From contig QKHT01000283.1 of the NCBI GenBank assembly GCA_003249935.1, positions 1-47,637 of the forward strand: a stretch of DNA of 47,637 nt. Direction: 5' to 3'. Positions 1-47,637 of the stretch are shown in pieces. The stretch is from Bacteroidota bacterium. GTDB lineage: Bacteria; Bacteroidota; Bacteroidia; Bacteroidales; UBA5342. The position numbers were made by a program, and so were the translations under genes. The notes under the pieces are model-generated. The model saw nothing but the letters and a program-made list of their open reading frames with translations, was not told where the DNA came from and searched no databases. The stretch's first letter is position 1, and every line of letters begins with the position of its first letter.

Positions 1-674
1 CCCTTTTGCGCCTTAAAAAAACGGCAAAACGATGTCACATTCATTCCGGCTAACTTTGCTGCATCGGCAAGGTCTATCTCCCGCATGTAATTATTCATCA
101 CAAAATCGTGCACAGCACTTATCCTGCGCGATTTGGACATAAACCGTGCTTTTTCGAACTCCACCGAAACAATGGGTTCGGCTCCAGACCTGAAAAACCA
201 ATCGAGGACCCGTATTAAACTCAGCAACCGGTTTACCGGCGACATTTCGGGTATCGCTTCAAACTCCCGCCGTATTTCGTTGTGTACGGGCAACGTGCAT
301 TTTAGTCCGCGAGAGGCGCGTGAGAGCAATTGTTGAATGCCAACCATTTCGGGAAGTTGAATAAAACGGGTACCAAAAATATCGCGCTTAAACTGTACAT
401 ACACCGATTCACAAACCCCATCGTAATCGTCCCTGAAGAACACCGGATCAGAAAACCAGGCATGCGGCACATTACCGGCCAGCAAAACAAAATCGCCCGG
501 CTCAAATGGCTCGGTCGAATCGCCAACCACACGACGACCATACCCTTTGGTAATAAGCAAAAGCTCTATTTCGGGGTGAAAATGCCACGACCGATTGAAA
601 TACTTGTCCGAAAAACGGTTCGCTATAAACGACGACCCTTTAGCTTTTTCTATTTTCTCAACACTTGGAATCAT
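1..674 (-). CDS. AraC-family transcriptional regulator, cupin sensor domain (partial, C-terminus off window)
   Basis: Reading the minus strand from the ATG at 674 gives 224 uninterrupted residues that run off the window. The N-terminal half resembles the cupin-like ligand pocket of AraC regulators (RSWHFHPEIELLLI, then EPFEPGDFVLLAGNVPHAW). The last 60 or so residues begin the helix-turn-helix domain (MREIDLADAAKLAGMNVTSF, then CRFFKAQKG). The second helix-turn-helix is missing only because the window ends. The gene is divergent from the corrinoid operon at 852 with about 180 bp between, so it is the natural candidate for that operon's regulator, most likely responding to a small molecule bound in the cupin. 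That regulatory link is inferred from position. Confidence 0.88.
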   Translation of the reverse strand, partial: MIPSVEKIEKAKGSSFIANRFSDKYFNRSWHFHPEIELLLITKGYGRRVVGDSTEPFEPGDFVLLAGNVPHAWFSDPVFFRDDYDGVCESVYVQFKRDIFGTRFIQLPEMVGIQQLLSRASRGLKCTLPVHNEIRREFEAIPEMSPVNRLLSLIRVLDWFFRSGAEPIVSVEFEKARFMSKSRRISAVHDFVMNNYMREIDLADAAKLAGMNVTSFCRFFKAQK

Positions 675-706
675 TTGACCTATATTACCTTGAAAAAACC
701 TAAATG

Positions 707-714
707 CAAATATA
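707..714 (-). promoter_or_regulatory. Predicted -7 element for the AraC-type gene
   Basis: On the minus strand this reads TATATTTG, an exact match to the Bacteroidota -7 consensus TAnnTTTG, about 33 nt upstream of the ATG at 674. No convincing -33 TTTG lies 19-21 nt further upstream, so the call rests on one element. Confidence 0.4.
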
Positions 715-761
715 GCTAAAGAAATAATAATTCAGAAAAATCTTAAACCACTAAGTCGCCC

Positions 762-769
762 TATTTTTG
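762..769 (+). promoter_or_regulatory. Predicted -7 element for the corrinoid operon
   Basis: TATTTTTG matches TAnnTTTG and lies 82 nt before the first methyltransferase ATG. It is about 47 bp from the divergent -7 element at 707-714, so one regulator bound between them could control both directions. No cobalamin riboswitch-like element was recognised in the short leader. Confidence 0.4.
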
Positions 770-851
770 TCATGCATTTTTCCTGAAGACATAACAAATG
801 TCAAATTAAGGAAATACGATTTACAATTAACAGCGAAAAATATTAAACAAA

Positions 852-1925
852 ATGACAAAAAGACAAGTAATTTACGAAGTACTTAAAGGCAACAAGCCAC
901 CTTATGTGCCATGGTCCTTTAAGTTTACGGTTGAACCAAAAGAATGGCTGCAAAAATTTTACAACGAAGAAGATTTGGATATTGCATTGGGCAACCACAT
1001 TTTGAACCTTGGCAGCGATATTGGTTTTTTCGAGGAGATTGAACCCAACATGTTTCAGGATGTATTTAAAGTGGTATGGGACAGGTCGATAGACAAAGAT
1101 ATCGGCAACCCACGCGAACCGCTCATCAAGGAGCCTACCATGGAAGGGGTTTATTTTCCCAATCCACACGATCCGCGATTTTTTGCCAACATCGAATCGG
1201 AAATAGAAAAGAAGCCAGATTTGTTTCGTGTATTCCAGATTGGTTTTTCGTTGTACGAACGTGCCTGGAGCATGCGCGGCATGGAAAACCTGTTGATGGA
1301 TTTTATGATGAACCCCGAGTTTGTAAAGGAGCTACTTCGCAAAATAGCCGATTACAACATTGCACAAATTGAAAAAGCAATGGAATACGATATTGATGCA
1401 GTTTATTTCGGCGACGACTGGGGCCAACAACATGGTTTAATTTTCGGTATCGAATTCTGGGAAGAATTTATGTATCCCGAAATTAAACGGATGTACAAAG
1501 CCGTGCGCGACAAAGGCAAATATGTAATGATACACAGTTGCGGCGATGTAGACGAACTCTTTCCATTATTGGTTGATGCAGGCCTAAACAGCTTTAACCC
1601 GTTCCAACCCGAAGTAATGGATTTGTTCGAAATTTTACCACAATACCGCGGCCGTTTGGCATTCCACGGTGGATTATCGATGCAAAAAACATTACCGTTC
1701 GGCACCCCCGACGACGTACGCAACGATTCGGAAAAACTGCTCGAATTGGGTAAAGACGGCGGCTACATTTTCTCGCCATCACACTCGGTAGAGAGCGATA
1801 CCTCCATGGAAAACATTCTTACTTTTATAGAGGTGGCACAAAACCAACCGGCATATCTGGCACATACCGGTTCAGAACCAGTAAAACTGTTAGAGAAGTA
1901 TAAAGCAATAAATGCCGGCAAATAA
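852..1925 (+). CDS. URO-D-family corrinoid methyltransferase (MtaA/CmuA/O-demethylase type)
   Basis: The 357-residue protein has the uroporphyrinogen-decarboxylase fold signature used by methylcobamide methyltransferases. It is not expected to be the haem enzyme, because it sits directly before a corrinoid protein. A metal-type motif H228-S-C230-G is present. A histidine, H311 in SPSHSVES, sits where MtaA/MtbA enzymes have their third ligand, a cysteine, so the site would be H-x-C-Xn-H. Family knowledge says such proteins move a methyl group from a substrate to Co(I)-corrinoid, or from methyl-corrinoid to an acceptor. Of the two URO-D proteins in the operon, this one is the better candidate for the substrate-specific enzyme because it keeps the H-x-C pair. 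The substrate (methoxylated aromatic, methylated sugar, methylamine-like compound) cannot be told from sequence. Confidence 0.8.
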   Translation: MTKRQVIYEVLKGNKPPYVPWSFKFTVEPKEWLQKFYNEEDLDIALGNHILNLGSDIGFFEEIEPNMFQDVFKVVWDRSIDKDIGNPREPLIKEPTMEGVYFPNPHDPRFFANIESEIEKKPDLFRVFQIGFSLYERAWSMRGMENLLMDFMMNPEFVKELLRKIADYNIAQIEKAMEYDIDAVYFGDDWGQQHGLIFGIEFWEEFMYPEIKRMYKAVRDKGKYVMIHSCGDVDELFPLLVDAGLNSFNPFQPEVMDLFEILPQYRGRLAFHGGLSMQKTLPFGTPDDVRNDSEKLLELGKDGGYIFSPSHSVESDTSMENILTFIEVAQNQPAYLAHTGSEPVKLLEKYKAINAGK

Positions 1926-2012
1926 ATTAAATCAGCGACAGAAGAAATATTATCCACTGAATGGTGCAATAAATAGACGATAAAGTTAAAAAAATGACAC
2001 AAAGGGTAATCC

Positions 2013-2020
2013 TATCTTTG
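2013..2020 (+). promoter_or_regulatory. Predicted internal -7 element before the corrinoid protein gene
   Basis: TATCTTTG matches the TAnnTTTG consensus exactly and lies 60 nt before the ATG at 2080, inside the 154-bp gap after the first methyltransferase. It suggests that the corrinoid protein and the downstream genes can be transcribed separately. No clear -33 TTTG was seen. Confidence 0.45.
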
Positions 2021-2079
2021 TCAATTAATTAAAACAGAGCATTTAAAAACACAGGTTCAACAATAAAAAATAAAACAAA

Positions 2080-2748
2080 ATGGAACAGTTATATAGTCAG
2101 TTAGCCGATTGCATCGAATTTGGAAAAATCAATCAGGCAGCACCCTATCCGCCACAATTTAAAGGGATGCCGGGAGCCGACGAACTCACGCAACAACTTT
2201 TGGCCGAAGGCGCTTCGGCAGGCGATATTTTGTCGAAAGCCCTGATTATTGGTATGGAGAAAATCGGTGTAAAATTTCGTGAAAACAAAGTATTTGTACC
2301 ACAAGTACTAATGTCGGCAAAAGCGATGAGCACGGCATTGGTGTATTTGAAACCGTTATTTGCTCAAAACGGTTCGGACCGTAAAGGCACGTTTATTATT
2401 GGTACCGTGGAAGGCGACTTGCACGATATTGGCAAAAATCTGGTAGCCATGATGGTTGAAGGTAACGGATACGAAGTAATTGACCTTGGTACCGACGTAA
2501 CGGCCGAAAAATTTATGGCGGCAGGAAAGGAACACCCGGATGCAGTCATTGGCATGTCGGCACTCCTTACCACAACCATGGGCAATATGGAGAAAATTGT
2601 GCGCGAGATTAAAGCGGCAGAACCAAATCGCAAAGTGTGCATTGGCGGAGCGCCGGTTAACGATGCTTTTGCGAAAAAAATTGGTGCCGATTCGTACAAT
2701 CCCGATCCACAGGGCGTAGTAGAATTCCTCAATGCCATGGCATCTTAA
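2080..2748 (+). CDS. Corrinoid (B12-binding) methyl-carrier protein, MtaC/MtbC type
   Basis: The 222 residues have the usual two-part structure of methyltransferase corrinoid proteins. Residues about 1-90 form a helical cap (GMPGADELTQQLLAEG). From about 95 there is a Rossmann-like B12-binding domain with the cobalt-ligand motif D113-L-H115-D-I-G118, followed by GMSALLTTTM and a C-terminal GGAPV. H115 would coordinate cobalt as the lower ligand. The length is typical for MtaC/MtbC-like carriers (about 210-220 residues). It would shuttle the methyl group between the two flanking URO-D proteins in the cytoplasm and be reactivated by the products of the last two operon genes. Confidence 0.92.
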   Translation: MEQLYSQLADCIEFGKINQAAPYPPQFKGMPGADELTQQLLAEGASAGDILSKALIIGMEKIGVKFRENKVFVPQVLMSAKAMSTALVYLKPLFAQNGSDRKGTFIIGTVEGDLHDIGKNLVAMMVEGNGYEVIDLGTDVTAEKFMAAGKEHPDAVIGMSALLTTTMGNMEKIVREIKAAEPNRKVCIGGAPVNDAFAKKIGADSYNPDPQGVVEFLNAMAS

Positions 2749-2764
2749 TACAAAATAAACGACA

Positions 2765-2804
2765 TCCCGGTTCAGCCCTAAAAAAACTGAACCGGGAATT
2801 TTAA
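2765..2804 (+). terminator. Hairpin between corrinoid protein and second methyltransferase genes
   Basis: CCCGGTTCAG at 2766-2775 pairs with CTGAACCGGG at 2787-2796 (10 bp, 11 with the flanking T-A pair) around an A-rich loop. It is followed only by AATTTT, so it may be an attenuator or RNA-stability element rather than a full terminator, allowing reduced expression of the genes downstream. The stem contains the GGTTCA core seen throughout the window. Confidence 0.55.
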
Positions 2805-2815
2805 AAATAATATGA

Positions 2816-4180
2816 ATGAAGGGAAAAGAGTTAATTAAGAAGGCCATGCGCCTCGAAACCGTTGAGCGTATTCCGTGGGTCCCTTTTGTGGGCAGCCATG
2901 CGGGTACATTACTTGGTCTAACAGCCACAGAATATCTCCAATCGACCGAAAACATTGTAGCCGGCGTAAATAAAGCGATTGAATTATACAATCCCGATGG
3001 TATTCCGGTAGCATTCGACTTACAAATTGAAGCCGAAGTGTTAGGTTGCACTTTAGCTTGGGCCGACGATAATCCGCCCGCTGTGATTTCGCATCCGCTT
3101 ACACAAGGCATTGAACTGGAAAGTCTAAAAGTACCTTGTGCATGCAAAGGCCGTATCCCGGTGGTAATGGATGCCACGGCTCAATTGCGCGCTCAACATC
3201 CCGACATTGCACTTTATGGCCTCATTACCGGCCCGTTTACTTTGGCTTTACACCTTTTGGGAACCGATATTTTTATGAAAATGTTCGAAGACCCCGAATA
3301 TGTAGAAAAGCTGATGCGCTTTACAACCGATGTAGCCAAAATGATGGCGACAAAATATATTGATGCCGGCGCAGATATTGTGGCGGTGGTTGATCCCATG
3401 GTAAGCCAAATCGACCCAATGTCGTTCGAAACCTTCGTATCACCTTCGTGTACCGAAATTTTCAACCACATTCGCGATAATGGTGCCCTTAGTTCGTTTT
3501 TTGTTTGCGGCAACGCACAACAAAACATCGAATGCATGTGCGATTGTAAACCCGACAATATTTCTATCGACGAAAATATTCCGTTGGGCTTTGTAAAAGA
3601 TATTGCACTCGATAAAGGGGTGAGTTTTGGTGGCAACATTAAACTTACTGTAGCACTTTTGATGGGTACAACCGATGCATCGAAACGCGATGCGCTCGAA
3701 TGTATGGACATTGGCGGTAAACGCGGGTTCATTCTTGCTCCAGGGTGCGATTTAGCCATGGCTACACCAATCGAAAACTTACAGGCCGTAGCAGAATTGG
3801 TTCATGACGAAGTAGAACAGGGCGAATTGCGTGCTTCTACCGCCGATGTAGCCGGAATCGAAGCATTGGATTTAACCAACCACTGGCGTGCCGATAAAGT
3901 TATTATCGACATTATTACCCTCGACTCTTCGTCGTGTGCACCGTGCCAGTATATGGTAAACGCGGTAGAACGTGCTGCGGCCGACTTTGGCGACAAGGTA
4001 ATTTTTAAAGAACACCGCATCAAGGACATGGAAGGAGTACAAATGATGGTGACGTTGGGTGTTCAAAACCTGCCAACCATTGTTATGGACGGTACTGTAG
4101 AATTTATTTCACAGATTCCACCCATTGCAAAAATTAAGGAGCGTATTGATGCGCATTTAAGTTTAAAGGGTATTAGATAG
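2816..4180 (+). CDS. URO-D-family methylcobamide methyltransferase fused to a thioredoxin-like domain
   Basis: This 454-residue protein has an MtbA/MtaA-like URO-D domain (about 1-345) and a C-terminal thioredoxin-like domain (about 360-454). The fused domain carries C374-A-P-C377 in a glutaredoxin-like setting and a later cis-proline-type stretch, NLPTIVMDG. In the URO-D part, two metal-ligand cysteines are visible: C231 in FFVCGNAQ and C311 in LAPGCDLAMATP. The histidine that usually precedes the first one (H-x-C) is Phe229. The metal site may therefore differ, or the protein may not bind zinc in the standard way. The start at 2816 is used because the ATG at 2812 hits a stop after eight codons. 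It probably accepts or passes on the methyl group, with the CxxC domain acting in redox or metal handling; the fusion's role is inference. Confidence 0.82.
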   Translation: MKGKELIKKAMRLETVERIPWVPFVGSHAGTLLGLTATEYLQSTENIVAGVNKAIELYNPDGIPVAFDLQIEAEVLGCTLAWADDNPPAVISHPLTQGIELESLKVPCACKGRIPVVMDATAQLRAQHPDIALYGLITGPFTLALHLLGTDIFMKMFEDPEYVEKLMRFTTDVAKMMATKYIDAGADIVAVVDPMVSQIDPMSFETFVSPSCTEIFNHIRDNGALSSFFVCGNAQQNIECMCDCKPDNISIDENIPLGFVKDIALDKGVSFGGNIKLTVALLMGTTDASKRDALECMDIGGKRGFILAPGCDLAMATPIENLQAVAELVHDEVEQGELRASTADVAGIEALDLTNHWRADKVIIDIITLDSSSCAPCQYMVNAVERAAADFGDKVIFKEHRIKDMEGVQMMVTLGVQNLPTIVMDGTVEFISQIPPIAKIKERIDAHLSLKGIR

Positions 4181-4191
4181 TGTATAAAAAC

Positions 4192-4228
4192 AAAAGGCAT
4201 ACACCGCAAATTGCGGGTATGCCTTTTT
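4192..4228 (+). terminator. Intrinsic terminator-like hairpin after the second methyltransferase gene
   Basis: AAAAGGCATAC (4192-4202) pairs with GTATGCCTTTT (4217-4227), with CCGC/GCGG continuing the stem after a one-base bulge, then a T run. It lies only 10 nt before the CobW-type ATG at 4239, so the last two operon genes are probably read through it at a lower level or need another promoter. Confidence 0.75.
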
Positions 4229-4238
4229 AATTTTTAGA

Positions 4239-5159
4239 ATGATCCCGTTTTATTTAATCACAGGTTTTTTAGGAAGTGGTAAAACCACGCTGCTGCAACA
4301 GTTGCTTTCGGATGTGGGGAGCCGGCACAAAACGGTGGTTATACAAAATGAGTTTGCAAGTACGGGCATCGATGGCATCACGTTAAAACGAACCAACCCC
4401 GATTTCGAACTCATCGAAATGAACAACGGATCGGTATTTTGTGTGTGTTTACTGAGCAATTTTGTAACCACCTTACACACCATTATCGAAAAACACCAAC
4501 CCGAAATTATCTTCCTCGAAGCATCGGGACTTGCCGACCCCATAAATGTGGCCGAGCTTTTGCAACACGAAAATCTGAAAGGCAAACTTATTCTCGAAAA
4601 GGTAATAACAGTAGTCGATGCGGTTAATTTTGAACGATGCCTGCAAATGATGAACCGGTTCAAACACCAAATTATGATTGCCGACACAGTAATTATAAAC
4701 AAAACCGACCTCAACACCGTTGGATTGCCCGCAATAAATGCACACATCAAAACCATAGCACCTTTTGCTCAAATCATCGAAACAGAATATTGTGCCGGGT
4801 TTCATTTAGCAATGAACCAGTTACCAAACAGCCCGAATGCACTCCGACATACAGGACTTGCCTCCGAAGGCAAACCCGAAATGGTTCAGACCTGCGTGGT
4901 ACGCACCACCGAAAAAATATCGCGAGAAGCACTCACAAAATTCATCGAAACCTTTACGCCACTTTGCTTACGACTTAAAGGATTCGTTAACCTCACCGAC
5001 AATACCGTTGTGTCGATACAAAGTACATTTGACCAAACCGATTATGTGCCTTTTACAAACTATCACGGTCCCAGCGAACTTATTGCGTTCAGCACGAGTC
5101 TCACGTCCACCGAATTCCGAAAAGCATTCTTGAATCTTACGCACAACGAAACAAAATGA
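4239..5159 (+). CDS. CobW/COG0523-family GTPase, metallochaperone or corrinoid-enzyme chaperone
   Basis: The 306 residues begin with the P-loop GFLGSGKTT (residues 9-17), followed by LEASGLADP (the Walker B/switch region) and NKTD, the guanine-specificity motif. The C-terminal third matches the CobW C-terminal domain. The usual metal motif CxCC after the Asn-Gly turn is altered: here it reads NNGSVFCVCLLS, leaving only a C-x-C pair. Relatives deliver Zn or Co or act as G-protein chaperones for B12 enzymes. Its place between the methyltransferase and the activation-domain gene, with a 4-bp overlap (ATGA) into the latter, suggests a job in loading or repairing the corrinoid protein. That role is inferred. 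Confidence 0.85.
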   Translation: MIPFYLITGFLGSGKTTLLQQLLSDVGSRHKTVVIQNEFASTGIDGITLKRTNPDFELIEMNNGSVFCVCLLSNFVTTLHTIIEKHQPEIIFLEASGLADPINVAELLQHENLKGKLILEKVITVVDAVNFERCLQMMNRFKHQIMIADTVIINKTDLNTVGLPAINAHIKTIAPFAQIIETEYCAGFHLAMNQLPNSPNALRHTGLASEGKPEMVQTCVVRTTEKISREALTKFIETFTPLCLRLKGFVNLTDNTVVSIQSTFDQTDYVPFTNYHGPSELIAFSTSLTSTEFRKAFLNLTHNETK

Positions 5160-5875
5160 AAACAAAAACCACACAAAGCATGGTTACAACATATACCCCG
5201 GTAACTTACCGGTTCACCTTGGAAGAGCTAAATATCGAAGTAGAACCTATTTACAAACTCATGGGTTTCGACCCCGACGATGTGCACGAGCCATTTCCCG
5301 AAATGATACAGAACGAATTGGCGATACTCGCCCCTTATTGCAATATTCAGGGCGGGTATGTTTTGGTTGAACCGGTTGAACTGCAGGACAAAACCATAAT
5401 TATTAATGGCGTAACGTTCGAAGTGGGCAAAAAAGTTACGCGCTACCTGAAAAACAGCCAAAGAATGGCTCTGTTTACCTGCACGGCCGGCGAAGGCATT
5501 TCGGCCCGATCCAAACAATTTATGGATAACGGCGATATGCTCGAGGGTTACATTACCGATGTTATTGGCTCTGTAATTGTAGAAACAGCCATGGACCGTA
5601 TTCACAATTATATTAAAAACGAATATAGTTTAATGGGCGAAAACACGACCAACCGTTACAGCCCCGGATACTGCAATTGGAGCGTAGGCGAACAGTTTAA
5701 ATTGTTTAGCTTTTTACCCGACAATTTTTGTAATGTTTCGCTATCAGAAAGTGCCCTGATGCATCCCATAAAATCGGTGAGCGGATTTATCGGTCTCGGC
5801 ACCGATGTCAAATTCATCGAATATCTTTGCGACAACTGCAACAGCACCAATTGCATTTATCGGAATCTTAAGTAA
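5156..5875 (+). CDS. Stand-alone B12-dependent methionine synthase activation-domain protein
   Basis: The 239-residue protein resembles the C-terminal AdoMet-binding reactivation domain of MetH but has no other MetH domains. Seen in the sequence are GYCNWSVGEQFKLFSFLP and ESALMHPIKSVSGFIGLG, which match the MetH activation-domain signature (RxSPGYxxxP-type region and the M-x-P-x-K-S-V-S-G loop). The C-terminus is cysteine-rich (CDNCNSTNC). In MetH this domain supplies AdoMet to re-methylate inactive cob(II)alamin. As a separate protein in a corrinoid operon it would reactivate the carrier encoded at 2080, in place of an iron-sulfur RACE-type activator. Start codon and CobW stop overlap, so the two are translationally coupled. 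Confidence 0.85.
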   Translation: MKTKTTQSMVTTYTPVTYRFTLEELNIEVEPIYKLMGFDPDDVHEPFPEMIQNELAILAPYCNIQGGYVLVEPVELQDKTIIINGVTFEVGKKVTRYLKNSQRMALFTCTAGEGISARSKQFMDNGDMLEGYITDVIGSVIVETAMDRIHNYIKNEYSLMGENTTNRYSPGYCNWSVGEQFKLFSFLPDNFCNVSLSESALMHPIKSVSGFIGLGTDVKFIEYLCDNCNSTNCIYRNLK

Positions 5876-5879
5876 GGTG

Positions 5880-6194
5880 TTGGAAACAGTTAGAAACAGT
5901 TAGAAACAGTTGAAAACAGTTGAAAACAGTTGAAACAGTTGGAAACAGTTGGAAACAGTTAGAAACATTTGAAAACAGTTGAAACAGTTGAAAACAGTTG
6001 GAAACAGTTGAAACAGTTGAAACAGTTGAAAACAGTTGAAAACAGTTGAAAACAGTTGAAAACAGTTGGAAACAGTTGGAAAAACAGTTGAAAACAGTTG
6101 AAAACAGTTGAAAACAGTTGAAAACAGTTGAAACAGTTGAAACAGTTGAAAACAGTTGAAAACAGTTGAAACAGTTGAAACAGTTGGAAACAGA
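5880..6194. repeat. Tandem array of 9/10-bp units (GAAAACAGTT type)
   Basis: About 32 consecutive units of GAAAACAGTT, GGAAACAGTT, TAGAAACAGT-type or the 9-bp form GAAACAGTT fill the whole space between the convergent activation-domain gene and the beta-helix gene. Each unit contains AACAGTT, a pseudo-palindrome of the form AACnGTT, and an A-tract. One degenerate unit has CATTTG. The array ends exactly at the stop codon of the beta-helix gene (6195-6197). Because 9- and 10-bp units are mixed, no reading frame is conserved, so it is not a coding repeat. Confidence 0.95.
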
Positions 6195-8612
6195 TTATCG
6201 ACAGATTACAATTCTGCGACTTTCCGATTCTCGGTTATTTTTAATATTGAGGACGTATACACCTCCCGATATTTCCGGCGTGAGGTTCAACACAAAGGAG
6301 GTTACAGGCAAATCGAAAAATCGGTTTTCGGAAAGTACGATTTGACCTTTTAGATTAACTAAAGAAATATTTAACGAACCGGAAAATGTTTTTTTGTTCG
6401 AACATTGCAATAGTGCCATTGACTGTTTATAGGCTACTTGCCAATGGCTTACCTGAGGTGTAGTTTTGCCGAGAAGCGTAAATATTTCACCTGTTTTGGA
6501 ATTACATGCCCCGATATTAGGTGTGCCGGAAGATAAATCTATGGAATTGCCATACAAATCGACTGTAGGATAAACGGGTATGTTGTTAAAGATACCATAT
6601 CCCGCATTGGTAACCTTTGGACCTGTATCAGGCATGCCTTTGTTAATTGCCGCACTACCTGCTTGAAGTTGAAATGCATATGCATTATCGCCGGTGCCCA
6701 CAAACAGCGGATCTGCATTTATTGGCGCAGCATCCATACTCACCCAATTAGGGTTTACATTTCCATGATAGAGGTTATTTTTCATGGTAAATGGGGTACC
6801 GTTGTTATTTACTGCAAATTGCAAATACCCCATTGTTGCGCCATTTGTGGATGAAAAGATATTGTTATAGATAGATATGTTTTTTGCATCGACATTAAAG
6901 GTCGTTGTAAATTCCTTATTCATAACCACTGTGTTATTATAAATATATATCCCGTCACTTAATTGCAGTGCAGCCTGATTTGGTTCAACCCAACGATCGG
7001 AATAAACATAAATGGTGCTACTACCAGCCTTCCAAGTCGACACGCCACTCGAATATCTAAAACCACTATTTAAGCTCACGTTAAAACGATAAACCGCATT
7101 TACATTGTCGGCCAATATTTCAACAAAACCACCAATGCAATCGTCCATATAATTGTACTGTACAAATGTATTTTTATTGTGTTTATCAATATGTATCCCA
7201 TACGAATCGAGATACCCCCGAGTGGATAGACAGTTATTGTACTGCACAATGGTATTGATGGCGTTATAATTCCAAACCGAACTACCGCGTGCGGGCATAC
7301 GTGGGTCGGTTGAAGCCCCCGGATGGTCAAAGATGTTGTTTTCAATCAGACAGTTATAGGTGCTGTTTGGTAATACACCGGATCCGCCATTATAATAAAA
7401 TTCGTTGTTGTGAATATAGATGTTCATATTGCGGTTAATAGAGTCGTTGCCAACACCATCATTTCCGCCGGCATGCTTAAGCTGAACTCCAAAGCGCTGA
7501 TTATTGGCAAAATAACAGTTTTTAATTTCAATATCACTGATGTTTTTTTCTGAACCTATGGTTGTGTTTTTGGTGCAATAGAAGCTCAGTGCTGCAACTT
7601 GTATTTTATCGAAATCTTCGGGTAAAATCATAGGCTGAACAGCAAAAACGTTCTTGATGGTTACGTTATTAAAAATGAGGTTTTTCATGACTCTTCCCCC
7701 ACTATTTTTCACATAGATTCCATAAGCATCGGTGTCCGCTACGCCGGAACGTGTCACCAAACGTTCGTTCTGTACTTCTATATTATCGAAAATGAGGTTG
7801 TCATTATTTTCTACTAAAATGGCTTCTTCATAATCACCTCCGCCATCGGCACCTACTTTACCACTTATGATAGGCTTTTCGCCTTCGCCATAGGCGGTAA
7901 TAAGAATCGGTTTAGTGCTGATCCCGGATCCATTAACCACATAGCGTCCATTAAATTGGTCGCCACACTTAAAAAATACGGTGTCGCCGGGCCATAGTGT
8001 GGTGGCACTCAATTTATCTAAGCTCCTCCACGGCGCATTTTTTGTACCTGTATTGCTGTCGTTTCCACCGCTGCTGCTTATATAATATGATGTTTGCCTT
8101 TGCGAAGAGTACACCTTAAAATTATCGATATCGATAGTGCCTGACCAGTATTGAAACAAGCCAATTTTAATTTTTGTAATACCCGAAGCCGGAATAAAAA
8201 CCAATTGCAGTTTTTTCCACTCTGTTTCTTCTGCTGTCGTAGCTGGTTTATAATCGACGGATGAACCCAGCAACAAGTCGTTTTCGGAGTAAATACGAAG
8301 TTGCCTCTTGAACGCCCCTCTGCTGTCGGCTTCGTATGTGTAGGTTTTACCGGGTTCAACCGTAATAACTTTTGCAATTTGCATATTTGCACTCGCATTG
8401 ACATCGGCTACCATGCGGGCAAATTTATTGCCATTGCTCTCGGTAACCACAGCGGTCACATTACCGGTGTAGGTGCTGCCTTTGGTCAAAGTATAACCAT
8501 CGTCAGTCAGGTTAGTGCCAATAATTTTAGCATCAAAATTCTCGTCGAAAGCAACTTGTGCGTTCAATACAAATGACCACAAAAAAGTGATGAACAATGT
8601 TAAATATTTCAT
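6195..8612 (-). CDS. Secreted parallel beta-helix (pectate-lyase-like) protein with T9SS sorting domain
   Basis: The 805-residue protein starts with a signal peptide (MKYLTLFITFLWSFVLNAQ). Residues about 20-170 look like a carbohydrate-binding jelly-roll module (DENFDAKIIGTNL... IDIDNFKVY). From about 175 there is SGGNDSNTGTKNAPWRSLDK, the typical entry to a right-handed parallel beta-helix, then many NN-rich beta-helix coils (IYIHNNEFYYNGGSG, IYNNTVVMN). The C-terminus (GGVYVLNIKNNRES, then RRIVICR) is a type A T9SS sorting signal, so the protein should be exported to the surface or medium. The specific lyase or hydrolase activity is not identifiable. It lies 43 bp downstream of the GH2 gene on the same strand and is probably co-transcribed with it. 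Confidence 0.82.
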   Translation of the reverse strand: MKYLTLFITFLWSFVLNAQVAFDENFDAKIIGTNLTDDGYTLTKGSTYTGNVTAVVTESNGNKFARMVADVNASANMQIAKVITVEPGKTYTYEADSRGAFKRQLRIYSENDLLLGSSVDYKPATTAEETEWKKLQLVFIPASGITKIKIGLFQYWSGTIDIDNFKVYSSQRQTSYYISSSGGNDSNTGTKNAPWRSLDKLSATTLWPGDTVFFKCGDQFNGRYVVNGSGISTKPILITAYGEGEKPIISGKVGADGGGDYEEAILVENNDNLIFDNIEVQNERLVTRSGVADTDAYGIYVKNSGGRVMKNLIFNNVTIKNVFAVQPMILPEDFDKIQVAALSFYCTKNTTIGSEKNISDIEIKNCYFANNQRFGVQLKHAGGNDGVGNDSINRNMNIYIHNNEFYYNGGSGVLPNSTYNCLIENNIFDHPGASTDPRMPARGSSVWNYNAINTIVQYNNCLSTRGYLDSYGIHIDKHNKNTFVQYNYMDDCIGGFVEILADNVNAVYRFNVSLNSGFRYSSGVSTWKAGSSTIYVYSDRWVEPNQAALQLSDGIYIYNNTVVMNKEFTTTFNVDAKNISIYNNIFSSTNGATMGYLQFAVNNNGTPFTMKNNLYHGNVNPNWVSMDAAPINADPLFVGTGDNAYAFQLQAGSAAINKGMPDTGPKVTNAGYGIFNNIPVYPTVDLYGNSIDLSSGTPNIGACNSKTGEIFTLLGKTTPQVSHWQVAYKQSMALLQCSNKKTFSGSLNISLVNLKGQIVLSENRFFDLPVTSFVLNLTPEISGGVYVLNIKNNRESESRRIVICR

Positions 8613-8655
8613 TTATATTTTTCTTAAAAAAGTTAGTATGACCCAAAACAAAAGA

Positions 8656-11175
8656 CTACTGAATTTGTAAAATGCATTCATTTTTCTTAAACCCACCACC
8701 ATTAACTGTAACAGTAACCTTCCCAGCAGTTTTAACAGACTGAATTATTGCTAAACATCGCCCCTGACTTGTGATTACCTTATTCGATTGAAAATTTTGT
8801 ATACTTTTGTTTGAACCATTATCTACACCCAACAAGCGTGCATTACCTTCGAGAGTAAAGGTTATTTCAGCATTTGCAGTCTTAACAGCATTGCCATCTT
8901 TATCTACCAGTTGCACAATTAAATGAGCCACATCGTACCCATCGGCTTTTAGCCGGGTTTTGTCGGCGGTAACTGTAACAGCGACCGGCTCAGACGTGGT
9001 TTTAAGTTCAGCCGAAATTTTTGAGCCATCGAATCCACCTTTTGCGGTAAGCGTTCCGGCCTGATATGGTACGGCCCAACGAAGTAATTTGTCAGGACAA
9101 TCGCTCAGGCTTCTGCTGCCTAACGACTTTCCGTTTAAAAAAAGTTCGACAACCGGAAGGTTTGTGCAAACTTCAACCAAAACCATTTCGCCCGGCGAAT
9201 AATTCCAGTACATATTGGATTCGCTGTTGCGCCATTGCATTGCTTTCTTCGATTCGGCAAATGGCTTTCCGCTCAATGGATCGACTTTAAACTGCGAAGC
9301 TTTTATAGGTAGTGTGCCGATTGAGATGTGGGGTTGGTTCACCCAAATACTTTTAAAATGATTCCAGCCTTGTTTTTCGAAGCCGGCAAAGTCGAGCATG
9401 TCGCCATCCCAACCTTTTTGTGGCCATTTATCCTGCGATTCGCCCAAATAGTCGATGCCTGTCCACATGAACATACTAAAGACCATCGGATTTTCGATAA
9501 CTGAGTTCCACTCTTCCCAGCTTCCCGAATTTTCGCTGCCGGTAAACAACATATCGGGATAGTTCTTCTTACACCAGTTGTATTGTTCAATTTGATAGCT
9601 GAAACCCACAACATCAAGTGCGCCGGCATAGCCTGTGGCACAACTTGCCACGGGAATAATGAGGTTCGACGTTACCGCACGGGTGGTATCCAACGCTTTT
9701 ACCCAGCGTGCAAGGCGTTGGGCTGTTTCGGCCAGTTTGTATTTTTTTTCGGGACGGGCTTTGTACCGGTCTTTCATCTGTTGTGCGGTTAACTGCGGAA
9801 TTTTGTTCCAATATCCGCCTTTAACTTCCGGGTCCCACAACCCGCTTACATACTGATATTCGGGGTATGTCCATTCTATTTCGTTGCCAATGCTCCATTC
9901 AAATACCGATGGGTGATTTCGGTCGCGCATCACGGTTCTTTTTAAATCGCTTTCGCCCCATTTCTGAAAATGTTCGGTATATCCGCGCGTAATATATTGC
10001 ACACTTCGCTCGTTGAGGTTATGTTGTTTGTCTTTGGGGTTGTCCATTTCGTCGAATATTTCGTTCTGAACCAAAAAGCCCATCTCATCGCATAAATCGA
10101 GAAATTCTGCCGAAACCGGATTGTGTGAGGTGCGAATGGCGTTGCATCCGGCCTCTTTAAGCTTTTCGAGACGCCGTTTCCAAACACCCTTTGGTACGGC
10201 TGCGCCTACCAATCCGCCATCGTGATGCAAGCAAACACCTTTTACATCCGTTGATTGTCCGTTTAAAAAGAAGCCCTGATCTTTGTCGAACCGAAGGCTG
10301 CGAATGCCGAATGGCGTGGTGTACACATCTACTACTTTGCCATTTTGTGTAATTGTGGAGATGGCTTTATACATGTTGGGCGTTTCGGTATCCCACAATT
10401 TGGGTTGGGCAACTTCCAACGTTTGTGCAACAGATACGGCTTTTCCCGAAGCGATTTCTATCTCTTTTTGTTGAACCGCCACTTGTTTGCCATTGGCATC
10501 GATGATTTGTGTTGAAAGTATGGCCGTACAGCTTTTGTCCTGGTCGTTTTTAATGCTGGTTTCAACTTTTACTACGGCACTATTGGCTGTTATTATGGGT
10601 GTGGTGACATAAGTACCCCAAACAGGAATGTGCAGTTTGTTGGTAGTAATGAGTTTTACATTGCGGTATATGCCGCTGCCGGTATACCAACGACTGTCGG
10701 CATAGCGCGAATGATCGACATGTACCGAAATCACATTCTCGCTGCCATCTTTTTTTAACAAATTGGTGATGTCGAAATATACCGGCGTATAGCCGTAAGG
10801 ATTTTCGCCGATAAATTGGCCATTAAGCCAGAATTTTGCATTGTTATACACGCCGTCAAAAAGAATAACGGTGGTTTTTGCTTTGCTGTCTTCAGGGGTT
10901 TTAAAGTGTTTTTGATACCATGCTACGCCACCCGGCAGATAACCGGTGCATCCTTCAAGATTTTTGTCGAAAGGCAATTCAATACTCCAATCGTGGGGCA
11001 GACGTACCTCGCGCCAATCTGCATCGTTCAGTGGTAGTTTGGTACTGATCAGTGTGTCTTTTTGTAACTGAAATTTCCAGTCGAAATTGAAATCGGTTTC
11101 ACGCGTTTGGGCCTTTACCGGCTGCAAGAGCACAAGAGCAAAACAAAATATTGTAAATACAAATAGCTGTTTCAT
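8656..11175 (-). CDS. Glycoside hydrolase family 2 (beta-galactosidase-like)
   Basis: The 839-residue secreted enzyme has a GH2 sugar-binding domain (NFDWKFQL, RLPHDWSIE), the immunoglobulin-like domain and a TIM barrel. The acid/base residue is E432 in SIGNEIEW and the nucleophile is E548 in TGSENSGSW. A C-terminal Ig-like domain follows (VAVTVTADKTRLKADG). The start is taken at 11175 because a good signal peptide begins there (MKQLFVFTIFCFALVLLQPV); the in-frame ATG at 11256 would add 27 residues with no such character. Family members remove terminal beta-galactosyl or related sugars. It is first in a two-gene unit with the beta-helix gene. Substrate specificity is open; beta-galactosidase is the default reading. 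Confidence 0.88.
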   Translation of the reverse strand: MKQLFVFTIFCFALVLLQPVKAQTRETDFNFDWKFQLQKDTLISTKLPLNDADWREVRLPHDWSIELPFDKNLEGCTGYLPGGVAWYQKHFKTPEDSKAKTTVILFDGVYNNAKFWLNGQFIGENPYGYTPVYFDITNLLKKDGSENVISVHVDHSRYADSRWYTGSGIYRNVKLITTNKLHIPVWGTYVTTPIITANSAVVKVETSIKNDQDKSCTAILSTQIIDANGKQVAVQQKEIEIASGKAVSVAQTLEVAQPKLWDTETPNMYKAISTITQNGKVVDVYTTPFGIRSLRFDKDQGFFLNGQSTDVKGVCLHHDGGLVGAAVPKGVWKRRLEKLKEAGCNAIRTSHNPVSAEFLDLCDEMGFLVQNEIFDEMDNPKDKQHNLNERSVQYITRGYTEHFQKWGESDLKRTVMRDRNHPSVFEWSIGNEIEWTYPEYQYVSGLWDPEVKGGYWNKIPQLTAQQMKDRYKARPEKKYKLAETAQRLARWVKALDTTRAVTSNLIIPVASCATGYAGALDVVGFSYQIEQYNWCKKNYPDMLFTGSENSGSWEEWNSVIENPMVFSMFMWTGIDYLGESQDKWPQKGWDGDMLDFAGFEKQGWNHFKSIWVNQPHISIGTLPIKASQFKVDPLSGKPFAESKKAMQWRNSESNMYWNYSPGEMVLVEVCTNLPVVELFLNGKSLGSRSLSDCPDKLLRWAVPYQAGTLTAKGGFDGSKISAELKTTSEPVAVTVTADKTRLKADGYDVAHLIVQLVDKDGNAVKTANAEITFTLEGNARLLGVDNGSNKSIQNFQSNKVITSQGRCLAIIQSVKTAGKVTVTVNGGGFKKNECILQIQ

Positions 11176-11804
11176 TTTGTGATATCTAATTATTCTGAAT
11201 ATTATATTTAATCCTACTTCCAAATATCTGTTTACAAAATCACACTCATATTTCATTTTTTCAATACAAAGCCACCATTGTGTTTCTATTTTTTCAATTT
11301 AACCATTGATTGAATTGCTTTCAAAAGATCATTGATACCTGAGTTTTAATTATTTTGTATTTGCACTAATTAAGCTAATACAAATATGCCATTAAGGCAA
11401 ATGAATTAGCGGGGGTAAAAAACGCTTCTAATGGGCGTAAAAATGATATTAATACATTAAATTTTTTGTACACATAGTAAAACTCCGGCAATTCAATGAA
11501 CCAAATAGACAGTTTGTTCAGCTTAAACGAATTGATCTTCGAACGAGAAAGGATTAATCAATTTTGCTTTTTTCGTTATTCCTTTTCTTTTTACAACCGG
11601 GTTTGGTTTTGTGTTTAAAACAATACAACGATTATTTGAGTTTACTCAACCCTTTTTTGTAATTGTATTGTCATTAGTCATTATTCAAAATAAGTTTTTT
11701 TATGAATAAAATTGCGAAAAGAACGATTTTATCCTTTTTTTGCGATGATGGTGGGTCGTAGTCATCTAAATAGGAAGTATATTGCATGCACAAAATTGTG
11801 AGCA
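11176..11804. other. 629-bp AT-rich divergent intergenic region
   Basis: No ORF with coding character and no RNA gene was recognised. The region separates the GH2 gene (minus) from the pectate-lyase-like gene (plus) and should hold both promoters. The only promoter-like word noted is CATATTTG on the minus strand at 11389-11396, one base off TAnnTTTG. Length and location would suit binding of a carbohydrate-sensing regulator, but no site is identified. Confidence 0.5.
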
Positions 11805-13460
11805 ATGTGGAATAAACAAGTTGTTATTGCAGCTATTATCGTGCAAAGCCCGGTTATTCAGGCGCAAAACGCGGTTCAACCCGAAATACTTAAAAAATTT
11901 ATAGCCAATCCGGCGGCAAGTATTTTGCCCGATTTTTCGTATGCCGGTTATGCTTATGGCGAAAGAGCCATCCCTGATGTGAAAGGCAAAATTTACGATG
12001 TAACCCAATACGGCGCTACGCCAAACGACAATACCGACGATTCTCCTGCAATTCAGCGTGCGGTTGATGATGCGGGTAAACACGGTGGTGGTGTGGTCTA
12101 TTTTCCGGCTGGCAGGTTCAATGTCAATATGGATAGTACCAAAGCCGATATTATACGTATTAATTATAGTAATATTGTGATGCGTGGTTCCGGTTCGGGG
12201 GCCGATGGTACGGTTATATTCAGCGGTAGTGCGACCACACAGCCGGCAGATAAATCGCCGTGGCTTTCGCCTTTTGTGTTTCATACCGGTATTAATCTGC
12301 AAAGTACTTCGCACTTTTTTGCCATCGACAGTCTGCCGATGTATTCCAAAATTGCTAAGGATGTAACTAAAGGTGACGATGTGGTCTATCTCTCCAAAAC
12401 CAGAGGTTTAACCGATGGCGATGTTATTGCTGTGGTGATGCGTAACACCACCGATGGTGGCGATTTGATCCACGATTTGATGCAGCCGCTCGAGTTTGAA
12501 CCGTTTCAAACCAGTTATATCGAAGCCGGGGTGAACCGCAGACCGTCGTTTCAGTATTTTATGGAAATAGACAAAGTGCTGTCGGATAAGGCTGTAAAGC
12601 TAAAACAACCGATGCGTCGCGATATTCTTACAAAATATGCCGCCTTTGTAACCATTGTACCCATGTTAAGGAATATTGGGGTGGAAAATTTTAGGTTCGA
12701 ATGTGCGTATAAGGGTGGTTATGCGCATCATAAAACCACTACGCACGATTATGGTTGGGGCGCAGTCTGCCTGCAAAGGGTATCGCATGGTTGGATCCGT
12801 AATTTGTACATCAGCAATTATGTACAGAATACCCACTTAATCAATAGCCGAAATGTAACTATTACCGATATTACAATGACAGGTAACGAAGGCCATTACG
12901 GACCGAAAATGTACCATTCGAGCGATAATCTGGTCGAAAATATTACCGTCGATACCAAAAACACCCATGGTCCCGGACTCGAAGGGTGTAGTTTTGGTAA
13001 TGTATACCGTAAAATAGCACTTAAATATCCGTCGCCTGTCGATTTTCATGGAATTGCCGATGTTGGGTTTTGTCCGCCAATGTACAACCTCTACGAAGAG
13101 ATTTCTAACGTCAGTTGGGTTACCGGCGGTGGTTCTCCCGAAAATATTCCGCATTCGGGTGAGTACAATACCATGTGGGGTCTCGAAATGAAAGGTTTTG
13201 ATGATGGCGGCTTTACCGAATTATTTAGTTCGTGGATTTGGCGCGACCCAATACAATTTAAAAATAAATTTCATATTGATTGTCATAAACAGTATCTTCG
13301 CACTATAGTTGTAGGCGTTCATAATCCTGATAAAACCTTGTCGATAGAGCACAAAACCAACAATCGTGCCGACGAGTGGATTTACGTTGAGGGATTAAAT
13401 AAGGATATGAAATTGCCTTCGCTTTACGAAACGCAATTGAAAATGAGGTTGAAACGTTAG
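11805..13460 (+). CDS. Secreted pectate-lyase/polygalacturonase-like beta-helix protein
   Basis: The 551-residue protein opens with a signal peptide (MWNKQVVIAAIIVQSPVIQA) and then the Pectate_lyase_3/GH28-type entry motif (IYDVTQYGATPNDNTDDSPA, then IQRAVDDAG and GGGVVYFPAGRFNVN). The rest is a beta-helix with coil repeats (NVTITDITMTGNEGHYGPKM). It lacks an evident T9SS tail, so it is probably periplasmic. These folds contain lyases, hydrolases and epimerases, and no catalytic set could be assigned. It is divergent from the GH2 operon and probably acts on the same glycan. A strong hairpin follows the gene. Confidence 0.78.
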   Translation: MWNKQVVIAAIIVQSPVIQAQNAVQPEILKKFIANPAASILPDFSYAGYAYGERAIPDVKGKIYDVTQYGATPNDNTDDSPAIQRAVDDAGKHGGGVVYFPAGRFNVNMDSTKADIIRINYSNIVMRGSGSGADGTVIFSGSATTQPADKSPWLSPFVFHTGINLQSTSHFFAIDSLPMYSKIAKDVTKGDDVVYLSKTRGLTDGDVIAVVMRNTTDGGDLIHDLMQPLEFEPFQTSYIEAGVNRRPSFQYFMEIDKVLSDKAVKLKQPMRRDILTKYAAFVTIVPMLRNIGVENFRFECAYKGGYAHHKTTTHDYGWGAVCLQRVSHGWIRNLYISNYVQNTHLINSRNVTITDITMTGNEGHYGPKMYHSSDNLVENITVDTKNTHGPGLEGCSFGNVYRKIALKYPSPVDFHGIADVGFCPPMYNLYEEISNVSWVTGGGSPENIPHSGEYNTMWGLEMKGFDDGGFTELFSSWIWRDPIQFKNKFHIDCHKQYLRTIVVGVHNPDKTLSIEHKTNNRADEWIYVEGLNKDMKLPSLYETQLKMRLKR

Positions 13461-13901
13461 GATAAAACCGGCGTTCAAAATATTTAAAAGACTATATTGA
13501 TTGTAGTAAAAGTAGTTAAAATCAAATCTGAAAAGGAGTATTTGCAGCGGCATCTACTCCTTTTTTTAATCATACAAGTTTAACCCCTGTATACTTGATA
13601 AAATCAATGCACGGTATTGCCACTGCGAGGCACAAGCGAAAGACTTGCTCAAAATGGTGATTCCGACAAAGATTGTTGGCCTGTTTGATTTCTAACCTAT
13701 TATTTTTATTTTCGTAACGCTATTCGGCATCTATTTTACACCGAGGGTTTATTGATTGCAGTCATTGCATGGACTGCGTTATTGCGTTGTGATCAGTATT
13801 GGCTTTTGCTGTACAGAACATAGGGGAACAAAGCCATGTATTGTGTAAAATTAACACATGGCAACGCATTATTAATAACGACAATAAACTCAAGTATCAA
13901 A
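13461..13901. other. 441-bp intergenic region with terminator; otherwise no gene
   Basis: It contains the hairpin at 13531-13567. The rest, from about 13570 to 13900, shows no convincing ORF. The stretch CACTGCGAGGCACAAGCGAA near 13620 looks like a decayed dispersed repeat of the kind common in Bacteroidota, but only one copy is visible here. Confidence 0.45.
13531..13567 (+). terminator. Intrinsic terminator after the pectate-lyase-like gene
   Basis: AAAAGGAGTA (13531-13540) pairs with TACTCCTTTT (13555-13564), followed by more T residues; 10-bp stem with a 14-nt loop. Confidence 0.8.
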
Positions 13902-14720
13902 ATGATGAAACGTATTATTTTAATTCTAACCATCTTATCTGCCACACTTACAGTGTATGGCAAAAAGACCACCGCTCCACAACTTGACCTCAAAAGTTTC
14001 AACGAAAAGGCAAAAACAGCCCAATGGCTTTATCGCTATGATAAAATAGCGTGGTGGACATCCGACAGTGTTTTAACCCAAAGTAAAGACGAATTAAAGA
14101 GGTTGGGCAATGCGTGGTTTTGCTACGAATTACCCGATGAAACATGGCACGCGATTTACGGAAAATTTGAAAATAACACATTCGATCTGGTTTTTCACTT
14201 TTTGGTGGACACCACCAATACCGTAAGCCGGATTTATGACAAGGTGGACACAACATTGCTCAATGGATATTCAAGAGCTTTAGCAACAGCAAACCAACAG
14301 ATTAAGACCATTAAAGATTCATCCGGCATCCAGTTTAACCAATATATTCTTCAGAATGCCGACAAAAGTTACAATGTATGAATCTTCCCGGCGTTTCAAC
14401 GCAACGGATACGCCGTATTTGGTGGCGAATTTGTGTACAACATTGATGCCACAGGCACAAAAATAGTCAAAGACGAAAGCTACTATAAGGGTGAGTTCAG
14501 AGGTTTTAAGGTGGATAAACCCCGCGAGATATGGTTGGATTATACCGAATTAGCGCAACCCACATTGGGCGGTATCTTTTTTATCTGGTATTACAAATCG
14601 TATTTCACCAACATATACGTCGAAACGAAATACTACTTCTCTACCGCGTCAGGAGAAAAAGGCAAAAACTATATGTGGATTCACGGTCAAAAGCAACAGA
14701 AAGGTGCAAAAACCAAATAG
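13902..14720 (+). pseudogene. Hypothetical exported protein interrupted by an in-frame TGA
   Basis: The frame opens at 13902 (MMKRIILILTILSATLTVYG, a signal peptide) and runs 159 codons to a TGA at 14379-14381. The same frame then continues open for 112 more codons to TAG at 14718-14720 with unchanged coding character (IFPAFQRNGYAVFGGEFVYN, then IDATGTKIVKDES). The break is a single stop, consistent with TGG (Trp) changed to TGA, giving SYNV-stop-IFPAF. No frameshift is needed. Alternatives are sequence error, stop readthrough or two separate proteins; the second part has no strong start (only GTG at 14433). Function is not recognised. The residues are Trp/Tyr-rich (WYYKSYFTNIYVETKYYF) and no catalytic motif is seen. 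Confidence 0.75.
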
Positions 14721-14725
14721 TTAAT

Positions 14726-14791
14726 GTGGCTTGAACCGCACCCCGGAAGCAAAAGGCAGTACCAGAAGCTTCCGGGCGCGGTTCAAGCCAC
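14726..14791. terminator. Bidirectional terminator between convergent genes
   Basis: A long inverted repeat: GTGGCTTGAACCGC (14726-14739) plus CCCGGAAGC pair with GCTTCCGGG plus GCGGTTCAAGCCAC (14778-14791) around a 17-nt loop, with a small internal mismatch. It sits between the interrupted gene and the convergent sulfatase and would serve both. The stem carries the TTGAACC/GGTTCAA core found across the window. Confidence 0.82.
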
Positions 14792-14804
14792 AAAAATACA
14801 AATA

Positions 14805-16388
14805 CTAATTATTCCAGTTAGCATCAATCACCTTTTGAATTTCGGGATATTTTGCATCTGTTTCGTTTAAATCGATTCGTTTTTGTGCCAGTTCGGCCTT
14901 GAGTTTTTTAATCACCTCAGCATATTTCGGATCGTTGTAACGGTTGTTCATTTCGTTGGGGTCGTTCTTCAAATCATAAAACTCCCAGGCTACCGGCGTT
15001 TTAAAATCGTAACGATTACCGGTACCTTCGGCATTAGACTCCTCTTTAGAGTCTTTCCAATAGCACCCATAAAAGAAAATAAGTTTATATTCTTTCGTTC
15101 TAAGACCAAAATGAGCTGGGTTTGCATGTCGGTGTGCCATATGCATCCAGTATCGGTAGTAAGTGGATTGTTGCCAGCCTTCGGGTTCTTTGCCGGTTTC
15201 CAAAATCGTTTTAAAACTATGCCCCTGCATATATGCGGGCACTTTACCTCCGGCCAGTTCGATAATTGTGGGGGCAAAATCGGTATTGTTTATCATTGCA
15301 TCGGTATGCGTGTTTGGTTTTATTTTTGCGGGATACCGTACTATAAAAGGCATGCGCATGGCCTCATCGTACATCCACCGTTTGTCGATATAGTCGTGTT
15401 CGCCCAGCATAAACCCCTGATCGCCCGTATAAATAATGATGGTATTATCCATCAACCCCTCTTTTTCCAAATAATCGAACAACCGTTTTAAATTATCATC
15501 AACACCTTTAACACAACGCAGATACCGTTTGAGGTATTCCTGGTAGGCCAGATGGGTATATTCCGGATCGGGAATGGCGGAGTCGATATCCATGTGCATA
15601 CCCATGTTACGAATATAGTTTCGGTGGCCTATGGACGAACCTATATCGTGAATAAGCGTGTTGTTATAACCCCGTGTGGCCACCGAACCATTATTGGCGT
15701 TGTAATACATGCTTGCCGGCTCGGGTATTTCCACATCCTTTAAATAATTGGCATAGCGTGGTGCAAACTCAAACATATCGTGCGGGGCCTTATAGTGGTG
15801 CATCAGAAAGAACGGTTTGCTTTTGTCGCGTTTGTTTTTGAGCCAGTCCAGGGTTATATCTGTAATGCAATCGGTCGAATGTCCCTTTTTGCGTATAATA
15901 TTATCGGGCCATTGTTTATCGCCACGCACGTTAAATTCGGGATCGAAATAAGCCCCCTGCCCCGGTAAAACACAGTAGTAATTAAAAGCAGCCGGTTCCT
16001 CCTTAAGGTGCCATTTACCAATCATGGCGGTTTGATAACCGAGTTTTTTCATTTCAATTGGCAAATATTGCCTTTCGGGTGGCACCACACCATCGAGGTC
16101 GAGAACGCCATTGGTTTGTGGATATTGACCGGTAATAATACTTGCCCTGCTGGGCGTACAAATGGCATTATTGCAAAAAGCATTATCGAACACAATACCC
16201 TCGTGTGCAATTTTGTCGATAGTAGGCGTAGGATTGAGTCGCGCCAAACGACTGCCATACACCCCGATAGCCTGAGTCGTGTGGTCATCGGACATGATGT
16301 AGATGATGTTTGGTTTTTGAGACGTCGTTTTTGCAAATGTGACCAGACTAATGCAAGCCATCGAAAGTGCCATTGTTTTTTTATTCAT
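14805..16388 (-). CDS. Secreted S1-family sulfatase
   Basis: The 527-residue protein has a signal peptide (MNKKTMALSMACISLVTFA) and the alkaline-phosphatase-fold sulfatase signature. C77 in C-T-P-S-R is the formylglycine site, with SDDHTTQAIGVYG as the N-terminal metal-binding segment, then GKWHLKEE and TGDQGFMLGEHDYIDKRW. The length is normal for S1 sulfatases. It needs formylglycine maturation by anSME; no such gene lies in the window. It probably removes sulfate esters from a glycan in the periplasm or at the surface. The gene is monocistronic, convergent with the interrupted gene at 13902 and closed by the shared hairpin. Subfamily and substrate are not assigned. Confidence 0.92.
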   Translation of the reverse strand: MNKKTMALSMACISLVTFAKTTSQKPNIIYIMSDDHTTQAIGVYGSRLARLNPTPTIDKIAHEGIVFDNAFCNNAICTPSRASIITGQYPQTNGVLDLDGVVPPERQYLPIEMKKLGYQTAMIGKWHLKEEPAAFNYYCVLPGQGAYFDPEFNVRGDKQWPDNIIRKKGHSTDCITDITLDWLKNKRDKSKPFFLMHHYKAPHDMFEFAPRYANYLKDVEIPEPASMYYNANNGSVATRGYNNTLIHDIGSSIGHRNYIRNMGMHMDIDSAIPDPEYTHLAYQEYLKRYLRCVKGVDDNLKRLFDYLEKEGLMDNTIIIYTGDQGFMLGEHDYIDKRWMYDEAMRMPFIVRYPAKIKPNTHTDAMINNTDFAPTIIELAGGKVPAYMQGHSFKTILETGKEPEGWQQSTYYRYWMHMAHRHANPAHFGLRTKEYKLIFFYGCYWKDSKEESNAEGTGNRYDFKTPVAWEFYDLKNDPNEMNNRYNDPKYAEVIKKLKAELAQKRIDLNETDAKYPEIQKVIDANWNN

Positions 16389-16725
16389 AACAGATGAAAT
16401 TAGATTAACCTTCTTTTTCGACTATTGTCAGTAGCCCGCAAAAATATTAAAAACCACCATTTTTACAATAAAATGGTTCCATATCATTTTTATGGCGCGG
16501 ATCTAACCGAATTTAACCAACCGGTTCATTATAAAACAAACATGAGATAAACACCCTGAAAGAAACGAAGCTAATTGGCACAGGCAGATTGATCAATTCA
16601 CATTAAATTCGCTTTAAATTACTTTAAAACCCAAGTAATTAATGCTAATTTTACCGTGCAGACACAAAATTACATTGACATGAATAGCAGGCACACCGGT
16701 TCAACCAAAAAGACATGTAAAATAT
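16389..16725. other. 337-bp divergent intergenic region
   Basis: No gene is seen between the sulfatase (minus) and the histidine kinase (plus). It is AT-rich and holds one exact GGTTCAACC at 16698-16706, followed by AAAA and ending 19 nt before the kinase ATG, and a related CCGGTTCA near 16521. Confidence 0.5.
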
Positions 16726-18756
16726 ATGAAAAGATGCATTGATAACAAAGTCGGCACAATTTTGATTCTTTGTTTAATGGCCCTTTACCTGCCGGTGCGG
16801 GCAAATCAAATTGACAGCTTAGAATTACAATTAAGCCATGCGAACGATACGCTAAAGACCAAACTACTCATTCAACTGAGTAAGGCCTATTGGACCGTGT
16901 CACCAAGTAAAGGCCTGTTATACGCCAATGAAGCCGTAAAATTTAGTGAGCAACAACAAAACCAGAATAGTAAAGCAAAAGCACTATTATATGGCGGCGT
17001 AAATGCTTGGTTTATGGGAGAGTATAGTGAAGCAATAAATTATTATCAAAAATCGCTAAGCCTATCGCGCGAAATTCACAACGACAGATTGTGTGCATAC
17101 AATTTAAACAACTTAGGTATGGTAAATACCTATTTGAAAAATTACGGGAAAGCGATAGAAAATTATACTGAATCATCACTGATTATGGGCAAAATAGGTG
17201 ACACAATAGAAGCGGCCAAAATTAAAAATAATATTGCCGAACTAAATATGCTTAATGGAGACCTTGACTTGGCGTTAAAAACACATCTGTCGGTATTGAA
17301 GACTATTGAACCATCGGACGAAAAAGTGTTTCTGATATGGCTTTACGATGATATTGGTACAGTTTACAAAAAGAAGAACGAACATCCAATGGCATTGAAA
17401 TATTTTTTTAAATCGGTGGAATTAAGCCAACGGATAGATAACAATTTGGGGAAAACCAAAACGATGAATCACATTGGCGAGATCTACTTACTGACCGGGG
17501 ATTATACAAAAGCCAAAACATTTTTTTTCGATGGACTTCATTATGCCCGACTTACAGATGCCAAAGAAAACATCAACGAAACATTCAGAAACATATCGGA
17601 ATACTTTAGTTTAACAGGAGACTACAAACAAGCACTCGACTATTACAAAAAGTACAAACAACTAAGCGATAGCATAATGGATGACAATAAAATTCGCACC
17701 ATTACAGAAATGCAAGCGAGGTATGAATTAGAGGGCAAAGAAATAGAGAATAAACTACTGCGAAAGAATGTTGAAATTGGCGAACTAAAAATAAAGAAAA
17801 ACAAAACACAGGGACTCTTTCTTATTGCTTTGTTGCTACTCACCGCATTGTTGGCCATAATTATCTATAGCCGCTTAATGATAAAAAAGAGAAAAAATGA
17901 CGAGCTTAACGAAAAAAACCGTCTCATTAATACTCAAAAAGATCAACTATCGCACACATTGGCCGAACTCACGACATTAAACAAACTCCTGTACCAACAA
18001 AAAAAGGCCATTGAAACTTCGAAAATAGAGTTGGAAACGTTAAATGCCAAACTGGCCGAAACAAATAGTACAAAGGATAAGTTTTTTACAATTATAGCAC
18101 ACGACTTAAAAGGGCCATTTAACACCATGTTGGGTTTTTCCGAAATACTGGAAGAAGAATTTGAAAACCTTGAAATGGACGAGAAAAAGCGGTGGATAAA
18201 ATCCATTCACAAGGGCTTACAAGAGACGTTCAACCTGCTCGAGAATCTACTTCAATGGGCTTCGACACAAAGGGGTACAATTAGTTTTGAACCTCAAGAG
18301 ACCGATTTGTCGGTTTTAACGGAAAACACGTGTAAGCTACTCAACCAACAAGCTTTGGATAAATCGATAAGCTTAATAAACAAGATTACGGAAAACACAA
18401 CTATTTATGCAGATTACAACATGATTTCGACCGTAATACGCAACTTAGTCACGAACGCCATTAAGTTTACAGGCAAAGGGGGCGAAGTTTTTATAGAATC
18501 CGGATTAACCCCCGACAAAAAGCAAGTTGAAATAAGGGTAAGAGATACCGGATGTGGCATTCCGAAAGAGATTCAAACCAGATTATTCAGCTTGGCGGGC
18601 AATAAATCTACACCGGGTACGCTCAATGAAAAAGGGACAGGATTGGGTCTTATTTTATGTAAGGAATTTGTCGAAAAACATCATGGTAAAATATGGATAG
18701 AAAGCGAACCCGGCAAAGGATCGTCGTTTATATTTACGATTCCGGGGAATGGATAA
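16726..18756 (+). CDS. TPR-containing membrane sensor histidine kinase (orphan)
   Basis: The 676-residue protein has an N-terminal signal or anchor region. Periplasmic TPR repeats cover about 30-340 (GEYSEAINYYQKSLSLSREI, HPMALKYFFKSVELSQ). A transmembrane helix near 365-385 (FLIALLLLTALLAIIIYSRL) is followed by a coiled coil. The kinase core carries the phosphoacceptor H459 in IIAHDLKGPFNT, the N box RNLVTNAIKFT, then DTGCGIP and GTGLGLILCKEFVEKHHGKI. There is no receiver domain and no neighbouring response regulator, so its partner lies elsewhere. TPR kinases of this form are common in Bacteroidota. The signal and targets are unknown. Confidence 0.9.
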   Translation: MKRCIDNKVGTILILCLMALYLPVRANQIDSLELQLSHANDTLKTKLLIQLSKAYWTVSPSKGLLYANEAVKFSEQQQNQNSKAKALLYGGVNAWFMGEYSEAINYYQKSLSLSREIHNDRLCAYNLNNLGMVNTYLKNYGKAIENYTESSLIMGKIGDTIEAAKIKNNIAELNMLNGDLDLALKTHLSVLKTIEPSDEKVFLIWLYDDIGTVYKKKNEHPMALKYFFKSVELSQRIDNNLGKTKTMNHIGEIYLLTGDYTKAKTFFFDGLHYARLTDAKENINETFRNISEYFSLTGDYKQALDYYKKYKQLSDSIMDDNKIRTITEMQARYELEGKEIENKLLRKNVEIGELKIKKNKTQGLFLIALLLLTALLAIIIYSRLMIKKRKNDELNEKNRLINTQKDQLSHTLAELTTLNKLLYQQKKAIETSKIELETLNAKLAETNSTKDKFFTIIAHDLKGPFNTMLGFSEILEEEFENLEMDEKKRWIKSIHKGLQETFNLLENLLQWASTQRGTISFEPQETDLSVLTENTCKLLNQQALDKSISLINKITENTTIYADYNMISTVIRNLVTNAIKFTGKGGEVFIESGLTPDKKQVEIRVRDTGCGIPKEIQTRLFSLAGNKSTPGTLNEKGTGLGLILCKEFVEKHHGKIWIESEPGKGSSFIFTIPGNG

Positions 18757-18873
18757 GAAATCGGTCGTACAACCCCATTCTATCCATGGTTTTTAAGGTG
18801 CAGTTAAAAGCCACATTCATAGTTTAAAAGTGCCTGACTCTAAAGCAAGTGGTTCAACCGAAAATGAAAGTAA

Positions 18874-18904
18874 TTTGAACAGTAAAAATATGATTATATC
18901 TTTG
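18874..18904 (+). promoter_or_regulatory. Complete Bacteroidota promoter for the DUF2750 gene
   Basis: TTTG (18874-18877), a 19-nt spacer and TATCTTTG (18897-18904) match TTTG-N19-TAnnTTTG exactly. Transcription should begin near 18911, leaving a leader of about 68 nt. A GGTTCAACC word at 18851-18859 lies 14 nt upstream of the -33 element. Confidence 0.75.
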
Positions 18905-18978
18905 TGCACCGGCGGTTAATGTCGTTGGCCGATACCCGGGGAATGGACATCGGGAAAACAGGATATAAATAAAACACC

Positions 18979-19431
18979 ATGATAGAGGAATCAATTGTCA
19001 TTAAACAAAATCACGAGAAATTCGTGCGCAGCATTTGCGAAACCGGCACCGTATGGGCACTTGAGAATAAAGATGGTTTAGCCACATCGAATTCCGACGA
19101 ATTTGAAGACGAAGAAGGAAATCCGGTGTTATTGTTCTGTTTTTGGGCCGATAAGGCACTTGCGACGAGTTGTATTACGGGCGAATGGCATGATTACAAA
19201 CCAATAGAAATTCCGCTAAACACCTTTATTGAAAACTGGTGTATCGGGTTGTACAATGAAGGCTATTTAATTGGCTCGAACTTCGACCAAAACATGTTTG
19301 GTTTTGAGGTCGATCCTTTGGCGTTAATAGTGGCTATAAGCAACGAACTTAAACAGCAAAACAGAGAGATTAAGCTGCATCAATACAAAAATATGGCTGA
19401 GCTGGTAGAAGAGATAGAGAAATACGCTTGA
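18979..19431 (+). CDS. DUF2750 domain-containing protein
   Basis: A 150-residue cytoplasmic protein. Residues about 10-110 match the DUF2750 pattern: an initial FVRSICETGTVWALENKDG, then the tryptophan-rich FCFWADKALA and GEWHDYKPIEIPLNTFIENW (DUF2750's conserved W-x-x-x-x-x-A and geW-y-P-x-x-I-x-L-x-x-F). The family's function is unknown; members often sit near immunity-like or stress genes. It has its own well-formed promoter and is separated by 145 bp from the ATPase gene that follows. The short region after it contains a run of eight or more G residues near 19436. Confidence 0.8.
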   Translation: MIEESIVIKQNHEKFVRSICETGTVWALENKDGLATSNSDEFEDEEGNPVLLFCFWADKALATSCITGEWHDYKPIEIPLNTFIENWCIGLYNEGYLIGSNFDQNMFGFEVDPLALIVAISNELKQQNREIKLHQYKNMAELVEEIEKYA

Positions 19432-19576
19432 ATATCGGGGGGGGTGAGCCAATTTTCATGTTAAGGAATGCAATAATCACTACGAAAAAATAGAGCTTGC
19501 AAGCCCGGTTAGAAGTTTTAAACAAAAAGAAAATACAAATAAATTATTAAATTTGGTTTTTTCAAAAACGGCATAT

Positions 19577-20653
19577 ATGATAAATTCGATCACAATAAAG
19601 AACTTTATGGCTCATTCTGATTTGAACCTTAATAATATACCTGCAATAAATATGATTATTGGCAAAAACGATACTGGAAAAACCGGGTTATTGAAATTAT
19701 TATATGCAACAGTAAAATCAATCGAAATATTTAGTTTAAAAGCAAAGTCATCAGACGTTGCCTTTAAAAAGGAACTTGCAGATAAACTATTTGACACATT
19801 TATGCCCCGAAAAAATGGATTAGGAGATTTAGTTCAAAAAGGGAGTAAAGAAAAACTGGAAGTAAACATTACCGTAATTGGCAACAATGGAAAATATGAC
19901 CAATCAATTTATTACTCATTTGGCGACAGAACAGAAAAAACTGTATCGTCGTGTGTTGAACACGTTAAACCGTTACCAGACCATTCAATTAACGCTTTAT
20001 TTGTGCCGGCAAAAGAGGTTCTTACCGCATTTTCTGACATACGAAACATACGGGATAACTTTTATGGTGTTGGTTTTGATGATACGTATCTTGATTTGAT
20101 TAAGGCGTTAGATTTACCTACCACAAAAGGAAGAGTTGCCGATGAATTAAGTTTGGTGAATAAAAATTTAGAGGATTTATTCGAAGGAAAAATTGAACAA
20201 ACCGGACAAAAAGAACAACCGTTTATCTTTAAAAAGGGAAATCAACAATTTGCAATGCAGCAAACAGCAGAAGGAATAAAAAAAATAGGAATCCTTACAA
20301 CATTAATTACAAACAGACAAATTGGCAAAGGAACTATTCTATTTATGGATGAACCGGAAACAGCTTTGCACCCCGATGCCGTAAGACAAATGGTGGAAAT
20401 GTTAGTTGCAATGAGTAGGGCTGGTATCCAAATCTTTATTGCTACACACAGCTACTTTGTAATTAAGCAAATGGCAAATTGTGCAAAAAGAGACCAGCTA
20501 AATATTTCATGTTGGAGTCTTTCGAAGGAAAATGGGAAATTGGTAAACAATACATTTCAGAATTTAATTGATGGTGTTTTACCCTCAAATACAATAATTG
20601 ATGAGGCGATAAGAATGTATGATCAGGAAATTGATATAGATCTAAACCTATAA
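19577..20653 (+). CDS. AAA/OLD-like ATPase (ABC-type ATPase fold)
   Basis: The 358-residue protein carries Walker A G29-K-N-D-T-G-K35-T36 directly after the short N-terminal strand typical of AAA_15/AAA_21 and OLD-family ATPases (ITIKNFMAHSDLNL). Walker B is FMDEPETALHPD (D258, E259), and H291 lies in IATHSYF, the switch histidine. The start is the ATG at 19577; an upstream TTG would add eight residues with no supporting feature. Five nucleotides separate it from the next gene, so the two form an operon. It lacks a Toprim domain, unlike true OLD nucleases, so the nuclease function, if any, must be in the partner. Anti-phage defence is a reasonable but unproven role. DNA here is AT-richer than its neighbours. 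Confidence 0.82.
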   Translation: MINSITIKNFMAHSDLNLNNIPAINMIIGKNDTGKTGLLKLLYATVKSIEIFSLKAKSSDVAFKKELADKLFDTFMPRKNGLGDLVQKGSKEKLEVNITVIGNNGKYDQSIYYSFGDRTEKTVSSCVEHVKPLPDHSINALFVPAKEVLTAFSDIRNIRDNFYGVGFDDTYLDLIKALDLPTTKGRVADELSLVNKNLEDLFEGKIEQTGQKEQPFIFKKGNQQFAMQQTAEGIKKIGILTTLITNRQIGKGTILFMDEPETALHPDAVRQMVEMLVAMSRAGIQIFIATHSYFVIKQMANCAKRDQLNISCWSLSKENGKLVNNTFQNLIDGVLPSNTIIDEAIRMYDQEIDIDLNL

Positions 20654-20658
20654 AAGCA

Positions 20659-21162
20659 ATGGCAATTTCTGAAAGTTCAATTATACTTGATTTCCCGGAC
20701 GGTAATTATTTTAGATTTCAGGACTGTAATGGATACAAAGCCATTCAAAACCATTTTAAAGAAATGGATGCGTGTTGGTTTGACCAATCAGTTAATATAT
20801 TATACATCATAGAACTAAAAGATTGGACAATAGCTAATTTGACAGATAGACAATACTCAGATAAACGGATTTGGGATTTAGTTAAAAAATCAGTTGATAG
20901 TGTTTGTATGTTTATGTCCATTCTACTCGGTAAGCCACATTCTGCATCTATACAATTTTGTTCACCATTTTCTATTTCTGCAACGACAAAAATAAAACTA
21001 CTTTCAATTGTAAATTGCAAAAATTCAGATATTACTTATATTTCGGCCATAAATACTGAATACAAATCCAGATTCAATGCCTATGCAAAACTCTTTGATA
21101 TTGATTCATTTTTAGTATTAACTAAAGAAAAAGCCTGTCAAAGATTCAACTGGATATTATAA
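20659..21162 (+). CDS. Unknown partner of the ATPase with a possible PD-(D/E)xK site
   Basis: A 167-residue protein that I do not recognise. The segment D37-A-C-W-F-D42 followed by ILYII-E52-L-K54 fits the D-X(9-14)-(E/D)-x-K arrangement of PD-(D/E)xK nucleases, with a hydrophobic strand before E-x-K. The rest is mixed alpha/beta with no membrane segments or signal peptide. It is translated from an ATG 5 nt after the ATPase stop, so the pair is probably a single functional unit, like other ATPase-plus-effector systems. The nuclease assignment rests only on the short motif and could be chance. Confidence 0.6.
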   Translation: MAISESSIILDFPDGNYFRFQDCNGYKAIQNHFKEMDACWFDQSVNILYIIELKDWTIANLTDRQYSDKRIWDLVKKSVDSVCMFMSILLGKPHSASIQFCSPFSISATTKIKLLSIVNCKNSDITYISAINTEYKSRFNAYAKLFDIDSFLVLTKEKACQRFNWIL

Positions 21163-21219
21163 AATAAAGAAATTATGTTCAGAAGAAATTATAACAAAAA
21201 AGACGCAATTTTCTCAACA

Positions 21220-21684
21220 CTAAGAGTTTCCCAGCTCGGCCATAAAATCTAAAACAAAGAGTTTGGCATTAGCATCTAACAGTCGAAAGCCCGAGGCCGA
21301 CAAATTGTACACGCCGCCATTCGATGCCACCATCAGTGCTTTTACCTCCTGTTGCAATACCGTGTAGAGTTGGTGGTGATGAGGTTCCGATTCGCGACGT
21401 AGCACAAGGGCTTGCATTTTTTTGCGTTCTTCGACTAATCGGTATTCAGGGTAATTCAAATCTTTGTCGATAACCGATTCGGTGACATTAAGCAGATGGT
21501 TGGCATAAATTTCAACAATTTCGACAAATTGGGTATTCGATGAAAAACCAGCCACATGGTTTTCGATAATTCCACCAATGCGAAGGTTAAAACCTGAACG
21601 AAACAGTTTGCGAGCGGCATCCATTTTATCGAACGCCTCAAATATTTCGGTTATTTTTCTTTGCTTATCGAACGAATCCATCAT
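21220..21684 (-). CDS. Conserved hypothetical cytoplasmic protein
   Basis: 154 residues, not recognised. It is predicted soluble and largely helical (RKITEIFEAFDKMDAARKLF, NVTESVIDKDLNYPEYRLVE), with a HHH cluster (SEPHHHQLYTVL) and a C-terminal GGVYNLSASGFRLLDANAKL segment. Codon use looks like the flanking genes. It converges with the ATPase/partner operon: its stop (21220) lies 58 nt past the end of that operon. Whether it belongs to the accessory block is unclear. Confidence 0.6.
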   Translation of the reverse strand: MMDSFDKQRKITEIFEAFDKMDAARKLFRSGFNLRIGGIIENHVAGFSSNTQFVEIVEIYANHLLNVTESVIDKDLNYPEYRLVEERKKMQALVLRRESEPHHHQLYTVLQQEVKALMVASNGGVYNLSASGFRLLDANAKLFVLDFMAELGNS

Positions 21685-21785
21685 TGTTTTACTTTACCTG
21701 ATAACAACCGTATTGCACAAAATGTTTCGAAGGTTTAGACCACAGGACTAGTTCACAACACCTTATACCACGACAATTATAAACG

Positions 21786-21833
21786 AAATAAGGCACAAAA
21801 GCACGCATTACTTCGTGTTTTTGCACCTTATTT
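21786..21833 (-). terminator. Terminator-like inverted repeat after the second sulfatase
   Basis: AAATAAGG at 21786 with the following CACAAAAGCACG forms a 20-bp near-perfect inverted repeat with CGTGTTTTTGCACCTTATTT. Two mismatches and one G-U pair are present. It is downstream of the minus-strand sulfatase stop at 21895 and is followed on that strand by a short T-rich stretch. Confidence 0.6.
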
Positions 21834-21894
21834 TTGCATTATAACTGTTGGAAGTATGGTTTTACTTACAGAACCACATTCGTTCAATGTCCAC

Positions 21895-23304
21895 TTATTT
21901 TACCGATTTATCGCCTCGTGTGGATGCATCCATAATGGCTTTACGCGCTTCCACCCCCTCTTTTACATGCGGCATATGGTCATCGGTCCAAATGCCGTTA
22001 ATGGTTTTTTTCGACCATTCGGCATATAACCCTTTCAATTCGGCCACTTTATCGGGCATTGTACTCACCAGATTATGATGTTCGTACGGGTCGGCCTCAA
22101 TATCGAACAAGTACAACTCACTTGGGCGGTAGGCTTCGTTAACTAATTTATACTTACCATCGAGCACGGCATAGCCAGCACCATCGGAGTAACGCCAGTA
22201 CATTGGCGCGCGTTTGGCCGATTTGTGACTATTGAGCAAAGGCAAAAGATTTACCCCATCGAGCGATTGTGGATTTGGATGTTTTATACCCGTTGCGGCA
22301 AGAATCGTTGGAAAAATATCGTAGGCAATCATTGCATTTTTGTAGGTGCTACCCCCTTTAATTTTTGCGGGCCACGATATTAAAAATGGTACCCTGATAC
22401 CCCCTTCGAACAAATTACCTTTCATACCCCGGAACGGCAAACTCGAAGCACCGCTACCATGTCCGCCATTATCGCTTAAAAACACAATAATGGTATTATC
22501 GTAGGCACCCGTTTCCTTTAATTTGTCAACGACCTTGCCAATGCCTGCATCCATACCAACCACCATGGCCGCATAAGCCGCGCGGGTTCCATTTTCAATA
22601 AACTCAACCATATTGGCATACTGCTTTGTATTTTGTATCGGTGCATGAGGTGCGTTATAAGCCAGATACATAAAAAACGGTTTATCCTGCTTGCTGTAAT
22701 TACCAATATAGTTTACGGCTTCTTTCGAAAAATCGTCGGTAAGATAGGTTAGCGACTGCTGCGATACAGGCACACCATTGCGCAATATCCCCATAATAGG
22801 CGCATTATTACCTAAGGTTCCCCAATAATTAAAACCACCGCCGGTAAAACCAAACCAATCGTCGAAACCACGGCTCGTAGGCCAAAACTTTTGGGCATTT
22901 CCAAGGTGCCACTTGCCAATTGCGCAGGTTTTGTAACCATTGGCATGCAAAAGCTCGGGCATGAGCAGTTGGTTTAAAGGCAAACCTACGTTAGAGTCTT
23001 CGTTTTCGGGCGTATTTTCGGGGTTACATTCGTGACCGAAGAAGTGGATATTCCGACCAGATAGCAATCCGGCTCTACTGGGACTGCAATAGGGGTGCGA
23101 CACATAACCATGCGAAAATACCACGCCCGATTTTGCCAATTGGTCGAGATTAGGGGTAGGAATATCGGTACATCCGTTAAATCCCACATCGCCCCACCCT
23201 TGGTCGTCGGACACAATGAGCAATACATTGGGTCTTTGAGTTGCAAACACTGGTGCCGATGACACAGCACACAATAACAAACCTTTTTTAATTGATATAT
23301 GCAT
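21895..23304 (-). CDS. Secreted S1-family sulfatase (arylsulfatase A-like)
   Basis: The 469 residues begin with a signal peptide (MHISIKKGLLLCAVSSAPVF). The sulfatase core is RPNVLLIVSDDQGWGDVGF, then C73 in C-S-P-S-R, the formylglycine site, then GKWHLGNAQK and VFLSDNGGHGSGAS. The latter segments are the usual metal and sulfate-binding loops. It is clearly different from the sulfatase at 14805, so the two probably act on different positions or linkages. The gene is single, with a GGTTCAACC word on its coding strand at 23320-23328, ending 15 nt before the ATG. The specific substrate is not assigned. Confidence 0.92.
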   Translation of the reverse strand: MHISIKKGLLLCAVSSAPVFATQRPNVLLIVSDDQGWGDVGFNGCTDIPTPNLDQLAKSGVVFSHGYVSHPYCSPSRAGLLSGRNIHFFGHECNPENTPENEDSNVGLPLNQLLMPELLHANGYKTCAIGKWHLGNAQKFWPTSRGFDDWFGFTGGGFNYWGTLGNNAPIMGILRNGVPVSQQSLTYLTDDFSKEAVNYIGNYSKQDKPFFMYLAYNAPHAPIQNTKQYANMVEFIENGTRAAYAAMVVGMDAGIGKVVDKLKETGAYDNTIIVFLSDNGGHGSGASSLPFRGMKGNLFEGGIRVPFLISWPAKIKGGSTYKNAMIAYDIFPTILAATGIKHPNPQSLDGVNLLPLLNSHKSAKRAPMYWRYSDGAGYAVLDGKYKLVNEAYRPSELYLFDIEADPYEHHNLVSTMPDKVAELKGLYAEWSKKTINGIWTDDHMPHVKEGVEARKAIMDASTRGDKSVK

Positions 23305-23665
23305 AATATATAGTATTTTGGTTGAACCGGTTGCACTGCCATTGGTTATAAGTGATTGAATGTACAGTAAACGGTTCGGCCATTATAAACAAAAGCGTGA
23401 TTGTAAATATTGAAATAAATTAAACATAAGACGAGGTGAAATTGAAGGTTAAAGCGGTGGTAAATTATTTTCGGTAAAAAAAATTCAATCGTTGCACGCC
23501 TTTAATTCCTGTATAAAAGCTATACCCGGGGGTTCAACCAAATAAAACAGAAGTTTTCGCATGATCGTATTCCCTATTCGGTAATAAATGTGCTATAATC
23601 CGTAACAGATCGATACGCTGAGGGGTAAAACAACCTACCTTTGCAGCAGACAAAAGAGCAATAAT
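23305..23665. other. 361-bp divergent intergenic region
   Basis: No gene is seen between the sulfatase and the SDR gene. It holds two exact GGTTCAACC words in opposite orientations (23320-23328 minus and 23531-23539 plus) and the -7 element at 23636. Confidence 0.5.
23636..23643 (+). promoter_or_regulatory. Predicted -7 element for the SDR gene
   Basis: TACCTTTG matches TAnnTTTG and lies 22 nt before the ATG at 23666, leaving a very short leader. No strong -33 TTTG is seen. Confidence 0.45.
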
Positions 23666-24445
23666 ATGAAGACCACCGCATTAATTACCGGCGCATCGTC
23701 GGGCATAGGCAAAGAATTGGCAAAAATACATGCCGAAAACGGAGGCGATTTAATCATCGTGGCCCGTAACCAAAGCAGCCTTGTGGAATTAAAACACGAA
23801 CTCGAAGCAAAACATGGCGTTAAAGTTATGGTAATTGTGAAAGACCTTGAACAACCCACTGCACCCAAAGCGATTTACGACACGGTTAAAGCCGCAGGCG
23901 TTACGGTCGATTATTTGATTAACAATGCCGGTTTTGGTGGCGTGGGCAAGTTTGCAGAGCGCGACAGAGCCCAGGATTTGGCCATGATACAGCTTAATGT
24001 GGTTGCACTTACCGACCTCACCCGCTTGTTTTTGACCGACATGGTTGAGCAAAAAAAAGGTAAAATACTTAATGTATCGTCCACCGCCTCGCTAATGGCC
24101 GGACCGCTGCAAGCCGTTTATTTTGCCACTAAAGCATACGTTACATCCTTTAGCAACGCCATTGCGCAGGAATTATCGGATACCAACATTACCGTAACGA
24201 CCCTGTTGCCGGGTGCTACCGAAACCGAATTCGGCAAAATTTCGGGCATGGACAAAACCGACATGTTTAAAACCACAGCCAGTGCCCGTAAGGTAGCTTT
24301 GGATGGATATAATGGTATGATGAAAGGCGAACTCAATGTAATTACAGGAATTACCACCGGACAAAAAATACTCATGGCCATGATTCCTTTTTTGCCGCAA
24401 CGCCTTAAACTAAAAATGGTGTACGATATGCAGAAGACGAAGTAA
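23666..24445 (+). CDS. Short-chain dehydrogenase/reductase (DltE-like)
   Basis: The 259-residue protein shows the NAD(P)-binding motif TGASSGIG, then NNAGFGG, and the catalytic serine followed by Y-F-A-T-K (the YxxxK-type pair, in SSTASLMAGPLQAVYFATKA). The length is that of a classical SDR. Sequence order and TGATETEF resemble DltE/YqjQ-type oxidoreductases whose substrates are mostly unknown. It is a single gene with no operon partner. The substrate is not inferred. Confidence 0.88.
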   Translation: MKTTALITGASSGIGKELAKIHAENGGDLIIVARNQSSLVELKHELEAKHGVKVMVIVKDLEQPTAPKAIYDTVKAAGVTVDYLINNAGFGGVGKFAERDRAQDLAMIQLNVVALTDLTRLFLTDMVEQKKGKILNVSSTASLMAGPLQAVYFATKAYVTSFSNAIAQELSDTNITVTTLLPGATETEFGKISGMDKTDMFKTTASARKVALDGYNGMMKGELNVITGITTGQKILMAMIPFLPQRLKLKMVYDMQKTK

Positions 24446-24453
24446 GAAGGATT

Positions 24454-24477
24454 TGGAGATGTGGAGATGTGGAGATG
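24454..24477. repeat. Triple 8-bp direct repeat
   Basis: TGGAGATG occurs three times without interruption directly after the SDR gene. Confidence 0.85.
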
Positions 24478-24630
24478 TGTGCCGAAGGCATCCATTCGGG
24501 AGAGTTGTGGGGATAATGACAATAAAGGTTCTTAAGCACCAAGATGTAAAATACTGCAAATTAATTTCAGGCGGATTCAGGGATTTCAAATCGATCATTA
24601 AACGTATTTGTCCAAAATTACACAGGGAAC

Positions 24631-24918
24631 GCTGCCATTCGTTCGCCGAGGCAAAAATTGCAGCTAAGCATGCCGCCATTCGTTCGCCGAGGCAAAAATT
24701 GCAGCTAAGTACGCCGCCATTCGATCGCCGAGGCAAAAATTGCAGCTAAGCATGCCGCCATTCGATCGCCGAGGCAAAAATTGCAGCTAAGCATGCCGCC
24801 ATTCGTTTGCGGCAACAAAAATTACAGCTAAGCATGCCGCCATTCGATCGCCGGGACAAAAATTGCAGCTAAGCATGCCGCCATTCGTTCGCCGAAGCAA
24901 AAATTGCAGCTAACGCAT
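24631..24918. repeat. Seven tandem 41-bp repeats
   Basis: Units start with GCCGCCATTCG and contain GCAAAAATTGCAGCTAA; each is 41 bp, and seven follow one another with small changes (GATCGCCGAGG vs GTTCGCCGAGG, one unit with GTTTGCGGCAAC). The last ends in TAACGCAT with one extra base. Because 41 is not a multiple of three, no peptide repeat is encoded. GCAAAAATTGC within each unit is a small palindrome, so each unit could form or be bound as a symmetric site. Confidence 0.93.
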
Positions 24919-25072
24919 CAATAAGAACTTTTACTTTTAAAAAATGGAAATGAATTTCTGTTGTTGGACCAACTTCAAAATCGAATCGTACGCGAATTAA
25001 CCGGCATTTGCGAAGGCACGAGCCGCAATTATGTGTAAAGGGTTGTTGTTTGCGAATTTTATTGTCGAAATT

Positions 25073-25115
25073 TTTGTTTTTACAAAAATATATTTAGATA
25101 TTTGTCTAAATATCT
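25073..25115 (+). promoter_or_regulatory. Promoter and overlapping palindromic operator of the SdpR/SdpI-like pair
   Basis: TTTG at 25073-25076 with a 20-nt spacer to GATATTTG (25097-25104, one mismatch to TAnnTTTG) forms a promoter. The perfect 8-bp inverted repeat TATTTAGA (25091-25098) and TCTAAATA (25105-25112), with a 6-nt centre, covers the -7 element; the repeat extends to about 25088-25115 with one mismatch. An ArsR-type dimer bound here would block transcription of its own gene, so autorepression is expected. Confidence 0.6.
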
Positions 25116-25122
25116 AACACAA

Positions 25123-25383
25123 ATGAATATACTATTCAAAGCACTCAACGACCCCACGCGCAGGGCGATACTCGAAATGCTACGGCAAGGCGACATGACC
25201 GCCGGCGAAATTGCCGACCGGTTCAATATGACGAAGCCCAGTATTTCGCATCATTTAACGCTATTGAAACAAGCCGATTTGGTTGTCGATCTTCGCAAGG
25301 GACAGTTTATCTACTATTCGTTAAACGCATCGGTTTTAGATGAAATAGTTACATGGTTTATGCAATTTTCAAAATCAAAATAA
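25123..25383 (+). CDS. ArsR-family autorepressor (SdpR-like)
   Basis: An 86-residue winged-helix protein. The fold is seen in FKALNDPTRRAILEMLRQGD, then AGEIADRFNMTKPSISHHL (recognition helix) and FIYYSLNASVLDEIV (wing and dimer helix). It has no metal-binding cysteines, which fits SdpR-type rather than metal-sensing ArsR. The ATG at 25123 is preferred over an upstream TTG at 25102, which lies inside the operator palindrome. It is followed after 7 nt by the SdpI-like gene, the classical arrangement in which the membrane partner titrates the repressor. Confidence 0.88.
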   Translation: MNILFKALNDPTRRAILEMLRQGDMTAGEIADRFNMTKPSISHHLTLLKQADLVVDLRKGQFIYYSLNASVLDEIVTWFMQFSKSK

Positions 25384-25390
25384 TGGTATT

Positions 25391-26254
25391 ATGACAACAA
25401 AAAACATTGGTCGCGAAATTTTAATAGCGGCAATAGCAATTGCCCCATTGATCTATTTGTTTGCAATATGGAATGCTTTACCCACCACCCTTCCAATACA
25501 TTTCGATGCCGAAGGAAATCCGAACAATTACGGCAGTCGTATGAATTTGGCATACACCCTGTTGTTTATTACTGTGGGAATTAATTTATTACTAATGCTT
25601 ATTCCGAAAATTGACCCTAAAAACAACTTTACAATATTCGATAAAACATACATTAAATTACGAATGGTATTTGCCATTCTGTTTTCAGCCATCGGTTTTA
25701 TGATAATTCTGTCGGCCAAAAACGGCAAATCGGAGGTTTCAATCACTTTCATCATGATCGCAATACTCATTTCGATGATAGGAAACTACATGGGAAAGAT
25801 TCGGGCCAATTATTTCGTAGGCATCCGAAGTCCGTGGACACTCGAAAGCGAAGTGGTTTGGCAAAAAACCCATCAGTTGGCTGGTAAATTGTGGTTTTTT
25901 TCGGGCGTAGCACTCACTATATTAATGCTCATATTGCCGATACACTTCAAATTCCCGGTGTTTATTTCAACCATTGTGGTAATTAGTCTGGTGCCGTATT
26001 TTTATTCGTACAAAATTTTCAGCGACATCAAAAAAGAGGGAAATCGTTCCCAATCGCCGGAAACCGGTTCAACCAAAACTTACATTGATGTTTGGAGAGG
26101 CCCATTTTATGTGAATAAAAACGATCCAAGAATTGTAGTTCCAAAACTAAATCCATCCATGGGATTTACCCTAAACTTTGGCAACCCGTATACATGGCTG
26201 ATTATGTCGGCTTTGGTCATGTTTTTCGTGTTTATTTCGCGAATAGCGCGGTAA
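25391..26254 (+). CDS. SdpI-like membrane protein with DUF1648 and C-terminal DUF5808
   Basis: The 287-residue protein has about six to seven membrane segments. The N-terminal DUF1648 motif LPTTLPIHFDAEGNPNNYGS is present, then the SdpI signature GIRSPWTLESEVVWQKTHQL. The C-terminus (YVNKNDPRIVVPKLNPSMGF, then TLNFGNPYTW) matches DUF5808. SdpI family members confer immunity or sense signals at the membrane. Here it probably controls the ArsR-type repressor encoded 7 nt upstream. No toxin gene is adjacent, so an immunity role is not supported directly. Confidence 0.82.
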   Translation: MTTKNIGREILIAAIAIAPLIYLFAIWNALPTTLPIHFDAEGNPNNYGSRMNLAYTLLFITVGINLLLMLIPKIDPKNNFTIFDKTYIKLRMVFAILFSAIGFMIILSAKNGKSEVSITFIMIAILISMIGNYMGKIRANYFVGIRSPWTLESEVVWQKTHQLAGKLWFFSGVALTILMLILPIHFKFPVFISTIVVISLVPYFYSYKIFSDIKKEGNRSQSPETGSTKTYIDVWRGPFYVNKNDPRIVVPKLNPSMGFTLNFGNPYTWLIMSALVMFFVFISRIAR

Positions 26255-26386
26255 AAAATGAATATAAAGCAGGCAACAATAGCATAATGGCATGATGGAT
26301 TTAGAAATATTTTGCATGAGTTTTGGGCTGCAACACAAATCTCGTAACGAATAAAACAAACGGCTATCGATTCACAAAAATTCATC

Positions 26387-26394
26387 TATTTTTG
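26387..26394 (+). promoter_or_regulatory. Predicted -7 element for the NlpC/P60 gene
   Basis: TATTTTTG matches TAnnTTTG and lies 22 nt before the ATG at 26417. No -33 element was found at the right spacing. Confidence 0.4.
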
Positions 26395-26416
26395 TAACCC
26401 GATATTATTTTACTGA

Positions 26417-27589
26417 ATGAAGAACATAATGATCATAATCCGGCTTTATTTGCTGATGTTTATCGGCAGTACAACAGCCAATGCTCAGCAAGTAGTATAT
26501 AAACCACTACTCGAAAAGCTAACGATTTTACAAAAAAGGATTGTGCCCGATAAGCGTGTGGCAATACTCGAATTCGAGATAAAAGATACACTGAAACCTG
26601 TGGTTGTAATTTCGGGTCGAACCAATGTACCCGAAGGCAAGCAGCAAATCGTTGAACTTTTAAATAAGCACAAAATTGCCTTTGTCGATTCAATAAGGCT
26701 TTTGCCTGAACCGATATTGGGCGATAAATTATGGGCATTGGCTGCACTTTCGGTATCGAATCTGCGAGCCAAACCCGACGATGCATCGGAACTATTGTCG
26801 CAAACCCCTATGGGCACACCATTAAAAGTATTGGACCGAACCGAAAAATGGTTTTTGGTTCAAACACCCGAATACTATATCGGGTGGATGGATGCTGCCG
26901 GATTACAAACTCTTACCACCACCGATTTGGATAACTGGAAAAAATCGAACCGTTGGCTTTATAACCGCATGACAGGTTATGCACGTAAAAATCCGGACAA
27001 AACGAGCGAAATAGTAACCGATCTGGTTCTCGATAATCTATTTGAAGTAATATCCGAAACCAGAACCTTTTTAAACATAAAACTGCCCGATGGCCGGATA
27101 GGATTTGTAGAAAAAAAAGCGTGCATACCATTCGGACAGTGGTGCGACCAACAACCCGATATAAAAGCCCTATTGAATATTGCCCGTCAAATGATGGGTT
27201 CGCCATATCTTTGGGGTGGAGCATCGTCGAAAGCCGCCGATTGCTCGGGTTTTGCGAAATTGGCCTATTATTCGCAAGGTATTATACTGGCACGCGATGC
27301 ATCGCAACAGGCACGTTATGGCGAGGCCATCGATTTCAATAATATGGCAAACCTTCAGCCCGGCGACCTGCTCTTTTTCGGAAAGTCGGCCGAGCGTATT
27401 ACACACGTAGGCATGTACATTGCAAATGGCGATTTTATACATGCCTCGGGCCGCGTGCACATCAGCAGCATCGACCCTCACGATCCCAAATACAATCCCG
27501 AACGACATCTGGTGTCGGCGCGACGCATTATTTCGGCAGTAAATACGCCGGGAATTGAATTGGCTAAAAACCATCCATGGTATAAATAA
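26417..27589 (+). CDS. NlpC/P60 murein peptidase, YkfC-like (gamma-D-Glu-diamino acid endopeptidase)
   Basis: A 390-residue exported enzyme with a signal peptide (IIIRLYLLMFIGSTTANAQ). Two SH3-like domains lie at about 115-160 (LSVSNLRAKPDDASELLSQT) and about 175-250. The NlpC/P60 domain holds the catalytic set C276 in A-A-D-C-S-G-F, H330 in ITHVGMYI and H342 in DFIHASG. Family enzymes cut the gamma-D-Glu to L-Lys/mDAP bond in murein peptides. The next gene is a dipeptide epimerase, which acts on the resulting L-Ala-D-Glu; this pairing supports the YkfC assignment. Confidence 0.9.
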   Translation: MKNIMIIIRLYLLMFIGSTTANAQQVVYKPLLEKLTILQKRIVPDKRVAILEFEIKDTLKPVVVISGRTNVPEGKQQIVELLNKHKIAFVDSIRLLPEPILGDKLWALAALSVSNLRAKPDDASELLSQTPMGTPLKVLDRTEKWFLVQTPEYYIGWMDAAGLQTLTTTDLDNWKKSNRWLYNRMTGYARKNPDKTSEIVTDLVLDNLFEVISETRTFLNIKLPDGRIGFVEKKACIPFGQWCDQQPDIKALLNIARQMMGSPYLWGGASSKAADCSGFAKLAYYSQGIILARDASQQARYGEAIDFNNMANLQPGDLLFFGKSAERITHVGMYIANGDFIHASGRVHISSIDPHDPKYNPERHLVSARRIISAVNTPGIELAKNHPWYK

Positions 27590-27706
27590 CCTGTTTTTGG
27601 GTTGAACCGGAAATAGAAAAGATAATGCATACAAGCACTACGGCCAATTGTAGCGCGTTGAATTATATATAATTGCTTATTTTATTTTCACTAAAAATTT
27701 AGCACA

Positions 27707-28855
27707 ATGGCATTGAACCGACGTAGTTTTATCAGATATTCGAGCCTTGCGGCAGTTGCCGGCGTGGCCGGCACCCATCACGTGTTTGGCTCAACCAAAA
27801 TAAGACCGACTAAAGGCAATGGTAAAGGTTTATCACTCAGTTTTGTACCTTACGAACTGCAACTCAATCACGTATTTACACTGGCCAACAGCTCGCGCAA
27901 AACAACGCCCGACGTACTTACCCGATTGGAGATAGATGGCGTGGCGGGTTACGGCGAAGCATCCATGCCGCCATATCTGGGCGAAAGCATCGAGTCGGTG
28001 ACACGCTTTTTGTCCATGCTCGATCTTAGCCGGTTTAGCGATCCGTTTCAAATGGACGATATACTGCAATATGTCGATTCGGTAATGCCGGGAAACACCG
28101 CAGCGAAAGCTTCGGTAGATATTGCACTGCACGATTTAGTCGGTAAACTTTTAAACCAACCATGGTACAAAATATGGGGATACAATGCAGCCAATACCCC
28201 GAATACTTCGTTTACTATTGGCATCGACACGCCGGAGGTGGTTCGGCTAAAAGTAGCCGAAGCCGCACCTTACAAAATTCTAAAAGTAAAACTTGGCATG
28301 AACACCGATCGCGAAATGATAGAAACCATTCGTTCGGTAACCGACAAACCATTGTGTGTAGATGTAAACCAGGGTTGGACCGACCGGGTAAAAGCATTGG
28401 AAACCATCCATTGGTTAAAAGAAAATGGTGTAGTGTTCGTAGAGCAACCCATGCCAAAAGCCGCCATCGACGACATGGCATGGCTTACACAACACAGTCC
28501 GTTGCCCACCATTGCCGACGAAGCCTTGCAACGCTTACCCGATGTAATAAAGGCACATGGCGTATATAGCGGCATAAATATAAAACTGATGAAATGTACC
28601 GGCATGCGCGAAGCGCACGAGATGCTGACATTGGCCCAATCGCTCGACATGAAAATTATGATAGGTTGCATGACCGAAACCTCGTGTGCCGTTTCGGCAG
28701 CAGCCCAATTGGCTCCTAAAGCCGACTGGGCCGATTTGGATGGCAATTTGCTTATTGCCAACAACCCCTACACCGGCATGCAGGTGGTCGATGGCAAAGT
28801 GACACTCATCGACCAACCCGGCATTGGACTTAATGTAATGAAGAACGTATTTTAA
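27707..28855 (+). CDS. Enolase-superfamily dipeptide epimerase, YkfB-like (L-Ala-D/L-Glu)
   Basis: A 382-residue protein of the mandelate-racemase/muconate-lactonising type. Catalytic-barrel features: KILKVKLGMNTD (K-x-K acid/base), metal ligands in CVDVNQGW, VEQPM and IADEAL, and the second-site lysine region INIKLMKCTGM. It has an N-terminal twin-arginine-like leader (MALNRRSFIRYSSLAAVAGV), unusual for this cytoplasmic family and suggesting export to the periplasm, where the NlpC/P60 product would arise. It follows that gene after 117 bp and precedes the lipoprotein gene by 21 bp. Export is an inference from the leader. Confidence 0.88.
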   Translation: MALNRRSFIRYSSLAAVAGVAGTHHVFGSTKIRPTKGNGKGLSLSFVPYELQLNHVFTLANSSRKTTPDVLTRLEIDGVAGYGEASMPPYLGESIESVTRFLSMLDLSRFSDPFQMDDILQYVDSVMPGNTAAKASVDIALHDLVGKLLNQPWYKIWGYNAANTPNTSFTIGIDTPEVVRLKVAEAAPYKILKVKLGMNTDREMIETIRSVTDKPLCVDVNQGWTDRVKALETIHWLKENGVVFVEQPMPKAAIDDMAWLTQHSPLPTIADEALQRLPDVIKAHGVYSGINIKLMKCTGMREAHEMLTLAQSLDMKIMIGCMTETSCAVSAAAQLAPKADWADLDGNLLIANNPYTGMQVVDGKVTLIDQPGIGLNVMKNVF

Positions 28856-28876
28856 CCCGGACAAAAAAATAAAAAA

Positions 28877-30745
28877 ATGAACCCAATAAGGCATAATTCA
28901 GCCATGGCAACATTGTTTCTGCCACTTGCCATAATAGTTATCGTATCATGTGGGAATAAGCAGTCCGGCAACAAACTTGAAGCCATTAAAAGCGGGATTG
29001 AATCGGTAATCGCATTGCACGAACCCGACGACTACCAACCAGCCTGTACGTTATTGGTTCTGCCCAAAAATCCCGTACCCGGCCAGCCGTTTCGGATAGT
29101 GTCCACCGGTGGTTCAAACCTAAAAAGAGCCAAAATAACGGTTTCAGGAAGCCCGGGCGAAGTGAGTCAAACAGGTACCGAATTGCCCATGTGGCGCATC
29201 GACCGATTTTCGGGCCTATCCCAAGGGAGCTACCATGCCGCAATGGTTATGGATGGCAAAGAGGTATGTAAACTTACGTTCGAAATAGCACCACAAAAAC
29301 CAATATCGGCCCAAGGCACTATCTGGAAAACCACACAAGGGTGGACTGCCGAGACAGAAATCCTCTACTCGGCATGGATTAATGCACTTTTTGGAAGTAG
29401 CGACGAACAAACATCGTGGCCGGCCCTGCATGCAGTGACACAGAATGCCGAACTTAACTTTTTACACAACTACTTGTCGTTTGGCGAGGATAATGCCGAT
29501 AGCAAAACCCATGTATTAATGGAACCCGACTGTGCCGACAATCCTTTTTTTCTGAGAGCTTATTTTGCATGGAAACTCGGACTACCGTTTGGCTATCACG
29601 TGTGCGACAGAGGTTATGTTGGTAAAAGTCCTTCCACCGGCCAATGGGTTACCAACGCCGCACCTTCGTCGCGCGGCAATACGGTTCAGGCCTTTAACAG
29701 CTTTATTCGCAATATTATGAACGGGGTTCATTCCGGAACCGCCCGCGCGGCACTCGACAATAACAATGCCGATTACTATCCGGTAGCCCTCGACCGCAGC
29801 GCATTACGTCCCGGTACCGTATACGCCGATCCATACGGTCACACACTCATATTAACAAGCTGGAAAGCCCAAACTAAAAATCAGCCCGGCATCTTACTCT
29901 CCACTGATGCCCAACCCGACAAAACCATAGCAATCAAACGATTTTGGAAAGGTAACTTTCTGTTTAACACCAACGAAGTTGTGGGTGAACCGGGGTTTAA
30001 AGCATTCAGACCGATTGCTTTTGAAAATGGCAAACTAAGGCTGATGAAAAACGAGGAAATCACCGCAGAAAAAGGCTTTGCACCTTTTTCAATGCAGCAG
30101 CGTAAAATGGAAAGCGAGGCATTTTATCGTATTATGGAGCGCAATATTAATCCAAAACCATTGGATGCAGAAGCAGCTCTGCTCGACCTGATAAAGGCGT
30201 TACACGAGCAGCTTTTGGTTCGGGTAAAATCGGTTGAAACCGGCGAAAACTACCTGAAAGCACACCCCGGCACCATTGTACCCATGCCTGGCAGTGCCAA
30301 TGGTATCTTTCAGGCTGGCGGCCAGTGGGAAGATTTTTCGACCCCCAACCGCGACCTGAGGCTGCTTATTGCGATGGATGCCGTTATGGATTTTCCGGGA
30401 AAAGTAGCAGGTTCGCCCAAAGATTATAAGGGCACAAGCGGCAGTACCCCGGATGAGATAATGAAAAAGTTGCAAAACATCCTCAACGAAAAGGCCAACG
30501 AACTTTCCATTAGTTACATCCGTACCGACGGTTCAACCCAAAAATTAACGATGGCCGAACTATTGCAAAGAAAAGAAGCACTTGAAATGGGATATAACCC
30601 CAACGATGGCCCCGAAATTCGTTGGGGAGCTCCGGAAAACAGTGCCGAGCACAATACCTGTAAACGGCAAGCTCCGGCAAACCAAAAGGCGACAATGCAA
30701 AAGGTGCGTAAATGGTTCAACCAAAGGTTACACCCCCCAACATAA
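28877..30745 (+). CDS. Unknown lipoprotein of the murein-recycling group, possible cysteine-hydrolase core
   Basis: The 622-residue protein begins with a lipoprotein-type signal ending in VIVSCGNK (lipobox Cys). I do not recognise a named family. The segment EP-D-C219-A-D-N-P-F-F-L-R-A-Y-F-A-W resembles the active-site helix of transglutaminase/papain-like enzymes. Downstream VYADPYGH322TLIL could supply the histidine, with D318 close by. A third residue is not assigned. It follows the epimerase by 21 bp, so it is probably co-transcribed and acts in the periplasm on wall peptides or related substrates. The gene abuts the convergent L,D-transpeptidase with no spacer and no terminator seen. Confidence in the gene is high, in the enzyme fold low. 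Confidence 0.7.
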   Translation: MNPIRHNSAMATLFLPLAIIVIVSCGNKQSGNKLEAIKSGIESVIALHEPDDYQPACTLLVLPKNPVPGQPFRIVSTGGSNLKRAKITVSGSPGEVSQTGTELPMWRIDRFSGLSQGSYHAAMVMDGKEVCKLTFEIAPQKPISAQGTIWKTTQGWTAETEILYSAWINALFGSSDEQTSWPALHAVTQNAELNFLHNYLSFGEDNADSKTHVLMEPDCADNPFFLRAYFAWKLGLPFGYHVCDRGYVGKSPSTGQWVTNAAPSSRGNTVQAFNSFIRNIMNGVHSGTARAALDNNNADYYPVALDRSALRPGTVYADPYGHTLILTSWKAQTKNQPGILLSTDAQPDKTIAIKRFWKGNFLFNTNEVVGEPGFKAFRPIAFENGKLRLMKNEEITAEKGFAPFSMQQRKMESEAFYRIMERNINPKPLDAEAALLDLIKALHEQLLVRVKSVETGENYLKAHPGTIVPMPGSANGIFQAGGQWEDFSTPNRDLRLLIAMDAVMDFPGKVAGSPKDYKGTSGSTPDEIMKKLQNILNEKANELSISYIRTDGSTQKLTMAELLQRKEALEMGYNPNDGPEIRWGAPENSAEHNTCKRQAPANQKATMQKVRKWFNQRLHPPT

Positions 30746-31492
30746 TTAATTAATCCGGTGCGAACCATCGGGCATGAACCGTACCATCGGAGGGAAATGG
30801 TGCTGCTCGAAAAAATCGTAACTCTCTTTAAGACTCGCCCAAAGGCCCATTTCGTCTTTATACTTCTGATAGCGGGTGGTGAGCCGTTTGTATTCGGTGT
30901 CGGTAAGGCGCGACGGATAAATTGTCATGCTGATTTCGTGTTGGCCGCTGTTGTATGCCTCCACACAATAGATGTACAACTCCTTGATATAATCGTTGGT
31001 TACAGCAATACAGCCCGACGATTCGCAACCGCCGTGCATGTATATCAGATTGCCAAGCTTTCCCCGCACACCTTTAATGCTATCCGAAGCATTAGGGTAG
31101 TTAATTTTTAAGGAAAGGTAGTATTTACTAAACGGGTTCAGTTCCGAAATATGGTAAAAACCTTCGGGCACCTGCAAATCGCGACTGCGACGTTTAGGCC
31201 CGATTTCGCCCGATATTTCGCAAATGGGCAAAGTGCGAACCAGCTTATAAGCAGAGTCGGAGATGTTTTTACCCCAAACTTCCACTTTTTTTTCGGTTTT
31301 GAACGCACGCAGATAAATATTAAGACTATCGCGAAGCAAACCAGCGGTATTCAGCGACTTTTCTACCGTTTTACCTTTGTCGGCATACGCTTCGCGCACG
31401 CGGGTATACCGTATTTGTTTTGATCGAACAGAATCGGTGGTAACCCCGGCTGTAAATACACACAGCAAAATTAATAGTGAAATAATTCTCAT
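30746..31492 (-). CDS. L,D-transpeptidase (YkuD/YafK type)
   Basis: A 248-residue exported protein (signal MRIISLLILLCVFTAGV). The YkuD catalytic motif is complete: H153-G-G-C156-E-S-S-G-C161, where C161 is the nucleophile; the surrounding order is YafK-like. The start at 31492 is preferred because an upstream ATG at 31567 would add 25 residues lying over the predicted promoter at 31516-31523. Such enzymes cross-link or cleave murein or attach proteins to it. It is convergent with the murein-recycling group, which it may complement, but is transcribed separately. Confidence 0.9.
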   Translation of the reverse strand: MRIISLLILLCVFTAGVTTDSVRSKQIRYTRVREAYADKGKTVEKSLNTAGLLRDSLNIYLRAFKTEKKVEVWGKNISDSAYKLVRTLPICEISGEIGPKRRSRDLQVPEGFYHISELNPFSKYYLSLKINYPNASDSIKGVRGKLGNLIYMHGGCESSGCIAVTNDYIKELYIYCVEAYNSGQHEISMTIYPSRLTDTEYKRLTTRYQKYKDEMGLWASLKESYDFFEQHHFPPMVRFMPDGSHRIN

Positions 31493-31515
31493 AAATAGTC
31501 CCAAAAAACACGGCG

Positions 31516-31523
31516 CAAAAGTA
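31516..31523 (-). promoter_or_regulatory. Predicted -7 element for the L,D-transpeptidase gene
   Basis: The minus strand reads TACTTTTG, matching TAnnTTTG, 23 nt before the ATG at 31492. It supports the shorter start. No -33 element was found at 19-21 nt. Confidence 0.4.
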
Positions 31524-31721
31524 GCAAAAATAAGGACAAAAGAAAGAAGTGCGATATAGAATAGCAAACAGTACGAAGTAACGAATAATATTTGGGATTC
31601 GAAAAAACAAATAGACGTTGATTATACCATTAAAATGCGGCAAATGGCATTCTTTTTCTTCATTAATGAGCAATTATTTCATTTAATTGTATATTTTAGC
31701 ACTCAAATATAATAATACTCC

Positions 31722-33355
31722 ATGCTCATTTACAAGCACTTAAAATACCATTTAATTCTTGCGATACTTACTATCTCGAATATCAATTTTGTAGCGCAAC
31801 AGACCAATTCGAAGATTGACTCGACAGATTACTATTTTAAATTATTAAAATCGGCTAACGAGAATTCAATTATCAATCCGGATCTAAGCATCGCAAAATT
31901 CAAAAGAGCCTATAGCTACTACCAAAATATACAGGACACGACAAAACAACTTTGGGCACTAATTAGCTTATCTGTAGTAGAAAAAAACACAGGACGTTAC
32001 AGTGATTCATTCGACCACCTGTGGGAATCATTACTTTTGTGCAGAAATTCTCAGAAACCACTGAATTATATAAAAATAAATCGCGGACTCGGGGAACTTT
32101 ACGAAATTTATAACAAAACTGATCAAGCCTTAAAGTACACCTTAACTGCCTTACAACTTTCGAAACAACTGAACCGCGATAGTGCAATATATTTTGCATT
32201 GGTTACAACGGGTTATTTTAACACCGCGACACTTTACCGAAAAGCAGGAAAGTACGATTTGGCATTGGCGTATATCGACTCTTGTAACATTTTTGCAAAA
32301 GAATACGACAAAACTTTGTTTGGGCGGCTTTACCTAATGACAGAAAAAGGTTACATTTACTTGAATCAGGGGCGTATTGCCGAAGCCGAAGCTATTTTCA
32401 ACAAACTCGAACCTCAGTACCAAACCAAAGACAAACAACATCTTGCCGTTTTTTATTCATTTGCAGGTGAATTGTTTGCAATAAAAAACAATACAGAAAA
32501 GGCTATATATTATTACAAAAAATCGCTCGAAGCCATCGATTCGGTAAATACCAGTACCGACATAAAGCCCGAAATATTGTTAAGGCTTTCGCAACTTTAC
32601 GAAAAACAAAAAAATTATCCCAATGCCTATGCGTATCTTCTGCAATCAAAAACAATTTCAGATGCACTATTTAATGCTAAAAGCGGAAGCAATAACGAAT
32701 TATTCGAAATTAAAAATAAGTATATTGAAACGATTCGTACAAAGGATGAATACATTAAGACACTACCGCACTGATCGAACATAAAAATCAAATAGCAATT
32801 CGATTAAAAATTATAACAACATCTATTATTATCGTCCTTTTTTTAATAGGTTTTACTATTCGCATGCAACAGAAAGTAAAACAACTTAATTACGACAAGC
32901 AGGCAGCACAACTACAATTACAACTGCAAAAGGAAAAAAACGATGCCATCATGGAGGTTAAAAGCAAAGAACTTACATCCTATGCCCTTCAGCTCATTGA
33001 TAAGGATCAGGCCATAAATGAAATGATGGAAATGCTTAAAAGTGAAGCCCCTGTTTCGCATAAAACCATGAGAAACAAAATAAACAAAAACAGTAAAAAC
33101 CTTTGGGATGAGTTCAATATGCGGTTTATGGAGGTTAACTCAAAATTTTACGAAAACCTGCGCGAAAAACATCCCGATTTAACCCCCACCGAACAAAAAC
33201 ACTGCGCATTAATCAAGCTCAATTTCGACAGCAAAGAGATGGCGCACCTTCTCAACATTTCGCACAATAGCGTGCATATATCCCGATACCGAATCCGAAA
33301 AAAAATGAAATTATCGCGCGAAGATAGCTTGAGCAACTACATTGCCGATTTATAA
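31722..33355 (+). pseudogene. TPR membrane regulator with C-terminal helix-turn-helix, broken by a one-base frameshift
   Basis: Two ORFs in different frames are parts of one gene. The first (31722-32774) gives a signal region and TPR repeats (EKAIYYYKKSLEAIDSVNTS), ending KDEYIKTLPH. The second (readable from 32759 to 33355) continues TALIEHKNQIAIRLKIITTS, with a membrane helix IIIVLFLIGFTI, a coiled coil and a LuxR-type helix-turn-helix (LTPTEQKHCALIKL, LLNISHNSVHISRYRIRKKM). The join KTL/TALIEHK needs a net +1 or -1 change within about 32759-32774. Family length and domain order are as in intact Bacteroidota TPR-HTH proteins. It may be a real pseudogene, a sequence error, or rarely a recoded gene. 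Confidence 0.8.
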
Positions 33356-33435
33356 ATGAACCTGAGCCAAACGGTTCAATTATTTAAACAATGCAACAAT
33401 ATTGAGCACAGCCATAGGCCGGTTCAGCCAAAATA

Positions 33436-33467
33436 AAAACCCTGCCGGCTATGGCCAACAGGGTTTT
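33436..33467. terminator. Bidirectional terminator between the TPR-HTH and OtsA-OtsB genes
   Basis: AAAACCCTG (33436-33444) pairs with CAGGGTTTT (33459-33467). It is flanked by inverted CCGGTTCA (about 33420) and TGAACCGG (about 33483) words of the dispersed-motif family. Confidence 0.8.
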
Positions 33468-33489
33468 ATCATTTTTTGGATTGAACCGG

Positions 33490-35706
33490 TTATACCAGCG
33501 ATTTAATCAAATGCATAAATGCGGGAATATCGGCCACATTGTATCGGGCAATTGAAGGGCTAAGGCCCACACGAATAGAATAGCCACCCTCCGGTATGGC
33601 TTTGAACATAAATTCATCGGTTTTATCGTCGCCCGCAGCAAACACAAAATCGTAGTTACCAAGCTTTAGGAGTTGAGTCACCGCTTCGCCTTTATCATAT
33701 TTTCCACTTTTTACTTCGAGAACTTTGTGTCCTTCGAGAATTTCGAAGTCGGTTTTATGCCGAATAATTTCGGCCAAATCGTCGCGCAACTCGTGCAGGC
33801 GCAACAAAGCAAAATCCGAATCGGCATTGCGATAATGCCAGGCGATGCTGCCGGTTTTTTGCTCAATAAAAGTACCGTTACAGCGGCTCACGTATTCGTC
33901 GAATATGGGCAGAACCGCTTCTTTCCAGTTTGCATCGGCTTGGAACGACTCCTGCCACGCTTCGCCAATTTCTTTTATAAAATAACCATGTTCGGCCACC
34001 AATGTCACGGCAACACCGTCAAATTGTTTTTCCAAAAAGTCTTTGTTACGACCACTTATAATTACCACTTTATTTTTTTTGTCGCGTGTAAGCCGTTTTA
34101 CTACATCGCGCGTATCGTCGTCGATTACAGCCAATTCCGGAAATTTTTGGAATGGCACCAGCGTGCCATCGTAGTCGAGAAAAATAATGCGCGAAGCAGC
34201 TTTGTTGTATTGCGATGTAATATTGCTGAGAATCGGTGCATTTACAAATTTTACATTCATCATTTTTTGTTGTTTTTTAATATCGAACGTTTCGTTCAAA
34301 AAGTCGGTTGCCCAGGTAAACACATCGTAATGCGAAATACGATACTGCATGCGGGTAATGCGTTGCAGTTTTTCGGCATCGGGCATCATAAGTGCAAGAT
34401 TTAGCGAATCGGCAATTTCGTTGTTATCGACCGGATTTATGAGCAAACACTCATTCAATTCGGCTGCTGCACCAGCCATTTCGCTCAGCACCAGCACGCC
34501 GATATCGTTTGTCTGACAAGCCACAAACTCCTTGGCCACCAGGTTCATTCCATCGCGTAATGGCGTAATAAGGCAAACATCGCTTAAATTATACATAGCA
34601 ATAAGCATTTCGAAAGAAAGCGATCGGTATTGATATACAATGGGTTGCCAGGCCAATGAGCTGTACATACCATTGATACGACCAACCATTCCTTCTATTT
34701 CGCGTTTCATATCCTTGTATTTTTCTATACTATCGCGCGAAGGAACGATTACCATATTAAACACCACCTTTTGATGCCACTCTGGGTATTTCTCAAGAAA
34801 GGTTTCGAGACCTTTAAGCCGAAGCTGAATACCTTTGGAATAATCGAGGCGATCGACCGAAAAGATGAGTTTTTGGTCAGAGATTGTCGCTTGCAGCTCT
34901 ATTTTTTCGTTTAAAACCCCTTCGGAATGACATGCAGAATTAAACTTATTAAAGTCGATGCCAATTGGAAACGCATCGGCCTTAACCAATTTATTTGGTG
35001 TATAAATAATATTTTGATGGCATTCGAAACCAGTGGTTCGTTTAACACACTTGATAAAGTTTTGGGTATAATCGTGCGTATGAAATCCGGCCAAATCGGC
35101 GCCAAGAATCCCTTTAATGATCGATTCGCGCCAGGTACGGGGCAACAATCTAAAAATTTCGAATGAAGGAAACGGAATATGTAAAAAGAACCCGATATTT
35201 ACATCCGGTACTCTTTTGCGAATCATTTCGGGCAACAGCATCAGTTGGTAATCGTGGATCCAAACAAAATCGCCCGGTCGGATAGTCTTTACCAATTCGT
35301 CGCAAAACCTTTCATTGGCTTTATAATAAGCATCGTAATATTCGGGATTGTACACGCAATACGACGTAAAATAATGGAACAAAGGCCAGATTAAATCGTT
35401 GCTAAAGCCGCCATAAAACAGGTCGTTTAATTCGTCGGGCAAAAACACCGGTTTAATATCGAAACTTTCATTTTCGAGACTTTGATCCGGAATATTTTCG
35501 GGCAAACCGTCGCCTATGCCAGCCCATACAATTTTTTCGGTTTCGACACGACTACTTTTCTTAAAATTTTCGGAAAGTGCTAATATGGCCGAAACCAGAC
35601 CGCCTGAATTTTGTTCGGCCTTAAATCCCGATTCTGTTTTTGTAAATTTAAAAGGTAAACGATAAGCCGCAATGACCAATCGTTCGAAATTCATATTCGT
35701 AATCAT
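33490..35706 (-). CDS. Bifunctional trehalose-6-phosphate synthase/phosphatase
   Basis: A 738-residue cytoplasmic fusion. The N-terminal GT20 synthase has GGLVSAILAL, WIHDYQLMLLPEMIR, FFLHIPFPSFEIFR, VDRLDYSKGIQLRLKGL and PLRDGMNLVAKEFVA, all standard OtsA motifs. From about residue 500 the HAD-type OtsB domain has FLDYDGTLVPF (nucleophile Asp), VISGRNKDFLE, VAEHGYFIK and AAGDDKTDEFMF. It would make trehalose from UDP-glucose and glucose-6-phosphate. Next to it, in opposite orientation, is a mechanosensitive channel gene, and after that a GH15 glucohydrolase gene, a grouping that suits osmotic-stress management. The ATG at 35706 or the one four codons later could be used; the first is annotated. 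Confidence 0.95.
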   Translation of the reverse strand: MITNMNFERLVIAAYRLPFKFTKTESGFKAEQNSGGLVSAILALSENFKKSSRVETEKIVWAGIGDGLPENIPDQSLENESFDIKPVFLPDELNDLFYGGFSNDLIWPLFHYFTSYCVYNPEYYDAYYKANERFCDELVKTIRPGDFVWIHDYQLMLLPEMIRKRVPDVNIGFFLHIPFPSFEIFRLLPRTWRESIIKGILGADLAGFHTHDYTQNFIKCVKRTTGFECHQNIIYTPNKLVKADAFPIGIDFNKFNSACHSEGVLNEKIELQATISDQKLIFSVDRLDYSKGIQLRLKGLETFLEKYPEWHQKVVFNMVIVPSRDSIEKYKDMKREIEGMVGRINGMYSSLAWQPIVYQYRSLSFEMLIAMYNLSDVCLITPLRDGMNLVAKEFVACQTNDIGVLVLSEMAGAAAELNECLLINPVDNNEIADSLNLALMMPDAEKLQRITRMQYRISHYDVFTWATDFLNETFDIKKQQKMMNVKFVNAPILSNITSQYNKAASRIIFLDYDGTLVPFQKFPELAVIDDDTRDVVKRLTRDKKNKVVIISGRNKDFLEKQFDGVAVTLVAEHGYFIKEIGEAWQESFQADANWKEAVLPIFDEYVSRCNGTFIEQKTGSIAWHYRNADSDFALLRLHELRDDLAEIIRHKTDFEILEGHKVLEVKSGKYDKGEAVTQLLKLGNYDFVFAAGDDKTDEFMFKAIPEGGYSIRVGLSPSIARYNVADIPAFMHLIKSLV

Positions 35707-35900
35707 AACTGTGCATTTTTAAAATATAGTTGCATAGGTTAAAAGAGAAATTACAATCAATAACAGACCAAGTTGATAAAAAAGACTGAAATTGGTATAT
35801 AAAACCCATATAAAATAGCATTTCGAGGAATAATTACCTCGTATTACTACAAAAATAGCCTATTTTTTGATAACTTTCGGTCAAATATATTTTTTCACTG

Positions 35901-36950
35901 ATGATTTCACATTTAGATAACAACAATTTCAAAGATTTCACAAACCTCGCATTATTCGCCATTTCACTGATCATTGTATTTATTTTGTACCGGTTTTTGT
36001 TTAATTATTTAAAGCGTAAAGTACAAATTACCCCGAGCAAGCGCGACGATTTTATGTTGAACCTATTTCGTATCCCCTCATTATGGTTCATATACTGGAT
36101 CATGCTAAAAATTTACACACACATTTTTTTAAGCGACTTTACAATTTACCCCTACTTGGTTCATTTCAACGCCATATTACTTATTTTTTCGGTAGCATGG
36201 ATTACAATTCAAGGTATAAAAGCCGCAGCTTATTATATGCAAAGTAAGCTTGATATTACCGCTTCCGACAACCTGAATGCCCGTACGCGGCTCACCCAAA
36301 TAAAAGTTTTTCGCAATATTCTTAACTCTATTATCGTAACCATTGCATTTTCGGTGGCACTTATGACGTTTGAGCAGGCCCGCAATATAGGGTTGAGCCT
36401 GTTAACTTCAGCAGGAATATTTGGTATAATTGTTGGTTTTGCGGCTCAAAAAAGCATTGGAATGATTTTAGCCGGCATTCAATTGGCCATAACACAACCG
36501 ATAAGACTGGATGATGTAGTAATTGTAGAGGGCGAATGGGGTCGCATTGAGGAGATTACGCTAACCTATGTAGTTGTTAAAATTTGGGACGAACGCCGGT
36601 TGGTTCTCCCGGTAAACTATTTTCTGGAAAAACCATTTCAGAACTGGACACGCTCCAGTGCCGATATCATTGGCACTATTTTTATTACCGTAGATTATTC
36701 TTTTCCGGTTGAGGCATTGCGCCGGGCCTTGCCAGCAATGATACAAGACAACCCCGATTGGGATAAGCGAATGTGGAATGTGCAAGTGACTAAAACCACC
36801 GAAAATTATAAAGAAGTGCGTATATTAGTGAGTAGTGCCGATGCTTCGAAAAACTGGGATTTGCGCACAGCCGTTCGCGAACAACTCATCGACTTTATAA
36901 ACGAAAACTATCCTGAAACGTTTGCAAAAATCCGTATTAAGCAGGTGTAA
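35901..36950 (+). CDS. MscS-family mechanosensitive ion channel
   Basis: A 349-residue inner-membrane protein with about three to five predicted membrane helices (LALFAISLIIVFILYRFLF, FNAILLIFSVAWITI), then the pore-lining TM3 region LTSAGIFGIIVGFAAQKSIG. The beta-domain motif IRLDDVVIVEGEWGRIEEIT is followed by the C-terminal mixed domain. It would open during hypo-osmotic shock. It is divergent from the trehalose synthase (195 bp between) and convergent with the GH15 gene. Confidence 0.93.
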   Translation: MISHLDNNNFKDFTNLALFAISLIIVFILYRFLFNYLKRKVQITPSKRDDFMLNLFRIPSLWFIYWIMLKIYTHIFLSDFTIYPYLVHFNAILLIFSVAWITIQGIKAAAYYMQSKLDITASDNLNARTRLTQIKVFRNILNSIIVTIAFSVALMTFEQARNIGLSLLTSAGIFGIIVGFAAQKSIGMILAGIQLAITQPIRLDDVVIVEGEWGRIEEITLTYVVVKIWDERRLVLPVNYFLEKPFQNWTRSSADIIGTIFITVDYSFPVEALRRALPAMIQDNPDWDKRMWNVQVTKTTENYKEVRILVSSADASKNWDLRTAVREQLIDFINENYPETFAKIRIKQV

Positions 36951-36979
36951 TTCGGTTCAGCCATCAATGATAAAAATGC

Positions 36980-37015
36980 AAAAAGGCCGTAAAACTAAAC
37001 TTCAACGGCCTTTTT
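36980..37015. terminator. Bidirectional terminator between the MscS and GH15 genes
   Basis: AAAAAGGCCG (36980-36989) pairs with CGGCCTTTTT (37006-37015); 10-bp stem, 16-nt loop, A run on one side and T run on the other. A GGTTCAGCC word lies at about 36953, just before it. Confidence 0.85.
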
Positions 37016-37032
37016 ATGTTTATCAAACCATT

Positions 37033-38832
37033 TTACGGTTTTATGAACCTCGATTGGAATTTTTCGGGCGAAAACATGGTAGCCGTATTAATAAGGGCAA
37101 GATGCGAATACGCCTGAGGGAAATTACCAAGCAAACGTTTGGAGTCGAAATCGATATCTTCGCTAAACAGCCCCACATGATTGCTATACGAAAGCAGATT
37201 GTCGAAAATAGACTGAGCCTCATCTTTAAGTCCGATACGGTGCATGGCCTGAATAAGCCAAAACGTACAAATTGTAAACGACGATGAAGGCAATCCAAAA
37301 TCGTCGGCATTGATGTACCGGTACATTAACCCCTTATAAAACAGTTGTTGTTTTACGGCAATAACAGTACCTACATACCGTGGGTCGCTGGCCGAAATAA
37401 AACCATATTCGGCCAAAAGTAACAGCGAAGCATCGACATCGGTATTACAATAAGTTTGGGTAAAGGAGTTTAGCTCGCTATTCCAACCGTTGGCAAAAAC
37501 GTCTTCCTTTATTTGATTGGCTATTACGCGCCATTTGGTAGCATGCCGCGCTTTGTTAAGCAAAGTGGCAATTTTTGTGGCACGGTCTATGGCCACCCAA
37601 CACATTACCTTGGAGAATACAAAATGTTTGCCGTCGTTACGTATTTCCCAAATGCCCTTATCAGGTTCCTGCCAGTTTTGCGAAACGGTATACACGATAT
37701 TGCCCACAATTTCCCACATATCCTCAATCTCGTCGAGCGTACCCGGAAAATACTTATAATATTTGTAAATTACATTGAGCAGATAACCAAACACATCATT
37801 TTGCCGTTGGTGATACGCGGCATTACCAATGCGTACAGGGCTCGAATTTTCATAACCGGCCAAATGATCCAACGATTCTTCGGTTAATTGTCGTTCGCCC
37901 CTAATGCCATACATAATCTGAAAGGTATCGTGTTTTGACTTTAAAATACCTTTGATATAGGTAAGAAAACCTTGCGCGGCCGAAAAATGGCCCATTTTCA
38001 ACAAAGTATCGATAGACATGGACGCATCGCGTAACCAGCAGAACCGGTAATCCCAATTACGCACTTCGCCAATCGTTTCGGGTAAACTGGTTGTGAGGGC
38101 GGCAAGCACAGCCCCCGACCCCTGAAACGACATAATTTTAAGAACCAGTAAGCTACGATTAATCTCTTCGTTGTAGCGATCGAATTTTTTCGAATAATTA
38201 ACCCAATTGAGCCAGTATACCTTGGTTCGCTGATATTCGAGCCGTACACGGCTAATGTCGATGTTAATGAGCTTTTGATTATAGGACAACAGCATAAACT
38301 GATTTGATCGAATAACCACTTTGTTTGAGAGTAAAATATCGTGAATATCCAGACTTGAATACAAGTAAATGCAATCGTTGGAATTTTGAACCGATGAGGT
38401 GCGTATGTGAATGTGCGTTCCTTCCGCTTCGTGAGTCACGGTTTCACGGGCATAATTTAGTGCCGGAAAATATTCAACTGCTAACGAAGGAGCACCGGAA
38501 ATATAGTGTATATAGCGATATATTTCGGCCGGAGCATAAAACCGATCGTTATTGGTTTTATATCTTGGCATAAAATCAATCATCTCGAAAATGCCCTCTA
38601 CAGCTTCGAACCGGGTACACAATATATTGGTGCCATGGAAGTACCTTTGAGAGATTGAATAGGAATCATCGACCCTGATACCAAAGTAGCCACCCTTGTT
38701 TTTATCGAGCAATCGGGCAAAAACCGATGGCGAGTCGAAATCGGGTAAACAACACCATTCAATACTACCGGTTTCAGAAATAAGTGCAGCACTCCGGCAA
38801 TTGCCTATTACACCATAGTTTAAATTATTCAT
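37033..38832 (-). CDS. GH15 glucoamylase/trehalase-family enzyme
   Basis: A 599-residue cytoplasmic protein. The N-terminal super-beta-sandwich (NCRSAALISETGSIEWCCLP, then DFDSPSVFARLLD) and the (alpha/alpha)6 barrel are complete. Catalytic-region motifs are YRFCWLRDASMSIDTL, ESLDHLAGYENSSPVRIGNA, and SEDIDF followed by LLGNFPQAYSHLALIN. There is no signal peptide. GH15 proteins of this type hydrolyse alpha-glucosides, and some bacterial relatives are trehalases. Placement one gene away from the trehalose synthase supports turnover of cytoplasmic trehalose; starch or glycogen cannot be excluded. Confidence 0.88.
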   Translation of the reverse strand: MNNLNYGVIGNCRSAALISETGSIEWCCLPDFDSPSVFARLLDKNKGGYFGIRVDDSYSISQRYFHGTNILCTRFEAVEGIFEMIDFMPRYKTNNDRFYAPAEIYRYIHYISGAPSLAVEYFPALNYARETVTHEAEGTHIHIRTSSVQNSNDCIYLYSSLDIHDILLSNKVVIRSNQFMLLSYNQKLINIDISRVRLEYQRTKVYWLNWVNYSKKFDRYNEEINRSLLVLKIMSFQGSGAVLAALTTSLPETIGEVRNWDYRFCWLRDASMSIDTLLKMGHFSAAQGFLTYIKGILKSKHDTFQIMYGIRGERQLTEESLDHLAGYENSSPVRIGNAAYHQRQNDVFGYLLNVIYKYYKYFPGTLDEIEDMWEIVGNIVYTVSQNWQEPDKGIWEIRNDGKHFVFSKVMCWVAIDRATKIATLLNKARHATKWRVIANQIKEDVFANGWNSELNSFTQTYCNTDVDASLLLLAEYGFISASDPRYVGTVIAVKQQLFYKGLMYRYINADDFGLPSSSFTICTFWLIQAMHRIGLKDEAQSIFDNLLSYSNHVGLFSEDIDFDSKRLLGNFPQAYSHLALINTATMFSPEKFQSRFIKP

Positions 38833-39119
38833 ATTTGTAATGATCTAAAAAATTAAACCAGTATAATATTTTCAATAGTTCGTTAAACTTTTGCAACCAC
38901 TTGATTTAATGAAGTTTACATATAAACACGGATTTTATAAATCATACTATCTGTGTCTGTTAAGTTTTGAGGAACATCTCAAATCTAACGATCGGCTGAT
39001 TTTAAAACAAAAAAATAAAATACTGATACACTACAATATAACCTTTATTGTAATGATGTAAAAATAATTTTAGTATTAATAATTGAAATTGTAATTATTT
39101 GTGATTTAACGCAAGGCAC

Positions 39120-40457
39120 TTAATGGAAGTCGTCGCGGAAATATTTTCCGCTCTTTGCATCCTTTAATTCGATCCAATTTACGGTTGCCGAGCCTTTAAA
39201 TGTAAGCACAATACCAATAATTTTACCCACGGAGGCATTGTATTTACAATTAAAAAAGGATTTATCATCTAAATATAACTTAAGTGCCTTGTTACGAATT
39301 TCCATTTTCACGGTTCGGGGTAATAAAAAGGAGTGTTCAAAATTTGTAAGGTTGTTACTAAAGCCATCTTTATACTGGTCCGAAAGCCAGTATCGGGCAT
39401 AAATCTTACATCCCGGTTGCATAATGTCGAAAGTGAGATTGCGTTCAGTACCAATTAACTCAAAACCAGCAGAATAGCAATAATTTTCGATGCCAAATTT
39501 TTTATTAAAAAAATTAACCATAAAATCGATATTATCGCCATCAATTTCAAATTCCTGAAAAACGGAAAATTCGGTTTTATAATTCTTGCGTATATTGGAT
39601 AGTGTTTTTACAAAATCTTCCTTAACCTCCATCTCGCTTTCGTTAATAAAGCCCTGATTTATAATATTATCGAACCGGATGTACCGTGGCCACATAGCTC
39701 TGAAAGGCACTAAAGCGTCGGGCTTTTCAACTTTTTCGTCTTCGGCATTATACACCTTAGCCACCCAGCCGTTCGAAAGAATAAGGACATTAAAGGTTTT
39801 TACCGGTTTATGGGCAATATATACTGTAATGGTATATTTTCCGGGATTGTAATAACAAAAATTCAACAACCCCTTATCATTCGAAATTTGTTTGTATTCG
39901 TAACGTCCGGCGGCACTATAAACATCAAAATCGACAAAAACGCTATCTTTAATCTGCGAAAAATCGTAATTGATAGTAAAAGTATGGGGCGCATACCCTA
40001 CAGAATCGTTCAGTGAAAAACTATAACCGGCATCACGATTAAGCTTAGGTTTATTGGCAATTACAAAAAAGACCGCAATAAGGGCTGAGATGACAAGTAT
40101 GATAATAACAGCCCCACTATAGTTTTTGGATGAAACCGGTAAATCGTCTGTTGCTTCATGAACCGGTTCAGTAAATAATTGGATATTTTTTTGCTTATAA
40201 TCGTTCCAGTCGGCATAATCTAAAAAGTGAACCAAAGCCTGACGGGTAGAATTCTGAGGGGTAAATGACAATTCGTTTTCGAGCACTTTGGCGACCATAT
40301 TTTTAAGCGTATTTCTACTAAGAAGTACACCGGTTTTTGCAAATACAGCCTCCGATATTTCGGAGTAGGTGCTATTGGTCCATTCTGATATCTCAGACAG
40401 AATCATTCGCTCCTTAATATCCTGTAGTATCTGTTTTATAACTACTATATCGTGCAT
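39120..40457 (-). CDS. Unknown membrane-anchored protein with LamG-like C-terminus
   Basis: Starting from the ATG at 40457 the protein has 445 residues (an upstream TTG at 40517 would add 20). Residues 1-105 are cytoplasmic and helical (NSTYSEISEAVFAKTGVLLS, ALVHFLDYADWNDYKQK), a segment type I have seen described at the start of many Bacteroidota membrane proteins. One membrane helix follows (AVIIILVISALIAVFFVIAN). The exterior part has a PKD-like beta domain (APHTFTINYDFSQIKDSVFV) and a C-terminal concanavalin-like part ending ATVNWIELKDAKSGKYFRDD. No catalytic residues are recognised. It may be a carbohydrate-binding sensor, but this is inference. Confidence 0.65.
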   Translation of the reverse strand: MHDIVVIKQILQDIKERMILSEISEWTNSTYSEISEAVFAKTGVLLSRNTLKNMVAKVLENELSFTPQNSTRQALVHFLDYADWNDYKQKNIQLFTEPVHEATDDLPVSSKNYSGAVIIILVISALIAVFFVIANKPKLNRDAGYSFSLNDSVGYAPHTFTINYDFSQIKDSVFVDFDVYSAAGRYEYKQISNDKGLLNFCYYNPGKYTITVYIAHKPVKTFNVLILSNGWVAKVYNAEDEKVEKPDALVPFRAMWPRYIRFDNIINQGFINESEMEVKEDFVKTLSNIRKNYKTEFSVFQEFEIDGDNIDFMVNFFNKKFGIENYCYSAGFELIGTERNLTFDIMQPGCKIYARYWLSDQYKDGFSNNLTNFEHSFLLPRTVKMEIRNKALKLYLDDKSFFNCKYNASVGKIIGIVLTFKGSATVNWIELKDAKSGKYFRDDFH

Positions 40458-40785
40458 TATACGTATCAGTTTTTCAATTTGCTCACTCTGTTGCAAATGT
40501 AAAAAATTTATCGACAAAATTGATGGTTCGAACCAATGAATTGATTTTATGATTGAGAAATTAGTAAAGACTGATGCTTGGGACAGACAAGGTTTTAAAG
40601 CATAAAATCATTTAAAAATGTTTTTAGTGTGGTTTTTACATTTATTATTCGCTTTTTTACAGCCGAATCTTGCGAATTACACTATTTTAGACTCGTTAAA
40701 TCGCATACAATGCAATTACAACGGAGATCAAAAAATGTTTAATCGTTTAAAATCTCAAGTTATTATTAATTAATTTATCAATTTT
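40458..40785. other. 328-bp intergenic region with a 12-bp palindrome
   Basis: No gene is seen. It contains TGGTTCGAACCA, a perfect 12-bp palindrome at 40524-40535, about 67 nt upstream of the minus-strand ATG, which could be an operator for either neighbour. The rest is AT-rich and should hold the promoter of the 1193-residue protein. Confidence 0.5.
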
Positions 40786-43700
40786 ATGAAAACCAAATCA
40801 CTACTCAGAATCCTGGGATCGGTTTTGTTATTTGGAGCGAGCTATCAGGTAGCAAGCGCCGTTAACGATTCAATTCCCTACAAAAAACTAATCATCAGTG
40901 AAGTGAACACACATGGTGGCTCCAGTTGGACCGAATGGAGCTATATTGAGCTCACCAATGTAGGTGACAGCACATTAGACATGAGTCGCTTTTTCATGAC
41001 CGGGCGTTACAACAATGGTGCATTTCCATCGGTGGTGCCCTATTCCAACAATCAGAAATACTCGATGAAGGGCACATTGAAACCCGGTGAAGTGTATTTA
41101 ATTGCCTACCCTGCAAATAATGGTAATAAAACAGCCGACGGAAAACTGATTTATCCTAAAGGCTATTGTATTCCATCGATATTAAGTAAGGCAAGAGACA
41201 TCATACCTGCTGCATGGGATTACAATCCGGGTGGATTGGTTGGTACCAGTAATGGTATTGCCCTCTATTGCCGTATTAAAGCAACAGACAGTGTATTGAT
41301 TGACGTATTTGGCGACAATGTAACTACCGAAACGCCACAGCCCGATTCATTCCAAAGTCCTATTGCCGGTAATGTTGGCCCAATTTCAACCAATGTTTAC
41401 GTACGTAAATTGGCCGTAAAGGAAGGAAATATGGGTAACTGGACACAATCTCGTGGTACCGATATTATTGACTCCGAATGGTTTCCTGTACCAAAAAAAG
41501 CACTTACCGATATTGGCAACCCATTGTTTACAACTGTTGGTATACACAAGGACATGCCATATTCTTTTTCAGCCAAATCGCCGGCTATTGTGATAGACGA
41601 TGTGGCACAAAAAATCACCGTGCCTTATGGTACGCGTCGCGACTCGTTTGCATACTATTTTAATTTTGGTCCGAACCAAACCTATATGTACACATGGGGT
41701 AACGACTCGGTTGACTTTTTCTGTAAAAACGACGATAACTTTAAATTGTATTACATATCCAACGCGCTAACTACAAAAGAATATAAGATAAGTGTATTGC
41801 CTAAAGCTGATAATTTTGGCGGTGTTTCGTCGCTGAGATTCAAAAACAAAGCCGGCAACTGGACATCTTTATATAATGTTACTTACACAAACAGTGTAAT
41901 TGATACAATATCCAATATTCCATTTGGCACTCGAGTTGATACATTATTGGCCTATATTGTTAAAGCTCCGGGTACGACATCGAACATTACCTTTGTAGAT
42001 GACATAACCCGTCCGGATCTTAAAAACGGCGATTTGCTTAATATTGTTCCAACAACCGGCGCGAAAAAATCGTATTTCTTAAAGGTCGACGATTACATTG
42101 CGAATTACAACCCAATGCTTAAAAATATTATTCTTCCCGGTTCAGGTCTGTTTATCAACAAAAATTACGAAAATACAGATACATTGGAAGGATTCAGTGG
42201 TACAACGCTTGAGTACTTTGTAAATCTTCCAATGGATACAAAAACAGCACCAGCTGTAATTGGTGTTCCGGTAGATAGCCGCTCTAAAGTTGTGGTAATG
42301 AAACCAAAAAACATCTTTGGCAGCGCAGCCGACCGTACCGCAACAATTAAAGTAACCACAGAGGCCGATTCGGTTTGGACATACAAACTTCATTTTGAAG
42401 TTAAACGTGAACAACCAACCATTAAGGGCGAACCATTCTTTACAGATTTAGGTGAGGCTGGCTGGAATTCGAATTTTAACATTCAGATTATCAATCCGTC
42501 GAACTCTTCGATTGACCTTACCGACTATATTATGTTTGTTGGAAGTACTGCACATAAATCACTTACCGACATACTTAAAACAATCAATCCGGCTACTCCA
42601 AATGCCGATCCGGTTTTGGATTGGTGGGGTCGCAACAAAAATGTGTTACGTTTTGGTTACCGCTTCGATTATGATCAGTCTAATCCGGCCGTTTCGAAAT
42701 CGTCCGAAGACTTAGCGCAAAAAACCACTACATTAGGCGAATTTGGTTATTGGTGGTTATGCGGTGTAGGCGCATTCCCGAAAGTTGATGGCGGAACAGC
42801 CGATCAAATTGCCAAAATCGATATGTATCACCATTGGGGTGCACTTAATTCATCGCAACAATTTGCCGACCAATGGGGAAAAGGACGCACACTTTTCGGA
42901 ACAAATCTTGGATGGGAATTTAAAAACTTTAATATTGCGCTTGGTATCGCAAAAATTGTAAACGACTCTGTAAAAGACGGTATTAAATTATACAGAGACG
43001 AAAAAGACTTCCAGATTGTTGATTTTGTGAATCGTTATGGTAGTTCAGCAACCACTTCGCCCTATTTACTCATTTCGGGCAAAGACACAGTAAAAATTGT
43101 AAAAGGTACAAACTTCCTTTTATCACGCAAATCATGGGTGAACACAGGAAATCCGAATCCGGGTGAAGCATTTGGGTCGCCTGTAAGTAAGTGTGAATGG
43201 TCGTTATCGGACAAAAACACAGTAAAAGCACACTTTAAAAACTTTACCATTACAAGTACCGCTTATATTCCATATATATTAAGTAGTCGTTACCTCATCT
43301 CAACAGGTTTATCGGACAATGAAACTGTATTGGGTGTAATGAGCGGTTCTACCATAAAAGATTTCATCAGCAATATCATTGTACCCGATTCAACTCAAAT
43401 GTTACAGTTTTTCGATGGTTCAACCGAAATAACCGACAAGGCTACTGTATTGAAGAATGGTACAAAACTGATTGTAACATCCGGAGACAAAGTGAACAAA
43501 GTGGGTTACACCATTTCAGTAGGTGGTGGTCTTGAAAGTAATGCCAAAATTACTTCGGCAGCTTATACTGTAACCTATCCGCAAACAGGCAAATGGGGTA
43601 AAGTGGCCAATGTACCGGTTGGCACAACCATGAAACAATTGTTAAATGCAGTGACAGTACCATCATCGGCCACAATGACCGTTGTTGATGCAGACAATAT

Positions 43701-44367
43701 GGTATTACCAACCATGAAATACAACACCGACACAAACAAGATTAAAGCACACGAAATGAGCGATGTACTTGTATCGGGAAAAGTTGTTTTTGAAGTTGTA
43801 GCCCAAAATGGTATTGATACGATAATGTATGCTGTTGAATTGAAAAAAGATCCAAAGGCGGCCGTTGTGGTTTCAGATATTTACACTGTAAACGAATCAG
43901 CTAAAAACATCAACTACATTCCTTCTACCACAGTTGGTTATTTCTTAAACAATCTGATTGCTTCACCTGGAGCAAAAATGAAGGTTGTGAATAAAGCCAA
44001 TCAGGAACGTACGATGGGTTACCTTGCACACGACGATAAGTTAATTGTAACATCGGAAGATGGCACAGTAACCACATCGTATTATCTTGGTTTTATGGGC
44101 GAAGTTGTATTTGATAAAATTGCAACAACCAAATCGGTGGGCATTTCGGTATTCCCGAACCCGGTTAGCGATCGCCTCACAGTAACATTGGAAAGCAAAG
44201 CATCGTCGATTGGTATTTACAACATCGATGGTAAACTCTTTAAACAAGTAGTACCAACGGGTAATGCAACCACCATCGACATCCGTAATTTGGCCAATGG
44301 CATTTACATGGTTAAAATAAAAATGCACGACAATACAGTGGCAACAACTAAGGTTGTAAAATTGTAA
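40786..44367 (+). CDS. Large secreted lamin-tail-domain protein with T9SS sorting signal
   Basis: The 1193 residues begin with a signal peptide (LRILGSVLLFGASYQVASA). The lamin-tail-type domain follows at about 30-170 (KLIISEVNTHGGSSWTEWSY, then IELTNVGDSTLDM), with a second such domain near 555-690 (GEPFFTDLGEAGWNSNFNIQ). Between and after them lie several beta modules of about 90 residues with a common start of the form P-x-G-T-x-x-x-x-L-L and a Leu/Ile-rich DKLIVTSxDG-like end (FGTRVDTLLAYIVKAPG; VPVGTTMKQLLNAVTVPSSA; LKNGTKLIVTSGDKVNKVGY). The tail (VFPNPVSDRLTVTL, ANGIYMVKI) is a T9SS type A signal. Its role is probably adhesive or structural at the surface. No enzyme motif is visible. 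Confidence 0.85.
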   Translation: MKTKSLLRILGSVLLFGASYQVASAVNDSIPYKKLIISEVNTHGGSSWTEWSYIELTNVGDSTLDMSRFFMTGRYNNGAFPSVVPYSNNQKYSMKGTLKPGEVYLIAYPANNGNKTADGKLIYPKGYCIPSILSKARDIIPAAWDYNPGGLVGTSNGIALYCRIKATDSVLIDVFGDNVTTETPQPDSFQSPIAGNVGPISTNVYVRKLAVKEGNMGNWTQSRGTDIIDSEWFPVPKKALTDIGNPLFTTVGIHKDMPYSFSAKSPAIVIDDVAQKITVPYGTRRDSFAYYFNFGPNQTYMYTWGNDSVDFFCKNDDNFKLYYISNALTTKEYKISVLPKADNFGGVSSLRFKNKAGNWTSLYNVTYTNSVIDTISNIPFGTRVDTLLAYIVKAPGTTSNITFVDDITRPDLKNGDLLNIVPTTGAKKSYFLKVDDYIANYNPMLKNIILPGSGLFINKNYENTDTLEGFSGTTLEYFVNLPMDTKTAPAVIGVPVDSRSKVVVMKPKNIFGSAADRTATIKVTTEADSVWTYKLHFEVKREQPTIKGEPFFTDLGEAGWNSNFNIQIINPSNSSIDLTDYIMFVGSTAHKSLTDILKTINPATPNADPVLDWWGRNKNVLRFGYRFDYDQSNPAVSKSSEDLAQKTTTLGEFGYWWLCGVGAFPKVDGGTADQIAKIDMYHHWGALNSSQQFADQWGKGRTLFGTNLGWEFKNFNIALGIAKIVNDSVKDGIKLYRDEKDFQIVDFVNRYGSSATTSPYLLISGKDTVKIVKGTNFLLSRKSWVNTGNPNPGEAFGSPVSKCEWSLSDKNTVKAHFKNFTITSTAYIPYILSSRYLISTGLSDNETVLGVMSGSTIKDFISNIIVPDSTQMLQFFDGSTEITDKATVLKNGTKLIVTSGDKVNKVGYTISVGGGLESNAKITSAAYTVTYPQTGKWGKVANVPVGTTMKQLLNAVTVPSSATMTVVDADNMVLPTMKYNTDTNKIKAHEMSDVLVSGKVVFEVVAQNGIDTIMYAVELKKDPKAAVVVSDIYTVNESAKNINYIPSTTVGYFLNNLIASPGAKMKVVNKANQERTMGYLAHDDKLIVTSEDGTVTTSYYLGFMGEVVFDKIATTKSVGISVFPNPVSDRLTVTLESKASSIGIYNIDGKLFKQVVPTGNATTIDIRNLANGIYMVKIKMHDNTVATTKVVKL

Positions 44368-44402
44368 TAAGTAAGTGTAATGATTGGTTAGTTAGTAAAT
44401 TA

Positions 44403-44432
44403 GACTGCACCCTTATGGGTGCAGTCTTTTTT
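44403..44432 (+). terminator. Intrinsic terminator after the lamin-tail protein gene
   Basis: GACTGCACCC (44403-44412), loop TTAT and GGGTGCAGTC (44417-44426), followed by six T; a perfect 10-bp stem. Confidence 0.93.
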
Positions 44433-44542
44433 GTTCATATTACTATCAAAATTGTTTTTTTTGGAACTAAATGGTTCAAAATAAAATCCTTGAATACTAA
44501 ATATACTATCTTTAAATTATAATATTTTGCTAATACAATACA

Positions 44543-45814
44543 ATGAAATATCTCTTTCTATTGCTTTTAATCGCTTGCATATGCACAGCATCCTTTTCGC
44601 AGAATAAACCCAAAGTGTGGATTTATTCTGACATGTCGGACAAAACCATTCCGGGTACCAATAGCGAAGGTACGGTAAACGACCCGGACGACATTTCGGC
44701 GATGGCGGGTTATTTACTCATGTGCAATGAATTTAACACCTTAGGTATCGTAATTACAAGTACGCATCGCAGCGAGCACAAAACAAGCGGCGATCAGGCA
44801 AAATGGGCCGCAGGATATTTTGGCCTCGCATTCAGCAAAGACTTGCCTGCATTACAACTAAACATTGGCGGATATCCCGACACCGTAATTTTCCAGCAAT
44901 CGTGTATTAAAGTTTCGGGCGAAAAATTCAGCAATAGTGCAAACTATACCGATCTTACAAAATACAATACGGTACAATCGCTGCTTACCGCTGCACAGGC
45001 CACAACCGATACCATTAATGTATTATGCTGGGGTTCGCTTACCGAACCGGCTATATTTGTAAAACATTGTTTAGTCGCAAACCAATCAGAATTACTCAAG
45101 CGGATACGGTTCATTGCACATTGGACCAATTCGCCATTGCATCAGGGTACACCATCCAATCCCGAAAAAGTAGCCAATTGCAACGAAGATGGCACGGCCT
45201 GCAGCTACATGAAAGATTGCGCCTTAAATGGCAAAATTGTTTATTATGAGTGTGGTGCTATTGGGCAGCATGGCATTGTAAGCGGCCAACCTAAAGGAAG
45301 CGACTATTACAACCAATATTATGTAAGCCAGGTAGGCAAACTATTTGCCACCGGAAAATATGTTTATAATGGCGTAGATCATTCCGATGCAGCCACTTAT
45401 TGGGTATTATTAGAAAAATGGGGTGTAAAATTAAGTGACATCGCCTCCAATGGCACAAACAACGCCACCATCGAACAAAACAACGAAAACAAATTCAAGG
45501 CTCAGTCGCCCGCCATACATAACGAACTATTGCGCAGAGCCAAATTGGCCGTTTTGCCGGCAACTTCTGTAAAAAATGTGCTAAAAGATGCAACAGTATA
45601 TTTTAACCTTAACGGGGGTTCGTTACATGTAGATTTTAATTCGGTTGAACCCGGATGTTTAAAAATATACGATATAACCGGGAAGACGGTTCATTACAAA
45701 ATATTGGAGAACAAGTTTAACGTAATTAATACACACAACCTTAATAAAGGCTTTTATCTGGTAGAAGTGGTGCAAAGCAACAACAGAATAACCAGATCAT
45801 TATCAATAAATTAA
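44543..45814 (+). CDS. Secreted nucleoside-hydrolase-like (DUF1593-type) protein with T9SS tail
   Basis: A 423-residue protein with a signal peptide (MKYLFLLLLIACICTASFSQ). The N-terminal domain resembles the nucleoside-hydrolase fold, with an acidic loop (TVNDPDDISAMAGYLL) in the place of the family's DxDxxxDD calcium site, then ITSTHRSEH and WGSLTEPAIFVKHCL. The tail (VDFNSVEPGCLKIYDITGKT, KGFYLVEVVQ) is a T9SS type A signal. Related domains occur in cellulose-binding Sde0182-like proteins. Activity may be on glycosides rather than nucleosides. A near -7 element, TATCTTTA at 44507, lies 28 nt before the ATG. Confidence 0.78.
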   Translation: MKYLFLLLLIACICTASFSQNKPKVWIYSDMSDKTIPGTNSEGTVNDPDDISAMAGYLLMCNEFNTLGIVITSTHRSEHKTSGDQAKWAAGYFGLAFSKDLPALQLNIGGYPDTVIFQQSCIKVSGEKFSNSANYTDLTKYNTVQSLLTAAQATTDTINVLCWGSLTEPAIFVKHCLVANQSELLKRIRFIAHWTNSPLHQGTPSNPEKVANCNEDGTACSYMKDCALNGKIVYYECGAIGQHGIVSGQPKGSDYYNQYYVSQVGKLFATGKYVYNGVDHSDAATYWVLLEKWGVKLSDIASNGTNNATIEQNNENKFKAQSPAIHNELLRRAKLAVLPATSVKNVLKDATVYFNLNGGSLHVDFNSVEPGCLKIYDITGKTVHYKILENKFNVINTHNLNKGFYLVEVVQSNNRITRSLSIN

Positions 45815-45856
45815 TCACATAAAAAATTTCTGTTTATAAAAAAGCAACACAAAATA

Positions 45857-47356
45857 ATGCGCATCAATACCATACTTTTTTCGTTGATAGGGCTGTTGGT
45901 TTTCTCCTGCGGCAATCATGCTTCATTTAAATGTGTTGAAACCGGCAAATCGCGAGTCATTGTACTCACAGATATGCTTAACGAAGCCGACGACTCGCAA
46001 ACGATGGTTCGGTTATTATCATATGCCAACAAAATAGACCTTGAGGGGCTTATTGCCGTTTCATCATGTCATCAATATTATGGTAAAAATGATACAAACC
46101 CCCTTCGAAATGGGGTTCATCCCGAAGAGATCCATAAATATATAAAGGCATATGCCGAGGTTCGGAATAATTTAATGAAGCATGAGGGCGGATGGCCAAC
46201 AGCAGACTATTTAACAAGTATTACAGGTGCTGGCCCCGAAGGATTTGGTACGCGTGCGATTGGTGCCGGTAGGTCCACATCCGGTTCGCGAATTATAGCA
46301 AAAGCGATCATAAAAAAAGAGAGCAGACCACTTTATATTGTGGTTAATGCCGGCTCAAATTGCCTCGCTCAGGCCATTATCGATTTACAGGAAACCATGC
46401 CGAAGCATGAACTCGACAAGTTACTAACGAATGTACGGGTTTGCGATAACGCAGGTCAGGACAATGCAGGAGCCTGGATTGCCCATAATTTTCCAAAATT
46501 GCATTATAAACGCAGTGCACAGCAGGTATACAATTTTATGAATGAGCAGGGTCCGGTAACGTGGGATTCGACAATGTATGCCGGACAAGGGCAACACGAT
46601 TGGGCACACCGGCATATTCAAACCAATCATGGGGCGCTGGGTGCAATTTACCCAACCAGAATGAGATGGAAAGACCCAAACACTTTCAGTACGCTCGAAG
46701 GTGGTGGTTCAGGCAATTTTATTGGTTTTGTGAACCATGGGCTTTACGATCCGGAACACATTAACTGGGGTGGCTGGGGTGGTCGCTTCGACACGGTGTT
46801 GGCTGAAAATATTTATGCCAATCAATTGAAATGGGCCGAACCCGATCTTTTTGAATCAGAGAATGAGTTTAAGCCCTATTATATGTTTCCGCAAGCCAGC
46901 GACAGGTGGACCGATCCTGAAACAGGATTGTATTACGAAGGGGTTGGAACGCCTATTTACCGATGGCGACGTGCTTACCAAAACGACTTCGAGGCTCGAA
47001 TGGATTGGTGCGTTCAACCGTTTGAAAAGGCAAATCATCAGCCGATTGCCACTTTCGACGGCGATAAAAGCGATGGTATTATTTATTACAATGCTAAGCC
47101 GGGTGAGGTATTAGGGTTTGATGGTTCGGCATCGATTGACCCCGATAACGATTCACTTTTGTATCGTTGGTATGTTTATAGCGAAGCAGGAAATTATGAT
47201 GGCGATGTTCAACTTGATAATGCAACTTCAGCGAAACCTACCCTTCACATTCCCCAAAAGGCTAAAGGGAAACAGTTGCACGTTATATTCGAACTTCGCG
47301 ACACGGGCACTCCCCAATTGTATGATTACCGACGAATTGTTTTAAATGTTTATTAA
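45857..47356 (+). CDS. DUF1593/Sde0182-like secreted lipoprotein
   Basis: A 499-residue protein with a lipoprotein signal ending LLVFSCGNH. The nucleoside-hydrolase-like domain has VIVLTDMLNEADDSQTMVRL as the acidic motif and GAGRSTSGSRIIAKAIIKK. The later region VLAENIYANQ and a C-terminal Ig/PKD-like domain (GSASIDPDNDSLLYRWYVYS) match the Sde0182 two-domain layout. It is 42 bp after the preceding gene, on the same strand, so the two DUF1593-type genes form one transcription unit with the next. They probably act on the same cell-surface or periplasmic glycoside. The substrate is unknown. Confidence 0.82.
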   Translation: MRINTILFSLIGLLVFSCGNHASFKCVETGKSRVIVLTDMLNEADDSQTMVRLLSYANKIDLEGLIAVSSCHQYYGKNDTNPLRNGVHPEEIHKYIKAYAEVRNNLMKHEGGWPTADYLTSITGAGPEGFGTRAIGAGRSTSGSRIIAKAIIKKESRPLYIVVNAGSNCLAQAIIDLQETMPKHELDKLLTNVRVCDNAGQDNAGAWIAHNFPKLHYKRSAQQVYNFMNEQGPVTWDSTMYAGQGQHDWAHRHIQTNHGALGAIYPTRMRWKDPNTFSTLEGGGSGNFIGFVNHGLYDPEHINWGGWGGRFDTVLAENIYANQLKWAEPDLFESENEFKPYYMFPQASDRWTDPETGLYYEGVGTPIYRWRRAYQNDFEARMDWCVQPFEKANHQPIATFDGDKSDGIIYYNAKPGEVLGFDGSASIDPDNDSLLYRWYVYSEAGNYDGDVQLDNATSAKPTLHIPQKAKGKQLHVIFELRDTGTPQLYDYRRIVLNVY

Positions 47357-47367
47357 TCTAATATTAA

Positions 47368-47637
47368 ATGAAAAAATCTCTATTATTACTCACTACATGC
47401 ATTTTTTGCCTTGTTACAGTAACATTAAATGGACAAGGAATAACCGATTTAATAGCAGGCTATACGGGAAAGGTTGAATGGGATGCGACCAATAAGAAAG
47501 TAACATTTGTAACCTCCGGCGAAATAACCTTTACAACCAAAGGAAATAAATCGTGGCTTTGGGAAGTTCCAACTGATGTCTCCAATATCTATATAAACAA
47601 AAACACCAGAGTAAATGGGGCTTTTCACTCAAAAGCA
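47368..47637 (+). CDS. Secreted protein of unknown function (partial, 3' end off window)
   Basis: An open frame from the ATG at 47368 to the window end, 90 residues. A signal peptide is visible (KKSLLLLTTCIFCLVTVTLN, GQG), followed by beta-rich sequence (GKVEWDATNKKVTFVTSGEI, NIYINKNTRVNGAF). Repeated strands of this sort occur at the start of beta-helix or carbohydrate-binding proteins. It is only 11 bp after the DUF1593-type gene and so belongs to that operon. No function is inferred. Confidence 0.7.
   Translation, partial: MKKSLLLLTTCIFCLVTVTLNGQGITDLIAGYTGKVEWDATNKKVTFVTSGEITFTTKGNKSWLWEVPTDVSNIYINKNTRVNGAFHSKA

Follow-up and report, generated by a model that had tools for sequence, protein, structure and literature searches.

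Our comparative sequence analysis indicates that the gene for a CobW-type GTPase (CobW) tracks a gene for a thioredoxin-fused methyltransferase (UroD2-Trx), and not the overlapping gene for a MetH-type activation protein (Act). We draw this conclusion because the locus table, the phylogenetic contrasts, the whole-genome searches and a UroD2-centred sample agree. The original prediction had treated CobW and Act as one unit, in which AdoMet and a G protein together repair the oxidised Co(II) state of a corrinoid carrier. That interpretation appears to be half right, with the AdoMet half likely correct and the GTPase half likely wrong.

We consider it probable that the two genes provide two separate maintenance functions within one corrinoid cassette, Act being an AdoMet-dependent reactivase resembling TM0269 and CobW a COG0523 metallochaperone for UroD2-Trx. 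In this scheme, two UroD-superfamily proteins, one of them fused to a thioredoxin-like domain, would transfer a methyl group to and from a small corrinoid carrier, between a presumed donor and acceptor. Once the carrier cobalt oxidises to Co(II), Act would dock on the carrier, a cellular reductant would donate one electron, and AdoMet would trap Co(I) as methyl-Co(III); this reaction is modelled on MetH and on the split TM0268/TM0269 pair. CobW would load metal in a GTP-dependent manner, with the metal site of UroD2-Trx as its most likely client.

Composition of the five-gene cassette

The window, meaning the whole 47,637-nucleotide stretch of DNA that was analysed, contains a Bacteroidota cassette, so assigned from its relatives, in the order UroD1, corrinoid protein, UroD2/thioredoxin, CobW and Act, the last two forming the overlapping pair (Table 1). 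The predicted reading frames of this pair were recovered exactly, and their 4-bp overlap is an ATGA sequence, in which the start codon ATG (5156-5158) meets the stop codon TGA (5157-5159).

Table 1. Features of the cassette in the window
Feature	Position	Strand	Evidence
UroD1, URO-D/MtaA-CmuA-type, candidate substrate:corrinoid methyltransferase	852..1925	+	Pfam URO-D 81.8 bits
Corrinoid (B12) carrier protein, MtgC/MtbC/MtaC-like	2080..2748	+	Pfam B12-binding 85.3, B12-binding_2 56.8 bits
UroD2-Trx, MtaA-like methyltransferase with C-terminal thioredoxin-like domain, CAPC motif	2816..4180	+	Pfam URO-D 198.8, Thioredoxin_3 25.7 bits
Terminator-like hairpin, UroD2-Trx/CobW gap	4192..4227	+	-24.5 kcal/mol, z -6.1 (folding of 4181-4240)
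CobW-type G3E/COG0523 GTPase, NNGSVFCxC clade	4239..5159	+	306 aa; Pfam cobW 131.2, CobW_C 22.5 bits
Cys68-Val69-Cys70 of the conserved NNGSVFCVC motif, CobW	4440..4448	+	Motif alignment
Act, predicted stand-alone MetH-type AdoMet activation protein	5156..5875	+	239 aa; Pfam Met_synt_B12 PF02965 40.8 bits
R-Y-S-P-G-Y segment of Act, aligned with R1134...Y1139 in the AdoMet site of E. coli MetH	5654..5671	+	Alignment
CxxC-x4-C tail, C-terminus of Act	5828..5854	+	Without counterpart in E. coli MetH

The carrier matched the corrin_MtgC_2 model at E 1.2e-53, which is below that model's cut-off, and UroD1 likewise matched MtaA/CmuA-type models below their cut-offs; against solved structures, UroD1 gave no match at E 0.001. 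UroD2-Trx matched MtaA (4ay7) at E 1.1e-33. To map its metal site we took the MtaA ligands to be His-Cys-Cys, drawing in part on Kountz and Balskus. At the HxC motif of MtaA the His is replaced by Phe229, while Cys231 and Cys311 are kept, an arrangement invariant in 12/12 sequences. Because this His is lost, the metal site of UroD2-Trx is itself uncertain, which counts against the proposal that it is the client of a CobW metallochaperone.

The assignment of the first gene of the pair to the CobW-type GTPases held. The protein has a cobW P-loop domain and matched YjiA (1nij) at E 7.4e-15, and the G3E features are conserved, with Walker A at G9-T16 and the NKxD motif at N154-K155-D157. Its structural model (pLDDT 82.1) resembled UreG and YjiA at Z 15.9 and MeaB at about Z 13. 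Matches to CobW on plasmids were all below 60% identity.

The Cys-Val-Cys sequence noticed in the original prediction in place of CxCC is present, but calling it degenerate was misleading. The CXCC metal motif was not found, and NNGSVFCxC was invariant in 26/26 aligned CobW relatives, so a decaying motif was rejected. When 29 genomes were searched, the 7 matches above 300 bits carried NGS[VL]FCVC and 5 COG0523 homologues at 145-165 bits carried GCICC. By these alignments, NNGSVFCxC sets a clade apart from the ordinary COG0523 proteins of other Act-bearing genomes. The clade also differs from the family description in Haas et al. 2009 (PMC2770081), where CXCC is given for all COG0523 members.

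Co-occurrence of the GTPase gene with UroD2-Trx

We compiled a table of 66 loci, namely the window and the 65 relatives whose sequence extends at least 4 kb upstream of Act; loci with less than 4 kb upstream were left out, as were L061 and L099, which share contigs with L018 and L021. CobW was present in 27/27 loci with UroD2-Trx and in 1/39 without it, and Act occurred without CobW in 38 of the 66. Across all 91 loci, 35 had both CobW and UroD2-Trx, 2 had CobW only and 54 had neither. On the Act tree, seven or eight of the eight independent UroD2-Trx contrasts went with CobW and none went against it (sign test p 0.008-0.016). The lone CobW locus without UroD2-Trx among the 66 is L100 (6088-6992), where CobW is split into two frames by either decay or an assembly error.

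The same association was seen in whole genomes. We picked 29 genomes: 28 in which CobW had not been detected close to Act, and one, G413, in which it had not been detected close to UroD2-Trx. The CobW clade was detected in 7 and UroD2-Trx in 6, with agreement in 28/29 (Fisher p 1.5e-5, genomes treated as independent). The exception, G388, where the CobW clade is present and UroD2-Trx is not, counts against our favoured explanation. Neither the CobW clade nor UroD2-Trx was found anywhere in 22 of the 28 Act genomes lacking CobW at the Act locus. UroD2-Trx was present in 12 of 247 genomes sampled across the order, with CobW nearby in 11/12 and Act nearby in 8/12. This sample and the 29-genome set appear to share one genome, since G559 and G383 gave an identical place and score.

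These results bear directly on the view that the GTPase belongs with Act to a single repair machine. In that view the G protein, in a role like that of MeaB towards its B12 enzyme, would gate or power AdoMet-dependent reduction of the carrier in its Co(II) state. The 4-bp overlap, found here and in 7/35 loci with CobW and Act, suggests translational coupling of the two genes and counts against two separate functions; G3E folds include chaperones of B12 enzymes such as MeaB; and no gene for the reductive activase RACE was detected in the genome. Against a joint machine stand the many loci with Act but no CobW, the Act genomes that have neither the CobW clade nor UroD2-Trx, the co-variation of CobW with UroD2-Trx, a genome (G569) that keeps CobW together with RACE while Act was not detected, and the COG0523 genes that adjoin ramM in methanogens. 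We consider a single GTPase-Act machine quite unlikely, and the functional pairing of the two proteins is the part of the original prediction that our data do not support.

Alternatively, in systems of the UroD2-Trx type alone, CobW could load or edit the carrier or the carrier's cofactor instead of acting on UroD2-Trx itself. The genes for CobW, the carrier and UroD2-Trx do travel together, and MeaB-like folds act on B12 enzymes, yet many loci have similar carriers without CobW. We regard this alternative as unlikely.

The metallochaperone role that we prefer is supported by analogy with COG0523 subfamily 13. According to Haas et al. 2009 (PMC2770081), this subfamily co-localises with corrinoid methyltransferases, including mtaABC (with Zn-dependent MtaA/MtaB), and with ramM. 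The association of COG0523 proteins with corrinoid methyltransferases, in which G3E GTPase genes adjoin these enzymes as CobW does here, has thus been known since 2009. A COG0523 clade whose metal motif is non-canonical and for which a candidate client can be named would make the role of the GTPase next to corrinoid methyltransferases directly testable.

Act and the proposed reactivation of corrinoid carriers

PF02965 is the only Pfam domain of Act (residues 101-219; cut-off 25 bits), and Act therefore lacks a RACo/ASKHA domain. An AlphaFold2 model built with a 57-sequence alignment reached pLDDT 93.5. Its best match among solved structures was TM0269 (Z 21.6 over 195 residues, 18% identity). 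It matched the AdoMet-bound MetH domain 6bm5 at Z 18.1, and the AdoMet-bound and other MetH domains together at Z 16.7-18.3. In total, 14 MetH-family structures, TM0269 included, matched at Z 16.7-21.6, and the nearest unrelated fold at Z 6.1. By its predicted fold, Act is a stand-alone MetH-type activation protein. The absence of MetH noted in the original prediction applies to the locus; contig C53 of the genome encodes a complete MetH that includes an activation domain.

The AdoMet-site residues kept in Act are R167, P170-G171-Y172 and E143. The AdoMet contacts of E. coli MetH given in PMC1282579 are Asp946, Glu1101, Arg1134, Tyr1139 and Tyr1189. When 90 Act sequences were aligned to E. coli MetH, Arg occupied the Arg1134 position in 88/90 rows and Tyr1139 was kept in 88/90, while the Glu1101 position was Asp in 79/90. 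Glu1097, which we take to be a further AdoMet-contact residue, was kept in 84/90. The Asp946 position was Gly in 82/90 rows, in a region of weak N-terminal alignment, and Tyr1189 had no reliable match. The change of Asp946 to Gly and the unmatched Tyr1189 argue against reading Act as an AdoMet reactivase.

All 90 Act proteins end in a CxxC-x(4,5)-C pattern, and the three tail Cys are invariant in 57/57 rows of the Act alignment. The tail was not matched in TM0269, where the aligned region stops at chain position 209 of 214. TM0269, from the split MetH of Thermotoga maritima (PDB 1J6R), resembles Act as an activation domain encoded by a separate gene, but it serves methionine synthase, whereas the partner of Act would be an MtaC/MtgC-like carrier with UroD proteins. 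TM0269 is reportedly needed for reactivation of TM0268. According to Price et al. 2018, the reactivation domain PF02965 can occur as a protein in its own right, and elsewhere B12 is reactivated by DUF4445 proteins.

Act also occurs in other corrinoid contexts. Of the 65 relative Act loci in the table, 49 include a corrinoid-protein gene. Without CobW, Act accompanies MtaB, a carrier and a homocysteine methyltransferase in L045, and a carrier and MTHFR in L074. An open reading frame with a homocysteine-methyltransferase-like motif, assigned by regular expression only, was found in 30/89 loci; two of these, L025 and L026, contain long MetH-like frames. Because Act is found beside other corrinoid systems where CobW is missing, we infer from these gene neighbourhoods that in these bacteria it may serve corrinoid carriers generally as their activase. 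In L025 and L026, the stand-alone Act has a MetH-like neighbour, 820 or 774 aa long, an arrangement like the TM0268/TM0269 split. Among 295 sampled genomes of the class, Act was found in 2, this genome and another whose weak match lies in a frame of 902 aa, which indicates a patchy family. No plasmid copies of Act were found.

The original prediction had itself proposed a genome-wide search for RACE. Using the C-terminal domain of RACo (PF14574), we obtained 0 matches in this genome, while the same search detected the Methanosarcina acetivorans control. Since the assembly comprises 326 contigs at 97.5% completeness, a RACE gene could have been missed. RACE was also found in 0/295 of the sampled class genomes, so its absence is the class norm. 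A second corrinoid-type cluster exists in this genome, in which no RACE was found (C139; L137 1918-5924), and consists of a small B12-binding protein, UroD, a DUF1638 protein and a sensor-kinase-like gene.

RACE was encoded in 17 of the 57 Act-bearing genomes searched (48 of 80 named loci and 9 further genomes). In five loci with the CobW cassette (L018, L029, L047, L073 and L084) it is the next gene after Act, within 21 bp; a sixth relative, L131, has it about 130 bp after Act; and L053, which lacks CobW, carries it immediately upstream of Act. Among relatives with the cassette, Lutibacter is an example without detected RACE, the search being negative in the genomes of L067, L087 and L092; in Marinilabilia rubra and Labilibacter sediminis, Act and RACE are adjacent. 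Contrary to the original prediction, the two activases thus do not strictly replace one another. Together with the class-wide result, these counts weakened the absence of RACE as specific proof of replacement. All 12 UroD2-Trx genomes had Act, RACE or both, with Act in 11 and RACE alone in G569.

We next considered whether Act has ceased to be an AdoMet reactivase and serves as a docking or assembly protein, or passes electrons to the carrier through its Cys tail. The loss of the Asp946 position, the tail conserved throughout the family and the six relatives with RACE as the next gene, where reduction may for that reason already be provided, are consistent with such a role. The near-invariance of the Arg, PGY and Glu of the AdoMet site argues against it, as does the lack of detectable RACE in this genome, and we find the idea highly improbable. 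A joint reading is that Act and RACE in the six relatives form a serial activase, with RACE driving the electron uphill and Act trapping Co(I) with AdoMet, and that in genomes without RACE the electron is accepted by the invariant Cys tail instead; we hold this to be very doubtful.

AdoMet-dependent repair of the carrier by Act is likely because of the predicted MetH fold, the partly kept AdoMet contacts, the neighbouring corrinoid gene and the failure to detect RACE. This is the portion of the proposed AdoMet and G protein repair that found support; the pairing with the GTPase did not. The proposed job of Act, returning Co(II) carriers to the cycle, is that of the RamA/RACE reductive activases. 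In the preprint of Kountz and Balskus (PMC10418091), RACE-containing UroD clusters act on methyl-sulfur or methyl-selenium. The Type 1 mlp gene clusters described there resemble the cassette in having several UroD proteins, a corrinoid protein and no folate methyltransferase. They differ in using RACE and in UroD sites that are nearly all His-Cys-Cys, whereas UroD2-Trx has Phe-Cys-Cys and a thioredoxin fusion; the words 'CobW', 'GTPase' and 'activation domain' are absent from the main text of that preprint. Our search of open-licence papers found no description of a CobW-Act pair or of Act serving an MtaC-type carrier. With the proposed role of Act, AdoMet repair of the MetH type would reach beyond methionine synthase to carriers of the MtaC/MtgC type in Bacteroidota, and the relatives with both genes provide a conserved operon with AdoMet- and ATP-dependent activases side by side.

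Hairpins, repeats and flanking sequence

No corrinoid riboswitch was found at the gathering threshold within positions 1-8000. On the opposite strand, 5' of the cassette, is the beginning of a gene interrupted by the contig end, which looks like a putative AraC-like gene. The terminator-like hairpin between UroD2-Trx and CobW possibly lowers the expression of the two helper genes, CobW and Act, judging from the folded sequence. A second strong hairpin of 15 pairs was located at 2765-2797, 3' of the corrinoid-protein gene. Directly 3' of Act, a 10-bp repeat (GTTGGAAACA) recurs about 32 times across 5879-6193, and a further tandem repeat at 24634-24918 has a 41-bp unit in 6.9 copies with 90% matches.
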